From: Rufibacter tibetensis
GTDB lineage: Bacteria; Bacteroidota; Bacteroidia; Cytophagales; Hymenobacteraceae
Direction of reading: 5' to 3'
NCBI RefSeq assembly: GCF_001310085.1
Contig: NZ_CP012643.1
Location: forward strand, 4,098,001 to 4,162,000
DNA length: 64,000 bases
A model generated the notes under the pieces. The model worked only from the letters and a program-made list of their open reading frames with translations. It did no database searches and was not told the origin of the DNA. Both the position numbers and the translations under genes were made by a program. This document shows, piece after piece, positions 1 through 64,000 of the stretch. Position 1 is the first letter of the stretch. Each line of letters starts with the position of its first letter.

Positions 1-128
1 CCCTGGCTCACTTTGTAAGCACCGTTGTATTCGGCAACTTCCTCGCCCATCAGGAACACTTTTGGGTCGCGGCGCATTTCTTCGCTCATTGCCTCACGCA
101 ATGCCTCTCTGAATTGTATGGTTCTCAT
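1..128 (-). CDS. pdhB: Pyruvate dehydrogenase E1 component, beta subunit (N-terminal part only)
   Basis: Only the first 42 codons are inside the window; the gene continues past the left edge. The readable N-terminus begins [18 protein letters not shown] and continues with a [20 protein letters not shown]-type stretch, which is characteristic of the beta subunit of pyruvate dehydrogenase E1 (transketolase-like pyrimidine-binding domain). In the family, this subunit pairs with the alpha subunit and thiamine diphosphate to decarboxylate pyruvate in the cytoplasm and feed acetyl-CoA synthesis. The ATG is at the right end. The branched-chain 2-oxo acid E1 beta subunit is the main alternative, but the [16 protein letters not shown] sequence favours PdhB. 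Confidence 0.85.
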
Positions 129-262
129 AGTAAGATTTTCAACGTCTATCTAAAGGGTAAAATTAAGACATGCGGCACAAATAAAAAAACGCATCTCTGT
201 TTAGTAGCAATATGATGAATGGGTTTCTGAATCCAGCCTTAATTTAGAAAAACAAGCCAAAA

Positions 263-2059
263 TCAACGTTTCTGTTTCAGGGCATCAGCAAAAGCAGTTG
301 TTTTATGGTACTTTCTGAACTCTAGATCTTCAATGGCCTTTCCTGCAAGCGTCGGTTGAACTTTGATGGCTTCTCTTAAATGCTGGGCCATCAGTTCCTC
401 TTTTTGGCTGCGGGCACCAATCACGGCCATCAGATAATGTGCATTAGCATCCTGTGGGTAAGTGGCAAGTAGTTTTTGGCCAAGCTCAGCAGCGCCTTCA
501 TAATTTTCTTTCAGGAAGTACAGCAGCGCCATGTTGAATTGGGCAGCATACCCGGTTCCGGCAAACGAAAGGCTACGCACCGCATCATCATATTGACCAA
601 TGCTTAGTTCCAGGGCGGCTTTGTCTGTGAAAACCTGTTGCAGCACAGGTAATGGTCCTCCTAACCTGATGGCATAATCATAGCTCTGCAGGGCCTCCAG
701 TGGGTCTCCGTGTTGGTGATGGGCTACGGCCAGGTTATAGAACTGCTGCGCCTCTGGTTTGCGGTGAGCAGCGTAGCGAAGGTTCAGAATTGCTTTCTCC
801 AGCAGTGCTTGCTTCACCTTGGGCCGAATCTCTTTCTGAGCCTGCTCAAAAAACACCATACCAAGGTTGTTCAAAGACTGCCAGCCCATGTACGTTTCCA
901 CGGCAGATTCATAGATGCGTCTTTTCTCCGCCAGCAGGGGAGTTAAGGTGGCGGCGTAGCGCATTTCTTCGGCAGTAAGCGCATCTGCATTGGCCCGGTT
1001 CTCTACAATCTTCTTAGCCAGAAGATACACCTCGTAGTCACGTTTCGGATTGGTTTTGGAATCTACGGTGACCTCCGCGAAGCGTAACACAGGGTACACG
1101 TATGTTTCCAGGTAGTCATAGGCGGGAAGGGCCTGTAATTTTTCCTCTTTTTCTGAGAAAGACCCCGGACCATTCACAATGGCTAGAATTTGCTGTTTTT
1201 GTTCCTCGGGCAGGGCTGAGCTTTGCACCCGACCCAGCATGGCTTGCCAGTTGTTTTGCACTGTACGCACGTCAAAGTTGATATCAGAGACGGTGTTGTT
1301 ATACCCTTCAGTATCTATTTTCTGCTTGATGAAGCGCTCAACCGCTACGGCTCTTCGGGTGGCCAGGTTGCGGGTTGAGGTTTCCATCTGGTCTGGAGAG
1401 TGCATGGCCACAATCTCAATCTTAGTTGTTTTTTGGTTTGATTTTATAAATTCATCCAATAACTGCAGATTGGTGCCATAGCCCTGGCGCAAGGTGGCTA
1501 GCCCCTGGTCAAAATAGATGGGAAAGCGCAAAGGGCCAGCGGAGTCACTTTTAACGGGTTCAGGAGCGTAGGCGGGGGCATGCACGGTCTGGATCAAGGT
1601 TGGAGTAGTGATGATGCCTTGCGCCAGAACCTTTGCTTTGGTATATTTTTTACGGCCTTTGGGGTCTGTTATCACTCCCTGTGCCATCAACTGCCCGGTG
1701 ATTTTGGAAGGCGAATACGGAAAAGCAAAAGAGCTCATCATGGTGGGTTTGCCTTCTACGAAATTGTAGTTCCCAAAGTCAAAGCCCAGGGAGCCTACGT
1801 GCTCTTCAATTCCCTTAGTGCCCTTGTAGTAAATCCTGATACCGTAACGATAGTCATTGTTCAGCAGATTCTTAGGTAATTGCGCCTGCACTTCTACCGG
1901 AACCTGGTTCCCTCGTATCATGAGAACCTCCGGCTGGGCCGTGATTATCTGCTCCTTCTCTGCTTTTCGGGCCATTCTGGAAAGGGTACAACCGGTAATT
2001 GATAGAAGGGCAAGAAATAAACTGAACGCGGAGAGGGAACGGGAGAAAACTAAGGGCAT
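263..2059 (-). CDS. Outer-membrane lipoprotein with OmpA-like and TPR regions
   Basis: A 598-residue protein with a lipoprotein signal: a hydrophobic stretch ending in LSITGC, with the predicted lipidated cysteine at residue 24. The N-terminal third looks like a beta-rich extracytoplasmic region. From about residue 175 to 260 there is an OmpA-C-like segment (FPIYFDQGLATLRQG, then IEIVAMHSPDQ and a basic RNLATRRAVAVERFI helix), which in OmpA/Pal proteins binds peptidoglycan. The last 200 residues are alpha-helical with TPR-like repeats (LNNLGMVFFEQAQ, AVAHHQHGDPLEALQSYDYAIRLGG, FNMALLYFLKENYEGAAELG). The combination suggests an outer-membrane anchored scaffold between membrane, peptidoglycan and protein partners. 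The specific role is unknown. It stands alone between pdhB and the PspC-domain gene. Confidence 0.75.
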   Translation of the reverse strand: MPLVFSRSLSAFSLFLALLSITGCTLSRMARKAEKEQIITAQPEVLMIRGNQVPVEVQAQLPKNLLNNDYRYGIRIYYKGTKGIEEHVGSLGFDFGNYNFVEGKPTMMSSFAFPYSPSKITGQLMAQGVITDPKGRKKYTKAKVLAQGIITTPTLIQTVHAPAYAPEPVKSDSAGPLRFPIYFDQGLATLRQGYGTNLQLLDEFIKSNQKTTKIEIVAMHSPDQMETSTRNLATRRAVAVERFIKQKIDTEGYNNTVSDINFDVRTVQNNWQAMLGRVQSSALPEEQKQQILAIVNGPGSFSEKEEKLQALPAYDYLETYVYPVLRFAEVTVDSKTNPKRDYEVYLLAKKIVENRANADALTAEEMRYAATLTPLLAEKRRIYESAVETYMGWQSLNNLGMVFFEQAQKEIRPKVKQALLEKAILNLRYAAHRKPEAQQFYNLAVAHHQHGDPLEALQSYDYAIRLGGPLPVLQQVFTDKAALELSIGQYDDAVRSLSFAGTGYAAQFNMALLYFLKENYEGAAELGQKLLATYPQDANAHYLMAVIGARSQKEELMAQHLREAIKVQPTLAGKAIEDLEFRKYHKTTAFADALKQKR

Positions 2060-2182
2060 ATCTTATTAACAACAAGAAACGTATAGAAACGTTATTAGAC
2101 TCACATGAGAATCCTTTTTCAGAGGGAAAGTTACGGTAGAATTTGTTATTTTATTTATCTTAGAGGGTTAACTTTTCATGCC

Positions 2183-2401
2183 ATGAAAAATATACAGTAT
2201 TTCCTGGAAAGCCAAGCCTTTGGGGTGTGTACCAAACTGGGGGAAAAGTTAGGGTTCGCTACCAGCAGCATCCGTCTTTATTTTATTTATCTCTCTTTCT
2301 TAACGTTCGGCTCACCGGTATTGGTGTACCTGGTCATGGCTTTTTGGCTGAACATACAGAAGATACTACGCCGGGAGCGCAGCACTGTCTGGGATCTCTA
2401 A
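2183..2401 (+). CDS. Small PspC-domain membrane protein
   Basis: A 72-residue protein starting MKNIQYFLESQAFGVC. The frame is open further upstream to 2105, but the family pattern starts here: a short N-terminus, a GVCTKLGEKLGFATSSIRL segment that matches the PspC start, then one strongly hydrophobic stretch (about residues 36-60) ending in basic residues. PspC-domain proteins are inner-membrane proteins tied to envelope-stress signalling in some bacteria. In Bacteroidota, short stand-alone versions are common and their role is not settled. The gene converges on the GT2 gene of the opposite strand and overlaps its 3' end by 36 bp. Confidence 0.75.
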   Translation: MKNIQYFLESQAFGVCTKLGEKLGFATSSIRLYFIYLSFLTFGSPVLVYLVMAFWLNIQKILRRERSTVWDL

Positions 2402-3418
2402 GGCGCTGAATTCCTTTTTTCCTTTCACAAAATATTCCCATACCACACTCTGCTGACTCCAACCAGTAAGTTCATGGGTGCGCTTTTTCACCGGAACTTC
2501 CTTCCGTTTCTCTTTCCAGAAAGGCTTGTCAGCAAGAAATGCACGATGCGCCTTGTAGATCGCCTTTACCTCTTTCCATTCGCCTTTCAGAAAATATTGC
2601 GTAGCCGCCACGCCGTCTAACACCAATCTGGTGTACAGGATTTTGTCTACTTCGGCATCAGCCAGATTTTTGTAAAGGAGCGCCGCACCGTTCCGGAAGT
2701 TTAAGAAAGTTTTTCTCGGGTTTGATTTGGGCAGGGTGCCGCCACCCACGTGGTACACTGTGCTGTGGCCTTGGTAGTAAATATGGTAACCCAGGTTCTG
2801 GAGGCGCCAGCAAAGGTCAATCTCCTCCATATGCGCAAAGAACCTTTTCTCAAAACCACTGGCTTTCCAATAGGCTTCTGCCCTGATTAACAAGCAAGCC
2901 CCAGTGGCCCAGAAAACCGGCCGAGTATCATCGTATTGGCCACGGTCTTCTTCTACGGTGTCAAATAAGCGGCCTCGGCAAAAGGGATATCCATGGGCAT
3001 CCAGGAATCCGCCCGCAGCCCCGGCATGTTCAAAGTGGGTGCGCTGGTGAAACGATTTGATTTTGGGTTGACAGGCGGCAATAGGTGGGTTCTTCTCCAG
3101 CAGATCCAACATGGGAACGAGCCAGTTGGGCGTTACCTCCACATCTGAGTTGAGCAGCACGTAATAGGTGGCCTCCACCTGACGGAGGGCTTGGTTGTAT
3201 CCTTCACAGAAACCTAAATTCTCCGGCAACTGGATAAGCCGGACCTGCGGATACTGCGCCCGGAGAAACGAAACGGAGTCATCTTGGGAGGCATTGTCGG
3301 CCACCACGATTTCAGCTTCGGGGCTGTTTTGCAAAACAGAGGGTAAAAACTGCTCTAACCAGCGGCGGCCATTCCAGTTGAGAATCACCACCGCCACTTT
3401 AGGGGAATTATAAGCCAA
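2366..3418 (-). CDS. Glycosyltransferase family 2 (WbbL/rhamnosyltransferase-like)
   Basis: A 350-residue GT-A fold enzyme. VAVVILNWNGRRWLEQFL at residues 8-25 is the nucleotide-sugar binding start, followed by VVADNASQDDSV and ENLGFCEGYNQAL. LLNSDVEV near residue 90 is the DxD-like metal site, and FFAHMEEIDLCWRL near 195 is the catalytic-region ED motif. Such enzymes transfer a sugar to a lipid-linked or surface glycan at the cytoplasmic face. The only possible start before an upstream stop is a TTG at 3418, which overlaps the 3' end of the YbaB gene by 11 bp, so the two are probably co-translated. The 3' end overlaps the convergent PspC gene by 36 bp. Sugar and acceptor cannot be read from sequence. 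Confidence 0.85.
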   Translation of the reverse strand: MAYNSPKVAVVILNWNGRRWLEQFLPSVLQNSPEAEIVVADNASQDDSVSFLRAQYPQVRLIQLPENLGFCEGYNQALRQVEATYYVLLNSDVEVTPNWLVPMLDLLEKNPPIAACQPKIKSFHQRTHFEHAGAAGGFLDAHGYPFCRGRLFDTVEEDRGQYDDTRPVFWATGACLLIRAEAYWKASGFEKRFFAHMEEIDLCWRLQNLGYHIYYQGHSTVYHVGGGTLPKSNPRKTFLNFRNGAALLYKNLADAEVDKILYTRLVLDGVAATQYFLKGEWKEVKAIYKAHRAFLADKPFWKEKRKEVPVKKRTHELTGWSQQSVVWEYFVKGKKEFSALEIPDSAALPA

Positions 3419-3743
3419 AGTTGCTCAGGTCTAAGCCAGGAATGTTAGGGAGCATGCCCTCGGTTTGTTTCTTGATTTCCTCTTTTCCGCGCTCACCAGC
3501 TTCGTCCATGGCTTTGTTCACGGCGGCAACTACCAGGTCAGCCAGCATTTCCTTATCGTCAGGGTTCATGAGCGTTTCGTCAAACTCCACCTTCAATAAC
3601 CGGCGGTCTCCGGTGGCAGTGGCTTTCACCATGCCGCCTCCGGCCTCGGCCGAAACCTGTATGTGCCGGAGGTTATCCTGGACCTCTTTCATTTTGGCCT
3701 GCATCTCCTTCACCTTATTCATCATCCCGAACATGTCAAACAT
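3408..3743 (-). CDS. YbaB/EbfC family nucleoid-associated protein
   Basis: A 111-residue protein of normal family length. It opens MFDMFGMMNKVKEMQAKMKEV, a methionine- and lysine-rich helix typical of YbaB/EbfC. A short beta core follows (VSAEAGGGMVKATATGDRRLLKVEFD), then a second long helix (MLADLVVAAVNKAMDEAGER). Family members form dimers, bind DNA in the cytoplasm and associate with the nucleoid; in many bacteria the gene sits next to recR or dnaX, which is not the case here. It overlaps the downstream GT2 gene by 11 bp. The 249-bp gap upstream (3744-3992) shows no gene. Confidence 0.9.
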   Translation of the reverse strand: MFDMFGMMNKVKEMQAKMKEVQDNLRHIQVSAEAGGGMVKATATGDRRLLKVEFDETLMNPDDKEMLADLVVAAVNKAMDEAGERGKEEIKKQTEGMLPNIPGLDLSNFGL

Positions 3744-3992
3744 AATCTTCTTCTTTTAGTGGGTTCTTCAAGTTAACGCGGAAACAGGGGCAGAAGATAC
3801 TATTGTGCCTCCATTGAAATCCGACGCCAAATTACTTCATTTTCCCTGAACCCGATACGTTGCGGCCGAGCTTTTCAGAAAGCACCTGCCAAGCACCGGT
3901 TTATAGAAGGAAAGTAAGTAGAAAAGGGGTACAAATCTAAACTGTGGCAAATGCGAATAGCAGCCCTTTTTACAAAAACAGCCCTGATATTC

Positions 3993-5642
3993 TTACCTGA
4001 TTAGGGTGAAGGTTCCTTTCCTAGTGATGCGCTGCCCGTTGACGTCTAAAGCCTCAAACCGGTAGATGTAGGTTTCCGGGAGAGCAAGTTTGCCGCCGTG
4101 GGTTCCATCCCAGCCCGTTTTAGGGTCTTTGCTTTCAAAGATGATCTGGCCCCAGCGGTTCAGGACCTGCAACAGGTAACGAGAGGAAAACGGAGCGCCT
4201 ACGGGGCGAAAAATATCATTCAGCCCATCCTGGTTGGGGGTGAAAGCAGTAGGGAAGTGGAACTGAAAGTCCTGATCTACAGAGGCGGTGTTAGAGTAAC
4301 TCTGGTAAGGTGCGTTCAGTGCGGTGGTAACCAGCCGGTAGGTTAAGCGCTGGTACTTCTCCTGTGGGTTTACGTCAATGTAGCTTTGCCCGGTAACCGG
4401 CAGGCTCCAATAAACAGTGCCTTGTTCATCCAGGAGTTCCAGCGTCTGGGTTCCTATGCCAGAGGGAAAACCTTCGTAGGTGCTCCAACTTACCCGTACG
4501 CCGCCTTCTGGCTGCAATACAGCACTTAAAATGGCTGGGCAAACCGATGCACTGCTGGGAGAGACAAGCCGGCAAGAATCAGTATAGGCAACCTGGTAGC
4601 AAAAAGGAGAGGTTAAATTGCCCGGAGTGGCATCAATGGTATTTCTTGGCTGTTTATCTAAAATCTGGTTAAAAGCGCTTCCGTTTTGGCTTCTATACAC
4701 CACCTGCTCCAGAAAGGTCTCCTGAGTTGGTACTACAGTCTGTAACGTGACCCTGTTCTGGATATCGAAGCTTGCTATTAGTAAAGGAGCGGCTGGGGGA
4801 GTGGTGCCCCTGGTTTCCACCTCAACAGGTAATGAGGCGCTTTGCGTGTTGTTTGGCAAAACTGCCAACAATTGGTAGGTGTACCGTCTTCCGCAGGCTA
4901 CCTGCTGGTCTGTAAACGTGGTTTGGGAAGCCGGCAATGTCTGGTACACCTGACCGCCTCTGTGGACCTGGTAATTGACCACACTTCCGGGGCTTGCATT
5001 GGCGGTCCAGGTAAGTTGGTTCGTGCGGTTCCCGGCGGTTACCCGTAAGTCCTGGGCACACACCGTGGCTGAAACGATGGTCTCATTCTCAGTGCAGATG
5101 TTGGTGACGCGCAACCTGAAACAACCTGAGGTGAGTGAGGTGTTGAGGGTTTGTTGGCTTGAGCCCACCGGTACATTCCGCAGAGTGTCTACGGGGGTAA
5201 ATGTGCCTGTCCCGGAGGAAACTCGTTCCACAATAAGATCATTGACAGCTGAGGAGTTTACCTGCACTTGAAGGCGGTTATTAGGCAAAAGGGTAAGCCT
5301 CTGGAATACTGGTGGCGAGGCTGGGGCTTTGGCCCTGACTACAAACGTAGTGAGGCATTGGTCAAACCCGTTGGCTAACTGCCGTACCTCATACCGGCCC
5401 GGTGCTGTGAACCGGTAGGGCAACGTGATCTGCTGATTGTTGATGTAGTAGAAAACGGCGAAAAGAGGGTCCCTGCTTCGGGCAGTGGTGTCTTCAAAGG
5501 TGACCGGCTCGTCCACGCAGATGAACCTGAGTGGGGTAGAGGCTGCCGGGGCTTTGGCGATAAAACAGTTGGTGCGGGTTTGCGACCAGGCACCCAAAGA
5601 GATGCCCATCCAAAAAAGCAGAAATGCCAACCGTTTTCTCAC
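3993..5642 (-). CDS. Secreted protein with T9SS type-B (CHU_C) C-terminal sorting domain
   Basis: A 549-residue protein with a Sec signal peptide at residues 1-20 (RKRLAFLLFWMGISLGAWSQ). The middle looks like several fibronectin-type beta-sandwich modules (for example near residues 195-285, with TWTANASPGSVVNYQVHR and GRRYTYQLLAV). The last 90 residues begin FHFPTAFTPNQDGLNDIFRP and run through LQVLNRWGQIIFES to GTFTLIR. This is the gliding-motility-associated C-terminal domain, which directs cargo through the type IX secretion system. The start is a GTG at 5642 overlapping the hutH stop codon by 4 bp, indicating translational coupling. The protein is probably exported to the cell surface or medium as an adhesin-like product; its ligand is unknown. 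Confidence 0.85.
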   Translation of the reverse strand: MRKRLAFLLFWMGISLGAWSQTRTNCFIAKAPAASTPLRFICVDEPVTFEDTTARSRDPLFAVFYYINNQQITLPYRFTAPGRYEVRQLANGFDQCLTTFVVRAKAPASPPVFQRLTLLPNNRLQVQVNSSAVNDLIVERVSSGTGTFTPVDTLRNVPVGSSQQTLNTSLTSGCFRLRVTNICTENETIVSATVCAQDLRVTAGNRTNQLTWTANASPGSVVNYQVHRGGQVYQTLPASQTTFTDQQVACGRRYTYQLLAVLPNNTQSASLPVEVETRGTTPPAAPLLIASFDIQNRVTLQTVVPTQETFLEQVVYRSQNGSAFNQILDKQPRNTIDATPGNLTSPFCYQVAYTDSCRLVSPSSASVCPAILSAVLQPEGGVRVSWSTYEGFPSGIGTQTLELLDEQGTVYWSLPVTGQSYIDVNPQEKYQRLTYRLVTTALNAPYQSYSNTASVDQDFQFHFPTAFTPNQDGLNDIFRPVGAPFSSRYLLQVLNRWGQIIFESKDPKTGWDGTHGGKLALPETYIYRFEALDVNGQRITRKGTFTLIR

Positions 5643-7144
5643 GCCATTAAATCTTCAAAAGGAAACTCCTGGATAAACTTTACACTCTTTTCAATGTCTG
5701 GCTGCAGCACCCGGTCCTGCTCCAGGGGTGAGACCTGAGTCCGGTACGCCGCTACTACTTTTTCCAGAACCGGAGACGTACGCAGCGGACGGCGGAACTC
5801 CAGGGCTTGTACCGCGGCCATCAGTTCAATGGCTAGAATCCGTTCTACATTCTGCACCACCTGGTACGCCTTGGTGGCCCCGTTTGCGCCCATGCTTACG
5901 TGGTCTTCCTGCCCGTTGGATGAAACAATGGAATCTACGCTGGCCGGAGTGCACAGTTGCTTATTCTGGCTAACGATGGAGGCGGCGGTGTATTGCGGAA
6001 TCATGAAACCAGAATTCAGCCCGGGCTCTTGGATCAGGAACTGCGGCAAGCCACGCTGTCCTGAGATCAACTGGAACGTGCGTCGTTCTGAAATGCTGCC
6101 CCATTCTGCCAAGCCGATGCTCAGGAAATCCAGCGCCAAAGCAAGCGGTTGTCCATGGAAGTTGCCGCCAGAAAGCACCAGTTCTTCCTCCGCAAACACA
6201 TTAGGGTTATCAGTAACAGAATTTATTTCGGTTGTGAAAACTTTCTCGGCGTATTCCAAGGCGTCTAAACTGGCGCCATGTACCTGAGGCACGCACCGGA
6301 AGGAGTAGGGGTCCTGCACCTGAGACTTTGGTTTTTGCTGTAACTCACTTTCAGAAAGCAAGTGGAGAATGCGGGCGGCGGTTTTCAGCTGTCCGGGATG
6401 CGGCCTTATCTGGTGGATCTCCGGAGAGAAAGGGGCGCTGAGTCCGTCAAACGCTTCCAGGGAAAGAGCTGCCAACACATCGGCTGCAGCCGAGATTTGA
6501 CGGGCTTTTAGACAAATCAAAGTTCCGTAGGCAGCCATCATCTGGGTTCCGTTTAGCAGGGCCAGTCCTTCCTTGGCTTGTAACCGGATGGGCTCCCAAC
6601 TGAAGATATCCAGAATTTCATTCCCTTTCAGCTTGAACTCCTGGAACCGCACTTCGCCCAAGCCAATCATTGGCAGGCAAAGGTGTGCTAACGGAGCCAA
6701 ATCGCCGCTGGCCCCCAAAGAGCCTTGCTGGTAGACAATGGGGTACACGTCGCGGTTGAAGAAGGACAGCAGCCGTTGCACCGTGCTCAGCTGCACCCCA
6801 CTGTACCCGTAACTTAGCGACTGCACCTTGAGGAACAGCATCAGTTTTACCACTTCGGCAGGCACTTCTTCGCCGGTACCGCAGGCGTGCGACATGACCA
6901 GGTTGCGTTGCAGGGTTTCCAGGTTCTCCGGGGAAATGGTGGTGTTGCACAGCGCCCCGAAGCCCGTGTTTATGCCATACACCGGACCCGGCGCTAGTTG
7001 CAAGTGCTGGTGCAGATAGGCATGGCTTCGGAGAATCCGTTGCTCTACTTCCTCTGAAAGCGACAGGGTGGCTTTGGTCTGCAAAACCTTCTTGATCTCC
7101 GGGAGGGAGAGTGGGGCCAGGGAAACGAGGTGCTGCCCGGCCAT
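5639..7144 (-). CDS. hutH: Histidine ammonia-lyase
   Basis: A 501-residue enzyme of full family length. It carries the GSLGASGDLAPLAHL motif, in which Ala145-Ser146-Gly147 cyclise to the MIO prosthetic group. YGINTGFG near residue 56 and the GGNFHGQP active-site segment are also intact. It deaminates L-histidine to urocanate and ammonia in the cytoplasm, the first step of histidine use. No hutU, hutI or hutG is nearby; instead the gene lies between hisS (1-bp overlap, TAATG) and a secreted T9SS cargo gene (4-bp overlap). Aromatic amino-acid ammonia-lyases (PAL/TAL) share the fold; the length and residues fit HutH better, but substrate is not proven by sequence. Confidence 0.9.
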   Translation of the reverse strand: MAGQHLVSLAPLSLPEIKKVLQTKATLSLSEEVEQRILRSHAYLHQHLQLAPGPVYGINTGFGALCNTTISPENLETLQRNLVMSHACGTGEEVPAEVVKLMLFLKVQSLSYGYSGVQLSTVQRLLSFFNRDVYPIVYQQGSLGASGDLAPLAHLCLPMIGLGEVRFQEFKLKGNEILDIFSWEPIRLQAKEGLALLNGTQMMAAYGTLICLKARQISAAADVLAALSLEAFDGLSAPFSPEIHQIRPHPGQLKTAARILHLLSESELQQKPKSQVQDPYSFRCVPQVHGASLDALEYAEKVFTTEINSVTDNPNVFAEEELVLSGGNFHGQPLALALDFLSIGLAEWGSISERRTFQLISGQRGLPQFLIQEPGLNSGFMIPQYTAASIVSQNKQLCTPASVDSIVSSNGQEDHVSMGANGATKAYQVVQNVERILAIELMAAVQALEFRRPLRTSPVLEKVVAAYRTQVSPLEQDRVLQPDIEKSVKFIQEFPFEDLMA

Positions 7145-8526
7145 TAGTTTTGGGTGTTGCCTTTTAACACGTTCAAAATGTCCTGCACGGTCAACCGTTC
7201 CTGTACGCCGGTGCGCATGTTGCGCAGGTTCAGCAAACCGCTTTCCATTTCTTCTGAGCCGATTAACAGCACGTAGGGAATACTCTTCTGATCGGCGTAG
7301 GCCATTTGTTTTTTCAATTTAGCGGCTTCCGGGTACAACTCCGTGGAGATGCCCGCCTCCCGCAAAGCCTGTAGCACCGGCAAAGAGTAGCGCATAGAGG
7401 CTTCGTCAAAATTAGAGATAAGCACCTGCGTGATGGTCTGGCTGTCTTGCGGGAAAAGATTCAGTTCTTCCAAAACGTCAAAGATTCGGTCCACCCCGAA
7501 AGAGAAGCCCACCCCAGAAACGCCCGGCAGCCCGAACATGCCCGTCAGGTTATCATATCGGCCTCCGCCGCTGATGCTACCCATCTGGGCGTTGTTCACC
7601 TTCACTTCAAAAATACAGCCGGTGTAGTAGGAGAGACCACGTGCCAGGGTCACATCTAGCTGCACCTTGGCTTTGTGCACCGTAAAGCTTTCCAGGTAAG
7701 ACAACATGCTGCGGATGTCTTTCAGGCCGCGCTGGCCTTCTTCAGAATCTTGCAGCAACGTGTCCAGTTGGGGCAGCAGATCCGCAATGTCGCCTGACAA
7801 TCCTAGGATAGGCTTCAGTTTCACAAGTGATTCCTCCACAATGCCTTTCTGCCGCAGTTCTTCATTAACTGCGTCCTGCCCAATCTTGTCTAGTTTGTCA
7901 ATGGCCACGCAAAGATCTGCCTCACGGCCTTTAGCACCAATGGCTTCAGCAATGCCCGCTAGCAGTCCGCGGTGGTTGAATTTGATGGTGAAATCATCCA
8001 GTCCTAGGGTGCTCAGCACTTCATCTATCATGAGAATGATTTCGGCTTCGCAGAGGAGGGAGTTGGTGCCTACCACATCGGCGTCACACTGGTAGAACTC
8101 CCGGTAGCGGCCCCGCTGCGGACGGTCGGCGCGCCAGACAGGTTGAATTTGGTACCGCTTGAAAGGAAAAGCGATCTCGTTACGGTTCATGACCACAAAA
8201 CGGGCGAAAGGCACCGTTAAGTCATACCGAAGGGCTTTTTCTGAAATCTTGGGGGTAAGCGGTTTGTAGCCTTGCTCTATGTCTTGAGAAGAAATCTTGT
8301 TCAGGAAATCGCCTGAGTTCAGGACCTTGAAAATAAGTTGATCGCCTTCATCGCCGTACTTGCCAGTCAGTACCGACAGGTTTTCCATAGCGGGAGTCTC
8401 TAACGGCAGAAACCCGAATTTCTCAAAGGTGCGCTTGATAACGGAGAAGATATAGTTGCGTTTCACCACCGTAGCCGGCCCGAAATCACGGGTGCCCTTG
8501 GGGATGGATGGTTTGTCTTTGCTCAT
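7144..8526 (-). CDS. hisS: Histidine--tRNA ligase
   Basis: A 460-residue class II aminoacyl-tRNA synthetase that charges tRNA-His with histidine. It shows KGTRDFGP near residue 10, motif 2 (RYREFYQCDADVVG, about 139-152), the histidine-binding LARGLSYYTG segment near 300 and GGGRYDNL of motif 3 region near 325. The C-terminal 90 residues form the anticodon-binding domain (TQVLISNFDEAS onward). The ATG is at 8526. It leads an overlapping unit with hutH (shared nucleotide at 7144). A putative -7 element lies 20-27 bp upstream of the start on the same strand. Confidence 0.95.
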   Translation of the reverse strand: MSKDKPSIPKGTRDFGPATVVKRNYIFSVIKRTFEKFGFLPLETPAMENLSVLTGKYGDEGDQLIFKVLNSGDFLNKISSQDIEQGYKPLTPKISEKALRYDLTVPFARFVVMNRNEIAFPFKRYQIQPVWRADRPQRGRYREFYQCDADVVGTNSLLCEAEIILMIDEVLSTLGLDDFTIKFNHRGLLAGIAEAIGAKGREADLCVAIDKLDKIGQDAVNEELRQKGIVEESLVKLKPILGLSGDIADLLPQLDTLLQDSEEGQRGLKDIRSMLSYLESFTVHKAKVQLDVTLARGLSYYTGCIFEVKVNNAQMGSISGGGRYDNLTGMFGLPGVSGVGFSFGVDRIFDVLEELNLFPQDSQTITQVLISNFDEASMRYSLPVLQALREAGISTELYPEAAKLKKQMAYADQKSIPYVLLIGSEEMESGLLNLRNMRTGVQERLTVQDILNVLKGNTQN

Positions 8527-8545
8527 GAGTCTTTTTCTAACGCTG

Positions 8546-8553
8546 CGAAGATA
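8546..8553 (-). promoter_or_regulatory. Candidate -7 element for hisS
   Basis: Read on the minus strand the sequence is TATCTTCG, one mismatch from the Bacteroidota consensus TAnnTTTG, placed about 20 bp before the hisS ATG. No clear TTTG/TTG -33 box is present at the usual distance, so this is a weak call. Confidence 0.35.
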
Positions 8554-8695
8554 GCAAAATCAGAAAAGAATCAGTCCTGGAAGAGGGAACCTTGGTTCAG
8601 AAGCTTTGAGGCAATTTACCTTAAATCAAGCCTAAACTACCATTCCCCTACTTTTGTGGATTAAATACCAAGATTTAGGAAAGCACCAAAGCCGC

Positions 8696-9958
8696 TTAGG
8701 CTACTGGTTCAAGATAACTGTTCGTCTTTTGACCTTTAGGTGCGAATAGCAAAAGAGAGGTAATGAATGAAAAAAGCAGGGTGCCGTCTCGTCTTTGAAG
8801 CAAGGATTCTGTCAGGCAGCAAAGGGCAAACACCGCCAGAAAGGAAAGAAGAATAAAGTTCTTCTGGTTATAGGCTTCTTTGAACAGAAAGTAAAAGATG
8901 AATAATAACGCCATAAGGCCTGCTAACCCAAGGGATACTCCCGCCATCAGGTACTGGTTATGGGCATCAAACCTGGAAGTAACTCCCTCCATGAAGTATT
9001 TTTCTCGATAGCTTACTACCAATGCTTCTTCGGAATCTCCCGGGGCAACACCAATTACCGGAGATTCCTTGATGAGTTCAATTGCAGAAAGCCACATCAT
9101 TTTTCGTTGCAATACCCCCGCCCCTTGGGTGAATTTGGTTTTTAAATAAGGTACATTCTGGAAAATAAACCAACTAACTCCTGCGGTGACTGCAACTACA
9201 GATAAAAGGAGTAGGTATTTACGCGCCTTCCATGTTAAGTATACCGCAATTATCGCCAATACCAGAATAGTAGCCACTAAGGCAGTTCTTGAAGATAAAA
9301 GCGATAAAAAGGTAATATAAAATAACCAGAAGAATAGGTGAGCCAGGTAGGTGATTTTCTTCTCAGTGACTTTAGCGGTATACAGAAAATAGGTATGTAT
9401 AAGTAAACAGACACTTATATACAAACTAAAATAGGGAGCATGGAATGAGATGTTTTGGGGGATAAAATAAGAGAAAAAGGTCCAGTCAAGTGTGCTGAAT
9501 GAATGGAATTGCTCCGGTATCTTCTTCACGTATTCTAAAGCTGTAATGGTAGTAGCGTAGATAGATAAAAAAAAGCAACTGAGGCTAAAAAGCAGTAACG
9601 CATTTTGAACCTGTTTTACAGAAAGTCGCCTGTAAATAATCAATGGAAATAGCAAAAGGGTGCTCTGCAAAAGAATAAATCTCAATGATCCGCTTAGGTT
9701 TTCTGAATACAGCAGCGAAAACACACAAAGAGAAATATACCCTAGAATAGCTTTGAAGGAATGGGTCTTTAGAATAGAAAAGTCAAGGTTCCTATTCCTG
9801 ATTATTTGTACTAAAAACCACCCCAAAAGAAGAAACAGAATGCCAGTTTTCAGGTTTAGCCGTAGTGGAAGAGCAACAGCGTACAGGTAGATCAGATAAA
9901 TAAAAGCATCTTCCCAGAAGCTTGTCTTCCAATTAGAAATGGTGCTTGAGCTCCTCAT
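8696..9958 (-). CDS. O-antigen ligase/polymerase-like membrane protein (first of two)
   Basis: About 420 residues and almost entirely hydrophobic, with roughly ten to twelve membrane segments. It has the long periplasmic loop region of the Wzy/WaaL family (PVIGVAPGDSEEALVVSYREK, then SRFDAHNQYLMAGVSLGLAGL near residues 305-345); the HNQYL stretch is a typical family motif. Members either polymerise repeat units or ligate glycan to a lipid. The frame can start with TTG at 9973, but the ATG at 9958 is more likely. It overlaps the upstream glycosyltransferase gene by 26 bp. It lies at the 3' end of the surface-polysaccharide cluster; whether it is a polymerase or a ligase cannot be told. Confidence 0.8.
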   Translation of the reverse strand: MRSSSTISNWKTSFWEDAFIYLIYLYAVALPLRLNLKTGILFLLLGWFLVQIIRNRNLDFSILKTHSFKAILGYISLCVFSLLYSENLSGSLRFILLQSTLLLFPLIIYRRLSVKQVQNALLLFSLSCFFLSIYATTITALEYVKKIPEQFHSFSTLDWTFFSYFIPQNISFHAPYFSLYISVCLLIHTYFLYTAKVTEKKITYLAHLFFWLFYITFLSLLSSRTALVATILVLAIIAVYLTWKARKYLLLLSVVAVTAGVSWFIFQNVPYLKTKFTQGAGVLQRKMMWLSAIELIKESPVIGVAPGDSEEALVVSYREKYFMEGVTSRFDAHNQYLMAGVSLGLAGLMALLFIFYFLFKEAYNQKNFILLSFLAVFALCCLTESLLQRRDGTLLFSFITSLLLFAPKGQKTNSYLEPVA

Positions 9959-11051
9959 ATTTTTCCAAAACAAATTGCCGTACCTCTTCCTGGAATCTCT
10001 TCTGGTTAAACCGTTCTACAGATGCTCTGATGACATGTGGATCATAGTTTTCACTAATGCTCTCAAATTGATGAACCGCCTGAATAATAGCTTCCTTTTG
10101 TTGTTTGTAAAAGAATAGCCCAGAGGAAGGTGTAACGGTTTCGAGTACTCCTCCTTTTCCAAAAGCAATGACTGGCGTACCACAGGCCTGAGCCTCTACA
10201 GGAGAAATGCCAAAGTCTTCCTTAGCAGCGAAAACAAACGCCTTGGCTCTTTGCAGGTAATCCTTCAGAACCTCAAAGGGCTGGTACCCCATCAAGGTAA
10301 TGTTTGAATTGGCAATGGCTTTCAGATGTTTGAGTTCCGGGCCTTCACCAATCACTATAAGTATCTTCTCCGGCATTTCATTGAAAGCCTCTACTAGTAA
10401 ATCTATTCGTTTGTAAGGCACTAGTCGGGAAACGGTGAGATAGAAGTCTTCTCTGAGGGTATTAGCAATAGAGAAACTCTCCAGATCAACGGGGGGATAG
10501 ATGACAGTGGACTCTCGGTTATAGTTCTTTTTTATTCTTCGGGAGATGTTTCGGGAATTAGAAATGAAGAAGTCTATTCGTTGAGCAGTGGCAAAATCCC
10601 ACTTCCTGAAGTTGTGCAGCGTCAGCTTTGCGAATACTCCTATGATGCCTTTAGTTAACCCATTTTCATGGAGGTTTTGGTGGTATAGATCCCAGGCATA
10701 CCGGGCAGGAGAATGGCAATAACAGATATGAAGTTGGTGGGCATGGGTGAGCACTCCCTTGGCTACCGCATGACTGCTGGATATAACCAGATCATACCCC
10801 GATACATCAAGCTGTTCAACTGCCAGTGGCATCAGGAACAGGTAATTCCGGTAATGTTTCTTGGCAAAAGGAAGCTGTTGGATGAACGTGGCGGTAACAG
10901 GTTTGTGGTGAATGTGCTTCCGCAGATGATCGGGCATAAAATCAATCACCGCATACAATTCGGCCTCTGGAAATATTTGCAAAAGCTGTTCAACTACCTT
11001 TTCTGACCCAGAGTAATCAACAAACCATTCATGTACTATCGCTACTTTCAC
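9933..11051 (-). CDS. Glycosyltransferase family 4 (GT-B fold), VKVAIVHEWF type
   Basis: A 372-residue GT-B enzyme. The N-terminus VKVAIVHEWFVDYSGSEKVV is typical of this subfamily and is encoded from a GTG at 11051; the frame closes upstream without an ATG. The C-terminal Rossmann half has YLTVSRLVPYKRIDLLVEAF (about residue 207) and EDFGISPVEAQACGTPVIAFGKGG (about 281-304), the conserved retaining-GT4 nucleotide-sugar site including the E-x7-E pattern. It transfers a sugar during cytoplasmic assembly of the cluster's repeat unit. The downstream ligase-like gene begins inside its 3' end. Sugar specificity is not predictable. Confidence 0.88.
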   Translation of the reverse strand: MKVAIVHEWFVDYSGSEKVVEQLLQIFPEAELYAVIDFMPDHLRKHIHHKPVTATFIQQLPFAKKHYRNYLFLMPLAVEQLDVSGYDLVISSSHAVAKGVLTHAHQLHICYCHSPARYAWDLYHQNLHENGLTKGIIGVFAKLTLHNFRKWDFATAQRIDFFISNSRNISRRIKKNYNRESTVIYPPVDLESFSIANTLREDFYLTVSRLVPYKRIDLLVEAFNEMPEKILIVIGEGPELKHLKAIANSNITLMGYQPFEVLKDYLQRAKAFVFAAKEDFGISPVEAQACGTPVIAFGKGGVLETVTPSSGLFFYKQQKEAIIQAVHQFESISENYDPHVIRASVERFNQKRFQEEVRQFVLEKYEELKHHF

Positions 11052-11127
11052 TAAATCTTAATGGATTATTTGTTATAACCTGAATTTAAAGGTGTTATCT
11101 TGAAAGTAGACCTAAATGTAAGCCTGA

Positions 11128-12249
11128 TTAATGGCTGGTCAGTAAATCATTGAACAGTTGAATGTGTTCGTTAGCCGAAGATTTCCAAGAGAACTTTTTA
11201 GACTGTACAATGCCTTTTTTCCTAAGTTCTTGCTGCAGCTTATCATCTTCTAAAACCTTTTCCAATTGGTGCTTGAGTTCCTCCGCATCTAGTGGATTGA
11301 AATATATAGCAGCAGTACCGCATACTTCTGGGAGACTGGCTGCTGTAGAAGCCAACACCGGACATCCGCACGCCATAGCCTCCAACGGGGGTAGTCCGAA
11401 ACCTTCATACAAAGAAGGGAACACGAACAAAGATGCGCATTTATAGAAGAATGGCAAAAGGGCATCGGGTACAAAACCAGTGAATACTATCTGTCTCTCC
11501 AAGTCAGGTTCCTTCTGCAGCAGTTTAGCCAGTTCAGTGTCTGGCGTGATAAACACATCTTTCTTACCAACTATCACCAAACCATATTGTTTCTGCAGCC
11601 CAGTTGAAAGTTGTATATAGGCTTTAAGCAGCGTAAGCAGGTTTTTATGCGGCTTCACATTACCTACATACAGGATGTACCTCTTAGGAAGGTGGAAAAA
11701 CTTGTTTCGAAGCGTTTTCTCTTCGCTTTCTGAAATACCGGCGGAAAACAGGGTATGGTCTACGCCATTGGAGATTTTCTTGACCTTCTCTTTGGGGCAA
11801 TTTGTGTACTTTTCTATTTCCCTTTTAGAGAACTCTGACACTGTCACCACCTTATCTGAAAGTTTTACTGCGGCCTTCAATACCAGCATGGCATAAGTTT
11901 TTTGTTTGTAAGACAAGGTTTGCTTATAAGCCAGGTGGTAAGTGTCATGGATAGTCACCACCCGTTTTTCTGCCTTGATTGGTAGAAGCGGAATGTTGTA
12001 ATGGGGAGACCAGAATACATCACAAGGTGGGATTTTAGTATAAAGTTCTACTTGTTCCTTAATAGAGTAAATGTCTGATGAGCAAATGATAATAGTTGCT
12101 GTTTCTTTCCAATGTGCTTCCTGTGCCTCTTTTTCCCTGCTTAATAAAGTAACCTCAAACTGCCTGGTGAGAAAAGGAATGAGTTGCCTCAGGTAGACGC
12201 CGATGCCGGAAGAGTGAAGCATTCGGGCATCAATGACTAAGTGCGGCAT
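11128..12249 (-). CDS. Glycosyltransferase family 4 (mannosyltransferase-like)
   Basis: A 373-residue GT-B enzyme starting [20 protein letters not shown], an opening typical of family-1 type mannosyl- and related transferases. [19 protein letters not shown] (about residue 190) and [20 protein letters not shown] (about 276-295) are the nucleotide-sugar binding half of GT4 enzymes. The ATG at 12249 overlaps the 3' end of the second ligase/polymerase-like gene by 20 bp, so it belongs to the same transcript. It probably adds one sugar of the repeat unit at the cytoplasmic membrane face. Confidence 0.88.
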
Positions 12250-13540
12250 TATCGTTCTTTTTCAGGATCAGGCGTTGCGCCATTATCAGGCCAAACAAAA
12301 TCCAATATAGGATAAAATTGATTCTCCCAATGAATGCTGAATTAAAAAACGATGCTGCGTAGAAGTACACACTAATGCCAATGAAGGCAAGGCATAAGTA
12401 TCTCAAATGATCGTTTTTTGATTTGAAGTAAGCCTGCAGGACATAATAGAAGCAGAGGAAATAGAAGGTCACATAGAAGAAACCTAATAGTAATCCATTT
12501 TCTAGGAACAATTGAAACCAATACCCATCTGTGATAATGACCGTTTCAGGGTTGCTGCTTGGGCCTTGGGAGCCTATTCCAGAGCCTACCAAATAATGTT
12601 CCTTCAGGTAAGAAATAGAGTTTTCTATCATGCTAAAATGACCCTGGTCTGAGTGGATTGTACTCGCTTCTCTACTCGTGATTCTTTTCACTAGAAAAGA
12701 GTCTTTATAGAGATACCCCAAGAAAAGGATAGAGGATAAAAGAATGATAAAAGCGAATAAGAGTTTAAGGGTATACAGTAAGGTAAAACGCCCATAATTA
12801 AGAATCAGAATAACTCCTCCAGATAAAAAAATGCCTGCCAAAGTAGCCCTGGTAAACGTCATGATATTTGTGGTGAGTACGATTCCTACTATTAGTAAAT
12901 ACAGCCTTTTTTTATGGATGAGGTAATTGGAAAAGTAAAGGCAAAATAGAAGGAGGGTAAAGCTAGAGAAGATGATGGTATTTCCTACAAGTGCAGTTGG
13001 TCTTGTGATTTCCTGGTCATAAAACCGGAAGGCTCCTTCTCCTCTCAGCACCAGAAAAGAAAGGGGTAAATTAGAAGCAAAAAAGAATTGAAACATTGCA
13101 TACAGGCACAACGCTAATCCAAGTCCCAGGAGGACGCGAACACTTTTTTGTACGTGCTTTTCTGATTGTATCAGCAGTGGCACATACAAGATGGGTAAGC
13201 AATACAGAAGGTTATTTCGCAGCCCTAGAATCCTTTCTCTGATTGGATTCTCGTCAATCAACATGATTTTACCCAAGGTAAATAGCAGCAGCAGAAACCA
13301 AAAGGCAGCAAAAAAAAGATATTCTCTGTTTACCTTTATTCTTGAAAAATAACGGAACAGAAGGGTTAGCACAGTATAAGTCAGAAGTAAACCAATTAGA
13401 AGGTCTACTATGATAGTACCAAGGCCTAAAGAGGTAAATGAAAGGAAATTGGTAATGAAGCCACTGAGTAAAAGAACAGTGATTAGGGCAAGTAGCAGCG
13501 TATAGGATATTGAAATCCTTGGGTTAAGGGTTGGCTTCAT
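12230..13540 (-). CDS. O-antigen ligase/polymerase-like membrane protein (second of two)
   Basis: A 436-residue, highly hydrophobic protein with about twelve membrane segments. A loop near residues 290-340 (SMIENSISYLKEHYLVGSG, then a TDGYWFQLFLENGLLLGF segment) matches the Wzy/WaaL family arrangement. It is the second such gene in the cluster; one is likely the repeat-unit polymerase and the other could be a ligase, but sequence alone does not tell which. It overlaps its upstream GT2 neighbour by 4 bp (ATGA) and its downstream GT4 neighbour by 20 bp. Codon composition is notably A/T-rich, as in the rest of the cluster. Confidence 0.78.
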   Translation of the reverse strand: MKPTLNPRISISYTLLLALITVLLLSGFITNFLSFTSLGLGTIIVDLLIGLLLTYTVLTLLFRYFSRIKVNREYLFFAAFWFLLLLFTLGKIMLIDENPIRERILGLRNNLLYCLPILYVPLLIQSEKHVQKSVRVLLGLGLALCLYAMFQFFFASNLPLSFLVLRGEGAFRFYDQEITRPTALVGNTIIFSSFTLLLFCLYFSNYLIHKKRLYLLIVGIVLTTNIMTFTRATLAGIFLSGGVILILNYGRFTLLYTLKLLFAFIILLSSILFLGYLYKDSFLVKRITSREASTIHSDQGHFSMIENSISYLKEHYLVGSGIGSQGPSSNPETVIITDGYWFQLFLENGLLLGFFYVTFYFLCFYYVLQAYFKSKNDHLRYLCLAFIGISVYFYAASFFNSAFIGRINFILYWILFGLIMAQRLILKKNDNAALSH

Positions 13541-14580
13541 CTAATTAGGCACATTAGCCTTAACACCCGAAAGGCTCTTTTAAATTGGAATCTGCACAAC
13601 CTAAGCAGGACAGAGCCCAACAAAATGGTGTACAGCTGCAAGGTTCTTTCGGGGTAGAATTTCCTGAAGAAGATGATTTTGCTTCTTATTCCGTGATAAT
13701 CGGCTAAATCGCTTTTCTTCTTTCCTGTGGAACTGGACCCGATGGAGCTTCCTTCTTTGTGGTAAACTTTGCTTTCAGGTACATAGCCCAGGCGAAAACC
13801 TGCTTTCAGCCCCCGTTTGGCCCAGTCTAATTCTTCAAAGTAAAGAAAATATTCCTCGCTCAAGAGCCCTACTAGCTCTAAAAACTTTCTGCTGACAAAT
13901 AAGGAGGCCCCCACCACATAATCCTGACTTGGATGTTCTATTTCGGTGGCCGGTGTGTCTTTCAGGCCTTCTGAAATATGACTGGTGGTAAAGGTAGTGA
14001 GGTTCAACTTCCCGCCTATGGCCTGAATAGTATCTGGTTTGTGGTAATACAAAAGTTTCGATCCCCAGATACCAATGTTCCGGCCCAACGTCAAATCTTC
14101 CTGTGCTTTTTGTACCAATTTGCTTAAGCTGTTGGGGACTACTACGGTGTCATTATTCAACAACCAGACATATTCAGGGGAGAAGTGACGTTGTGCATAA
14201 GCAATACCTATGTTGTTTCCGCCGGCAAATCCTAGGTTCTCTTTTACTTGAATAGTGGTAACCCATGCTTTTTCTTCAGATAGAGAGCCATTTGCCTCTT
14301 CATATATTACTTTTTTTAAAAAAGGGACCTTAATAATTGTTTTAGTCTTTGCTGCCTGTGCTTCAAGCCATAGGGTAAGTTTTTCAAGGGAAGAATCTGT
14401 GGAGTTGTTGTCCACTACCACTAAAGAAAATGCTTTGTACTCCAGCTTGAACAGACTTTCCAGGCACTCTATGGTGTCTTCATACCCATTGTAATTCAAT
14501 AGAATGATACAAACCCAGGGTTGTTTCAAAGTAGGGTCATGCGTCACGCTATTTGGGTCAAGACGACTGAGTGAAGGCAC
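13537..14580 (-). CDS. Glycosyltransferase family 2
   Basis: A 347-residue GT-A enzyme. WVCIILLNYNGYEDTIECLE (about residue 22) opens the catalytic domain; LVVVDNNSTDSSL, KENLGFAGGNNIGI, LLNNDTVV (DxD-like) and YFLYFEELDWAKRG follow in the usual order for rhamnosyl- and galactofuranosyl-transferase-like GT2 proteins. The frame begins with GTG at 14580; a stop lies four codons upstream and no in-frame ATG is available. The stop overlaps the next gene's start by 4 bp. Function: sugar transfer in surface-glycan assembly, donor unknown. Confidence 0.85.
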   Translation of the reverse strand: MPSLSRLDPNSVTHDPTLKQPWVCIILLNYNGYEDTIECLESLFKLEYKAFSLVVVDNNSTDSSLEKLTLWLEAQAAKTKTIIKVPFLKKVIYEEANGSLSEEKAWVTTIQVKENLGFAGGNNIGIAYAQRHFSPEYVWLLNNDTVVVPNSLSKLVQKAQEDLTLGRNIGIWGSKLLYYHKPDTIQAIGGKLNLTTFTTSHISEGLKDTPATEIEHPSQDYVVGASLFVSRKFLELVGLLSEEYFLYFEELDWAKRGLKAGFRLGYVPESKVYHKEGSSIGSSSTGKKKSDLADYHGIRSKIIFFRKFYPERTLQLYTILLGSVLLRLCRFQFKRAFRVLRLMCLIR

Positions 14581-14640
14581 AAGTTTTAGTTAAGGTGATC
14601 AATCAAAGTAGGAGATGGGTTCTGCTATAGATGGGCTGTT

Positions 14641-15510
14641 TTAATTCTGAAATTTACCAAAACTTTTGTTCCAGAAATCTTTTACTCCATAAACCATATA
14701 TAAAAGCTTCTTTCCTTTCTCTTTCTCAAAGAAAATGATTCTCAGCAGATCCTTCCCCATGGCCTGGATTTCCCTTTTAAGGTATTCAGGAAAACGGCCT
14801 TTGTACAATCTTAGTACCTCCAACCGGTTTCTGGTAATGTAATACCTTCTTAAGGGAGAATGATTTGAAGCTGTGATACGGAACCCTAAGATAGAATGTA
14901 AGGTGATGTCCCCAACTCTATGGAACAGGATTGCTTTTGGAACTTGCAAGATGTTATACCCATGTGCTCTTAGTCGCAAACAATATTCATGGTCAACATA
15001 ATCAATGAAAAATTTTGTTTTAAAGGGCCCCACCCGGGTATAAGCCTCTAAGTTCAGCAGGTTTCCTGAAGTCATGACTGTCTCCACTTGCTGAACATAA
15101 TTGCTCAGGGCTACATGCTGGTTGTCCTTGTCCTGCTGGAATGGAGCCATTATTCCTATATTTTCATCGTGGTTGCCCACTAATCCTTCTCTCAACATAG
15201 GCAGCATACTCTCATGAGCTTTGCTGTCCTGGTCCATGGTAAGAAGCCAATGGTAATGATCTTTCAAAGCCATGGTAGCACCTTGGTTCAATGTAGCTGC
15301 AATCCCTACGTTGCCATAATTTTTGATATAATGAACCTTCGGGATTGTGGTCAACTGAGCCACAAGAAATGAGTTTGGGGTCTCAGAATTGTCAATACAA
15401 TAAAGAACCGATATGTAAGGAAGATAAGAAGCAATATTGTCCAGGATATCTTCTTCTGGATTGTACAAGACAACAACCCCAGCGGTGTTCTCAGTTGTAG
15501 AGGTTGTCAT
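14641..15510 (-). CDS. Glycosyltransferase family 2 (rhamnosyltransferase-like)
   Basis: A 289-residue GT2 protein. It reads TAGVVVLYNPEEDILDNIAS at the N-terminus, then YCIDNSETP, YGNVGIAATLNQG, LLTMDQDSK (metal site) and FFIDYVDHEYCLRLR. This order and the VVLYNP and IDYVDHE motifs are those of RfbF/WbbL-type rhamnosyltransferases. ATG at 15510; separated by 122 bp from the flippase gene upstream and by 60 bp from the next GT2, so a separate promoter is possible. Donor assignment (dTDP-rhamnose) is family-based inference; no rml genes are in the window. Confidence 0.82.
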   Translation of the reverse strand: MTTSTTENTAGVVVLYNPEEDILDNIASYLPYISVLYCIDNSETPNSFLVAQLTTIPKVHYIKNYGNVGIAATLNQGATMALKDHYHWLLTMDQDSKAHESMLPMLREGLVGNHDENIGIMAPFQQDKDNQHVALSNYVQQVETVMTSGNLLNLEAYTRVGPFKTKFFIDYVDHEYCLRLRAHGYNILQVPKAILFHRVGDITLHSILGFRITASNHSPLRRYYITRNRLEVLRLYKGRFPEYLKREIQAMGKDLLRIIFFEKEKGKKLLYMVYGVKDFWNKSFGKFQN

Positions 15511-15632
15511 TTTTACTTCAGGTTAAGCAAGAGGTACGGATGTGGTCTGGAAACAAAGAAGTAGAGTTTTGTGATGGGCACTTCTAAGTTACCTTCACTC
15601 GTGTGCTACTAAATTTGTCTGGCAAGGTCACA

Positions 15633-17012
15633 TTAGGTTCCTTTTTTAAATAAGAGGCTGTAAACAGGGTTCTTCTTTTCTAATACCGTAAGCAGACTTA
15701 CCGTAATAAAAACCTCAGTTAGGATAACTGTAATGCCTGTGCCTTGCGCAAGATAGAAATAGCTCAAAACAAAGTTAAGAAGTAAGTTCAGCAATGAGCC
15801 TAGCAGCAGGGTGGTCCGGTATGTTTCTTTATACCCGTAAATAAGCAGAAGCTGGTTTGAGGGAATATTCAGCGCCACAATAAAAGGAACGAAGCTTAAA
15901 AGCCTGATCAGATAATTAATTTCCTGTGTGTAGGTACCAGAAAAGTATTGGGTTAGTTCTTCTGAGAAGAAATTGATCCCCGAACACAGAAACATAATGC
16001 CTAAGGAAAAAGGAAGGTGGACGCGTAATGTAACTTCTATCAACTCCTTTTTGGTTTTAGAAACTAGATTGCACATAGAAGGATAAATGGCTTGAAAATA
16101 CACCCCCAATAATTGGCGCACTGCATTCATCACTTTTTCGGCGACACTGTAATACCCGACTATCTGAACAGGGGCAAATAAACCTAATATTAAAATGTTA
16201 GAGTTAGTATACAGATTAACCGCAAAGTTGGAGACAAAGATGTCTTTCCCTTCTTTTAGATGATGTCTCACTTGGGTAATTGCAACTGGTTTGTATACCA
16301 GCCCATATTTACTTTTAACGAAGTAAAAGCTGGCTATTGCAGCCAGGATTGTACCAACGCCCAGGAAGAAGTTGACATAGATGTAATCTGTTGTCTCTGT
16401 GACGAAAAAGAAAATCAATAATAATGAAACTACTTTTGAAGCAGAGTTAACAAGCGTGATGTACTTCATGTCCTCTAAACCATGGAAAAGCCAGATGGGA
16501 AATAAGGCTTGCCCAATCACCATGGTGAATGAAAAGATATAGAGCAGGGGATTTGTGTCTGTTTCATCAAAAAGAGCAACAAACCCCGATAAAAACAGAA
16601 AGGTGAGTACTAACAGATAGATTTTGGTGGTGAGCACTTCGTTGTAGATAGCGCCAACTACCTTTTTGTTTTCCCTGTTTTGGGAAATCTCTTTCGTAGC
16701 CGTGATATAGAATCCGAAATCTGTGATGATATTCAGGTAGGAGATGATGGCTTGCGCCACAGCAACCCGGCCAAAATTTTCCAGACCTATGACCCGGACC
16801 AGGTAAGGAGAGAGCACCATGGGGATCAGGAAATTCAAAATCTGCAAGGAGCCTAATGAAGCTAAATTCTTCAGGATCCTGCCACTTATCAAGTCATTCC
16901 CGAAGGGTCGCTTTTTATTCAACAAAGCACGTTTTAAATTAATTGATATGGTTTCTGGGCTTTTTTCCAAAAGTAACTGGTAAACTGTCAGAGACTCTAA
17001 AAACAAGCACAA
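15633..17012 (-). CDS. Wzx-type polysaccharide flippase
   Basis: Up to 459 residues with about twelve to fourteen membrane segments. The family start LKNLASLGSLQILNFLIP is followed by YLVRVIGLENFGRVAVAQAI and many hydrophobic helices, as in MOP-superfamily lipid-linked oligosaccharide flippases, which move undecaprenyl-linked repeat units to the periplasmic side. The frame opens with TTG at 17012 and contains several further TTG codons but no ATG before the first helix, so the true start is uncertain and may lie up to about 45 codons further in. It is the first gene of the minus-strand polysaccharide cluster; the Wzz-like gene diverges from it. Confidence 0.85.
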   Translation of the reverse strand: MCLFLESLTVYQLLLEKSPETISINLKRALLNKKRPFGNDLISGRILKNLASLGSLQILNFLIPMVLSPYLVRVIGLENFGRVAVAQAIISYLNIITDFGFYITATKEISQNRENKKVVGAIYNEVLTTKIYLLVLTFLFLSGFVALFDETDTNPLLYIFSFTMVIGQALFPIWLFHGLEDMKYITLVNSASKVVSLLLIFFFVTETTDYIYVNFFLGVGTILAAIASFYFVKSKYGLVYKPVAITQVRHHLKEGKDIFVSNFAVNLYTNSNILILGLFAPVQIVGYYSVAEKVMNAVRQLLGVYFQAIYPSMCNLVSKTKKELIEVTLRVHLPFSLGIMFLCSGINFFSEELTQYFSGTYTQEINYLIRLLSFVPFIVALNIPSNQLLLIYGYKETYRTTLLLGSLLNLLLNFVLSYFYLAQGTGITVILTEVFITVSLLTVLEKKNPVYSLLFKKGT

Positions 17013-17160
17013 AGCTTACATCAATAAAGGCCAGATTACCTTCTGTTCTAATAAATGGTGATTTTTTTCTGCAAATGTAATTTTAAATAAACACAAGCTT
17101 CATTGTCTCTTACCCCAGACAAGTGGCAAAGCTTTTCAGAGACATCTTCTAAAGTTTTTC

Positions 17161-17168
17161 TATTTTTG
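17161..17168 (+). promoter_or_regulatory. -7 promoter element for the Wzz-like gene
   Basis: TATTTTTG matches the Bacteroidota -7 consensus TAnnTTTG exactly and sits 26 bp before the ATG at 17195. No good -33 box is seen at the standard spacing, so the promoter may depend on other factors. Confidence 0.5.
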
Positions 17169-17194
17169 AGAGCTATAGAACAAGGCAGGGCTCC

Positions 17195-18106
17195 ATGGAC
17201 AAACCATCTCTAAGAGAGGATAGAATTACTGATGAAATTGATCTAAGGATAGTTTTCCGGAAATTAGGCTCTTTCTTTAAACGTTTCCTGAATCAATTTA
17301 GAGAGGCCATTTTCCTGCTGCTACGCAGGTGGCCTTTGGTGTTGTTACTGACGTTGGTGGGAGTAGGAATTGGCTTTCTGGTGTACTCCCTGAAAAAGCC
17401 TTATTATCAATCCTCCATTACAGTGGCTCCGTCTGAGATCAGAAATGAATATTTTGAAGACCAGGTAAACCGCCTTTACTCGCTGATCAATGACGCTAAC
17501 TTTGAAGTAGTGGCTTCTGATCTCAAGATCACCCCTGAAGAAGCCTCAAAAATAAAGTCGGTCAAGTACGTCAGTATTGACCATGTAAGGGTAGCCCCTG
17601 ATAGTGTCATGGCTGGCTCTCCGTTCAAGGTAGAAGTTCAGTTGTATGACAACCAGTATTTCGGTCCTTTTCAGGAAGCTTTGGTGGGGTATTTCAATAG
17701 AAACCCCTTTTTCTCCAGAACTACCCAAGCAAAAAAGGAGCAGCTCAGTGCTAGGATAGCCAAACTAAAACAAGACATTGCCTCCATAGACAGTATGAAA
17801 CAGCTGGCGGTGAACCTGAGAGGTCCTGCTAACGGTTTTGTGTACGGAGAGCCCTTAGACCCCACTAATTTATATAAACAAAGCGCGGCGTTATTTGAAA
17901 CTCAGTCCGAATTAGAAGCGGAGTTAAGAAACTTGGAAACGGTACAGGTGGTGGTAGGCTTTGCGCCGCTTCTCCACCAAACGGGTCCCAGATTTAAACT
18001 GCACCTATTTCTAGGAGCTGTAGGAGGGTTCCTTTTAGCCTTCTTTGTGGTAATGAGGATAGAAAGCCGAAAAAACAAAAGCAGGAACAGGTTTGCCGAG
18101 GTGTAA
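17195..18106 (+). CDS. Wzz-like chain-length determinant / polysaccharide co-polymerase
   Basis: A 303-residue protein with the two-membrane-helix layout of Wzz proteins. A basic cytoplasmic N-terminus is followed by a helix at about residues 45-65 (PLVLLLTLVGVGIGFLVY), a periplasmic region with coiled-coil stretches, and a second helix at about 270-290. No kinase domain follows, so it is the short form that sets glycan chain length by working with the Wzy polymerase. It is transcribed away from the flippase, glycosyltransferase and ligase-like genes, with 182 bp between the divergent starts, and ends at a strong terminator shared with the opposing gene. Confidence 0.8.
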   Translation: MDKPSLREDRITDEIDLRIVFRKLGSFFKRFLNQFREAIFLLLRRWPLVLLLTLVGVGIGFLVYSLKKPYYQSSITVAPSEIRNEYFEDQVNRLYSLINDANFEVVASDLKITPEEASKIKSVKYVSIDHVRVAPDSVMAGSPFKVEVQLYDNQYFGPFQEALVGYFNRNPFFSRTTQAKKEQLSARIAKLKQDIASIDSMKQLAVNLRGPANGFVYGEPLDPTNLYKQSAALFETQSELEAELRNLETVQVVVGFAPLLHQTGPRFKLHLFLGAVGGFLLAFFVVMRIESRKNKSRNRFAEV

Positions 18107-18142
18107 AGCTTATCTTTTTGTGAGTTACATTTCCCAAAAAAA

Positions 18143-18170
18143 GAAAAGGCCGGTAACAACCGGCCTTTTC
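18143..18170. terminator. Bidirectional terminator between the Wzz-like gene and the GNAT-nitrilase gene
   Basis: Perfect 12-bp stem (18143-18154 with 18159-18170) closed by a 4-base AACA loop. It is flanked by an A run on the left and a T run on the right, so it can end transcription of both convergent genes. Confidence 0.9.
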
Positions 18171-18187
18171 TTTTATGATCATTTTAC

Positions 18188-19741
18188 TTAAATCTCAGTT
18201 AAATCATCTTCTTTCTGGTGTAACCAGCTTAGATTGTACAAATCTTTCCGGCGGTCTCTCAGGTTACGCACGCTACCTGTGGTGTTCAGGTCTTTGAGTA
18301 AGTCCAGGTCCAGGTCCGCAATCAAGGTCATCTCGGTGTTAGGCGTGGCTTCCGCAATGATGGCATCGTGCGGGAAAGCAACGTCAGAAGGGGAGAACAC
18401 CGCCGACTGTGAGTATTGGATGTCCATGTTTTCCACTCTCGGCAAGTTCCCCACACTGCCCGTTATGGCCACGTAGCACTCGTTCTCAATGGCACGGGCC
18501 TGGGCACAATGACGAACCCGTAGGTAAGCGTTCTTAGTATCGGTCTGGTACGGCACAAAGAGAATCTTCATGTCCTGATCTGACAGCATACGCGCTAGTT
18601 CCGGGAACTCTACGTCGTAGCAGATCAATAGGCCTACTTTCCCAAAATCGGTCTCAAAGATGTTCAGTTTGTTACCACCGCGCATCCCCCAGTACTGCGA
18701 CTCATCTGGGGTCACGTGCAGTTTATACTGTTTGTCATAGGTCCCATCACGGCGGCAGAGGTAGCTTACATTGTGCAGTTTGTTGTCAATGTACTCTGGC
18801 ATGCTGCCCGCAATGATGTTGATGTTGTAAGAAAGCGCCAGGTGAATCAGTCGCTCTCTGATACCATCTGTGTACTCCGCCAATTTCCGGATTGCAGCAG
18901 AGGGTGACTTCTCATCAGAAAGGGCCATCAATGGTGCGTTGAAGAACTCGGGGAACATCACCAAATCCGCTTTGTAGGAACTTACCGTATCCACGAAGAA
19001 CTCTACCTGCTGCTCAAAGTCTTCCAGAGAAGTCATCTGGCGCATCTGCCACTGGATAACCCCAATGCGGACTACCCGCTTGGTACCACCTACCAGTGTT
19101 TCTTTTTCCTCATAGTAGACGTTAATCCACTCCAGCAAAGACGCATAAGCTTTAGACTCCTTGTCCTGGGGCATGTAGCCTCTGATGATCTTCCGGACGT
19201 GGAAGCCATTACTCAGCTGGAAGGTGAGGATAGGGTCATAGATTTCCTTGTTCCGGACCTGCTCAATGTACTTGCCCGGCGTCATCTTGTCTGAATGTTC
19301 TTTGTAGCCAGGAATCCGGCCACCTAGGATGATGCCGCGCAGGTTCAGGTTCTCACAAAGCTCTTTCCGGGCATCGTACAAACGACGACCCAGGCGCAGG
19401 TTGCGGTACTCAGGGTGCACAAACACGTCTACTCCGTAAAGAGTATCCCCATCATCGTCATGGGTGTCAAATTTACCACCGCCCGTTATTTGCTCATACG
19501 TATGCTTATCTCCGTACTCCGGGTAATTCACAATGATGCTGAGTGCCGCGGCTACCACCCGGCCTTTGTCCTCAATACAGAGCTGCCCGTCTGGGAAACG
19601 CTTTAAAAGAGATGCAAACTCTCTTTGGGTCCAGGAGCCGCCAATGGTAGTGTAGACTAGCTCCATGATTTGTTTTACTTCCTTGTAATCAGAAGTGGTA
19701 AGCGGACGAAGTATTAACTTATGTTCGGTGTTTTCACTCAT
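18188..19741 (-). CDS. GNAT acetyltransferase fused to carbon-nitrogen hydrolase (nitrilase superfamily)
   Basis: A 517-residue two-domain protein. Residues 8-190 are a GNAT-like domain (LILRPLTTSDYKEVKQIM, then VDVFVHPEYRNLRLGRRLYDAR with the acetyl-CoA loop RLGRRL). From residue 224 to the end is a nitrilase-superfamily domain with the complete catalytic triad: Glu265 in VMFPEFFNAP, Lys340 in DKQYKLHVTPDES and Cys374 in LLICYDVEFPEL. The fusion is a known arrangement in Bacteroidota and some other bacteria. It probably hydrolyses an amide or nitrile-type bond and may acetylate a related substrate, but the substrate is not known. ATG at 19741. It is followed by the terminator shared with the Wzz-like gene. 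Confidence 0.88.
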   Translation of the reverse strand: MSENTEHKLILRPLTTSDYKEVKQIMELVYTTIGGSWTQREFASLLKRFPDGQLCIEDKGRVVAAALSIIVNYPEYGDKHTYEQITGGGKFDTHDDDGDTLYGVDVFVHPEYRNLRLGRRLYDARKELCENLNLRGIILGGRIPGYKEHSDKMTPGKYIEQVRNKEIYDPILTFQLSNGFHVRKIIRGYMPQDKESKAYASLLEWINVYYEEKETLVGGTKRVVRIGVIQWQMRQMTSLEDFEQQVEFFVDTVSSYKADLVMFPEFFNAPLMALSDEKSPSAAIRKLAEYTDGIRERLIHLALSYNINIIAGSMPEYIDNKLHNVSYLCRRDGTYDKQYKLHVTPDESQYWGMRGGNKLNIFETDFGKVGLLICYDVEFPELARMLSDQDMKILFVPYQTDTKNAYLRVRHCAQARAIENECYVAITGSVGNLPRVENMDIQYSQSAVFSPSDVAFPHDAIIAEATPNTEMTLIADLDLDLLKDLNTTGSVRNLRDRRKDLYNLSWLHQKEDDLTEI

Positions 19742-19982
19742 GTTTAATAAAATCAGTTAGTAAACGCCTTCATCAAAATCCTCCTTGTACCTTAAAGGAC
19801 TGAAGACTTACAGGGGGTTGATGGGTGGCGTTCTTTCAAAGTTACAAAAGCTTTAAAGGGCGACCAAGCTTGAATGAAGGGTAAAGGTGTCTGGCGTTTT
19901 GTACTCGTTTTAGGGAAAACAGTTCAAAATCTGCCAAAATAGCCTTCATGGTCTTCCTTTTGCCTTTGAGTAACAAAAGGAT

Positions 19983-20639
19983 CTACACATTAATTTCAGG
20001 AATCTCACCTTCCACTAAAAGTTTTCCTTCGGTGGCGGCTTGAATTTGTTCTACTGTCACACCTGGTGCGCGTTCCAGTAACCTGAATCCCTCTCCGGTT
20101 ACTTCCAGCACAGCTAAATCGGTTACAATTTTTTTGACGCACTGAAGGCCGGTAATAGGGAGGCTACAGTTTTTTAAAAGTTTGGATTGTCCATCTTTGG
20201 AGGTGTGCTGCATGGCTACAATGATATTCTTGGCGGAGGCCACCAAATCCATGGCGCCACCCATGCCTTTCACCATCTTACCCGGAATTTTCCAGTTGGC
20301 AATATCTCCGCGTTCAGAGACCTCCATGGCCCCTAAAATAGTCAGGTGCACGTGTTCACCTCTAATCATCGCAAAACTCTCCGCGGAGCTGAAGATGGCT
20401 GAACCAGGTAACGTAGTCACCGTTTGTTTACCGGCGTTGATTAGGTCTGGATCTACTTCCTCTTCGGTAGGGAAAGGTCCCATGCCTAATAAGCCGTTCT
20501 CGCTTTGCAGCACTACGTTCATCCCTTCGGGAATGTAATTGGCCACCAGCGTAGGTATGCCAATCCCGAGGTTCACATAATAGCCTTCCTGTAATTCTTT
20601 TGCAATGCGTTTGGCAATGCCGTGTTTATCTAAAGCCAT
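19983..20639 (-). CDS. scoB: 3-oxoacid CoA-transferase, subunit B
   Basis: A 218-residue protein of normal length. YYVNLGIGIPTLVANYIP (about residue 21) and VVLQSENGLLGMGP (about 42-55) are the CoA-transferase family I beta-subunit motifs; Glu47 in SENG is the catalytic residue that forms the CoA thioester. GAMEVSERGDIANWKIPGK is also typical. With subunit A it moves CoA from succinyl-CoA to acetoacetate or another 3-oxo acid in the cytoplasm, feeding ketone-body or fatty-acid use. It follows the subunit-A gene by 27 bp, so the two are one transcript. Confidence 0.92.
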   Translation of the reverse strand: MALDKHGIAKRIAKELQEGYYVNLGIGIPTLVANYIPEGMNVVLQSENGLLGMGPFPTEEEVDPDLINAGKQTVTTLPGSAIFSSAESFAMIRGEHVHLTILGAMEVSERGDIANWKIPGKMVKGMGGAMDLVASAKNIIVAMQHTSKDGQSKLLKNCSLPITGLQCVKKIVTDLAVLEVTGEGFRLLERAPGVTVEQIQAATEGKLLVEGEIPEINV

Positions 20640-20666
20640 AGGTTAGTTCTTCTTTTGGAGGTGGAA

Positions 20667-21368
20667 TTAAGAGGCAGACCGTATGGTGCGTTGCTCAATG
20701 CGTTTCTCATAGTCTTTGCCCTGGAAAATGCGCTGCACGTAGATGCCCGGCGTGTGGATGCTGTTTGGGTCCAGTTCGCCTTCGGGTACCAGTTCCTCAA
20801 CCTCAGCAATGGTAATTTTACCGGCCGTGGCCATCATTGGGTTGAAATTGCGGGCGGTTCCTTTGTAGATGAGGTTGCCAGCGGTGTCGCCTTTCCAGGC
20901 TTTCACCAAGGCAAAATCAGCTTTCAGCCAGGTTTCCATGAGGTACATCTTGCCGTGGAACTCACGACTTTCCTTGCCTTCGCCCACTTCCGTGCCGTAG
21001 CCGGCAGGAGTGAAGAACGCCGGAATTCCTGCTCCGCCCGCCCTGATGCGCTCAGCTAAGGTACCTTGCGGAATCAACTCTACTTCCAGTTCACCGGAAA
21101 GCAGTTGACGTTCAAATTCGGCGTTCTCGCCCACGTAGCTGGAAATCATCTTTTTCACTTGCCGCTGCTGCAACATCAGACCTATGCCAAAATCATCTAC
21201 TCCGGCATTGTTAGAAATGCAGGTCAGATCTTTGATGCCCTTACGTAAAATTTCCTTGATGGAATTTTCAGGGATGCCGCACAGCCCAAATCCTCCTAGC
21301 ATAAGCGTAGCACCATCTGGAATATCATGGCAGGCCATTGCTGCATCTTGTACCACTTTGTTGATCAT
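20667..21368 (-). CDS. scoA: 3-oxoacid CoA-transferase, subunit A
   Basis: A 233-residue alpha subunit. It has the [19 protein letters not shown] phosphate-binding segment (about residue 19), [26 protein letters not shown] and [22 protein letters not shown] in the order expected of succinyl-CoA:3-ketoacid transferase alpha subunits. It partners with the downstream subunit B, which carries the catalytic glutamate. ATG at 21368; the 117 bp upstream hold no gene. Acetate- or butyrate-CoA transferases share the fold, but the sequence is closest in type to the SCOT group. Confidence 0.92.
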
Positions 21369-21485
21369 AGAATGTATAAATGAAAACGTGGATGAAATCT
21401 TTATAGAAGTTTGTAAGCTCCGTAGGCTGTGTAGGGAATATGTTTTATCCCTCTTTTACTAAAAACAACCTCAAAACAGAAGTAC

Positions 21486-21890
21486 CTAAGGCATTCGCCT
21501 GGCAGACATGTTCCCCCCGAAGAAGGCCATGGGCAAATAAATCAGCAGGGAAACTACCACAAACCAGGTGGGGTGCGGGAAAGACAACAGGTTCGCAATG
21601 CCTGCCACCATCAGAGACAAGCCCACTAACAAGGCATGCAGAACTGGTTTTCTGGGTGCATATCGGGCAGCCACCATCCCGCCAAAGAAAGACCCCAACG
21701 CGTAGGCAAAGAGTACCAGCAGCAAGGCGGCAGTTGGGGCATTGTTCAGGAAAGTAGCTACTGCATCAGGGTCCTTCGGGTTCAGGGAGGCAGGCATGGG
21801 ATAGAGCTGGTGGCTCAGGTATTGAACCAAGCTGATGGTAAACACACCAATAGCGGCTCCACCTACAACAGAGAGAATGCTTTTGAACAT
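21486..21890 (-). CDS. Small four-helix membrane protein of unknown function
   Basis: A 134-residue protein with about four membrane segments (near residues 5-25, 52-74, 84-104 and 109-127). Between the first two is a hydrophilic loop rich in proline and asparagine. It is glycine- and alanine-rich in the membrane parts (ALGSFFGGMVAARYAP), resembling small uncharacterised integral-membrane proteins common in Bacteroidota. I do not recognise a named family with confidence. It stands alone between scoA and ribF on the same strand, with gaps of about 100 bp on each side. Confidence 0.6.
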   Translation of the reverse strand: MFKSILSVVGGAAIGVFTISLVQYLSHQLYPMPASLNPKDPDAVATFLNNAPTAALLLVLFAYALGSFFGGMVAARYAPRKPVLHALLVGLSLMVAGIANLLSFPHPTWFVVVSLLIYLPMAFFGGNMSARRMP

Positions 21891-21986
21891 ACAACAGTCT
21901 TAGGTTAGATGACAAACCAGAATCCGGGCTTGCTTCCCTCTGTCTCTTTCGTAGAAGCCCGAGGTGAAGTTACGGATTTGCCTGAT

Positions 21987-22913
21987 TTATCCTAACACCT
22001 GTAAGGCTGCTACTTTGTCCTGATGGAGTTGTTGGATGAGGGCTTCTAACCCATCAAACATAAGTTCTGGGCGTAGGTATGCAACAAAGAAGAGGGTGAT
22101 TTCCTGACCATATAGGTCAGATGCGAAGTCAAAGATGTTGACTTCAATGGTTTGGTGAGTACCCTGTACCGTAGGGTTGGTGCCAATGCTTAGCATGCCC
22201 TTATAGGAGCCGCTCTGCGTTTGAACGGTGACCGCGTAAATGCCTTGGGCTGGTACTAACTTAAGTTTTTCCTGAGGCTCCACATTAGCGGTAGGGTAGC
22301 CGAGGGTACGGCCCAGTTGCTTTCCTTTTACCACCGTACCGGTAAGAGAGTAAGGCCTGCCCAGGTAACGAGCTGCAGTGGCTACATCTCCTTTCTCAAG
22401 GGCAGTTCTAATCTTGCTTGAACTAACTCCCACGGCGTCTATGTCCTGGCGCGGAATCTCCTCTACTGTGAAGCCGTAGCGGGCGCCATTCTCCTGCAAG
22501 TAATCAAATCCCCCTTCGCGGTTTTTCCCGAAGCGGTGGTCATAGCCAATCACCAGTTTCTTGGTCCGGATGGTGTTGATCAGGATTTGCTGAATGTACT
22601 CTTCTGAGGACAGCTGCGCGAATTCTTTTGTGAAGGGGAGCAGCAAAAGGTAATCTACCCCAAATTCTCTCAGCGCTTCAATGCGTTCTTCAATGGTAGA
22701 AAGCAGCCTAAGCGAATCATCTTTCGGGTTGAGAACGGTACGGGGGTGCGGCCAGTAGGAAATCACTACACTTTGCCCGTTGTCCTGACGGGCAGCTTCC
22801 ATGAGCCGTGACAAAATCTTTTGATGGCCTACATGGACGCCATCAAACGTGCCGGAGGTAACCACGGCATGTGTAAGGGAAGGAAATTGATTAAGCTCCC
22901 GTATGACGATCAT
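21987..22913 (-). CDS. ribF: Bifunctional riboflavin kinase / FAD synthetase
   Basis: A 308-residue protein of typical length. The N-terminal nucleotidyltransferase domain has VVTSGTFDGVHVGHQKIL (about residue 17), the HxGH-type site for FAD synthesis. The C-terminal flavokinase domain has GRPYSLTGTVVKGKQLGRTLGYPTAN (read around residues 185-210) and IEVNIFDFASDLYGQEI. It turns riboflavin into FMN and then FAD in the cytoplasm. It overlaps truB by 23 bp, giving the conserved truB-ribF pair, which also occurs in many other bacteria. Confidence 0.95.
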   Translation of the reverse strand: MIVIRELNQFPSLTHAVVTSGTFDGVHVGHQKILSRLMEAARQDNGQSVVISYWPHPRTVLNPKDDSLRLLSTIEERIEALREFGVDYLLLLPFTKEFAQLSSEEYIQQILINTIRTKKLVIGYDHRFGKNREGGFDYLQENGARYGFTVEEIPRQDIDAVGVSSSKIRTALEKGDVATAARYLGRPYSLTGTVVKGKQLGRTLGYPTANVEPQEKLKLVPAQGIYAVTVQTQSGSYKGMLSIGTNPTVQGTHQTIEVNIFDFASDLYGQEITLFFVAYLRPELMFDGLEALIQQLHQDKVAALQVLG

Positions 22914-23601
22914 GGTGCGCCAATTGTTTTTCGCGGAGTTCCTGCAGTTGCTCCAGGTTCATGGCATCTTCTAACCGGTAGTCTCCAATGCGGGTGCGCA
23001 CCAACATGGAAAGATAGGCGCCACAGCCCAGCTTAACGCCATAATCACGCGCCAGACTACGGATGTACGTGCCCTTGGAACATACTACCTTGAAGTGGAC
23101 TTGGTTGCCCTCAATGGAAGTAAGTTCAAACTGTTTAAAGGTGACGCGTTTTGATTTAATCTCGGCCTCTTCGCCCCGGCGGGCCAAGGCATACGCTCTT
23201 TCGCCGTTCACTTTAACAGCTGAGTAAATTGGTGGGGTTTGGTCTATCTCTCCTAAAAAGGAAGCTGCGGCCTCTGTTAGCATTTCCTCAGTGAGGTGAT
23301 CAGTGGCAGAGGTGCTGTCAATTTCAGTTTCCAGGTCAAAGGAAGGAGTGGTGTGCCCTAAGACAAAGGTGCCGGTGTACTCTTTTTCCTGAGCTTGAAT
23401 TTCTTCAATGCGCTTGGTGAACTTACCAGTGCACAGAATCAATAAACCAGTGGCCAAAGGGTCTAGCGTGCCGGCATGTCCAATCTTTTTGATGCGGAGG
23501 GCAAATTTGGTTTTCTTCACCACATCAAAAGAGGTCCAGGTAAGGGGTTTGTCTATCAGAAGAATGGCCCCGGCCTCAAAGTCATAAGGAGTTTCCTGCA
23601 T
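22891..23601 (-). CDS. truB: tRNA pseudouridine-55 synthase
   Basis: A 236-residue enzyme that makes pseudouridine 55 in the T-loop of tRNAs. The motif KIGHAGTLDPLATGLL contains the catalytic Asp47; AILLIDKPLTWTSFDVV and YSAVKVNGERAYALAR are also standard. The start can be GTG at 23604 or ATG at 23601; the ATG, overlapping the uppP stop codon by one base, is taken. It belongs to a gene run with uppP upstream and ribF downstream, all overlapping. Confidence 0.95.
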   Translation of the reverse strand: MQETPYDFEAGAILLIDKPLTWTSFDVVKKTKFALRIKKIGHAGTLDPLATGLLILCTGKFTKRIEEIQAQEKEYTGTFVLGHTTPSFDLETEIDSTSATDHLTEEMLTEAAASFLGEIDQTPPIYSAVKVNGERAYALARRGEEAEIKSKRVTFKQFELTSIEGNQVHFKVVCSKGTYIRSLARDYGVKLGCGAYLSMLVRTRIGDYRLEDAMNLEQLQELREKQLAHHDRHTGA

Positions 23602-24443
23602 CACACTATTTGTAAATCAACCCCTAAAGAGAGAAGTAAAAGAATAATCAAACCTACCACTATACGGTAGTAGCCAAAAAGCTTGAACCCGTATTTGGTT
23701 AAAAAGCCCACAAAGAACTTAATAGCAGCCATGGCGACCAAAAAAGCAACTACGTTCCCCACGGCCAATACTTGCCAGTCCTGAGGCGTGATAGAAGCAA
23801 AGCCCGCCTGAATTTTTGGGAGGTTAAACTTTATTACGTCTGAAATCTCCAGGTGCAGTAAATCTGTGAGAACCGTATAGGTAGCTGCGGCAAGCATGGT
23901 GGGCACCGCCATGAAAAAAGAGAATTCTGCGGCAGATTTACGGGTCATGTTCTGGGTTAGCCCTCCAATGATAGAAGAAGCAGACCTGGAAACACCCGGA
24001 ATCATGGCGATACACTGGAACATTCCAATAATAAACGCATTTTTATAACTAGGCGTAGTCACCGGGTTTTCCCGATCCTTGAACCAACGGTCCACAAAAA
24101 TGAGGAGGATACCTCCCAGCAACAGGCTAATAGCAACAATCTCCACCCGTTCCAACATGGCGTCAACCACATCTTTCAGAACAAAGCCAATGGCCAGTGC
24201 CGGTATCACCGCTACCAGCAGTTTCTTGTAGAAGTCAAAGGAATTAATGAACCGCTTCCAGTACAGCACCACTACCGAAAGGATAGCCCCAAACTGGATG
24301 GCAACGGTGAACATCTTCGTGAATTCAAACGCACTAATGCCCATCAGACTGGACGCAATAACCATGTGGCCGGTAGACGATACCGGTAAGAACTCCGTCA
24401 ACCCCTCCACTATGGCCAGGATGATGGCTTGCCAAATACTCAT
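23601..24443 (-). CDS. uppP: Undecaprenyl-diphosphatase
   Basis: A 280-residue integral membrane protein (BacA/UppP family) with about eight membrane segments. Both family motifs are intact: [14 protein letters not shown] near residue 13 and [13 protein letters not shown] near 148. It recycles undecaprenyl pyrophosphate to the monophosphate lipid carrier used for peptidoglycan and surface glycans. It abuts the DUF3098 gene directly and overlaps truB by a base. The enzyme also affects bacitracin tolerance in other bacteria. Confidence 0.95.
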
Positions 24444-24665
24444 CTAAACGTTCTTTCTCGGCTTGGCCAGGATGGCGAAGAATTGGATGATAAAACCAAT
24501 AACCAGTATAATAGGTCCTAAGGTGAGGCCTAAGAAACCATACCCGTACGGTTCAGAATCCATTGCCATGAGAATAAAGCCCACCGCCATTACCAACAAA
24601 CCAAAAAGCATGATCTGGTAATTGCGTTTACCAAATGAGAAAGGGGAAGGAGTTTTATTTTCCAT
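24444..24665 (-). CDS. DUF3098 small membrane protein
   Basis: A 73-residue protein with two membrane helices (about residues 16-35 and 43-66) joined by a short hydrophilic turn (AMDSEPYGYG). It starts MENKTPSPFSFGKRNYQIML, a pattern typical of DUF3098. Proteins of this family sit between ftsX and uppP in many Bacteroidota, as here, which suggests a link with cell division or lipid-carrier recycling, but no function is established. It ends directly against the uppP start codon and begins 14 bp after ftsX. Confidence 0.85.
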   Translation of the reverse strand: MENKTPSPFSFGKRNYQIMLFGLLVMAVGFILMAMDSEPYGYGFLGLTLGPIILVIGFIIQFFAILAKPRKNV

Positions 24666-24679
24666 GAAGGAGTATGTTC

Positions 24680-25579
24680 TTAATATAAATCGTCAAGTGA
24701 AGCCCGCAGGTATTTCTTTACCGCTCTATAGGATGAGAAGAATCCCAGTACGCCGCCCAGAATCAACAGCGAAGCCATCAGAATAATCATCTGGTATTCA
24801 TCACGCAGCAGGTACAATTCAGCTATCTCATGGTAGGCGTACTGAACCAACCCAAATAACAGAAGGGAAGCCAAAGCCCCACTTACCAGCCCCTGGAAAG
24901 TAGCCCTGTTTAGAAAAGGACGCTGAATAAAAAAAGACGTGGCACCCACTAACTGCATGCTTCTGATAAGAAAACGCTGTGAATAAAGGGCAAGTTTGAT
25001 AGTGTTGTTGATGAGGATAATGACTACCAGCACCAGGATTCCAGCAAATGCCAGCAATACAATGCTTACTCGTCTAAGGTTATGGTTGATTGAGTCTATC
25101 AGGCTTTCCACGTAATCCACCTCATAAATCCCAGTGGTGTTCTGCAGGTCCAGTTTGATGTTTTTCAGTTGGTCTGAAGTAGCAAATTCTGGATTAATGC
25201 GCAGGATAAAGGCATCTCGCAGGGGGTTCTCGCCTAAAAAGGTCAGAAAGTCCTCGCCGCTTTCATCTATGAATTCTTTGGCACCTTCTTCTTTTGACAT
25301 GAAGATCACCTGAGGTTTGTTTTCCTCATAGGCGATGTACTCTTTGCGGGCCAGCGTTTTCCGAAGTTTTTCTATTTCCAGCGGAGAAATCTCGCGGTCA
25401 AGGTAGACCTGAACCTCAATGTTCTGTTTCACCAGGTTAGACAGCTTGCTGGCATGGATAAGCAACAGGCCAAACGAGCCAATCACGAACAGCGCCAGGG
25501 TAATACTGAAGATTACCATGGTGTGCGGGTAATTGCCTAGCTTTTTCTTGCGAGTATGTTTAAGTGGTTTAGCAGCCAT
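24680..25579 (-). CDS. ftsX: Cell-division ABC-transporter-like permease FtsX
   Basis: A 299-residue protein. A basic N-terminus is followed by one membrane helix (about residues 22-45), a periplasmic domain (about 46-155) and three C-terminal helices, the FtsX layout. VYLDREISPLEIEKLRKTL and the SFFIQRPFLNRATFQGLVSGAL region fit the family. With FtsE (not in the window) it controls septal peptidoglycan hydrolases. The frame is open from a TTG at 25597, but the ATG at 25579 is the better start. First gene of the ftsX-DUF3098-uppP-truB-ribF unit. Confidence 0.9.
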   Translation of the reverse strand: MAAKPLKHTRKKKLGNYPHTMVIFSITLALFVIGSFGLLLIHASKLSNLVKQNIEVQVYLDREISPLEIEKLRKTLARKEYIAYEENKPQVIFMSKEEGAKEFIDESGEDFLTFLGENPLRDAFILRINPEFATSDQLKNIKLDLQNTTGIYEVDYVESLIDSINHNLRRVSIVLLAFAGILVLVVIILINNTIKLALYSQRFLIRSMQLVGATSFFIQRPFLNRATFQGLVSGALASLLLFGLVQYAYHEIAELYLLRDEYQMIILMASLLILGGVLGFFSSYRAVKKYLRASLDDLY

Positions 25580-25797
25580 AGGAACGTGTGCCGGCAAAAA
25601 TAGTAATTATTTAGAAGAAGAACGGACCGCAAATCGTTTTTCACCTGATTTCTAAAAAGAAGCCTACAAACAGAGACAAGCAAAAGCTGGTTTAAGGCAG
25701 TAAATTAATGCCGTTATCGGCCCATCTAATACATATGCACATTCTCTTAAAACTTTCGTTTTTGCATTGCTTTAGGAAAAGAGGCCTAGAATGCAGT

Positions 25798-28700
25798 TTA
25801 TAAATTCTGAATGGTAGTAGGCGTATCATCCTCTAACTTGATCATGCGCTCACGTTCTTCCGCACGTTGGGCACGTTTGCTTAGTCTCCTGCGCCGGAAC
25901 AGTTCGCCGAAACGATCAAAGTTGGCCTGGTGCAGTACGCTTACGGTTTGGCGGCTGGCGGTGGCGTTTGCTTCGAAATCCCGCGGCGTAGTCTCATAGG
26001 TGGCTCTTAACCGAAGCTGACCACTCTGGCTCAGGTAATACTCCACAGACCAGTCACCCGCGGCGGTAGAGCGGTTGTTGCCTAATCGGTTGTTGTTGAC
26101 GCTGCCCTCACGGGTTACTCTCAGGCGGCCTTCCAGGAAGGTATAGCTTAACCGTAGCTGAACGTCATCCAGTACCTGGTTACCGTAGCCGCTAACCCCG
26201 ATGTCTACTTCCAGGTTAGTGTCAATTTGAGAAAGCCAGTAGCTGAGTTGATTGGAGAAAAGCTCACCCACGCTGCTTCCCAAGTCACCTACGCCAAGCC
26301 CCACCTGTAGCTCGTCCTGCGCTGATAAACGTTTGAAAGCCAGTAATGAGAATACCTGTCGGTTAAGTTCCTGTTCATCATTTCTAATGCTGTTCAGGTA
26401 ACGGGTAACTTGGTCCTCTAATAGGCTAGGCGTATCATTGAATTCCAGGTTCAACCGGATTTGTGGAGTGGTAAGCGGGCCATCCAGGTCCATCACCGCG
26501 GTAACCGGGTACCGTGACCGGGCCGCTGCTGATTGCTGTTGCTGTTGGCTTAAATCGGCTAGGATAGGAGCCAGAGAAACGCGTTGGGTATAAGTAGCGG
26601 TGATCTTTAATAGACCTTCTAAAGGATTGCCATTCCAGGTAACGGTTCCGCCGGGGCGTACATTAAATTCTTTGTTGATGATCCCCAGCATGGTGAAGTT
26701 GTAGCGGCCCTGCACAATCTCATAGTTCCCGTACATGGCAAATTCACCGCGGGTATCAATTTCCATCCGGATGTTGCCCCTGCCTTTGCCTCTTATAATA
26801 TCGCCGGTGCGTTCGTCAAAAATCAACTCTATGTAAGCGTTTTCATTCACGTCAAGGTTGAAGTTCAGCCGGATACCGCTTAGGTCAACGCCCTTCTTCA
26901 CGATTGGAGTAGGAATAGCGGTGCTGTCCTGCTTAGCCGGGTTGGTGTTCACGAACGTGATAAAGTTCTGCCGTTCCAAAGCAGTGGTGTTGCCCAACGG
27001 AATAGCAATGGAGGTGTTGTTTTCACTACGCGCCGTGATGTTTACCTGCAGGTTGGAGGTAGAGCCCAAAGCAGTTACTTCACCCGTGGCAAAAGCGGTT
27101 CCGTAGTAAAGTGGGTTATCGGCGCGAGTGGTGTTCAGGACCATGAACTTGTTGAACCGAGCGCGCAGGTCCAATACCATGTTCTGGAACCCGTCATGAA
27201 AGATCCCCCCGTTCAGGATGGCCGTGTTGTTATAGATATCCCTGATGCGGACGTTCTGGAAAGAGATATCATTCTCTGTAAAGAAGACGCGGTCTGAGAA
27301 GGTATAACGGGTGTTCAGGTAATTGAAGACAAAAGAGCCGTTGGTGACCATCACAGAGCCTTTCAGGACAGGACTTGACAGTCTTCCTGAAATCCTGACT
27401 CTGCCGTCCATGGTGCCACCCAGGTCAGACATGATGGTTTTCAGCACAGGTTCCACCAATCTGAGTTGCGCATCATCCAGTACGGCCAATAAGTCCAGCT
27501 CCTGCTCTTCGTTTCTGGGGTTGTAGGTGCCTGTGAGCGACAACACTTTTTTAGCATCGCGGCTGATGCCTAAGTCCACGTTCATGCGGCCCTGCTGGTT
27601 GTCCCAATTCGTAGTGCCAGCTACATTGCCAATTAACTGGTTTCCAAGCATGAAGGTATCTACAGCCATGCGGGAAGACAGGTGTATTTCATTGTAGAGG
27701 TCCCGTATCTGCAGTTCGCCATTCAGCCTGCCGTCAATTTTATCGGGGAGAAGCGGGTTCAAATTTTCCAATCTGAAGTCGGCTATGTTCACGGTGAGCA
27801 AATCCTGCGGGTTTCTGGAAAGTACCCCAAAAATGTTTACGCTTTGCGGACCATTAGACAAGGTCACGTTCTCAAACCGCAGGGCACCGTCATCAAATAC
27901 AATGGTGTTGTTAGGGGAGATGGTCCAGACTTTGTCTAGAACATTGATGTTAGAACGGTTGAAGACTACCTGGATTTGGTTCAGCTCAAAAGATACGTTG
28001 CCGCTGATGTTAGCCCGGTTGGTGGTACCCGTCTGGGCAATGTTGCTGGAAAAGCTGATGAGGCGTTCATTCCAGACCGCTTCTACGTACAGCTGCTCCG
28101 TGTCACCGGCGTTGCCTAATTTCTGGCGTTCAGACGTGATAATGGCGTTGGCCAACACATCTGGGTTGTTCCAGAGCTTGGAGGAGGAGATTTCAAGGTT
28201 GTTCTGGTAAAACTCGTTCTTTCCGTACAAGATGGTGTCTATCTTGCTGATGAGGGAAAGCTGCGCGGTAGGTCCATTCCGGAAAGTGCCTTCCATTCGG
28301 GAAAAATCTGAGATGGAAAGGTTCGGCACAAAGGCATGCAGCACGGGGTTGATGTGGCGTAGATTTACCTCCAAATCAACCTCATATGAGGCAGGAGGAG
28401 CTACTGATTTGCGCCGGTAGTAATTCTCAATTTTGAGGGGGTTGTTCTCCAGGTTCAACTGGTATTCTTCATACAGCGTCTGCAGGTCTCTAAAGAAGGT
28501 GGAGTAGAGGAAATTGCCCCCGGCCTGCAAGGCGAGTACTTCTGAACCCACGTGCAGTTCCCTAATACCATCATGGAAGTGCGACTCAATAGTGAGGGAG
28601 TCTATATTTACTTTCTTACCGCTGTAGGTAAGTGTCGTTTTTTTGAAGTTTGCAAGACCATAAATTTGGTCCAGCTTTGTACCCGTGAAATCAACGTCAG

Positions 28701-30456
28701 CATTGGTAGACAACACAATGCCCTGTTTGGTAAGCCCCAGCGCGCGTAAATCAGCCGTGGCAATGTTGGTTTTGAGGTCAAACACCTGGCGGTTGTTCTG
28801 TAGGTTGATTTGCCCGCTGGCCGTCATCTTCAGGTTGGGGTCATTGATGCGGAGGTCTCCGTTGAACGTCTGGCGGCTTAAATCAGCATTCACCACAATG
28901 TTCCGGAAGTTATAGTTGTTTACGTTTATGGCGTTCACCGTGGCATCAATGTTCACCTTCGCTGAGGCCAGACTGAACCCGCTGCCCTGTACCCGCCCAT
29001 CCATAGCCACCCGCTTCAGAACGCTACGGTCGCCCAGCAAACCACCCACATCAAAGCCGGTAGTTTTGATATAACCCCGGTACGCTGATCGGTCAATGTT
29101 ATTCTTGTCAAACTTCAGGTTAATGTCAGATACCACGTTGCCCAGCGCACTCTGGAAAGCTCCGTTCGCTACAAAGTCATTGTAGAACCCGGTGAACTCA
29201 CCTTCCAGCCGGACGGTACCTGCCCGGGAAGCCATTTCGTAAGCCTTTTTGGGCAGAAACTTTTTAATGTCACGGGCATTGATGGTGCTGGGGCCTAAAT
29301 GCAAATCAGCGAAGGTGTTCTTGAAATTAGGTAAGCCATCTGCTGAGACATCGCCGGTGATGTGGGTGTACTGGCCGTACCGCACGTCAATATCCTGTGC
29401 CCTGAAGTTGTTGACCTTGCCCTTCACTTTTCCTGAAATCAGTATCTTTTCATTCCAGTCTTTGAGCACCGGGGCAAAAAGGGCAATGTCATCTGAGGTG
29501 ATGTAGGTGCTGTCAAAGTTGGCAGTCACGTTCATGCTGTCATTAAACTCTTTGAAGTTCCAGAACTCCCGGTAATCAAAGCGCACGTACTTGGCCAGGT
29601 GGCTGTTGTTCACGCGCAGGTTCAGGTTGTCCCACTCCCAGAAAGTTGGGGCAAAGGTCATGCGGGTGTCCAGGTCTTTGAGGTAGGTTTTAGAGGTTCT
29701 ATCTCTGGTGGTGAGGCTGGTCACCACCGTGTGGATGGTGTCTCCTTCAATATCGATTTCTGAAAAACGGCCATTAATCTGCTCCAAGTCCATGTGCTGG
29801 TAGTCAAGACCATAGTCTGTGCGTGGACTGTTGTAGTTGTGGTAGGTAAACAGCCCTTCCTTCAGGACAACTTCATCAATTTTGAAGTAAAAGGGTGCTT
29901 TGGCCTTGGTGGTGTCTTTGGTAATGAGATTAGACAAAGCCGAAATGAACGTACTCATGTTCAGCGTGTCAGTGCCTTCGTATTTGATGAGGTTGGCCTC
30001 TGGACGGGTGAGGGTGAGCGAAGCAATGTGAAGCCGGTTAGGCTGTATCTGCATGATGGGGATTCTGAGCTCCCGGCCAGAAAACAGAGGAATGTGCAGG
30101 CGATCAGAGGTGAACAGCTGAAAAAAGCTGATGTCAGCGTTGGCCTCGCCTACGTAGAAGAGCGTGTTTTTCTCGCGGTCGAGCACGCGCACTTCGTTCA
30201 GCACCACACTCTTGAAAGGCCTGATGTCTACGCTGGCAATGGTTACCTGGTGATGGATGGTCTCAGAGAGCATGCCGGCGGCTTTTTGGGCCACTTTGGT
30301 TTGAACCGACGGAAAACGCAAAGCCAGGGCGAGTCCCCCCACCAATACTACCAACACGATAAGCACGCCCAAGATTATTTTTAACAGAGCTTTTGCTATA
30401 ACTTGCGGGTAGTTTTTCTTTTTTTCTTGCGTTTCTTCTTGGTCTTGCGTCTCCAA
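25798..30456 (-). CDS. tamB: TamB-like translocation and assembly module protein (AsmA-like, DUF490)
   Basis: A very large 1552-residue protein. It has a short lysine-rich cytoplasmic tail, one N-terminal membrane anchor (about residues 24-48) and a long beta-rich periplasmic body of repeated short strands. The final 350 residues form the TamB C-terminal domain (VRDI-like strands, then FSLLAFKRLS, VGDLGSSVGELFSNQLSYWL and YYLSQSGQLRLRATYET). Such proteins span the periplasm and help insert outer-membrane proteins or carry lipid to the outer membrane. The frame starts with TTG at 30456; no ATG precedes it before a stop. The start codon lies 6 bp from that of the divergent tsaD. Confidence 0.88.
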   Translation of the reverse strand: METQDQEETQEKKKNYPQVIAKALLKIILGVLIVLVVLVGGLALALRFPSVQTKVAQKAAGMLSETIHHQVTIASVDIRPFKSVVLNEVRVLDREKNTLFYVGEANADISFFQLFTSDRLHIPLFSGRELRIPIMQIQPNRLHIASLTLTRPEANLIKYEGTDTLNMSTFISALSNLITKDTTKAKAPFYFKIDEVVLKEGLFTYHNYNSPRTDYGLDYQHMDLEQINGRFSEIDIEGDTIHTVVTSLTTRDRTSKTYLKDLDTRMTFAPTFWEWDNLNLRVNNSHLAKYVRFDYREFWNFKEFNDSMNVTANFDSTYITSDDIALFAPVLKDWNEKILISGKVKGKVNNFRAQDIDVRYGQYTHITGDVSADGLPNFKNTFADLHLGPSTINARDIKKFLPKKAYEMASRAGTVRLEGEFTGFYNDFVANGAFQSALGNVVSDINLKFDKNNIDRSAYRGYIKTTGFDVGGLLGDRSVLKRVAMDGRVQGSGFSLASAKVNIDATVNAINVNNYNFRNIVVNADLSRQTFNGDLRINDPNLKMTASGQINLQNNRQVFDLKTNIATADLRALGLTKQGIVLSTNADVDFTGTKLDQIYGLANFKKTTLTYSGKKVNIDSLTIESHFHDGIRELHVGSEVLALQAGGNFLYSTFFRDLQTLYEEYQLNLENNPLKIENYYRRKSVAPPASYEVDLEVNLRHINPVLHAFVPNLSISDFSRMEGTFRNGPTAQLSLISKIDTILYGKNEFYQNNLEISSSKLWNNPDVLANAIITSERQKLGNAGDTEQLYVEAVWNERLISFSSNIAQTGTTNRANISGNVSFELNQIQVVFNRSNINVLDKVWTISPNNTIVFDDGALRFENVTLSNGPQSVNIFGVLSRNPQDLLTVNIADFRLENLNPLLPDKIDGRLNGELQIRDLYNEIHLSSRMAVDTFMLGNQLIGNVAGTTNWDNQQGRMNVDLGISRDAKKVLSLTGTYNPRNEEQELDLLAVLDDAQLRLVEPVLKTIMSDLGGTMDGRVRISGRLSSPVLKGSVMVTNGSFVFNYLNTRYTFSDRVFFTENDISFQNVRIRDIYNNTAILNGGIFHDGFQNMVLDLRARFNKFMVLNTTRADNPLYYGTAFATGEVTALGSTSNLQVNITARSENNTSIAIPLGNTTALERQNFITFVNTNPAKQDSTAIPTPIVKKGVDLSGIRLNFNLDVNENAYIELIFDERTGDIIRGKGRGNIRMEIDTRGEFAMYGNYEIVQGRYNFTMLGIINKEFNVRPGGTVTWNGNPLEGLLKITATYTQRVSLAPILADLSQQQQQSAAARSRYPVTAVMDLDGPLTTPQIRLNLEFNDTPSLLEDQVTRYLNSIRNDEQELNRQVFSLLAFKRLSAQDELQVGLGVGDLGSSVGELFSNQLSYWLSQIDTNLEVDIGVSGYGNQVLDDVQLRLSYTFLEGRLRVTREGSVNNNRLGNNRSTAAGDWSVEYYLSQSGQLRLRATYETTPRDFEANATASRQTVSVLHQANFDRFGELFRRRRLSKRAQRAEERERMIKLEDDTPTTIQNL

Positions 30457-30462
30457 CGGATT

Positions 30463-31467
30463 ATGAACCCTACACTATTAGCAATTGAATCGTCCTGTGA
30501 TGAAACCTCCGCTTCTGTCATTCAAAACGGCCGGGTACTGTCAAACATTGTAGCTACGCAGGCAATCCATGAGCAATACGGCGGTGTGGTGCCAGAGTTA
30601 GCTTCCAGGGCGCACCAGCAAAACATCATTCCTGTGGTTTCCCAGGCGCTCCAAAAAGCAAATATAGCAAAAAGCCAATTAGATGCGGTGGCTTTTACCC
30701 GTGGACCCGGACTGCTGGGTGCTCTGTTGGTGGGCTGCTCGTTCGCCAAATCGTTTGCCTTGGGCCTGGGCTTGCCGCTCATTGAAGTAAACCACATGCA
30801 GGCACACATTCTGGCTCATTTCATTGAAGACCCCAATCCCAACTTCCCGTTTCTGTGCCTTACCGTAAGCGGCGGGCATACGCAAATAGTATTGGTGCGC
30901 AGTCACTTAGACATGCAAGTATTAGGCCAAACCACAGATGATGCCGTGGGCGAAGCCTTTGACAAGTCAGCGAAACTTTTAGGCTTGCCGTACCCCGGCG
31001 GGCCGATGCTGGACAAACTGGCGGCCACCGGAAACCCTACCCGTTTTCAGTTCCCCATCGTGAACATGGACGGGTACGACTATTCCTTCAGTGGCATCAA
31101 AACCTCTATCCTTAACTTCGTGAAGAAGAACACGGCCGCAGAGCCGGATTTCGTGCAGCAGAACCTGCCTGATATCTGTGCCAGTATCCAAAGCGCGCTC
31201 ATTCAGACGCTCATGAAGAAATTGGTGCTGGCGGCCAAAGAGCAGGGCATCAAAGAAATTGCCATTGCCGGAGGCGTTTCCGCGAATTCTGGTTTACGGG
31301 CAACTTTGCTGGAATATGCCCAGAAATACGGATGGAACGTCTATATTCCCGGCTTCGAGTACTGCACCGATAACGCCGCTATGATTGCCATGGCCGCACA
31401 TTACCAATTCCTGGCCGGAGACTTCACTACCCAGTACGCCAGCCCAGATCCAAGATTGAAAGTGTAA
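30463..31467 (+). CDS. tsaD: tRNA N6-threonylcarbamoyladenosine transferase TsaD
   Basis: A 334-residue protein of the Kae1/TsaD family. It begins MNPTLLAIESSCDETS, the standard opening, although the frame stays open upstream to 30403. His111 and His115 in VNHMQAHILAH bind the metal; TVSGGHTQIV, YSFSGIKTSI and AGGVSANSGLR make up the ASKHA-type ATP site. It transfers the threonylcarbamoyl group to A37 of ANN-decoding tRNAs, working with TsaB and TsaE (not seen here). It is divergent from tamB with only 6 bp between the start codons, so its promoter must lie inside the tamB coding region. Confidence 0.95.
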   Translation: MNPTLLAIESSCDETSASVIQNGRVLSNIVATQAIHEQYGGVVPELASRAHQQNIIPVVSQALQKANIAKSQLDAVAFTRGPGLLGALLVGCSFAKSFALGLGLPLIEVNHMQAHILAHFIEDPNPNFPFLCLTVSGGHTQIVLVRSHLDMQVLGQTTDDAVGEAFDKSAKLLGLPYPGGPMLDKLAATGNPTRFQFPIVNMDGYDYSFSGIKTSILNFVKKNTAAEPDFVQQNLPDICASIQSALIQTLMKKLVLAAKEQGIKEIAIAGGVSANSGLRATLLEYAQKYGWNVYIPGFEYCTDNAAMIAMAAHYQFLAGDFTTQYASPDPRLKV

Positions 31468-31947
31468 TGAGGTAGATATTGTTTTTAGGCAGGGTTTCAT
31501 CAAAACAGGCCAAAAACAATTTCTACCAACATGTCTGTGGTGAGAACCTCCAACTGCGCCTGTTCAATACAGATTCTCCCTTTGAGGGGAGCGAAGAGGG
31601 GTGTTTACACCTGCCGGTCCACGCATAGTTGACTATGCTTGCTTCCCAAAAAGAAGAGACCTTTTGTAGTTTACTCTGTAATGCCTGCTCTCCTTTGTAA
31701 ACACCCCTCTTTATCTCCCCTCAAGGGGAGAATCTGCAAATTCCTGATTCCTCAAATTCATTAATTACCTTTATAATGAGAGGCAATCTGGAATCAGGCC
31801 AAAGACTTGTTGAGGTAAATTCTGAGGAATTCTTTTTCGTAACCCGGAAATCGTACTTACTTTAAAGCCCTTAACTTTCTTGGCTGCCCTTTTGGAATCT
31901 ACCCGCCGGGTATTGCCAAGTTGCCACCACTTAAATCTTGTGGTACC
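31468..31947. other. Gene-free stretch between tsaD and the M14 peptidase
   Basis: About 480 bp with no believable coding frame. Its centre holds the inverted-repeat element at 31571-31735; the rest, including the 200 bp before the peptidase start, shows no recognisable feature. The open frame on the minus strand over this region and the peptidase start looks like a shadow. Confidence 0.6.
31571..31735. repeat. Long inverted-repeat element (MITE/REP-like)
   Basis: Two arms of 38 and 39 bp (31571-31608 and 31697-31735) are reverse complements except for one substitution and a short CGAA/ATAAA difference. Each arm itself folds: the right arm contains CTCCCC-TCAA-GGGGAG. The 88-bp centre holds a third perfect hairpin, GCATAGT-TG-ACTATGC at 31623-31638. 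There is no coding capacity and no obvious target-site duplication. The arrangement resembles a non-autonomous, palindrome-ended mobile repeat, although a structured RNA is also possible. Confidence 0.65.
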
Positions 31948-33426
31948 ATGCGAAAACTCATCATTTTCATTTTTTCTTACATGACACTTCTGAATGCCCA
32001 GAGCCAGACCAGCCCCATTACGCGGTCGGCCCGGAAAGTATTTGAACATCACCATAACTATAGAGAAGCCAGTGTCACGCACCGGCGCTTCAGGCACCAG
32101 GACCTGGTGCCCTTACTGGAGAAACTGAAACAAAACCCGTTGTTCCAGGTGCAGGTGGTGGGAAAATCAGTTGAGAAGCGCGACATCTACCTCATAAAAG
32201 CCGGAACCGGTAAAACCAAGGTCATGCTGTGGTCGCAGATGCACGGCGATGAGCCTACCGCTACCATGGCCCTCCTGGACATCTTCAACTTTCTTCAAGC
32301 TTCAGACGGACTGGACTCCATCCGGCAGGAAATCCTGAGTAACACCACGCTCTACATTGTGCCCATGCTCAACCCAGATGGAGCGCAGCGGTTCATAAGA
32401 CGTAACGCCCTGAACATTGACCTGAACCGCGATGCCATCCGGCTGCAGAGCCCGGAGGCCAAGCTGTTGAAAAGCCTGCGCGACGAAATAAAGCCAGATT
32501 TCGGGTTTAACCTGCATGACCAGAGCCGTCTGTACACGGTAGGCAGTACCCCAAAACCAGCCACTATTTCTTTCCTGGCCCCGGCCTACAACTATGCCCA
32601 GACGGTAAACGAGGTGCGGGAGCGGGCCATGCGTACCATTGTGGGCATGAATGAAAGCATGCAGCAGTTTATTCCGGGGCAGGTAGCCAAGTACTCAGAT
32701 GAGCACGAGCCCAGAGCTTTCGGCGATAACATTCAGAAGTGGGGCACAAGTTTGATTTTGATTGAGTCTGGTGGGTTTCCCGGCGACCCGGAAAAGCAGT
32801 TCATACGTCAGTTGAACTACGCCGCTATCTTGTCTGCTTTGCAGTTGATCGGGGACCAAGGGTATCAACAATACGAAACCAAAGACTACTTCAAAATTCC
32901 GGTGAATGAGCGAAACCTATATGATGTGGTGCTCCGGAACGTACGCTACAAAGACAAAGGTCGTGATACCTTATTAGATGTAGGTATTCTTCGGAACGAG
33001 TCCACCAACCGTTCCATTCCGCAAGGGTTTTACCACCGCAGTTCGGTAGAGGAGATAGGCGACATGAGCGTGTTCTACGGCTACGAGGAAGTGAATGGCG
33101 AAGGCCTTATTCTAACCCCCGGCAAAGTGTATGAACAACTACTGGCTGATGTAACTGCCCTTACTCCGGAACGCACCAAAGAATTACTGTCGTCGGGCTA
33201 CACCACCGTGAAGTTGGAGAAAGTGCCCACCGGCTACAATCCGGTGGAGTTGCCATTGAATGTAGTCTCCAAATCTGGCCGGGTGAACCATGAATTGGAA
33301 TTAGACAGAGCCGCAAATTTCACCTTGCAAAGCGAAGATGGTCAGGTGCGGTACGCCATTGTGAATGGTTTTGTGTATGATCTGAGCAAACCAAAGCCAG
33401 ACCTTTTCCACGGATTGGTGCTATAG
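31948..33426 (+). CDS. Secreted M14-family zinc carboxypeptidase
   Basis: A 492-residue protein with an N-terminal signal peptide (MRKLIIFIFSYMTLLNAQSQ). The frame is open from a TTG at 31921, but the ATG at 31948 gives the proper signal sequence. The zinc site is complete: His99 and Glu102 in QMHGDEPT and His190 in FNLHDQ; Glu273 in LIESGGFPGDP is the catalytic base. The C-terminal 170 residues are an added beta-rich domain. M14 enzymes cleave C-terminal residues of peptides, including cell-wall peptides, in the periplasm or outside. The next genes (DUF1611, dipeptide epimerase) make murein- or D-amino-acid-containing peptides plausible substrates, by inference. Confidence 0.85.
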   Translation: MRKLIIFIFSYMTLLNAQSQTSPITRSARKVFEHHHNYREASVTHRRFRHQDLVPLLEKLKQNPLFQVQVVGKSVEKRDIYLIKAGTGKTKVMLWSQMHGDEPTATMALLDIFNFLQASDGLDSIRQEILSNTTLYIVPMLNPDGAQRFIRRNALNIDLNRDAIRLQSPEAKLLKSLRDEIKPDFGFNLHDQSRLYTVGSTPKPATISFLAPAYNYAQTVNEVRERAMRTIVGMNESMQQFIPGQVAKYSDEHEPRAFGDNIQKWGTSLILIESGGFPGDPEKQFIRQLNYAAILSALQLIGDQGYQQYETKDYFKIPVNERNLYDVVLRNVRYKDKGRDTLLDVGILRNESTNRSIPQGFYHRSSVEEIGDMSVFYGYEEVNGEGLILTPGKVYEQLLADVTALTPERTKELLSSGYTTVKLEKVPTGYNPVELPLNVVSKSGRVNHELELDRAANFTLQSEDGQVRYAIVNGFVYDLSKPKPDLFHGLVL

Positions 33427-33436
33427 GTTTTCCATA

Positions 33437-33470
33437 TTTCAGGGCTAATTATAGAAATTTAGCCCTGAAA
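33437..33470. other. Intergenic hairpin before the DUF1611 gene
   Basis: Perfect 12-bp stem (33437-33448 with 33459-33470) and a 10-base loop, placed 10 bp after the M14 stop codon. No T run follows on the plus strand, so it is a weak terminator at best; it may instead protect or attenuate the transcript. Confidence 0.5.
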
Positions 33471-33516
33471 CGATGACATTGTATATTCATCCTCTTCTTC
33501 CAAACCCTTGTACCAA

Positions 33517-34590
33517 ATGGACGGAAATGCCATTATTCTCACCGATGGGTTGCTAAACCAATATCCCGCCAAAACCGCCCACGGCCTCATCAGAGGAACC
33601 GAACGCTTCAACATTGTGGGTGTCATTGACAAGATCTCTGCCGGAAAAGATGCCGGCGAAGTGGTAGACGGAAAGCACCGTAACATACCAGTGTACGCAG
33701 ATTTAGCCCAGTTTCTGGAAAACAGCCACTAAAAAGCCCAGTACTGTTTGGTGGGCATCGTCCCGAAGGGCGGGAAATTACCAGTCAGCATGAAGCAAAC
33801 AATTAGTGAGGCTATAAAGAAAGGGATGAATATTGTGAACGGCCTGCACGAGTACCTGAGCGACATGCCAGATCTGGCGGCCCTGGCGCAGGAGCACGGG
33901 GTACAACTGGTAGACGTGCGCAGGCCCAAACCCAAAAGCGAACTTCATTTCTGGACCGGTAAGATAAAAGACGTTCCCACACCGCGGGTAGCCGTATTGG
34001 GCACTGATGTACGGATGGGCAAACGCACCACCACCCGCCTGCTGACCCAAGCCGCCGAGGCAGCCGGCCTCAAAGCCCAGATGATTTTCACCGGACAGAC
34101 TGGCTGGATGCAGGGGCGCGGCAAAGGTTTCATCCTTGATTCCACTTACAATGATTTTGTTTCCGGGGAACTGGAGCACGCCATCCTAACCAGCTACGAA
34201 GAACACCAACCCGATGTCTTTTTCGTGGAAGGACAAGCGGCGTTGCGCAACCCCAGCGGTCCGTGCGGGTCTGAGTACCTGGTGTCTGGGCAGATGAAGT
34301 ACGTGGTGTTGCAGCACGCCCCCGCCCGAGTGTACTTTGATGACAACGAGGAACTGGGCATCAAAATACCGCCTGTTTCCACTGAGATAGAACTGATCAG
34401 GCTTTATGGCTCTCAGGTGATTGCTGTCACTTTGAATACCGCCGGGTTAACGCTGGAAGAAGCCCGAACCTACCAACAGCAATACCAGCAGGAACTTGGT
34501 TTGCCGGTTATCCTTCCGCTGGAAGACGGGGTTGACCAGATCATAGATATTTTGAAAAAGGAAGTTCTACAGGAGACCGCCAACCTATGA
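33517..34590 (+). pseudogene. DUF1611 (DgcN-like) gene interrupted by one in-frame TAA
   Basis: The reading frame begins MDGNAIILTDGLLNQYPAKT at 33517, runs to a TAA at 33730-33732, and continues in the same frame without ATG from the stop to 34590. Joined, the two parts give one normal DUF1611 protein of about 357 codons: an N-terminal Rossmann-like domain (FNIVGVIDKISAGKDAGEV) and then, across the stop, CLVGIVPKGGKLP, GMNIVNGLHEYL, ELHFWTGKI and a P-loop-like VAVLGTDVRMGKRTTTRLL. DUF1611 includes DgcN, reported as a D-glutamate N-acetyltransferase. A single nonsense change is the simplest reading; stop readthrough, a restart at a downstream TTG/GTG, or a sequencing error are alternatives. 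It overlaps the epimerase gene by 4 bp. Confidence 0.8.
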
Positions 34591-35654
34591 AGATCAAAGA
34601 GATTAACGTCTGGAAAGCGAATCTTGAGTTAACCCGCCCGTACACCATCGCCTTCAAGACCGTGTCTGCGGTGGAGAATGTCTTAGTGCAGATTGTAACT
34701 GAAAACGGCCTTACCGGAATTGGCGCTGGGAACCCCAGTTCAGAAGTAGTAGGGGAGAAACTCACGGAGACCCTGGAAGTTCTGGCCCCTGAAAACCTGG
34801 AGTGGCTGATTGGACAGGACATCCGCAGTTTCCAGCGGCTTTGCGACGAACTTCCCCAACGGTTGCCCCGCAACCCCGCCGCCCGGGCTGCCCTAGACAT
34901 TGCCCTGCATGATCTTTTCACCAAGTACCTGGATGTGCCCTTGGTATCTTTCCTGGGGCAGCGCCTGGAGTCTTTGCCCAAGTCCATCACCATCGGGATC
35001 AAATCTGTGGAAGAGACGTTGGCGGAGGCAGAAGAGTACATTGGCCGCGGTTTTACCCATCTAAAAGTGAAGGTAGGCCAAACTGTAGAGCAGGACTTGG
35101 AGCGTCTGGTCAAGCTCCGCGAAGCGCACGGGCACGGAATTACCATCAGGATAGATGCCAACCAGGGCTGGACTACCTATGACCTGGCTACGTTCTGCAC
35201 CCAGGCCCAGCCTTTAAACATAGAGTTGATTGAACAACCGCTTCCGGCTCCCATGATTGATGACCTGCGCGAACTACCGGATGCCGTGAAAGACCTGGTA
35301 GCCGCCGATGAATCTTTGCTTTCGCCCGCCGATGCTTTTCAGCTGGCTTCTGCACCCCGCGCCTGTGGCATTTACAACATCAAACTCATGAAGTGCGGCG
35401 GCGTGTATGCTGCCCGGCAGATTGCCGCCATCGCGCAACAAGCAGGCATTAACTTGATGTGGGGCTGTAACGATGAAAGCATTGTGAGCATCAGTGCCGC
35501 TTTACACGCGGCTTTCTCCTGCAGCAACACCCGCTTTATTGACCTGGACGGTAGCCTTGACCTGGCCCGTGATGTGGTTTCCGGGGGCTTTATCCTTGAA
35601 AATGGCCTGATGCGCCCTTACGGGAAGCCCGGTTTAGGGGTAGAACGGCTATAA
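34587..35654 (+). CDS. Enolase-superfamily dipeptide epimerase (L-Ala-D/L-Glu epimerase or DgcA-like)
   Basis: A 355-residue muconate-lactonizing subgroup enzyme. The catalytic lysines are Lys160 and Lys162 in HLKVKVG; metal ligands are Asp190 (RIDANQGW), Glu216 (ELIEQPLP) and Asp241 (VAADES); the second-face base is Lys266 in NIKLMKCGG. All are intact. Family members epimerise L-Ala-D-Glu from murein, or, as DgcA, racemise N-acetyl-glutamate after DgcN. The gene starts inside the last codons of the DUF1611 gene (4-bp overlap), which links the two functions. Cytoplasmic. The exact substrate cannot be fixed from sequence. Confidence 0.88.
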   Translation: MKIKEINVWKANLELTRPYTIAFKTVSAVENVLVQIVTENGLTGIGAGNPSSEVVGEKLTETLEVLAPENLEWLIGQDIRSFQRLCDELPQRLPRNPAARAALDIALHDLFTKYLDVPLVSFLGQRLESLPKSITIGIKSVEETLAEAEEYIGRGFTHLKVKVGQTVEQDLERLVKLREAHGHGITIRIDANQGWTTYDLATFCTQAQPLNIELIEQPLPAPMIDDLRELPDAVKDLVAADESLLSPADAFQLASAPRACGIYNIKLMKCGGVYAARQIAAIAQQAGINLMWGCNDESIVSISAALHAAFSCSNTRFIDLDGSLDLARDVVSGGFILENGLMRPYGKPGLGVERL

Positions 35655-35675
35655 CTTACTCCCATATTATTTCTG

Positions 35676-35714
35676 AAACCGCTAGCCTTCTTTAGCAAGG
35701 TCAGCGGTTTTTTT
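35676..35714 (+). terminator. Rho-independent terminator after the epimerase gene
   Basis: An 8-bp outer stem AAACCGCT/AGCGGTTT encloses an inner CCTT/AAGG stem, followed by a run of T. It separates the M14-DUF1611-epimerase group from the SpmAB gene. Confidence 0.85.
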
Positions 35715-35767
35715 ATAGCGGCTTTGTATCTTTCAGCCTTGATCCAAACCAAACTAACCCTTTTTGC

Positions 35768-37000
35768 ATGGTTTTAAATTATTTGTGGGCGGCGTTTTTC
35801 ATTATCGCCTTCTGCATTGCGCTATTTAAGCTCATCTTCTTCCAGGACGTTGAGATATTCCAAAAGCTGGTCGCCAGCACCTTTGACAATGCCAAAACGG
35901 GTTTTGAAATTTCCTTGGGGCTAACCGGTGTTATGACGCTTTGGTTAGGACTTATGAAGGTGGGGGAAAGGGGCGGCATCATTGCCTTGTTCGCCAAAGC
36001 CGTGGGTCCTTTTTTTAACCGTCTTTTCCCGGAACTGCCCAAAAACCATCCGGTGTTTGGGTCCATTCTGATGAACTTCTCCGCCAACATGCTGGGCCTT
36101 GACAATGCTGCTACGCCCCTGGGGTTGAAGGCCATGAAAGAAATGCAGGAGCTGAACCCCGAAAAAGAAACGGCTTCCAATGCCCAGATCATGTTCCTGG
36201 TCCTGAATGCCTCAGGCCTGACCATCATCCCTATCAGTATCATGGTGTTCCGGGCCCAGATGGGCGCCGCTGATCCTTCCGATATTTTTATTCCTATCCT
36301 GCTGGCTACCTTCTTCTCCACCTTGGCGGGATTAATTACGGTAGCACTTTACCAGCGCATCAACCTGTTTGACCGGGTAATTCTGGCCTACTTAGGAACG
36401 GTGATTCTGTTGATCGCTGCCCTCATTTACTATTTCTCCACCATCTCACAAGAGCAGATTGGCACCATCTCTACGGTGGCCAGTAACGTCATTCTATTCA
36501 GCATCATCGTTTCTTTTATAGGGTTGGCGCTGATCAGGAAGGTGAATGTGTACGAGGCCTTCATTGAAGGAGCCAAGGAAGGTTTCTCGGTGGCCATTAC
36601 CATTATTCCTTATCTGGTCGCCATATTGGTAGCAGTAGGCGTGTTCAGGGTGTCCGGAGCACTGGACATCATTGTGAACGGCCTGGGGCAGCTTTTTGCC
36701 CTGATGGGTATGAACACCGACTTTGTGCCCGCCTTACCGGTAGCGTTCATGAAGCCGCTAAGCGGAAGCGGAGCCCGGGGACTGATGGTGGAAGCCATGC
36801 AAACCTACGGAGCCGATTCTTTTGTGGCCCGGGTGGCCTCTACTATTCAAGGCTCTACGGAAACCACTTTCTACATCCTGGCGGTATACTTCGGCTCAGT
36901 GGGCATCAAGAAAACCCGCTATGCCTTGGTGTGCGGACTTCTGGCCGACCTAGCAGGGGTGATTGCTGCCATTACCCTGGCGTACCTGTTCTTCCATTAA
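35768..37000 (+). CDS. Fused SpmA/SpmB nucleoside-recognition (Gate) membrane protein
   Basis: A 410-residue protein with about ten membrane segments. The N-terminal half matches SpmA (GLTGVMTLWLGLMKVGERGG, MNFSANMLGLDNAATPLGLK) and the C-terminal half matches SpmB (PVAFMKPLSGSGARGL and STIQGSTETTFYILAVYFGS). The two halves, separate proteins in Bacillus, are fused here, as in many Bacteroidota. In Bacillus they act in spore core maturation; outside spore formers the role is unknown, with small-molecule or nucleoside transport proposed from the Gate domain. It follows the epimerase gene after a terminator, so co-regulation is not certain. Confidence 0.85.
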   Translation: MVLNYLWAAFFIIAFCIALFKLIFFQDVEIFQKLVASTFDNAKTGFEISLGLTGVMTLWLGLMKVGERGGIIALFAKAVGPFFNRLFPELPKNHPVFGSILMNFSANMLGLDNAATPLGLKAMKEMQELNPEKETASNAQIMFLVLNASGLTIIPISIMVFRAQMGAADPSDIFIPILLATFFSTLAGLITVALYQRINLFDRVILAYLGTVILLIAALIYYFSTISQEQIGTISTVASNVILFSIIVSFIGLALIRKVNVYEAFIEGAKEGFSVAITIIPYLVAILVAVGVFRVSGALDIIVNGLGQLFALMGMNTDFVPALPVAFMKPLSGSGARGLMVEAMQTYGADSFVARVASTIQGSTETTFYILAVYFGSVGIKKTRYALVCGLLADLAGVIAAITLAYLFFH

Positions 37001-37064
37001 CAGGTAGTTTATAGTCCGTTTTAGAAAAACAACTTTCAAACGAAGATCACTTGCTTCCACATAA

Positions 37065-37094
37065 AAAAGGGCTTCCAGAAATGGAAGCCCTTTT
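37065..37094. terminator. Bidirectional terminator between SpmAB and the susCD group
   Basis: Perfect 13-bp stem (37065-37077 with 37082-37094), 4-base loop, A-rich on the left and T-rich on the right. It serves both convergent transcripts. Confidence 0.9.
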
Positions 37095-37115
37095 GCTTTT
37101 AGTTGTGGTTGAAAC

Positions 37116-37595
37116 CTATTGTCTGATTCTGATCCAAAGCGTTCTGATGACGTTCAGGTTGTTTTGGTTCAAGACTTCGGTATCAATTCTTACGTTGGTT
37201 CCTACAGGAGCCCGGGGTACGGTATAGGAAACAACCAGCGTATCGGTGCGGTCTGTTTTGGAGAAAGCAGGCGCGTAAGGGTAGGTTTTCACCTTGGTTC
37301 TAGTACCAGTGCCCACTGTTTCATACACGTTGATTTCCTTTACCGGAGATTCAGAGAAGAACTGGAGTTCATATTTGATCTCAGTACCCGCCGCATATTG
37401 CCTAGTGTTGGCGTTGTTGGTAGTGGAAATGGGAGTTCTGGTAGCTAGGTCAAACAATTCATTGGCGCTGACCGGGGCACTTCCTAAACCAGTAGGGGTG
37501 GTGTTGTCTGCAATGAAATCTGGCTCATCATAGCAAGACGTCAATGACATCGCCCCAAAGGCGAGCAGACAAGTATATAAAGCTATTTTTTTCAT
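37116..37595 (-). CDS. Small lipoprotein downstream of susD
   Basis: A 159-residue protein starting MKKIALYTCLLAFGAMSLTSCYDEP, a clear lipoprotein signal with the modified cysteine at residue 21. The rest is a beta-rich domain (TEIKYELQFFSESPVKEINVYE, then TLVVSYTVPRAPVGTNVRIDTEV) that could be an immunoglobulin-like fold. The frame extends upstream to 37631 inside the susD end, but the ATG at 37595 gives the proper signal. It takes the position SusE/SusF-like surface glycan-binding proteins hold in other systems; whether it binds the same ligand as SusD is inference. I do not recognise a named family. Confidence 0.65.
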   Translation of the reverse strand: MKKIALYTCLLAFGAMSLTSCYDEPDFIADNTTPTGLGSAPVSANELFDLATRTPISTTNNANTRQYAAGTEIKYELQFFSESPVKEINVYETVGTGTRTKVKTYPYAPAFSKTDRTDTLVVSYTVPRAPVGTNVRIDTEVLNQNNLNVIRTLWIRIRQ

Positions 37596-37615
37596 TTGGT
37601 TTTCTGTTCTTAAGA

Positions 37616-39076
37616 TTATTGATCCCACCACATTTTCTCGCCTAAGCCTTTAGTTGCCCGGCTTACTTCGTCCGCATTGCGGGCAGCTTCAGACTCTGGG
37701 TAAAGAACTCTCCTGATGAACTGGCCATTTAAGGCTGGGTTGTGCTCAGAGGGCAATTCCATGGTAGGGTAGATGGCCTGCGAGTAGTCATAGCGGCGCA
37801 CGTCTACCCAAGCTTCCGGATTCAAGTAAAGCGCGATTAGCTTTTCTTTCATGATTAGACTAAGCGTAAGGTTCGCTGCTCCAACTGCTACCTGCGGATG
37901 GGTCAAATAAGCCTGAACCTGGGCAGATGGAACTCCTAGTTTGTCCATGTGAGCTCTAATACCATCCAAGTAGGCTTGATAAGCTTGTGCGGTGCTGCCT
38001 CTGGAGGTACGCGTGCCACCATTGGCAAGAAAACGAGCCTCGGCTTCAATGAACTTCATCTCACTGTAGGTAACCATTAGTACCGGCGAGGCTGGCTTGG
38101 CATAAAAGGTGTTGGCGGTCAGGTTGGTGTTGCCTCCGGTGCCGGCACCGTTTCTATACCCCAGGTAGTTTGCCGTTGAAGTTCCTTTATCAGCCATTAA
38201 AGGCAAACGTGGATCTACCAGGCCAGCATAGGTTAGTCCGTTCATAAGGTTGATCAGGGTCTGTGAAGGGGCTACCACGAAGTTGCCGGTAGTGGTTCCA
38301 ATGGCAATGCCACGGTTCCAAGGGTTCAGGTTGCGGTCATTGAAAAGAACCTGCATGTCTTCGGCATTGCTTTCAAAAGACTTAGCCACAAAACCTAAGG
38401 CAGCAGTTGCCGCCGCGGTGCCTTGCTTCTCTACCAAATGAATGGTGTACCGGGCTTTTAAAGCGTAAGCAGCTTTGATCCAGCGGCTAATGTTTCCTGC
38501 ATAGATCAAATCATCTGCTCCAGGTCTAACGGTGGACGTTGGTTTCTGAAGTTCCGTAAGAGCCTCGTCCAACAACCGCTGAATGGTAGTGTAAACCTGT
38601 TCCTGCTCGTCATAAGATGGAGTCAGTTCCAACGGGCCCTGAAAAGCCTGCGAAAACGGTACTGCGCCCCAAGTATCTGTGAGCATGCCCAGGTTCAGAG
38701 CCTGCAAAACTTTGGTTATACCCACATAGTGCGAAGAACCTTCCTCGGAAGCCTGTTTTACCAGCACATCAGCGTTGTTCAGGTTGTTCAGGTAGATGGT
38801 GTTCCAGGCAGTGTTGATGCGGGCATCAATGTGCCGGTCTAGCTGCTGGGGCCCTGAAGGGTAGGCGGCCAGTTGTTGCGCAAACAAACTGGTGTAAAGG
38901 CCCAAACTGTAATGAGCATCGGCGGTAGATACCTGGATAGGAGAAAGCAGGGCGTCTGAACTCACCGCAGAAGCCCGGTTGGGGTCATCGTTGATGTCCA
39001 GGAAAGAGTCACAGCCTGCCGTTAGCAGCAGCGTCAGCAACCCCGCGGAGATATATCGTTTAGATGATTTTAGCAT
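37616..39076 (-). CDS. susD: SusD/RagB-family nutrient-binding outer-membrane lipoprotein
   Basis: A 486-residue lipoprotein. The signal ends LLTLLLTAGC, followed by DSFLDINDDPNRASAV, the pattern of the SusD-like group 2. Helical TPR-like SusD regions run through the middle (for example AYALKARYTIHLVEK) and it ends with the usual DVRRYDYSQAIYP and FIRRVLYPESEA. It acts as the lid of the SusC transporter on the cell surface, catching oligosaccharide or peptide. The ATG at 39076 is preferred to the TTG at 39082. It follows susC by 11 bp. Confidence 0.92.
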   Translation of the reverse strand: MLKSSKRYISAGLLTLLLTAGCDSFLDINDDPNRASAVSSDALLSPIQVSTADAHYSLGLYTSLFAQQLAAYPSGPQQLDRHIDARINTAWNTIYLNNLNNADVLVKQASEEGSSHYVGITKVLQALNLGMLTDTWGAVPFSQAFQGPLELTPSYDEQEQVYTTIQRLLDEALTELQKPTSTVRPGADDLIYAGNISRWIKAAYALKARYTIHLVEKQGTAAATAALGFVAKSFESNAEDMQVLFNDRNLNPWNRGIAIGTTTGNFVVAPSQTLINLMNGLTYAGLVDPRLPLMADKGTSTANYLGYRNGAGTGGNTNLTANTFYAKPASPVLMVTYSEMKFIEAEARFLANGGTRTSRGSTAQAYQAYLDGIRAHMDKLGVPSAQVQAYLTHPQVAVGAANLTLSLIMKEKLIALYLNPEAWVDVRRYDYSQAIYPTMELPSEHNPALNGQFIRRVLYPESEAARNADEVSRATKGLGEKMWWDQ

Positions 39077-39087
39077 GTTCAAGAAAA

Positions 39088-42000
39088 TTAAAGAGTAATG
39101 TTCAAACCGAAAGTGTAGCTTCTAACTGCCGGAATACCATAACCAGTGTATCCTAAGGCGTTGCTGCCAGAACCATACGTTGGGGTTTCAGGGTCAAATC
39201 CTTCAAATGGCGTGATCAGGAACAGATTGCTACCTGTTAAACTCATCCGAATGGCTTTGAAAGGAGTTTTACCAATTAAGCTGGTAGGTAGGCTGTAAGC
39301 CAGTTGGGCATTTCTCAGGCGAACCCAGGAAGCATCCTGCAACAGAATGTCTGCGGCATCATTGTATCCGCCACTGTTACGGTAGAAGTTCTCATCCAGT
39401 ATTACCGGAATGGTATTAGGCTCACCGTTAGCGTTAACACCATTAAAGACAGTCTGCTCATAGCGGTACTGCGTTCTCACATCAATGCCGTTTCTGATCC
39501 GGTTCCGCATACTTACGTCATACACATCGCCACCCTGGCGTACCTCTAACAAAGCTGACAAGCTCAAGCCTTTCCAGGTGATGGTGTTGGTGATACCACC
39601 TTGCCAATCTGGCAGGGCATTGCCCACTTTCACCAGCGGAGTTGCCGGGCTAAGGATAGGGAAACCATTGGTACCAATGATCAGGCGATTTTGGTCATCG
39701 CGGCGGAAAACCCGACCATACAAATCTCCCGCTGATCCGCCAACCACTAAACGGTTCACAATGCGGTCATCCTGGAAGGTGATTTCGCTAACTGCCTCAT
39801 GGATGGATTTTACTTCACTGCGGTTGCGGGACCAGTTCAATACCACTTCCCAGTTGAAGCTGTTTGTTTTAAGGGGAGTACCAGAAACAAGCAATTCTAT
39901 GCCTCTGTTCTCAATTTCACCGGCGTTGCTGGTGTAGTTAGTAATGCCTGAGGTTACGCTGGTAGGAATAGCCAGGATCTGGTCATAGCTGTTAGACTTG
40001 TAGTACGTAGCGTCAACGCCTACTCTACCCTGGAAGAACTGTAACTCAGTACCAAACTCAATGGAAGTAGTTCTCTCTGGTCTTAATTGCGGGTCACCCT
40101 GCGTAGTGCTGACCACAAACCCGTTTCTATTGCCAAATGGGAAACCAGAGGCAGAACCAAAGTAGGTACCCACCTGGTAAGGTTGAGTGTCTTTTCCTAC
40201 CTCCGCCCAAGAAGCTCTTATTTTACCATAGTTGAAGAAAGCGCTTTCTGATAGACCCAGCGGCTCAGTGAAGATAAAGCTGGTGCTCACAGAAGGGTAG
40301 AAGAAAGAACGGCTTTCTTTAGGAAGGGTAGAGGTCCAGTCGTTCCGGCCGGTCACGTTCAGGAAAAGCATGTTTCTGTAATCTACCTTGGCGTCAAAGA
40401 AAGCGCCTATTAATCGTCTTTCACTGATGCCGTTGGTGGTAAAGATGTTGGCAGTGTTTGACAAGTGGTAGAACAACGGAACCGTGAAACGCTCGCCGCG
40501 GGTGTTCAGAATGTCTGAGGCCTGGCTTTCAATGCTATTACCAATCATAAGGGAGGCGTGGATGGCGTCTGAGAACTGGTGCTCGGCGGTTAAGAAAGCG
40601 TTAGAAGTGAGTTCGCGGTAGTTTACCCGCTCCTCCACAAGGAAACCACCGGTTCCGGCCGCAATGTCCAGGGTAGGTGCTCCCTGAAAAATAGGACCTG
40701 GCACCAGGCGTTGACGGTTGTCACTGTACACATCGGCCCCTACTTTATAGTTAAGGCGTAGCCACGGAGTAAAGTCATAGTTGAAGCCTACGTTCCCGAT
40801 GACCCGGTTCACATCATCCTTCAAGGTGCTGTACTCCGCCAGGTAACGCGGATTATCAATTATACCAGGCGAGTACACCTTCATGGTGCCGTCTGGGTTG
40901 AGGTAGTCGTTTACATCAAAGGTGGTGGTGTGGTACGTCAAGGCAGACATAATGCCCTTGTCACCAGAAGCGGCCTTGTCACCGCCGGACTGGCTGTAAC
41001 TTACCGTACCAGTCACCCCGAACCGTTCAGAAACATTCACGGTACCACCTAATTTCACTGTGGTTCTGCCCCAATCTGAGTTAGGGGCAATACCTTCCTG
41101 GTTGAAGTGGGAGAGAGAGGTGTGGAACGTTGCTTTTTCATTTCCGCCAGAAACACTCAGGTTGTTGTCAAAACGAGTGCCTGTCTGGAAGAAGTTTTCA
41201 AAGTTGTTGTAGAAGGGTTCATCCGTAATAAGTGGCCCAAAGGTCTGGAACCGGAGAGGAGCCCCGGCGGAAGTGTATCTTAGTCGGCCTCCTAACCCTT
41301 CCCGGTATTTGGTTTGGTACTCCGGAGTTTTGTTGATGTTGTCAATTCCGTAGTTAGAACTGAAGTTAACTGTGGTTGCCCCGGCTTTTCCTTTTTTGGT
41401 GGTGATAATGATGGCTCCGTTGGCAGCCCGCAAACCATAAAGGGCCGTAGCAGCGGCACCTTTTAGCACAGTCATGCTTTCCACGTCTTCCGGGTTAATG
41501 TCGGCTGCCCGGTTGGTGAAGGCAAACTGTTCGGCACTATTCAAGGCGTTGGAGCCAGCACTTGGCAATTGGCTTCCGGCAATGGTCTCGTTGCTGATGG
41601 GAATACCATCAATCACAAACAAAGGCTGGTTGTTTGCTCCAGGGTTTAGTGAGTTGATACCCCTGATCTGAATGCGGGAACCTGCCCCGGGAGTTCCACC
41701 GGTGCCCAGTACCTGCACCCCCGCCACGCGGCCCTGCAATGCGTTTACCACGTTAGGGTTTTGGGTGCGGGCAATCTCTTCTGAGCCCACTTCCTGCACC
41801 GAGTACCCCAAAGTTCTCTTTTCCTGCTCACGGCCAAAGGCAGTTACCACCACCTCGTTTAGTTGCTGCACATCAGGTTGTAAAGAAATGGTGATGGAGC
41901 TTCTGTTGTTGATAGGCACTTCCTGAGAGGTAAATCCAATAAAAGAAACCACCAAAGTAGTAGCAGCGGAAGGTGCGGAAAGAGCAAAGTTACCAGAGGC

Positions 42001-42171
42001 ATCTGTGTTAGTGCCGGTAGTGGAGCCCTTTACCACCACACTAGCCCCTATGACCGGGGCTCCGTCTGTGGTAGACAGCACCCTCCCGGTTATTTGCCGG
42101 GTTTGGGCTGCCAGTTCTTCCATGCAACAGAAAGCACAGAAGAACAGAAGCATTTTGTAAAGTTTTTTCAT
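39088..42171 (-). CDS. susC: SusC/RagA-family TonB-linked outer-membrane transporter
   Basis: A 1027-residue protein. A signal peptide (MKKLYKMLLFFCAFCCMEELAAQ) is followed by a carboxypeptidase-D-regulatory-like domain (RQITGRVLSTTDGAPVIGASV), then a TonB box/plug region with NEVVVTAFGREQEKRTLGYS, GRVAGVQVLG, IRGINSLNPGANNQP and the SusC signature LFVIDGIPI. The remaining 800 residues form the barrel and end in aromatic SYTFGLNITL. The ATG at 42171 is used rather than the longer frame to 42210. With SusD it imports a substrate using TonB energy. No glycoside hydrolase, lyase, sensor or sigma/anti-sigma gene lies next to it, so the substrate class is open. Confidence 0.93.
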   Translation of the reverse strand: MKKLYKMLLFFCAFCCMEELAAQTRQITGRVLSTTDGAPVIGASVVVKGSTTGTNTDASGNFALSAPSAATTLVVSFIGFTSQEVPINNRSSITISLQPDVQQLNEVVVTAFGREQEKRTLGYSVQEVGSEEIARTQNPNVVNALQGRVAGVQVLGTGGTPGAGSRIQIRGINSLNPGANNQPLFVIDGIPISNETIAGSQLPSAGSNALNSAEQFAFTNRAADINPEDVESMTVLKGAAATALYGLRAANGAIIITTKKGKAGATTVNFSSNYGIDNINKTPEYQTKYREGLGGRLRYTSAGAPLRFQTFGPLITDEPFYNNFENFFQTGTRFDNNLSVSGGNEKATFHTSLSHFNQEGIAPNSDWGRTTVKLGGTVNVSERFGVTGTVSYSQSGGDKAASGDKGIMSALTYHTTTFDVNDYLNPDGTMKVYSPGIIDNPRYLAEYSTLKDDVNRVIGNVGFNYDFTPWLRLNYKVGADVYSDNRQRLVPGPIFQGAPTLDIAAGTGGFLVEERVNYRELTSNAFLTAEHQFSDAIHASLMIGNSIESQASDILNTRGERFTVPLFYHLSNTANIFTTNGISERRLIGAFFDAKVDYRNMLFLNVTGRNDWTSTLPKESRSFFYPSVSTSFIFTEPLGLSESAFFNYGKIRASWAEVGKDTQPYQVGTYFGSASGFPFGNRNGFVVSTTQGDPQLRPERTTSIEFGTELQFFQGRVGVDATYYKSNSYDQILAIPTSVTSGITNYTSNAGEIENRGIELLVSGTPLKTNSFNWEVVLNWSRNRSEVKSIHEAVSEITFQDDRIVNRLVVGGSAGDLYGRVFRRDDQNRLIIGTNGFPILSPATPLVKVGNALPDWQGGITNTITWKGLSLSALLEVRQGGDVYDVSMRNRIRNGIDVRTQYRYEQTVFNGVNANGEPNTIPVILDENFYRNSGGYNDAADILLQDASWVRLRNAQLAYSLPTSLIGKTPFKAIRMSLTGSNLFLITPFEGFDPETPTYGSGSNALGYTGYGIPAVRSYTFGLNITL

Positions 42172-42379
42172 GTGTGTTTGTAGTAAAAAATATGGGTAAG
42201 GAAATCGCATTTAATTTAGAGAATCTGGGGCAGAATGCAAGGTAAGCCAAGCTTAATTGCCGGTGGTGCGTAGGCGTATGTGTGGTTGAAAGACTAACTT
42301 GTTGCTTCAATTCAGGTAAGAATGACTCTTTCTCTAAGCTTTTATTGAGAAGGTATTTCTAAGATTAGTAAAGATTTAG

Positions 42380-43369
42380 ATGGCAGATCACTATTTATAC
42401 AATCCCAAACTTCCTTTCATCAGACCAGGGTGGAAGGGAAACCTGATCAGGAATGGAAAATTCCAGAATGAATTCCAGGAGGCCGACCATTCCCTGAAAC
42501 TGGCGCTTAGGTGGCAATTGACTAAAAACCCGCAGAAAGCCGAAAAGAAGCAAGACACCTGGTTACCGGATGTAGTAGATCCACGACCTTTTATGCGGGG
42601 CACGGAAGACGGCATGGTGTGGCTGGGGCACGCTACCTTCTTCTTCCGGTTGGGCGGGGTCACTTTTCTGACCGACCCGGTTTTTTACGGCGTGTCTTTG
42701 CTTAAAAGAAAGGTACCGTTCCCGGTAAAGCCAGAAGAACTACCACCCCTTGATTATGTGCTGCTTTCACATGGCCATTTTGACCATTGTGACAAAGCCA
42801 GCCTGAAAGAACTTCGCAAAACCCATTCTTTCACCGTACTTACTTCCCTGAACATGACCTCCCTTATTAAAGGGTGGTTGCCAGACACGCCCATTCATGA
42901 AGCCGGGTGGTACCAGCAGTACGACCTTCCGGTAGGTGGGCCTAAGGTATTTTACTTACCAGCCTTCCATTGGCATAAACGCGAAATGCTGGACAATGAC
43001 AGAATTCTGTGGGGAAGCTTTATGCTTCAAACACAACAGCACACGCTCTACTTTGGCGCCGACTCTGGCTATGATCAGCATTTTAAGGAAATCCAAAAAC
43101 TGTTCCCATCCATAGATACCTGTATTCTTGGTATTGGGGCGTATAGTCCGGCTTTTATCATGAAGCCCAGCCACACCAATCCGGTTGAAGCGGTGCAGGC
43201 GTATAATGATTTGAAAGGACAAACCTTAGTGCCCATGCATTACGGCACGTTTGACCTTTCTGATGAGCCCTTAGGTGAACCCGTCCGGTGGATAAGAAAA
43301 TTGGAAGCAGAAGGAGCCATACCCGCCAGGCTGAAAGTTCTTGCAATAGGCGAACCCCTCCTTATTTAA
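42380..43369 (+). CDS. Metallo-beta-lactamase-fold hydrolase (UlaG/NAPE-PLD-like)
   Basis: A 329-residue cytoplasmic-looking protein of the MBL-fold group that includes NAPE-PLD and UlaG. The zinc motif HGHFDH is complete (His131, His133, Asp135, His136), and later ligands fit: LPAFHWHKR, FGADSGYD and PMHYGTFDLSDEP. The front part FMRGTEDGMVWLGHATFFFRLGG is typical of these proteins. The likely reaction is hydrolysis of a phosphodiester or lactone-type bond, substrate unknown. ATG at 42380, diverging from susC with 208 bp between starts. Confidence 0.85.
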   Translation: MADHYLYNPKLPFIRPGWKGNLIRNGKFQNEFQEADHSLKLALRWQLTKNPQKAEKKQDTWLPDVVDPRPFMRGTEDGMVWLGHATFFFRLGGVTFLTDPVFYGVSLLKRKVPFPVKPEELPPLDYVLLSHGHFDHCDKASLKELRKTHSFTVLTSLNMTSLIKGWLPDTPIHEAGWYQQYDLPVGGPKVFYLPAFHWHKREMLDNDRILWGSFMLQTQQHTLYFGADSGYDQHFKEIQKLFPSIDTCILGIGAYSPAFIMKPSHTNPVEAVQAYNDLKGQTLVPMHYGTFDLSDEPLGEPVRWIRKLEAEGAIPARLKVLAIGEPLLI

Positions 43370-43718
43370 ACTTGAGAAAAGTAAGAAACGATCTTACTTC
43401 AACTACTTCAGTATAGTTATGTTATTGATATGGTGAAATTTATACAATAGGTTAATTAAAGGCTATTTTACCAAAATGGGTTATAAATGGAAGAAACAGA
43501 GCTTTAGAAGCAATTTCATTTTGAGCTGATAAATAGAATAGCTAGATAGCCCTTCAGAGCTTTTATTCAGGTTTATGTTTCAGCTAACTTTCTGTAAAGC
43601 AGGCAAGAAAACCCACATTACCCTTTTTGTAAGCTACTGTAGAAGGAGAAATGAATATCCGTTCTACTCTTTTACCCGTAATTAAATGGAAATGAGTTTT
43701 CACCTAAGTAGAACTGAT
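43370..43718. other. Gene-free stretch before the small acidic protein
   Basis: About 350 bp, A/T-rich, with no open frame that looks coding. I see no promoter of good quality, no hairpin and no repeat in it. Confidence 0.5.
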
Positions 43719-43955
43719 ATGGAAAATGAGAAAAATAAGAACCTGAACGAAAGCCAAGATAACGTCAGCAACCAAGCTGAGTCTGGCCGTGTCCCTGAAG
43801 CGGTAGGCAAACTACCTATGCCTACAGACGTGAACGATGATCCAAGCTACATTGAGGATAGCCCCGGCGTTGTGCCAAGTGCCAGTGGCCGCAGAGGTAA
43901 CATCAGCACCGAAGACGGTGGAGATGTAGACGGAACCTCTACCGGAAGCCGCTAA
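43719..43955 (+). CDS. Small acidic, probably disordered protein
   Basis: A 78-residue protein (from the ATG at 43719; in-frame ATGs at 43686 and 43692 are alternatives). It is rich in Asn, Glu, Ser, Gly and Asp and nearly lacks hydrophobic stretches, so it is likely disordered. Its C-terminal half has a PSASGRRGNISTEDGGDVDG segment. It has no signal peptide or membrane segment. A strong terminator follows 21 bp after the stop, which supports it being a real transcription unit. I do not recognise a family and propose no function. Confidence 0.5.
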   Translation: MENEKNKNLNESQDNVSNQAESGRVPEAVGKLPMPTDVNDDPSYIEDSPGVVPSASGRRGNISTEDGGDVDGTSTGSR

Positions 43956-43976
43956 TCTTCACTACATATAAAAGCA

Positions 43977-44007
43977 AAGGCCCCATCTGTGAATCAGATG
44001 GGGCCTT
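43977..44007. terminator. Bidirectional terminator between the small acidic protein and the beta-lactamase-like gene
   Basis: Perfect 13-bp stem (43977-43989 with 43995-44007), 5-base loop, followed by GCTTTT on the plus strand and an A-rich run on the other side. It lies between convergent genes. Confidence 0.9.
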
Positions 44008-44011
44008 GCTT

Positions 44012-45280
44012 TTAGGGCTGAATTGGCTTGTCATAAGTGAGCTGGAATTTGCTTAGGTCCGGCACCTGTTTCCGTTTTCGCTTCAGTTCAAATTCGTAAA
44101 TCACTTGCCCCAAATCCCGCAGGAAAGGAAAACCAATGGAGTCATACTCGTACTTGCCATCATTGTAGATTTCGTTTTCATTTACATGCACGGTTGCCGT
44201 CAACATGAATTCAACCTTGTTTTCAAAATCTACGATGTAAGCGTTATCAGTTAGGAACCCGAAAGATTGTCCAATCTTGTTGAAGATCCTGATGTTCTGG
44301 GGAATGCGCTGGGTGCGGGTAGGTCCGCCATATAAAAGGTATTTCATAAAAGCATCTGGGTACTCCTTTTCATCATAAGCAGGGTACGCTGTTTCTCTGG
44401 GCAATTGAGACATGTATTGGTAAAGGAACCGGTAATCAGCTGGGGTAAGGTTAAACCGGTTTCTGGCCGGAACAGACTCCGGAAAGAGCAGCGCGCGCAA
44501 CATCTGGTGCTGGTCTTCTAAGGCGAACGTATTAGAGAATGCAAAGTCGCGCGGCTCCATCACCAGTTTGTCATCGTTGGTCATGTTGCCTTTGCCCATG
44601 AGAATAGGAGTGGGGTTTTTATAACTCTTTCCACTCTTCACCAAGCCCTGCTGGTAGATCACTTCCCCATCTTTCAGGAACCTGACAGGATTTGTGTACT
44701 GGTCCAGCTCAATGGGCAGAAACGTGGCCAATCTGATGGGCAGCCGTACGCTGGAGTATCCTTTCGCTTTCAGTCCCTCGTTTAAGGGCTCCTGCCCAAT
44801 ATATTCATAAAGGCGGTTGTAGGCGTCATTGTCGCTGGTAATCAGAATTTTCTTGATGTAGTGCGCTATGGAAGGAAAGCCATTGGCCGCGGTAGAGTCC
44901 TGCAGCACTTTGGTTTGCCCCTGGTAGGCACTGTCTGTAAGCATCACTGTTTCCCTGGTCAGGCCTTCTACTTTAAAGGTATTGAGCTTCTCCAGCGCCA
45001 TCAAAGACGCAGGCAATTTTACGGTACTGGCTGGGTTGAAATACTGTTCTGGATCTACCTGGTACTTGAAAGTGGTAAAAGTGGGCTTGTTGTTTTTGTC
45101 TCGGTCTATCTGCGTGTACAGAATCTGGATTTTGAATTTTTCCGGCTGCTCCAGAAGGGTTTTAAATTTTTCTGGGTGCTGTTGAAGGAGGTTGGCCAGA
45201 AAGGCATCGGTTTTAGCTTGGGCAGAGGCAAGGGAGCTGGCCATAAGAGAAAAGAGAAGACACAGAACAGACTTTTTCAT
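44012..45280 (-). CDS. Class A beta-lactamase-like serine hydrolase (secreted)
   Basis: A 422-residue protein with a signal peptide (MKKSVLCLLFSLMASSLASAQ). The Ser85-Thr86-Val87-Lys88 motif in FNPASTVKLPASLMALEKL is the active-site S-x-x-K of penicillin-recognising enzymes. ITSDNDAYNRLYEYIG supplies an SDN-like second motif, and the FNKIGQSFGFLTDNAYIV region occupies the place of the third (KTG-like) motif. The frame is open upstream to 45568, but that stretch overlaps the divergent thioesterase gene and has no family similarity; the ATG at 45280 with its signal peptide is the start. It could be a peptidase or esterase of the cell wall rather than a resistance enzyme. Confidence 0.85.
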   Translation of the reverse strand: MKKSVLCLLFSLMASSLASAQAKTDAFLANLLQQHPEKFKTLLEQPEKFKIQILYTQIDRDKNNKPTFTTFKYQVDPEQYFNPASTVKLPASLMALEKLNTFKVEGLTRETVMLTDSAYQGQTKVLQDSTAANGFPSIAHYIKKILITSDNDAYNRLYEYIGQEPLNEGLKAKGYSSVRLPIRLATFLPIELDQYTNPVRFLKDGEVIYQQGLVKSGKSYKNPTPILMGKGNMTNDDKLVMEPRDFAFSNTFALEDQHQMLRALLFPESVPARNRFNLTPADYRFLYQYMSQLPRETAYPAYDEKEYPDAFMKYLLYGGPTRTQRIPQNIRIFNKIGQSFGFLTDNAYIVDFENKVEFMLTATVHVNENEIYNDGKYEYDSIGFPFLRDLGQVIYEFELKRKRKQVPDLSKFQLTYDKPIQP

Positions 45281-45358
45281 AGAGGCGAAGGTATATTTAC
45301 CCGTATAGGGTTGAATATGCGTAGAATATAGTAAACTTCGATCCCTGTCAAATCTAGT

Positions 45359-45754
45359 ATGCGGCATCCGTTTCAGGAAGGAGACACCAAACAATACTTT
45401 AAAAAGGTCACCAAGGCTGATTTTGCCCAGTTTGAAACAGGGTTGGTGCACCCGGTTTGCTCTACCTTTGCGCTGGCGCAGGCCATGGAATGGGCCTCTA
45501 GGTTGTTTGTGCTGGAAATGAAAGAAGGGGACGAGGAGGGGATTGGCACCATGCTCCACATTGACCACAAAGGTCCGGCTTTTGAAGGAGAAACGCTTAG
45601 AGTATTGGCCACCTATGGAACCCTGATCGGTAACGAATTACGTTGCGAAATCACTGTTAGCATAGGAGACCGCCTTATTGCCACGGGGCAAACGGGGCAA
45701 AAAATTTTGAAAAAAGAGAAGATCCACCGACTTTTGAAGAACAGTAGAAACTAA
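45359..45754 (+). CDS. Hot-dog-fold thioesterase (FlK-like)
   Basis: A 131-residue protein. The order KVTKADFAQFETGLVHPVCST, then TFALAQAMEWASRLFVLEM and GTMLHIDHKGPAFEGETLRVLA is that of small hot-dog-fold acyl-CoA thioesterases related to fluoroacetyl-CoA thioesterase FlK. It would hydrolyse acyl-CoA thioesters in the cytoplasm; the acyl group is unknown. It begins 78 bp from the divergent beta-lactamase-like gene. Its stop codon is immediately followed by the smpB ATG, so the two are translated from one message. Confidence 0.8.
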   Translation: MRHPFQEGDTKQYFKKVTKADFAQFETGLVHPVCSTFALAQAMEWASRLFVLEMKEGDEEGIGTMLHIDHKGPAFEGETLRVLATYGTLIGNELRCEITVSIGDRLIATGQTGQKILKKEKIHRLLKNSRN

Positions 45755-46228
45755 ATGGCGAAATCAAAAGAGAAAGACAGGCTGCAGAAAACGGTGAACA
45801 TCTCAAACCGGCGGGCCTCCTATGAATATCAGTTTCTAGACAAATACACCGCCGGCATCATGCTGCGCGGCACCGAGATTAAATCCATTAGGGAAGGTAA
45901 CGTGAACCTCTCTGATGGCTACTGTACTTTTCACGGCAATGAATTGATCCTGCACCAGGTCACCATCTCTAAATACACCGAGGGTACCCACTACAACCAC
46001 GAACCCACCCGTGACCGCAAGCTGCTGTTGAACAAACGTGAATTGAAGAAGTTGAAGGAAGGAGCCCAGGAGCAAGGGGTAACTATTATTCCTACCCGGC
46101 TTTTCATTTCAGACCGGGGGTTTGCCAAAGTAGACATTGCCCTGGCAAAAGGTAAAAAGCTTTACGACAAACGCGAAGACATCAAAGAGCGAGATGTGAA
46201 ACGCGAAATGGCGCGCGACCGGTACTAA
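45755..46228 (+). CDS. smpB: SsrA-binding protein SmpB
   Basis: A 157-residue protein of standard length. NRRASYEYQFLDKYTAGIMLRGTEIKSIREG, YCTFHGNELILHQVTISKY and the FAKVDIALAKGKKLYDKRED end are the SmpB signature; the basic C-terminal tail (KERDVKREMARDR) enters the ribosomal A site. With tmRNA it rescues stalled ribosomes and tags the unfinished protein for breakdown. The ATG directly follows the thioesterase stop codon. The tmRNA gene is not in the window. Confidence 0.96.
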   Translation: MAKSKEKDRLQKTVNISNRRASYEYQFLDKYTAGIMLRGTEIKSIREGNVNLSDGYCTFHGNELILHQVTISKYTEGTHYNHEPTRDRKLLLNKRELKKLKEGAQEQGVTIIPTRLFISDRGFAKVDIALAKGKKLYDKREDIKERDVKREMARDRY

Positions 46229-46262
46229 CCTGTTCTAAGGATGTTTTTGTAAAAACGCCATA

Positions 46263-46282
46263 AAAAACCTCTGTAGGTTTTT
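46263..46282 (+). terminator. Weak hairpin after smpB
   Basis: An 8-bp AAAAACCT/AGGTTTTT stem with a 4-base CTGT loop, 35 bp after the smpB stop. The stem is short and A/T-rich, so it is a candidate terminator only. Confidence 0.4.
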
Positions 46283-46354
46283 CTCTCTCTCGGTTTATCA
46301 ATCCGCTTCCTTAATTCCATACTTTTTCTCTCCACCACTCTTTCACACATTACT

Positions 46355-47134
46355 TTGAATTTTGGGATTTGCACATTAAGTCTGGTGCCGGTGCGCCGCG
46401 AGCCTTCTGATAAAAGCGAACAGGTTACTCAGTTAATTTTTGGCGAGTGCTATGAAGTACTGCAAACGCAGGAAAAATGGCTCCAGGTGAGAAATGCCGC
46501 TGATGATTACGAGGGCTGGATTGATTTCAAGCAGCACTTCCCGGTGGCCGATTCCTATTTTCTGGAATGGAAAGAAACCACGCATGCCCGTTCCATGGAT
46601 ATTGTGCAAACCGTGAGTGGCGGGGCTGCCGTAACTCCTATAGGCTTAGGAAGCGTGTTGCCTTTCTTTGATGGCATGAGCATACGGGTAGGAGAGGAGA
46701 GGATGCTGTACAATGGCCGTGCTTCAAATCCATCCATGCCTTACCGCGAGAACTTCCTGCAGAAAATGGCCCTTCAGTTCATGCGAGCACCCTACGTGTG
46801 GGGCGGTAAATCCATCTTCGGGATTGATTGTTCCGGACTTGTGCAACAGGTGTACGGGGTGTGCGGCTACCAACTCCGCCGCGATGCCTACCAGCAGGTG
46901 GAGCATGGGCAGGAGGTCCATTTCGTAAGCCAGACCCGGCCGGGAGATGTTGCCTTCTTTGACAATGAAGAAGGCCGTATCATTCATGTGGGCATTGTGC
47001 TGGAAGACCAGAAGATCATCCATGCCTCTGGCGAGGTCCGCATTGACCAGTTAGACCACCACGGTATTTACAACAGAGACCGCAAGCGCTACTCCCACAA
47101 ACTACGCATCATCAAACGAATTCTTCCAGAATAA
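46355..47134 (+). CDS. NlpC/P60 cell-wall peptidase with SH3-like domain
   Basis: A 259-residue C40 peptidase. Residues 1-65 form an SH3b-like domain (VPVRREPSDKSEQVTQLIFGE, WLQVRNAADDYEGWID). Residues 130-259 are the NlpC/P60 domain with Cys159 (GIDCSGLVQQVYG), His211 (IIHVGIVLE) and His223 (IIHASGEVRID), giving an intact active site. It would cut gamma-D-Glu-diamino-acid links in peptidoglycan stem peptides. The start MNFGIC fits the family but is encoded by TTG at 46355; no ATG is available. No signal peptide is visible, so it may work on imported muropeptides in the cytoplasm, by inference. Confidence 0.9.
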   Translation: MNFGICTLSLVPVRREPSDKSEQVTQLIFGECYEVLQTQEKWLQVRNAADDYEGWIDFKQHFPVADSYFLEWKETTHARSMDIVQTVSGGAAVTPIGLGSVLPFFDGMSIRVGEERMLYNGRASNPSMPYRENFLQKMALQFMRAPYVWGGKSIFGIDCSGLVQQVYGVCGYQLRRDAYQQVEHGQEVHFVSQTRPGDVAFFDNEEGRIIHVGIVLEDQKIIHASGEVRIDQLDHHGIYNRDRKRYSHKLRIIKRILPE

Positions 47135-47231
47135 TTCTGTGTAACACGAATGCCTGAAAATCAGTTAGTAAAATCTGTTGTAAGATATTTTTCCGTATCT
47201 TACTGGAAGGATCTACTGAGCAGGATTTCGT

Positions 47232-47741
47232 ATGAATGATAAGGTACTTTTACTCAATCAAGATTACTCCGCTATAGCCACATGCAGTTTGCATAAGGCC
47301 TTTGTCTTGATTTATCTCCAGAAAGCAGAACTCATTGCGGAAGACCAGATAAATGTGTTACGAACAGTACGGAGGACCTTTCCCCGTCCGCTGGTGATTA
47401 GGTTGCACCGCTACGTGCGCGTGCCTTATAAAGGCATCTCGCTGACCCGCCAGAACATCATGCGCCGCGACCGTAACCGCTGCCAATACTGCGGGTCTAC
47501 CAGAAACTTAACCTTAGATCATTTGTTGCCCAGATCACGGGGTGGCGAAAGCACCTGGTATAACCTCATAACGGCTTGTGCCCGCTGTAACTCTAAGAAA
47601 GGTGACCGCACCCCAGAAGAGGTTTCCATGAAATTGGCTTCAAAGCCGTTCAAGCCCTCTCTGGTCTCTTTCCTGAGAGAAAGTATTCAGGATGCGGAAC
47701 ATGCCTGGATTCCTTTCCTCGCAGAACGAGCGCGGGCATAG
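47232..47741 (+). CDS. HNH endonuclease
   Basis: A 169-residue protein. The C-terminal half is an HNH nuclease with two zinc-binding CxxC pairs (Cys84/Cys87 and Cys116/Cys119), Asp96-His97 in LTLDHLLPRSRGG and Asn111 in the catalytic region. The N-terminal half (KVLLLNQDYSAIATCSLHKAFVLIYLQKAEL) is a conserved module found in this HNH subfamily. Such stand-alone enzymes are common in bacteria; some come from phages or defence systems, but nothing of that kind is nearby. ATG at 47232. Confidence 0.9.
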   Translation: MNDKVLLLNQDYSAIATCSLHKAFVLIYLQKAELIAEDQINVLRTVRRTFPRPLVIRLHRYVRVPYKGISLTRQNIMRRDRNRCQYCGSTRNLTLDHLLPRSRGGESTWYNLITACARCNSKKGDRTPEEVSMKLASKPFKPSLVSFLRESIQDAEHAWIPFLAERARA

Positions 47742-47763
47742 AATGCTTATCTAATCTTTAGTA

Positions 47764-48384
47764 ATGAAAAGACCCCTTATATGTAGTCTCCTTTTGCTGT
47801 TGTTGCCGCCATTTGGATTGAAAGCACAGGAAGCACCCAGTAAAGTAAGAACTTCTGCAGTGAAGGTCACTTCCACTGCGCAGCCTCTGTATTTTCTGAA
47901 AACAGGCTCAGCCAACGTGCCTCTCAACTTTGCAGATATTCAGTCCCTGGATAAGGAATGGATAAAGTCTATTTCCGTGCTGAAAGACAAAAACGCGATT
48001 GAGCAATTTGGACAAACAGCTAAACATGGCGTGGTGTTGATTGAGTTGAAAGCAGAGCAGGAACAAGCTTTTCTTAAAACCATAAAGGAGCAGAATGCTA
48101 ACTCATCAAGTGGCATAAAACCCGTTCACATCAGATTATATTGTGCTGCTCCTACGTCCTTGGGTGAGCCTTTATACATCATCCAAACCAAGTCAGGTGA
48201 GGTGGTGGTAAGCAAAGAAGATCTTTCGGGAATCAATCCTGAATGGATCAAATCCATCGAAGTTTTGAAAGATGGTGAGATAATAAAAAGGTATAAAGAC
48301 CAGGGCAAGTACGGAGTGATCTTGATCACCTTCGCCTCTGAAAGAGAACAGGAAGTACTTCAGATAATCAAGGATAATAACTAA
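47764..48384 (+). CDS. Secreted protein made of two TonB-plug-like repeats
   Basis: A 206-residue protein with a signal peptide (MKRPLICSLLLLLLPPFGLKAQ). After a short linker come two copies of one module: residues 41-107 (PLYFLKTGSANVPLNFADIQ, then WIKSISVLKDKNAIEQFG and HGVVLIEL) and 136-203 (PLYIIQTKSGEVVVSKEDL, then WIKSIEVLKDGEIIKRY and YGVILITF). Each resembles the plug domain of SusC-like transporters (PLYVIDG, IESIEVLKDASA, YGVILITTK), but there is no beta barrel. I do not know its function; it may interact with transporters or their partners, which is inference. It lies 22 bp after the HNH gene and ends before a strong hairpin. Confidence 0.75.
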   Translation: MKRPLICSLLLLLLPPFGLKAQEAPSKVRTSAVKVTSTAQPLYFLKTGSANVPLNFADIQSLDKEWIKSISVLKDKNAIEQFGQTAKHGVVLIELKAEQEQAFLKTIKEQNANSSSGIKPVHIRLYCAAPTSLGEPLYIIQTKSGEVVVSKEDLSGINPEWIKSIEVLKDGEIIKRYKDQGKYGVILITFASEREQEVLQIIKDNN

Positions 48385-48397
48385 ATACATCTCCGTT

Positions 48398-48456
48398 AAA
48401 CCAGAATGGGTTTAGAGGCTGTTTGCTAAAAGCGGTCTCTAAACCCATTCTGGTTT
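48398..48456 (+). terminator. Long hairpin terminator after the plug-repeat protein
   Basis: Perfect 20-bp stem (48398-48417 with 48437-48456) with a 19-base loop, followed by a short T/A run. It is longer than usual but fits a terminator between the plug-repeat gene and rpsA. Confidence 0.75.
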
Positions 48457-48537
48457 TATAAAGGTAGCACTCAGTTGATAATCAGGGAGATCATGAATTT
48501 TTAGGAGCAGGGGGAAAAGGATTAATTTAAAATTTTG

Positions 48538-48545
48538 TACCTTCG
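48538..48545 (+). promoter_or_regulatory. Candidate -7 element for rpsA
   Basis: TACCTTCG, one mismatch from TAnnTTTG, about 120 bp before the rpsA ATG at 48665. No good -33 box is visible. If used, it would give a leader of roughly 110 bases, long enough for autoregulation by S1, which is known in other bacteria but not shown here. Confidence 0.4.
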
Positions 48546-48664
48546 CGCCGCGTTCAAGGTGAATGCCCCGGTTTCTGTTTTGGAAAAAGGGTATGTAAAA
48601 GAAGCTACGGAAGGGTAAGTGGTTCTGTGTCCAGCCGTTATATTTTGTGAACCAACATAGCAAT

Positions 48665-50554
48665 ATGGCAAATGTAGATGATTTTAACTGGGACCAGTTT
48701 GAGTCTCAGGGCTTTGGTGGAAGCTACTCTGCTGCGCAGAGAGCCGAAATGGAGCAAATGTACGCCGACACCCTGAATACCGTTCAGGAAGAGGAAGTGA
48801 TCAAAGGTACCGTTGTTGGTATCACTGAGCGCGATGTTATCCTGAACATTGGTTTTAAATCTGATGGTTTGGTACCAGTATCAGAATTCCGTGACATGCC
48901 GGATCTGAAAATTGGTGATGAGGTGGAGGTTTTCATTGAAGACCAGGAAGACCCTAACGGTCAATTAATCCTGTCTCGTAAGAAAGCCAAAATCGTGAAA
49001 GCGTGGGAAATGATCTACGGCGCTTTGGAGAACGACACTGTACTGGAAGGTGTAGTGAAACGCAGAACCAAAGGTGGTTTGATCACCGACCTGTATGGCG
49101 TAGAAGCCTTCTTACCAGGTTCTCAAATTGACGTGAAACCTATCCGCGACTTCGACATTTATGTTGGTCGTAAGATGGAAGTGAAAGTGGTGAAAATCAA
49201 CGCCGCTTTTGATAACGTAGTAGTATCACATAAAGTGTTGATCGAGAAAGATCTTGAGCAGCAACGTGCCGCCATCCTGAACAACCTTGAAAAAGGTCAG
49301 GTACTGGAAGGTGTGATCAAAAACATGACCAACTTTGGGGTGTTCATCGACCTTGGTGGTGTAGATGGTCTGTTGCACATCACAGATATTTCATGGGGAC
49401 GCATCAACCACCCGCAAGAGGTGTTGGAACTAGACCAGAAAGTAAACGTGGTAGTGTTAGATTTCGACGACGACAAGAAACGTATTTCTTTGGGTATGAA
49501 GCAATTGACTGCTCACCCTTGGGATGCTCTTCCTGCAGAAGTAGAAGTTGGCTCACGCGTACGTGGCAAAATCGTGAACGTAGCAGATTACGGTGCGTTC
49601 TTAGAATTGATGCCAGGTGTAGAAGGCTTGATCCACGTATCAGAAATGTCATGGTCTCAGCACCTGCGCAACCCACAAGACTTCATCAAACAAGGTGACG
49701 AAATTGAGGCTGTTGTGTTGACCATGGACCGTAACGACCGCAAAATGTCTCTTGGCATTAAGCAGTTGACTGAAGATCCTTGGACCAAAGAAGATGTATT
49801 GACTAAGTATGCTGTTGGAACTACCCACACAGGTGTGGTTAGAAACCTGACAAACTTTGGTCTGTTCATTGAACTGGAAGAAGGAGTAGATGGTCTGGTT
49901 CACGTGTCTGACTTGTCTTGGACTAAGAAAATCAAGCACCCATCTGAGTTCGTGAAAGTTGGAGACAAATTAGACGTAGTGGTTCTGGAGCTTGATGCTG
50001 CTGCCCGTCGTCTGGCCCTTGGTCACAAACAACTGGAAGAAAACCCTTGGGATACTTTCGCTACCGTATTCAACGTAGGTTCTACGCACAAAGCAACTGT
50101 GTTAGAGAAATCGGACCGTGGTGCTACCTTAGAGCTTCCTTACGGTATTGAAGGTTTTGCTTTCCCTAAAGGTTTGGCGAAAGAGGACGGTACTGCTGTG
50201 GAAGCTGGTGAGCAACTAGACTTCAAAGTAACTGAATTCTCCAAAGACGATCGTAAGATCATCTTGTCGCACACTGCAGTTCACACTGCCCAACCAGAAG
50301 ATGCGAAACGTAAGAAATTTGAGAAGAAAGATGCTCCGGCTGCTGGTACAGTAAAAGCTGCTGCCCCTGCTGCTCCTAAGAAAGAAGAAGTACGTGCTAC
50401 TTTGGGTGACTTAGATGCTCTTTCTGCCTTGAAGGACCAAATGATGGAAACAGAGAAAGAAGCCGGTGAGAAAAAATTAGCCGCGGCTGCGCAAGCCCGT
50501 GCTGACAAATCTACTACTGGTTCTGACGCTGATGCAGCTGAATCAGCTGAATAA
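48665..50554 (+). CDS. rpsA: Ribosomal protein S1
   Basis: A 629-residue protein with six S1 RNA-binding modules. Their starts are near IKGTVVGITERDVILNIGFKSD, VLEGVVKRRTKGGLITDLYG, VLEGVIKNMTNFGVFIDLGG, VRGKIVNVADYGAFLELMPG, HTGVVRNLTNFGLFIELEEG and KATVLEKSDRGATLELPYG. A lysine/alanine-rich tail (about residues 550-629) follows. It binds mRNA leaders and the 30S subunit and is needed for translation of most messages. A GTG at 48647 is in frame, but the ATG at 48665 starts the usual MANVDDFNWDQFESQG sequence. A terminator follows 32 bp after the stop. Confidence 0.95.
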   Translation: MANVDDFNWDQFESQGFGGSYSAAQRAEMEQMYADTLNTVQEEEVIKGTVVGITERDVILNIGFKSDGLVPVSEFRDMPDLKIGDEVEVFIEDQEDPNGQLILSRKKAKIVKAWEMIYGALENDTVLEGVVKRRTKGGLITDLYGVEAFLPGSQIDVKPIRDFDIYVGRKMEVKVVKINAAFDNVVVSHKVLIEKDLEQQRAAILNNLEKGQVLEGVIKNMTNFGVFIDLGGVDGLLHITDISWGRINHPQEVLELDQKVNVVVLDFDDDKKRISLGMKQLTAHPWDALPAEVEVGSRVRGKIVNVADYGAFLELMPGVEGLIHVSEMSWSQHLRNPQDFIKQGDEIEAVVLTMDRNDRKMSLGIKQLTEDPWTKEDVLTKYAVGTTHTGVVRNLTNFGLFIELEEGVDGLVHVSDLSWTKKIKHPSEFVKVGDKLDVVVLELDAAARRLALGHKQLEENPWDTFATVFNVGSTHKATVLEKSDRGATLELPYGIEGFAFPKGLAKEDGTAVEAGEQLDFKVTEFSKDDRKIILSHTAVHTAQPEDAKRKKFEKKDAPAAGTVKAAAPAAPKKEEVRATLGDLDALSALKDQMMETEKEAGEKKLAAAAQARADKSTTGSDADAAESAE

Positions 50555-50585
50555 TTTTTTGGTAGGTAACTGCCTTATTAACAGG

Positions 50586-50615
50586 AAAGAGCCTCTGAAA
50601 AGAGGCTCTTTTTTT
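50586..50615 (+). terminator. Rho-independent terminator after rpsA
   Basis: Perfect 11-bp stem (50586-50596 with 50601-50611) with a GAAA tetraloop and a run of T. A classic terminator. Confidence 0.95.
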
Positions 50616-50644
50616 ATGCTTTCTTTGAAAAAATTGCTTCAGAA

Positions 50645-50675
50645 TTGGGATAGTAATAGTTCCTGGCTATATTTG
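50645..50675 (+). promoter_or_regulatory. Promoter of the tRNA-Cys gene
   Basis: The -7 box TATATTTG (50668-50675) matches TAnnTTTG exactly. A TTGG at 50645-50648 lies 19 bp upstream and serves as the -33 box. The tRNA begins 13 bp after the -7 box. Confidence 0.75.
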
Positions 50676-50688
50676 CACTCCCAATCAC

Positions 50689-50762
50689 GGTAACGTGGCC
50701 GAGTGGCTAGGCAGAGCTCTGCAAAAGCTCGTACAGCGGTTCGAATCCGCTCGTTACCTCCA
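50689..50762 (+). tRNA. tRNA-Cys (anticodon GCA)
   Basis: The acceptor stem GGTAACG/CGTTACC, a D arm with GCC/GGC, an anticodon arm GAGCT-CTGCAAA-AGCTC giving anticodon GCA, and a T arm GCGG-TTCGAAT-CCGC all pair properly. The CCA end is encoded (50760-50762) after discriminator T at 50759. Total 74 bases including CCA. Confidence 0.97.
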
Positions 50763-51521
50763 TAGGAGATGAAAACCTGCTTAGACTAGTTCTAGGTGGG
50801 TTTTCTGTTTTTAGGCGCTAACTACTCGTTAAGTGGCCTTTTAGATTTGAATACCTATAACTTCACTTCACCTTTGAAATGCTTCCTATATCAGGGATCA
50901 TTTTCCAAATCTCTACCTAAACTACTGTTTCCATTAAACCCTGCTACTTTGACTAGCTTCTAGGGGTGCCATTATCGAGAAGAAGATATTTCAGGTTGTT
51001 GTTTGTTGGAGTGTGTAATCCTGTAGGGAAATTACATCCAGAAAGGAGGAGAGACTAGTGAGTTGATCCTACCCTAGTTATGATAATCGATTTTTTTGAA
51101 TTAAAGAGAGTGCTTGATTCAGTACTTCAAAGTCTCTTCCACATGTAATATTCTAATTTCTTAAGCCACAAAAACTTAGCTTGGGAGATTACTTTCCAAG
51201 ATAGGTAGTTTAAAAGATTCTTAATTTCGGCTTAATAAAACATTGACTGATTTTTAATTTTTCAATAATACAATAATCATTTTATAATATTCACTTGTAT
51301 AGTGGATTAGCTTATTGATACTATAGGTACTTCACGCATATGGTTTACGGCAAGTCCTATATATTTTAATTATATAATCTTTTAACTCTGATTTTCGTAT
51401 TTCGGGACAACTATTGGAAGGTGAAAAGAAGGCGCAATCCTCCTGCTTTTTAAGAGAATTCCCACTTAGCAAGATTCCCTGCATTTCCCTTTCAATATAG
51501 ATACACAGTATTGACTGAATC
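50763..51521. other. 760-bp gene-free, AT-rich stretch before the cyanophycin genes
   Basis: No open frame here looks coding. Just after the tRNA (50771-50805) there is an imperfect palindrome followed by TGTTTTT, probably the tRNA terminator. The last 300 bp become strongly A/T-rich (about 51180-51380). I see no copy of the tRNA end, no integrase gene and no clear promoter. It is the longest gene-free region in the window and could hold control sites for cphBA. Confidence 0.6.
50771..50812 (+). terminator. Probable terminator of tRNA-Cys
   Basis: An imperfect palindrome between GAAAACC (50771) and GGTTTTC (ending 50805), with wobble pairs inside, followed by TGTTTTT. Confidence 0.55.
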
Positions 51522-52421
51522 ATGAGCAAAGAATCGTTGGAAAAGGAGAAGTCAGATAAGGTGAAGCCTAGGCCACCCATTGAATACAAATCGCCCAAGG
51601 GAACCCTTATTGCCATTGGCGGCAGTGAAAACAAGGGAGATGACCCGGAAAAGGATAGTGCCAACTCAGAAAACATAAATTTCCAGAAAACAGAGATTCT
51701 GGAACGTTTTGTAAGTGAACTGAAAGGAAATAACCCCCTCATTTTAATAATCCCTACCGCTTCCTCCATTCCGGAGGAAATGGGTGCTTCTTACATTGAC
51801 GTTTTTACAAAAATAAACGCCTCCAATGTACAGGTGCTTGACATCCGTACCCGCCAGGACACGAACAAGGAAGAATACATGGAGGCGGTGCGCAAAGCAT
51901 CTGGTATTCTTTTTACAGGAGGAGATCAGCTAAAGCTTACTGCCATTCTGGGCGGAACAGAATTCATCAGGCTTATCAAAGAACGATACTTCAATGATTC
52001 TCTAGTAATTGCGGGCACAAGTGCCGGAGCGGCCGCCATGTCTACCCAAATGATTTATCAGGGGATGAGCGGAGCCGGTTTTATCAAGGGTTCTGTAAGT
52101 ATAACAGCAGGCTTGGAGTTGTTGAATGATGTGGCCATAGACACCCATTTTATCTCCCGGGGAAGAATTGTAAGAATGGTACAGATGATTGCCACAAACC
52201 CTACCTTCATTGGTGTAGGCCTGGAGGAAGACACTGGGATAGTGGTGAAAAAAGGAAACGAAATAGAGGTGATTGGAAGTGGTCTGGTAGTCTTGGTAGA
52301 CGGCCGCGAAAGCACCTATACCAATATATACGAAGTAGAGGAAGGAGTTCCGGTCACCATGAGAGACTTGAAGGTACACCTGTTGGGCAAAGGAGATACC
52401 TATTGCCTTGAGATATTCTAA
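51522..52421 (+). CDS. cphB: Cyanophycinase
   Basis: A 299-residue peptidase of family S51. It opens after a charged 25-residue leader with GTLIAIGGSENKGD; the core has FTGGDQLKL (about 131-139) and the nucleophile elbow GTSAGAAAMS with Ser167. VGLEEDTGIVV and the later GSGLVVLVDG strand fit cyanophycinase. It cuts cyanophycin (a polymer of Asp with Arg side chains) into beta-Asp-Arg dipeptides. The 39-bp gap and shared direction with cphA make a two-gene unit. No isoaspartyl dipeptidase for the next step is in the window. ATG at 51522. Confidence 0.93.
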   Translation: MSKESLEKEKSDKVKPRPPIEYKSPKGTLIAIGGSENKGDDPEKDSANSENINFQKTEILERFVSELKGNNPLILIIPTASSIPEEMGASYIDVFTKINASNVQVLDIRTRQDTNKEEYMEAVRKASGILFTGGDQLKLTAILGGTEFIRLIKERYFNDSLVIAGTSAGAAAMSTQMIYQGMSGAGFIKGSVSITAGLELLNDVAIDTHFISRGRIVRMVQMIATNPTFIGVGLEEDTGIVVKKGNEIEVIGSGLVVLVDGRESTYTNIYEVEEGVPVTMRDLKVHLLGKGDTYCLEIF

Positions 52422-52460
52422 TGATACATACTGCAGCATCCTAACTGGATTTAAAGTCTT

Positions 52461-55091
52461 ATGAAAATTGCAGAGATACGCATTATGCGTGGACCAAACT
52501 ACTGGTCTGTAAAGCACCCGAAGATTGTAGTACTTAAATTAGACATGGAGAAATTTGCGGGAGTACTTACTACCCAAATTCCTGATTTTGCACAGCGGTT
52601 GGAGGATATGTTCCCTGGTATGGTTTTGCACCGCAGCACCGAAGGGCAGGAAGGCGGTTACCTGAAAAGAGTAAGAGAAGAAGGGGTTCCTTTAAGCAAT
52701 GTGGTAGAGCATGTGGCCCTTGAACTTCAGACCCTAGGAGGTATGGAATCAGGTTTCGGCCGTTCGTATCCGGCGCCTCAACCCGGTTTTGAATACGTGG
52801 TCTTCTCTTACCAGGAAGAAAAAGCGGGTGATTACGCAGCTCATGCCGCTATCAAAGTAGTTACTGCGCTGGCCTATGACCAACCTTATGACATTGAACC
52901 GGATGTAGAAGAATTGCATGAAATTCGGGAGGATGAACACATAGGACCCAGCACCTATTCTATTGTCTCAGAGGCGGTGGCCCGCGGAATTCCTTATATA
53001 AGGCTAAATAAGAGTTCTTTGATCCAGTTAGGGTATGGAGTGCATCAGAAGCGCATACAGGCTACCATGACCTGCCGTACCGCTGCATTTGCAGTAGAAA
53101 TTGCTGGTGATAAAAACGCGACCAAAGAGATGCTGCATGAAGCCGGGGTACCTGTACCCAGAGGCGAAACAGTATATTCGCTGGACGAATTAAAAGAAGC
53201 CATAGATTTCCTAGGCTTCCCTATTGTGACCAAACCCCTAGACGGAAACCATGGCAAAGGAGCTGGTATAAACCTGAAGACCTGGGATGAAGCTGTAGCT
53301 GGTTTTGAAGCTGCCCAAAAGTATTCAGATGCGGTTATAGTAGAGCAATTCATTGAGGGTTTTGACTTTAGGTTATTAGTAGTAAACAAAAAGTTTATAG
53401 CCGCTGCCAAACGTACACCTGCCATGGTCATCGGGGATGGGACTTCTACCGTGCAGCAGTTAGTAGACAAAGTAAACAGTGATCCACGTCGGGGGGTAGG
53501 CCATGAGAAGGTGTTAACCAGGATTGCAATTGACAATGATTCTTACTCTATTCTGGAAAAGAAAGGCTATACTCTGGACACGGTGCTGGGGCAAGGGGAG
53601 GAATTGTTCCTGAAAAGCACGGCCAACCTTTCTACCGGAGGAACTGCTACAGACGTAACCGATCTGATTGACCCCTACAACGTTCTGATGGCAGAGCGGA
53701 TTGCGGGTACCATAGGTCTGGACATCTGCGGAATTGATGTGGTTACCTCTGACATCGCTATCCCATTGCCTGAAGCTAGAGGTGCCGTCATAGAGGTGAA
53801 TGCTGCTCCGGGCTTTAGAATGCACGTAGCGCCCACAGAAGGGTTGCCGCGCAACGTAGCAGAACCGGTGATTGAAATGCTGTTCCCGGACAACTGCCCA
53901 TCTCGCATTCCTATCATTGCCATAACAGGAACCAACGGTAAAACTACTACGACGCGTCTGATTGCGCACATGGTAAAATCTTGCGGGTACCAGGTTGGTT
54001 TCACCACCACTGATGGTATCTATATCCAGGATAAAATGCTGGAAAAAGGAGACACAACTGGTTCTAAAAGTGCGGAGTTCGTGCTTCGCGACCCAACCGT
54101 TAACTTCGCGGTGTTAGAGTGTGCCCGGGGAGGTATGTTGCGGGCCGGGCTTGGCTTCCAGCAATGTGACATAGGGATTGTCACCAATGTGGCCGAAGAC
54201 CACATGGGCTTACGGGATATCTATACCTTAGAAGACATGGCCCGCGTGAAATCTGTGGTGCCAAAAAGCGTGAGCAAAGATGGTTATGCTATTCTCAATG
54301 CTGATGATGACAATGTCTACAACATGGCCAAGGAGCTGGAATGTAAAGTGGCGTTCTTCAGCATGGACGAGAATAACCCGCGCATTTTGAAACACGTGGC
54401 AAAAGGAGGTTTAGCGGCCGTTTTTGAAAACGGGTTCATCTCCATCTTCAAGAACACCTACAAAATACGGGTAGACCGGGTCGCTGATATTCCACTTACC
54501 TTTGGTGGCCGGGCTAAATTCAACATTGAAAATGTATTGGCGGCTACCCTGGCGGGCTACATCTCCAGGTTTGAGATTTCAGAAATTAAAACGGCTTTAA
54601 GGACCTTTATTCCATCCGCATCCAAGACGCCGGGTAGAATGAACCTATTCAAGTTCCCAACCTTTGAGGTGCTGGTAGATTACGCCCACAACCCAGCTGG
54701 TATGAAAGGCATTGCCGACTTCCTGCAGAATGTGGATGCACGTACAAGGGTTGGGATCGTAGCAGGCGTAGGAGACCGGCGAGATGAGGATTTTGTAGAA
54801 CTGGGTAAAATGGCTGCTCAAATGTTTGATGAAATCATCATCCGCTCAGACAAAGACCTAAGAGGCCGAACCGCTGATGAGATCTACAATAAGATTATTG
54901 AAGGCATTGAACAGGTGGACCCTAATAAAACCTATAAAATCATCAATCAGGAAATGGTAGCCATTGCGTATGCCTTGGAGCATGCAGAGCGTAACTCCTT
55001 TATTACCATCTTCTCAGAGGATATTCCTGAAGCCATTAAGATGATTGAGAACTTCAAGGTGATACAAGACAGAAGGGTTATGGTAGACTAA
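52461..55091 (+). CDS. cphA: Cyanophycin synthetase
   Basis: An 876-residue three-part enzyme. Residues 1-210 are the N-terminal domain (RIMRGPNYWSVKHPKIVV). About 212-475 is an ATP-grasp domain (FPIVTKPLDGNHGKGAGI; IEVNAAPGFRMH), which adds Asp to the backbone. From about 480 is a Mur-ligase-like domain with the P-loop AITGTNGKTTTTRL (Lys494) and LVDYAHNPAG, which adds Arg to the side chain. Length and all key segments match CphA, not MurE or glutathione synthetases. It builds the nitrogen-storage polymer cyanophycin in the cytoplasm. cphB lies just upstream and two strong hairpins just downstream. Confidence 0.95.
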   Translation: MKIAEIRIMRGPNYWSVKHPKIVVLKLDMEKFAGVLTTQIPDFAQRLEDMFPGMVLHRSTEGQEGGYLKRVREEGVPLSNVVEHVALELQTLGGMESGFGRSYPAPQPGFEYVVFSYQEEKAGDYAAHAAIKVVTALAYDQPYDIEPDVEELHEIREDEHIGPSTYSIVSEAVARGIPYIRLNKSSLIQLGYGVHQKRIQATMTCRTAAFAVEIAGDKNATKEMLHEAGVPVPRGETVYSLDELKEAIDFLGFPIVTKPLDGNHGKGAGINLKTWDEAVAGFEAAQKYSDAVIVEQFIEGFDFRLLVVNKKFIAAAKRTPAMVIGDGTSTVQQLVDKVNSDPRRGVGHEKVLTRIAIDNDSYSILEKKGYTLDTVLGQGEELFLKSTANLSTGGTATDVTDLIDPYNVLMAERIAGTIGLDICGIDVVTSDIAIPLPEARGAVIEVNAAPGFRMHVAPTEGLPRNVAEPVIEMLFPDNCPSRIPIIAITGTNGKTTTTRLIAHMVKSCGYQVGFTTTDGIYIQDKMLEKGDTTGSKSAEFVLRDPTVNFAVLECARGGMLRAGLGFQQCDIGIVTNVAEDHMGLRDIYTLEDMARVKSVVPKSVSKDGYAILNADDDNVYNMAKELECKVAFFSMDENNPRILKHVAKGGLAAVFENGFISIFKNTYKIRVDRVADIPLTFGGRAKFNIENVLAATLAGYISRFEISEIKTALRTFIPSASKTPGRMNLFKFPTFEVLVDYAHNPAGMKGIADFLQNVDARTRVGIVAGVGDRRDEDFVELGKMAAQMFDEIIIRSDKDLRGRTADEIYNKIIEGIEQVDPNKTYKIINQEMVAIAYALEHAERNSFITIFSEDIPEAIKMIENFKVIQDRRVMVD

Positions 55092-55101
55092 CCTTTTCTA
55101 T

Positions 55102-55160
55102 ACCTCTGTAAAGCAAGCAGGCGCAACTTATCTGGTTGCGCCTGCTTGCTTTACAGAGGT
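55102..55160. other. Perfect 26-bp hairpin downstream of cphA
   Basis: Arms 55102-55127 and 55135-55160 are perfectly complementary, with a 7-base loop (TTATCTG). No T run follows on the plus strand, so it is unlike a simple terminator. It lies between the cphA stop and the next terminator. Confidence 0.7.
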
Positions 55161-55182
55161 GCGAAGTTCTAGACCTGATATA

Positions 55183-55225
55183 AAAAACAGCCCCAAAACA
55201 CCTGATGTGTTTTGGGGCTGTTTTT
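55183..55225. terminator. Bidirectional terminator between cphA and the coiled-coil gene
   Basis: Perfect 19-bp stem (55183-55201 with 55207-55225), 5-base loop, A-rich on the left arm start and T-rich on the right arm end. It serves the two convergent transcripts. Confidence 0.92.
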
Positions 55226-55246
55226 ACTAAAACTTGGTTAGTAAGA

Positions 55247-56188
55247 TTATTTCAGCATAAATGATGTAGTGCCAATCAAAAATCCGTCTGAGTAGATTTC
55301 TATAAGGTGCTTGCCTGTTTTGAAGGGGGTCCCTTTGGAGTAGATGAAAGAAACCTGCTGCTGGGTATTGTCAAAGATAATATCACGTTTGGCAGTGTAG
55401 AACTGTTCTTTGCCTTCAAACTCAAACGTGCCCGAACCGGTAGCCAGGTTGTACAACGCAGAACCATCGGGCTCAATCAGGCGCATCAAAATCTCTTTAT
55501 TTTCTTTAGGAGCAACTTCATTTTTGCCTAATCTAAAAGTAAGCTTGATTCTGTCTACTTGCTTAGCTTTGTATTCCTCCTCCTCGTCTTCTTTTTCTTT
55601 GCCTTTTGTGTTGATGATGGTCACAGAGATATTCTGGGCATCTAACTTTGAGGCAAGGTTAATTTTCTCTTCCAGCTCCTTATTGTTAGTGGCCAGGGAA
55701 GTGATGGAGTCTGACAACTTGTTTTGAGTGGTTTTCAGACCTTTTACTTCGGTGAAAAGCTCTTCGTTGTTCTCCTGCAGTTTAGCTACTTCTTCGTCTT
55801 TTTTCCGGAGGGCCAATTCCAAGTTCTGGGCACGCTGCTGGAATCTTCTTTGGTCAGCTACGGTGAAAGAGCTGTTTCTGAACGACCTAAGCTGGGCCAG
55901 ATCTGCGTTGATGGCAGCAATTCTGGTCTCAAGTGAATCATTGGTAAGTCCCATGGCACTTAACTCAGAGCTCTGGCGCTCGTAATCTGCTTTCAAGGTC
56001 TCGTACACTTTGATTTGGTTTTCCAACTCCGTGTTCTTGACCTTGATGATTTCTTTCTGCTCCTCATTTTCCTGAGATTTCTGCTGCTGCATGTAAATAA
56101 GGATACCGTTAATGCTGAGCAGCACAATTATGAGGCCTACTACTAACAATTTGCGGTTGCTATCCTTTTCGGGTGTTTCAGTCGCCAT
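55247..56188 (-). CDS. Membrane-anchored coiled-coil protein of unknown function
   Basis: A 313-residue protein. A short N-terminal cytoplasmic tail is followed by one membrane helix (about residues 13-32), then a long coiled coil (about 33-180) rich in Glu, Gln, Lys and Leu (for example LRKKDEEVAKLQENNEELF). The C-terminal 120 residues look globular and beta-rich (VDRIKLTFRLGKNEVAPKENK, then FIYSKGTPFKTGKHLIEIYSDGFLIG). I do not recognise a named family. The shape suggests a periplasm-facing structural or scaffold protein, which is inference. It begins 105 bp from the divergent methyltransferase gene. Confidence 0.65.
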   Translation of the reverse strand: MATETPEKDSNRKLLVVGLIIVLLSINGILIYMQQQKSQENEEQKEIIKVKNTELENQIKVYETLKADYERQSSELSAMGLTNDSLETRIAAINADLAQLRSFRNSSFTVADQRRFQQRAQNLELALRKKDEEVAKLQENNEELFTEVKGLKTTQNKLSDSITSLATNNKELEEKINLASKLDAQNISVTIINTKGKEKEDEEEEYKAKQVDRIKLTFRLGKNEVAPKENKEILMRLIEPDGSALYNLATGSGTFEFEGKEQFYTAKRDIIFDNTQQQVSFIYSKGTPFKTGKHLIEIYSDGFLIGTTSFMLK

Positions 56189-56293
56189 AGCGGAAAGGGT
56201 GGTTTAGTGTTGTATTAGACAATACCTATTCTTACAAAAATACGCTTCTATCTATCCTTTGCAAATAACAGGGTAAAATACTTACTTATTACT

Positions 56294-56911
56294 ATGAATG
56301 AAAAAGTCAAATTAGATCAGGAGTACTGGGAGCAAAGATACCGTCAAAACCGCACAGAATGGGATGTTGGGGAAATAACCCCTCCAATAAAGTCCTATAT
56401 TGACCAACTAACGGACAAGAACCTCAGGATTCTTGTTCCGGGGGGAGGGAACGGCTACGAAGCAGAATACCTGTTCCAAAAAGGCTTTACAAACGTGTAC
56501 CTGCTGGACTTTGCCGAAGCTCCCTTACAGAACTTCAAAAACCGGGTTCCTGCATTTCCTGAAGAGCACTTGCTGCACCAGGACTTCTTTACTTTAACGC
56601 CAAACCAATATGATCTGGTATTGGAACAAACCTTCTTTTGTGCCTTGCCCAGAGAACTGCGTTCTGCTTTCGCCCGCCAGGTGCATGACATCTTAACCCC
56701 GAACGGAAAGTTAGTGGGGCTTCTTTTTTCAGAGGAGTTCACCAACCCTGGTCCACCTTTTGGAGGCACGGCTATGGAGTACCAGGCCTATTTTGAGCCC
56801 TACTTCCAGTTTCATGTTTTTGAAGAAAGTCAAACTTCCATTAAGCCGCGGGCAGCAAGAGAACTGTTTATGATCCTGGAACGCCGGGACAAGCCACAGT
56901 TTATCGCGTAG
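56294..56911 (+). CDS. TPMT-family SAM-dependent methyltransferase
   Basis: A 205-residue protein. It reads EYWEQRYRQNRTEWDVGEITPPIKSYI, then LRILVPGGGNGYEAEYL (SAM motif I), VYLLDFAEAPLQNF, YDLVLEQTFFCALPRELR and KLVGLLFSEEF. This is the layout of the thiopurine-S-methyltransferase family in bacteria, which methylates small thiol- or selenium/tellurium-type compounds. Real substrate unknown. ATG at 56294; it is followed by 181 bp without a gene before kdsA. Confidence 0.88.
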   Translation: MNEKVKLDQEYWEQRYRQNRTEWDVGEITPPIKSYIDQLTDKNLRILVPGGGNGYEAEYLFQKGFTNVYLLDFAEAPLQNFKNRVPAFPEEHLLHQDFFTLTPNQYDLVLEQTFFCALPRELRSAFARQVHDILTPNGKLVGLLFSEEFTNPGPPFGGTAMEYQAYFEPYFQFHVFEESQTSIKPRAARELFMILERRDKPQFIA

Positions 56912-57092
56912 AATTCTGTACTTTTGACCCCGAAGATAAGCTAAGATGAAAGGCACTTCTGCCATAAATCATTACAGCTTATTTTTAATGGACTTTTGAA
57001 AAATTAGGGCTATAACCCGAACCAATATTCTGGAATCCACTATAACTATGAACCTAACAGAGGTTTATTTACTTAGACTTTAATAATTACAG

Positions 57093-57914
57093 ATGAATAT
57101 TAATCTTCCTAAATTACAGCATACTTCTTCTGGAAACTTCTTTCTGATGGCAGGGCCTTGTGCCATAGAAGGAGAGGACATGGCTTTGGAAATAGCCGAA
57201 GAACTGGTGCGTATTTCTGATCGCCTGCAAATTCCATTAATTTTTAAAGGTTCTTACCGCAAAGCCAACCGCTCCAGAAAAGACTCCTTCACCGGTATTG
57301 GTGATGAAAAAGCCTTAAGAATTTTGGCCAAGGTGAGCGAAACTTTTGGCATACCTACTGTAACTGACATTCATGAATCGCATGAGGCTGCCATGGCTGC
57401 TGAATTTGTGGATGTGTTGCAGATTCCAGCGTTCCTGTGCCGCCAGACAGATCTTTTGATTGCCGCTGCGGAGACTGGTAAAGTAGTGAACATCAAAAAA
57501 GGACAGTTCCTGTCTGGGGAGTCAATGAAGTTCGCGGTTGAGAAAGTAAAAGAATCTGGAAACAACAATGTAATTCTGACCGACCGTGGAAATTCCTTTG
57601 GGTATTCTGATCTGGTAGTGGACTTCCGGAACATTCCGGTCATGCGCGAAAACCAAGTACCCGTGGTCATGGACGTGACGCACTCCCTGCAACAGCCAAA
57701 CCAATCTTCTGGAGTAACAGGTGGCCGTCCAGCCCTGATTGAGACTATCGCTAAAGCCGCCATTGCAGTAGGTGCTGATGGGTTGTTTATTGAAACGCAC
57801 CCAGATCCTAAATCAGCCAGATCAGACGGAGCCAATATGCTACAACTAGATCAACTGGAAGGCCTAATGAGAAGATTAATCAGAATAAGGGAAGCCGTTA
57901 GGTTTGAAGCATAA
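57093..57914 (+). CDS. kdsA: 3-deoxy-8-phosphooctulonate synthase (KDO-8-phosphate synthase)
   Basis: A 273-residue enzyme of normal length. FFLMAGPCAIEGEDMALEIA (about residue 16), FKGSYRKANRSRKDSFTGIG, VDVLQIPAFLCRQTDLL, VMDVTHSLQQPNQSSGVTGG and LFIETHPDPKSARSDGANML are the KdsA signature. It joins phosphoenolpyruvate and arabinose-5-phosphate to form KDO-8-phosphate, the first step of KDO for lipid A/LPS, in the cytoplasm. No other kds genes are in the window. A strong terminator follows the stop. Confidence 0.96.
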   Translation: MNINLPKLQHTSSGNFFLMAGPCAIEGEDMALEIAEELVRISDRLQIPLIFKGSYRKANRSRKDSFTGIGDEKALRILAKVSETFGIPTVTDIHESHEAAMAAEFVDVLQIPAFLCRQTDLLIAAAETGKVVNIKKGQFLSGESMKFAVEKVKESGNNNVILTDRGNSFGYSDLVVDFRNIPVMRENQVPVVMDVTHSLQQPNQSSGVTGGRPALIETIAKAAIAVGADGLFIETHPDPKSARSDGANMLQLDQLEGLMRRLIRIREAVRFEA

Positions 57915-57958
57915 AATGATTAGGGCCTGTTTTGGTAAAAACAGGCCCTAATCATTTT
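57913..57958. terminator. Bidirectional terminator after kdsA
   Basis: Perfect 21-bp stem (57913-57933 with 57938-57958), 4-base loop, A/T-rich at its base. It overlaps the kdsA stop codon end and faces the convergent methyltransferase gene. Confidence 0.9.
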
Positions 57959-57988
57959 CAATGGTTCCTGACAAAAACAGCTCTTTGC

Positions 57989-58759
57989 TTAGAATCGAAG
58001 GGTGAAGTGTTGCTTGGGTTGGTTATTACGGAAGAAAACCAATCCCATATAGAACAAGTCAACGGTAAGCAGCACCTGTGGGTGCTGCTTAATTTTTTTC
58101 CAGGCCTGCGTCATTTCCCCTGACCAATAGATGTCATCTAAAATAAAAACGCTTTTCTCGTGTGCTTTTGCCAAACATAGCTCAAAGTACCGAAGCGTAG
58201 GCTCATAGCGGTGGTTACCGTCAAAGAACACAAAGTCTACCTTGTTAAGGGTATTTAAGGTCTGGGTTAAGGTCTGATCCAAGTTGCCTTCTACCAACGT
58301 TACGTTTTCTAAACTCAGCTTCTTGAGGTTCTTGCAGGCTTCACCTGCTATGGCAGGGCATCCTTCAAACGTATAAAGTTGGGAAGAGGTCCGGGCCAAG
58401 CCCAGGTAGCCAGTGGTAAGCCCAAGTGAGGTACCAAGTTCTAAGATGGTGTCAGACTTGAAATGGTTGGCTAACCTGAACAGCAGTTGTCCCAATCGGG
58501 CCGGTTTAGCAGCAGTACGGGCAATGTCTGAGACTCTCCTTTGTTTGGTAGTACCAACATGCGAACCCGCCCCAAAATCGGTGACTTCCAGCAAAGTGTG
58601 GTTCTGTAGTAATTCTTCCCGAAGAGATTCTACCGTGTCATACGCCGGGAAGTGGCCCTCATGATGGATGATATGGCAATAAAGGTTAAAGACAAAAGGG
58701 GAGTGCAGTCCATGCGCATTCCCTGAACGCCACCAGAAGGAGGCGTACCTGTAGATCAT
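57989..58759 (-). CDS. Class I SAM-dependent methyltransferase (O-methyltransferase-like)
   Basis: A 256-residue protein from the ATG at 58759 (a TTG at 58774 is in frame but unlikely). It has DTILELGTSLGLTTGYLGLA (SAM motif I), LYTFEGCPAIAGEACKNL, VDFVFFDGNHRYEPTLRYFE (the acidic metal/catalytic DxNH stretch) and SVFILDDIYWSGEMTQAWKKI. This is a cation-dependent O-methyltransferase-like arrangement common in Bacteroidota. The N-terminal YASFWWRSGNAHGLHSPFVFNLY is typical of the group. Substrate unknown. It ends the minus-strand pair that begins with apaG. Confidence 0.82.
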   Translation of the reverse strand: MIYRYASFWWRSGNAHGLHSPFVFNLYCHIIHHEGHFPAYDTVESLREELLQNHTLLEVTDFGAGSHVGTTKQRRVSDIARTAAKPARLGQLLFRLANHFKSDTILELGTSLGLTTGYLGLARTSSQLYTFEGCPAIAGEACKNLKKLSLENVTLVEGNLDQTLTQTLNTLNKVDFVFFDGNHRYEPTLRYFELCLAKAHEKSVFILDDIYWSGEMTQAWKKIKQHPQVLLTVDLFYMGLVFFRNNQPKQHFTLRF

Positions 58760-58788
58760 GGCGGCGTGCTGCAAAGCCTAAAGCGGAA

Positions 58789-59175
58789 TTAGTTGAGTTT
58801 ATAAGGAATTATAAGCGTGAACTCAGGAATGGTCACGTGAAATTGACGGCCGTCTACCAGACGCTCCATCAGGTAAGTACCTGCCATTTTACCAATGCTG
58901 GTTTTGAGGTTACAGCCCGAGACGTACTGGTGGCTTTCACCGGGTTCCAGCACAGGTTGTTGGCCTACCACACCTTCACCTTCCACCTCACGTATCTCGT
59001 TATTAGAATCAAAGATATGCCAGTGACGACGTAGTAACTTTACCGTGAATTCGCTGTTGTTCTGGATAGTGATCTTATAAGCGAAGACAAAGTGCTGTTG
59101 AGCCGGACTAGAATAGTCAGGGAGGTAATTTGTCGTGACGTTGACAGTGACTCCTTGGGTTGTTTTCGTATCCAT
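58789..59175 (-). CDS. apaG: ApaG-domain protein
   Basis: A 128-residue protein of normal length. VTVNVTTNYLPDYSSPAQQHFVFAYKI, LLRRHWHIFDSNNEIREVEGEGVVGQQPVL, GESHQYVSGCNLKTSIGKM and the GTY-(x)-M end are the ApaG/DUF525 signature. The fold is fibronectin-like; in Salmonella the protein was linked to cobalt resistance and magnesium efflux, but its molecular role is not settled. The ATG at 59175 precedes the convergent-looking methyltransferase by 29 bp on the same strand, so the two are probably one transcript. Confidence 0.9.
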   Translation of the reverse strand: MDTKTTQGVTVNVTTNYLPDYSSPAQQHFVFAYKITIQNNSEFTVKLLRRHWHIFDSNNEIREVEGEGVVGQQPVLEPGESHQYVSGCNLKTSIGKMAGTYLMERLVDGRQFHVTIPEFTLIIPYKLN

Positions 59176-59282
59176 GCGTGCCTTAATTTGGTATAAATGG
59201 AACAGGCTTTCTGGCTTTTAAGTTTGACCAGCCGGATTCTAAAGTAAAAATACGCTAAAAACCTTTAACTGATACCTCTCAT

Positions 59283-59945
59283 ATGCAGGTAAAAATAGAA
59301 AACAGTTGGCAACAAGTGCTTCAGGGCGAATTTGAAAAGCCTTATTTCCAGAACCTAATCTCTTTTGTAAAAGAGGAGTACACCTCCACAGAAGTTTATC
59401 CGCCTGGGCGCCAGATTTTTCATGCCTTTGACGAATGTCCTTTTGATAAGGTGCGTGTCGTGATTCTAGGGCAAGACCCGTACCATGGACTAGGCCAGGC
59501 GAATGGATTAGCTTTCTCCGTAGCGGAAGGAATGCGAACGCCACCTTCTTTGCTTAACATATTTAAAGAAATAGAGGCAGATTTAGGAAAACCAATCCCA
59601 AGGTCAGGTAACCTGGAGCGGTGGGCAGAGCAGGGGGTACTTCTGCTGAACGCTACGTTAACTGTACGAGCACACCAGGCAGGTTCGCATCAGAAAAAGG
59701 GATGGGAGGAGTTTACCGACGCAGTTATCAAGAAGGTCTCAGATGAAAAAGAGCATGTGGTATTTCTGTTATGGGGTGCCTACGCTCAGAAGAAAGGTTT
59801 GATTATAGATGATAAAAAGCATCTAGTTTTAAAAGCGGCTCACCCTTCTCCGTTTGCTGCAGATAAAGGGTTCTTCGGAACACGGCACTTCAGCAAGACA
59901 AATGTTTATCTGCGGGAGCACGGTTTGCCTGAGATAAACTGGTAA
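59283..59945 (+). CDS. ung: Uracil-DNA glycosylase (family 1)
   Basis: A 220-residue enzyme. VVILGQDPYHGLGQANGLAF carries the catalytic Asp65, VLLLNATLTVRAHQAGSH is the uracil-binding stretch, and AHPSPFAADKGFFG supplies the catalytic His187 and the DNA-intercalating loop. It removes uracil from DNA in the first step of base-excision repair. ATG at 59283, 107 bp from the divergent apaG start. A strong terminator follows the gene. Confidence 0.96.
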   Translation: MQVKIENSWQQVLQGEFEKPYFQNLISFVKEEYTSTEVYPPGRQIFHAFDECPFDKVRVVILGQDPYHGLGQANGLAFSVAEGMRTPPSLLNIFKEIEADLGKPIPRSGNLERWAEQGVLLLNATLTVRAHQAGSHQKKGWEEFTDAVIKKVSDEKEHVVFLLWGAYAQKKGLIIDDKKHLVLKAAHPSPFAADKGFFGTRHFSKTNVYLREHGLPEINW

Positions 59946-60014
59946 GAGTGATGTGGTTTGAGTATTCTTTTAGAAGAACTTGCCTAAAACAGGAAGTGAG
60001 CAAGTTTATCAAAA

Positions 60015-60052
60015 CAGAAAACGCCGGCTGTTGTGGCAGCCGGCGTTTTCTG
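60015..60052. terminator. Bidirectional terminator between ung and lepB
   Basis: Perfect 16-bp stem (60015-60030 with 60037-60052), 6-base loop, GC-rich centre with A and T runs at the base. It faces both convergent genes. Confidence 0.92.
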
Positions 60053-60099
60053 TAATTGGTGTTTAGAGTCTGGTTTTTTTATAACCAAGAAAAGAGGTG

Positions 60100-61206
60100 C
60101 TATTCAATGCCCTTAAAAATACGGCTCCACCTGATTTTGTTAAAGAGCGACTCCGTAGGGTTAGCTGACATCCAAATCAATACTGCCTTGCCCACTATGT
60201 GATCTTCGGGAACGAAACCCCAGTAACGTGAGTCTTCAGAGTTATGGCGGTTGTCGCCCATCATCCAGTAGTAGTCCTGCTTGAAGGTGTACCGTTTAAT
60301 GGGTTGGCCATTGATCAAAATTTGATCATCTGAAACCACCACTTCAGTTTCTTTGTACCCTTCATATTTTCTGATTACCATTTCATAGAAAGGAATGGTC
60401 AGGGCATTGATATCAACCGTCATTCCTTCTTTAGGAATGACGAAAGGTCCGAAGTTGTCTTTGTTGTTAGGGTACATGGAGGGTTTAAAAGGGAAAACCT
60501 CCGCTCTTACAGACCCGATGCTGTCTTTGTACAAGACCACCTCTTTGATGAAGTCATATCCCTTCAGTTTTGCAGCAGTAGCAGGGGTAGTGTTAATCAC
60601 ATATCCAATACCACCAAAAGCTTCCTGTACATCTGTGATGTCGTTATCTTTGAAAAACTTCTCATTAATTGGGGTAGTGGTCAGAAGGCCATAAGCATAC
60701 TGAACTCTTTCAGGCTCCGGAACAAGTTTATCATTGATGTACACCTGCATGTCCCGCATCTGAATTTTATCTCCCGCTATGCCAATGCAGCGCTTGATGT
60801 AGTTCATTCTAAGGTCAGTGGGGTGTTGGGTATCTGCGGGCCAATTGAATACCACCACGTCATTGTTCTTCACGGTAGTAAAACCAGGAAGTCGGTGAGA
60901 ATCCAGCTGGATGGCATCTGAATAGGAAGGAATGTTGGTGCCCCAGATGGTTTGGTGGGTAAGCGGTACCTGCAGGGGCGTGATAGGCGTTCGCGGACCA
61001 TAATGAAGTTTGCTTACAAAAAGATAGTCTCCCACCAACAGGGATTTCTCCATAGAAGGGGTAGGGATGGTATAAGCCTCAAAGGTGGCCCACCTGATCA
61101 AAGTGGCTGCTACTACGGCAAAAAGAATGGCGTCACCCCATTCCCTGAAAAAGCCTTTTTTTGGTTTGGGCTTGGTTTCTTTCTTAGTCCAAAAACGGAT
61201 GCTCAT
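60100..61206 (-). CDS. lepB: Signal peptidase I
   Basis: A 368-residue protein with one N-terminal membrane helix (about residues 25-45). The catalytic serine is Ser51 in PTPSMEKSLLVGDYLFVSK and the general-base lysine is Lys138 in YIKRCIGIAGD; GDNRHNSEDSRYWGFVPED is box E. Between boxes there is a long insert (about 155-290) typical of the large Bacteroidota form. It cuts signal peptides from exported proteins at the outer face of the inner membrane. ATG at 61206, 10 bp after dapB; it ends the parA-parB-DUF5683-dapB-lepB run. Confidence 0.95.
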   Translation of the reverse strand: MSIRFWTKKETKPKPKKGFFREWGDAILFAVVAATLIRWATFEAYTIPTPSMEKSLLVGDYLFVSKLHYGPRTPITPLQVPLTHQTIWGTNIPSYSDAIQLDSHRLPGFTTVKNNDVVVFNWPADTQHPTDLRMNYIKRCIGIAGDKIQMRDMQVYINDKLVPEPERVQYAYGLLTTTPINEKFFKDNDITDVQEAFGGIGYVINTTPATAAKLKGYDFIKEVVLYKDSIGSVRAEVFPFKPSMYPNNKDNFGPFVIPKEGMTVDINALTIPFYEMVIRKYEGYKETEVVVSDDQILINGQPIKRYTFKQDYYWMMGDNRHNSEDSRYWGFVPEDHIVGKAVLIWMSANPTESLFNKIRWSRIFKGIE

Positions 61207-61216
61207 GTACTCAGGT

Positions 61217-61933
61217 TTAAAGTTGTAGCAGGTCGTTCATGCCGTAAATGCCTTGACGACCAGGTAACCATTCAGCCGCCAGAAGAGCACCGGACGCGAA
61301 TCCTTCTCTGCTGTGAGCAATATGGTTAAGCTCAAAGGTATCGTTTTCTGAGGTGTATTGCACAATGTGCGTTCCTACAACTTCGCCTTCTCGTTCAGAT
61401 ACTACGCCCAAAAGTTCAGGTTCAGGTGACACGTCATTAATCCAACCATGTTTTTGAGGAAAGTGCTTTAAAATGCCGTCGGCAATGGAGAGAGCAGTGC
61501 CGCTGGGTTTATCCAGTTTGTGCACGTGGTGGATCTCTTTCACTTGCACACTGTACTCGGGGTACTGTTGCATTTTCTGGGCCACGTACTCATTGAAATG
61601 GAAGAAAAGGTTTACCCCCACGCTAAAGTTGGAGGCATAAAACAGAGAACCCTTTAGTTCCTCGCATTTCTCCTGAATAAAGGGCAGGTGCTGCAACCAA
61701 CCGGTGGTGCCTACTACTACGGGAATGTTTTTTTCAAAACAGGTCAGAATATTACCCATAGCCGCATCTGGGCTGGTGAATTCAATGGCCACATCTACCT
61801 GCTCAGCAGTATAGGAGGCTAACTTGTCAGCATCATCTACGATGAGGGCACCCACAATTTCATGGCCTTTGGCTAACGCCAGCCTTTCAATGGTATGTCC
61901 CATCTTGCCGTACCCAATGAGTAAAATGCGCAT
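61217..61933 (-). CDS. dapB: 4-hydroxy-tetrahydrodipicolinate reductase
   Basis: A 238-residue enzyme of the short Bacteroidota form. MRILLIGYGKMGHTIERLAL is the nucleotide-binding start, VAIEFTSPDAAMGNI and VVGTTGW the substrate-region motifs, and KLDKPSGTALSIADGIL the catalytic lysine stretch. It reduces hydroxytetrahydrodipicolinate in the lysine/diaminopimelate route, giving DAP for peptidoglycan. It follows the DUF5683 gene by 4 bp. Confidence 0.94.
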   Translation of the reverse strand: MRILLIGYGKMGHTIERLALAKGHEIVGALIVDDADKLASYTAEQVDVAIEFTSPDAAMGNILTCFEKNIPVVVGTTGWLQHLPFIQEKCEELKGSLFYASNFSVGVNLFFHFNEYVAQKMQQYPEYSVQVKEIHHVHKLDKPSGTALSIADGILKHFPQKHGWINDVSPEPELLGVVSEREGEVVGTHIVQYTSENDTFELNHIAHSREGFASGALLAAEWLPGRQGIYGMNDLLQL

Positions 61934-61937
61934 AATG

Positions 61938-62588
61938 TTATTTAAGATTTAATTGGAAAGATAAACCAGCCGAATAAGAGGGGGTACCGGCGAGAGGCTG
62001 TAGATTAGGTTTTAATTGCAAAGAAAGATCATCACTCACATCAAAGGCTCTCAGGTGGGCATCTACGTGCGCTTCCATGATGTTAAGCCCCCATGCTACC
62101 ACTCCCAAAATGATGTCCAGGTCACGGTACTTCCGGTAAAAGTCCCTTGAGCGACGCAAGTTGATAGTGCCTTGGTCATTGGCCCGGGAAGCTCCATAGA
62201 TTTGATCCTCCACGTACGGATCTACCGTTTTAGTATCACCGTCCAGCCTGGTTCTTAAGGCTGAGGCAAAATTTTGGTATTGGCGGTTGTTGTCATAGAT
62301 GAAAAACCCAATTACGGCACCGGTGGCGTACACCAACGGAATTTTCCAGTAGCTCTTATTATAGGCTTGCCCTAAACCAGGCAAAACGGCTGAATAGAAA
62401 GCAGCTTTGGCAGGGCGGCTCCATTCTCTGAAAGGCTTCCATTTAGAGGTATCAGCTGCTTGCACAGTTGAAGCCGGGGTAGGCACCTGCACAGAATCTG
62501 GACCAGCGGTAACCACTTGCCCCATACTGGTAAAGCTGGTGCTTAAAGAAATTCCAAGAAAGAGAAACAAGGCCGCGACCTGCCGCAT
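61938..62588 (-). CDS. DUF5683 membrane protein
   Basis: A 216-residue protein with a signal-like N-terminus (MRQVAALFLFLGISLSTSFTSMG). The core has SRPAKAAFYSAVLPGLGQAYNKSYWKIPLVYATGA and RRSRDFYRKYRDLDIILGVVAWGLNIMEAHVDAHLRAFDVSDDLSL, the signature of DUF5683. About two or three membrane segments lie in residues 60-100 and 150-175. The family occurs between parB and dapB in many Bacteroidota, as here; its role is unknown. One base separates it from the parB stop. Confidence 0.85.
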   Translation of the reverse strand: MRQVAALFLFLGISLSTSFTSMGQVVTAGPDSVQVPTPASTVQAADTSKWKPFREWSRPAKAAFYSAVLPGLGQAYNKSYWKIPLVYATGAVIGFFIYDNNRQYQNFASALRTRLDGDTKTVDPYVEDQIYGASRANDQGTINLRRSRDFYRKYRDLDIILGVVAWGLNIMEAHVDAHLRAFDVSDDLSLQLKPNLQPLAGTPSYSAGLSFQLNLK

Positions 62589-62589
62589 G

Positions 62590-63510
62590 TTAGGCGTAGT
62601 TTAAGATTTCCAGAATTCGGTTCAGCTCATCTACTGACACAAACGGGATCTTGATTTCCCCTTTGCCCTCAGGAGAGGCCTTCACGTGAATCCGGGTACC
62701 GAAATAAGAAGACAGCCTTGATTCTACGCGTTTTACTTCGTTTTCTAACGGATGAAGATCAAGTTTGGTCTGTGGGTCTGGCTTTTTGTTTGCCAAGTTG
62801 ATGTTGCGCACCAATTCCTCCACCTTGCGCACCGACAACTCTTCGTTCACAATCTTGCGGTATACCTCCAGCTGCTTCTCCACGTCATCAATGTTGATGA
62901 CGGCACGGGCATGGCCCATAGAAATAAGATTGTCCCTGATGCCAATCTGAATATCAGGCGGTAACTTAAGCAGACGCAGGTAATTGGTTACCGTGGTGCG
63001 TTTCTTGCCCACACGCTCGCCTAATTCCTCTTGCTTCAAATTACACTCAGAAAGAAGACGCTGGTAACTTAAGGCAATCTCTATGGCGTTGAGGTTTTCC
63101 CGCTGGATGTTCTCTATCAGAGCCATTTCCAGCATCTGCTGGTCATCGGCTTTCCGGATGTAGGCAGGAATGGTGTCCAGACCGGCAAGCTTGGCTGCTT
63201 GGTACCGGCGCTCCCCTGAAATCAGCTGATAGGCATCAGCACTTAACTGGCGTACTGTGATAGGCTGAATGATGCCCTGAATACGAATAGACTCAGCCAA
63301 TTCTTCCAGTGCCACCTGATCAAAATGGGTACGCGGCTGGAAAGGGTTGGTCTCAATCTGGGTTAAGCTTATATCTGCGATGGTATTGACAGCGGTTAAA
63401 GTGGTGGGAGAAACAGGGGTTTCAGATTTGCGATCATATTGCCCCGTGATTAATGCATTGAGGCCTCTTCCAAGGCCTCCTGGTTTTTTTTTGGCTGAAT
63501 TATCAGACAT
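62590..63510 (-). CDS. parB: Chromosome-partitioning protein ParB (Spo0J)
   Basis: A 306-residue protein. The N-terminal CTPase/ParB domain has ISLTQIETNPFQPRTHFDQVALEELAESI and LISGERRYQAAKLAG. ALIENIQRENLNAIE is the clamp-forming region. The helix-turn-helix LKQEELGERVGKKRTTVTNYLRLLKLP reads parS DNA. It loads on parS sites near the origin and works with ParA to move the origin regions. The N-terminal KPGGLGRGLNALI motif interacts with ParA. parA lies 23 bp upstream. Confidence 0.96.
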   Translation of the reverse strand: MSDNSAKKKPGGLGRGLNALITGQYDRKSETPVSPTTLTAVNTIADISLTQIETNPFQPRTHFDQVALEELAESIRIQGIIQPITVRQLSADAYQLISGERRYQAAKLAGLDTIPAYIRKADDQQMLEMALIENIQRENLNAIEIALSYQRLLSECNLKQEELGERVGKKRTTVTNYLRLLKLPPDIQIGIRDNLISMGHARAVINIDDVEKQLEVYRKIVNEELSVRKVEELVRNINLANKKPDPQTKLDLHPLENEVKRVESRLSSYFGTRIHVKASPEGKGEIKIPFVSVDELNRILEILNYA

Positions 63511-63533
63511 GTACTTTGTTTAAGCTAAAGGTA

Positions 63534-64000
63534 CTACTGGGCAACGGCCACACCATTCTTCTCCACAATCTCACGGGCCAGGTTCAGGTAGCTGATGGCT
63601 CCCTTGCTTTCCGCGTCATGTAGAATGGCAGGCACTCCAAACGAAGGAGATTCGCTCAACTTCACGTTTCTAGGGATGATGGTGTCAAACACCATTTGCT
63701 GGAAGTGCATCTTCACTTCCTCTACCACCTGGTTTGAAAGGCGCAGACGCACGTCATACATGGTCAGCAACAAGCCTTCAATCTCTAGGTCAGGGTTTAG
63801 GCGTGACTGAATGATCTTGATGGTGTTCAAGAGTTTTCCAAGCCCCTCCAAGGCAAAGTACTCGCACTGCACCGGAATGATGACTGAGTCAGCGGCGGTT
63901 AACGAGTTCACGGTAATGAGGCCCAGAGAAGGAGAGCAGTCAATGATAATGAAATCATACTTCTCCTTCAGCGGCACCAACACCTGCTTCATTTTGTCCT
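63534..64000 (-). CDS. parA: Chromosome-partitioning ATPase ParA (Soj), C-terminal part
   Basis: The C-terminal 155 codons of a ParA/MinD-type ATPase; the N-terminus, with the P-loop, is outside the window. [20 protein letters not shown] (Walker B/A' region) and [15 protein letters not shown] are the standard ParA stretches, followed by [14 protein letters not shown]. It moves ParB-bound DNA using ATP. It heads the run parA-parB-DUF5683-dapB-lepB. Confidence 0.95.

Follow-up and report, generated by a model that had tools for sequence, protein, structure and literature searches.

A gene of the DUF1611 family in the soil bacterium Rufibacter tibetensis is interrupted by a single in-frame stop codon, which is very probably an ordinary and very recent nonsense allele, carried by one genome of the Rufibacter group. 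The gene lies in a stretch of 64,000 nucleotides (assembly GCF_001310085.1, contig NZ_CP012643.1, positions 4,098,001 to 4,162,000, forward strand), which was analysed as a whole and is referred to below as the window. The initial annotation had listed a fresh nonsense mutation, a strain-specific loss, stop readthrough and a sequence error side by side without ranking them; a fresh nonsense mutation is the best supported of the four, because the stop is unique, lies one base from the codons of the relatives and is accompanied by no accumulated decay, whereas readthrough finds little support. The coordinates of the features are given in Table 1.

Table 1. Features of the interrupted DUF1611 gene and the adjoining epimerase gene (positions within the window)
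Feature	Position	Strand	Remarks
DUF1611, 5' part	33517..33729	+	71 codons from the ATG; beginning of the N-terminal Rossmann-like domain
In-frame TAA (codon 72)	33730..33732	+	Relatives: Glu 12/13, Gln 1/13
DUF1611, 3' part	33733..34590	+	Remainder of DUF1611_N and all of the DUF1611 P-loop domain; 285 codons, then TGA
Candidate restart codons TTG 33748, GTG 33751, ATG 33790 (residue 92)	33748..33792	+	From sequence
P-loop-like stretch GTDVRMGKRTT	34000..34032	+	Intact, downstream of the stop; 'P-loop' label from Pfam
Dipeptide-epimerase-type enzyme, enolase superfamily, intact	34587..35654	+	ATG 34587 overlaps the DUF1611 stop by 4 bp

The DUF1611 frame (33517-34590, forward strand) comprises 357 codons and is otherwise complete. 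Its translation gives 71 residues, the TAA and then 285 residues up to the TGA at 34588-34590, with the frame unchanged throughout; together with the Pfam matches, this confirms the earlier claim that two open stretches in the same frame, split by nothing but the TAA at 33730-33732, make up one DUF1611 protein. Read through the stop, the frame matched PF17396 (DUF1611_N) with 102.1 bits (profile positions 4-95 of 95; cut-off 22.6) and PF07755 (the DUF1611 P-loop domain, which starts at residue 144) with 200.7 bits (cut-off 25). The C-terminal piece yielded 201.6 bits for PF07755 and a partial match of 78.5 bits for PF17396 (profile positions 36-95 of 95), i.e., both domains lie above the Pfam gathering score in the piece and in the read-through frame alike; the 5' part by itself had no Pfam match. 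The GTDVRMGKRTT stretch is invariant across the homologue alignment. In a structure prediction of low confidence for the read-through protein (mean pLDDT 55.8), residue 72 is placed in a loop leading from helix 63-69 to strand 76-83; this modelled placement, to which no weight of its own was given, agrees with where the alignments to 2g0t and 2obn have gaps. Among named organisms, the closest relatives of the gene are found in Rufibacter and Sabulibacter, and its role is probably metabolic.

Regarding the genus group, 15 other genomes were sampled, of which 13 contain the gene and two lack it. None of these 13 copies has an internal stop, and all are open from a shared ATG, which is also the start codon in the window. 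The comparison proposed in the initial annotation, i.e., which codon of the relatives takes the place of the TAA, gave GAA in 12 copies and CAA in one, either being one base from TAA; the CAA-bearing relative is the sister of the window copy in the tree of both genes (support 91/93). Regarding the phylum, 395 genomes were sampled (three of them shared with the genus sample), and DUF1611 matches were found in 68 genomes at 71 places in total. The window copy is the sole case with an internal stop (0/70 among the others). Eight other copies had been flagged with one stop each, but recurrent interruption in the family was rejected when all eight were fetched along with four unflagged copies: seven had no stop in the aligned part, and in the eighth the stop at query residue 353 of 357 was the natural end. 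In the region 33727-33735, the codon just before the stop encodes His in the window and Pro in 12 of the 13 relatives, i.e., changes cluster at the stop.

The median pairwise dN/dS was 0.078 for comparisons with the window copy versus 0.082 among the other species, and 0.076 versus 0.078 when only the codons after the stop were considered; the first 71 codons are constrained equally with the part after the stop. As constraint is the same as in the relatives both before and after the stop, the stop is either very young or an error. When changes were assigned to lineages by counting codons shared by two relatives but not by the third, the DUF1611 gene of the window had 60 changes that were synonymous and 10 that were not; for its two neighbours the counts were 57.5 and 6.5, and 50 and 12, respectively. 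The share of the window branch without constraint had a point estimate of about zero and an upper 95% limit of 0.037-0.051, values that are approximate because multiple hits are left out of account and dS is close to 1. At columns otherwise uniform, five residues are unique to the window copy (0-4 in the other 13 copies), which is no clear excess, because the epimerase of the window also has five (0-11 in its other copies). All 13 relatives thus have a sense codon and an intact frame, and a long period of relaxed selection is limited to 4-5% of the branch, as would be seen with a recent nonsense allele.

The overlap of 4 bp with the downstream epimerase gene, noted in the initial annotation, was found again and is kept in 14/14 genus copies. 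The downstream gene is under normal constraint by dN/dS, which rules out decay of the whole operon; the earlier remark that the unit looks alive is borne out only by the sequence of the epimerase. Across 98 genomes (the own genome, genus, family and order), DUF1611 and a close epimerase were jointly present in the same 22 and jointly absent in 76, where 'close' denotes E-values of at most 2.9e-100, the next best match having 5.0e-57, a gap that was noticed after the fact. The two genes adjoin by coordinates in 19 of these 22 genomes. DUF1611 was absent from all 44 genomes sampled in the family's other genera. The occurrence of both genes in the same 22 genomes, as neighbours in 19, argues for their belonging to one pathway.

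With a nonsense allele, translation would halt after 71 residues, within the N-terminal Rossmann-like domain; the P-loop domain would not be made from the normal start, and, judging from the sequence, the DUF1611 protein is very likely lost. Translation of the epimerase, which normally begins within the final bases of DUF1611, may drop too, about 855 untranslated bases now lying between. Given that DUF1611 and the epimerase co-occur, the interruption probably knocks out a single step, carried out by the two enzymes on D-amino-acid or dipeptide substrates. The unchanged epimerase and overlap speak against a nonsense allele, and the lack of decay past the single stop would also be expected of a base-call error or of a still-working gene.

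At least four stop-interrupted genes were found in 1.85 Mb, about a third of the genome, i.e., DUF1611 and three more, and such losses are therefore normal here. A RibD_C-like gene (C1:3879234, reverse strand) is interrupted by an in-frame TAA at residue 43, a Glu in five relatives; in the relative G003 the gene has its own TAA at a different codon, and dN/dS is 0.04-0.08 in all pairs. The gene at C1:428131, which carries both a frameshift and an in-frame TAA and is open in nine other genus genomes (177-307 codons), is a clear pseudogene. A gene for an Mrr-type restriction endonuclease (C1:4748550) is split by a TAG, and an unbroken homologue with 48% identity occurs on a Proteus plasmid.

These genes come from several scans. 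Of 364 gene-like ORFs taken from relatives, 249 matched the window at 60% identity or more, and 22 rows were flagged, ten of which are DUF1611. Two of the other 12 rows were checked: one has a stop just before the real start, and for the second, where the strand concerned bears two clean ORFs in the window, the stops were taken to precede a start. The other ten, which were not checked individually, are attributed to differing starts, to ORFs in the wrong frame or to ORFs that are short and weak. A reciprocal orthologue test compared 667 kb of the own genome with 680 kb of the relative G011, rows without third-position preference being dropped before counting. The own genome gave nine flagged rows among 260 orthologues: two internal (DUF1611 and the RibD_C-like gene), one at residue 101 of 115 and six within the first 34 residues. 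G011 gave four among 258, at residues 20, 12, 17 and 43; these four and the six N-terminal rows are read as start differences, although they were not checked one by one. A reference-free scan, whose first thresholds missed the DUF1611 case and were relaxed so that about 74% of in-gene points pass, gave 18 candidates in 864 kb; extended and with a competing-frame filter, it gave 32 candidates in 1.85 Mb of the own genome and 22 in 0.68 Mb of G011. The candidates were judged by eye, and in the own genome four were accepted as interrupted genes; in most of the remainder, likewise seen by eye and not one by one, a start codon follows shortly after the stop or the ORF seems to be in the wrong frame.

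A sequencing or assembly error, the true codon at 33730 being a sense codon and the gene intact, is unlikely. Such an error would fit the complete absence of relaxed constraint, and the base has been seen once, in one genome of the species; the change is, however, a substitution and not an indel, the preceding codon also departs from that of the relatives, and DUF1611 is the only gene in the window read as interrupted. Frameshift rows were found in neither genome of the reciprocal test (260 and 258 orthologues), which over the 667 kb of the own genome suggests good accuracy and argues against a poor assembly, and the frameshift in the gene at C1:428131 indicates that real loss occurs in this genome. 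Translation may instead restart shortly after the stop, which would then be tolerated, and yield a shorter protein. Candidate start codons lie 15-57 nt past the stop, the second part is still constrained, and even a product from the ATG would contain the whole P-loop domain. The initial annotation had found no ATG near the start of the second part; TTG and GTG are indeed nearer, but an in-frame ATG follows 57 nt after the stop, at a Met conserved in the homologue alignment. Restart is nevertheless very unlikely: it would split the N-terminal domain, the first 71 codons have been equally constrained until now, and homologues beginning at 33748 or later, which had been named as the sign of a true second start, were not found among 21/21 homologues and 48/49 named-genome loci (the 49th is cut by a contig end). 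As the start in these 48 loci precedes the window's second part by 55-100 codons, a second start is ruled out as the ancestral form.

Readthrough of the UAA, which would give the full-length protein, is highly improbable. Constraint is retained on both sides of the stop, and the RibD_C-like gene shows the same pattern, i.e., a TAA in a constrained gene with another species having its own TAA, which can be cited for readthrough and against a nonsense allele. The same applies to the excess of Glu sites: in three of the four interrupted genes the stop falls at a Glu (or Glu/Gln) site, the fourth site being unassignable and four cases being few, whereas Glu codons make up only about 13-16% of the one-step routes to a stop. 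On the other side, no suppressor tRNA was found among 37 tRNAs, all of which have ordinary anticodons and none of which reads UAA, UAG or UGA; both release factor genes are present, prfA above its cut-off in an open frame and prfB above its cut-off with stops flagged; and TAA ends 266 of 418 long coding frames sampled in 864 kb of the own genome. The RNA around the stop has no unusual fold, being no better than shuffled sequence (z -0.32), one interrupted gene is also frameshifted, and the stop is not conserved in the genus (0/13) or the phylum (0/70). In the prfB match (C1:771343-772380) the flagged stops are a TGA and a TAG, presumably reflecting the programmed frameshift known for prfB together with upstream sequence. 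It is scarcely probable that some Rufibacter tolerate UAA in constrained genes, near-cognate decoding (e.g., by tRNA-Glu or tRNA-Gln) or efficient restart keeping the DUF1611 and RibD_C-like proteins working; if they did, in-frame UAA codons would be nearly neutral in some Rufibacter.

With a recent nonsense allele as the preferred reading, the DUF1611 gene should be annotated as interrupted and not as a protein of 280 residues with a TTG start, and the tightly linked pair offers a natural test of how far the epimerase needs its partner.

Compared with an ordinary recent nonsense pseudogene or loss-of-function allele, the gene has the same single stop, intact relatives and lack of accumulated decay, and no difference was found. 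The read-through frame has the domain order of the DUF1611 family (PF17396 and PF07755; solved relatives 2g0t, 2obn and 7xrj), from which it differs by the stop at codon 72. It is homologous over most of its length to the N-acetyltransferase DgcN (NF041892), with 147.5 bits when read through, which is far below the equivalog cut-off of 480, as are the scores of two intact relatives (139.9 and 142.1). In PMC10845958, DgcN-DgcA is described as turning D-Glu into L-Glu; the acetyl step is taken from NCBIfam names. DgcN has the racemase DgcA as its partner, and the DUF1611 gene is likewise paired with a racemase/epimerase of the enolase superfamily, so that a relation between the two pairs may be considered as a lead only. 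The epimerase of the window scores better as an L-Ala-D/L-Glu epimerase than as DgcA, below both cut-offs, and its closest solved relative is the dipeptide epimerase 3rit/3ro6 (E 2.2e-117, residues 1-352).
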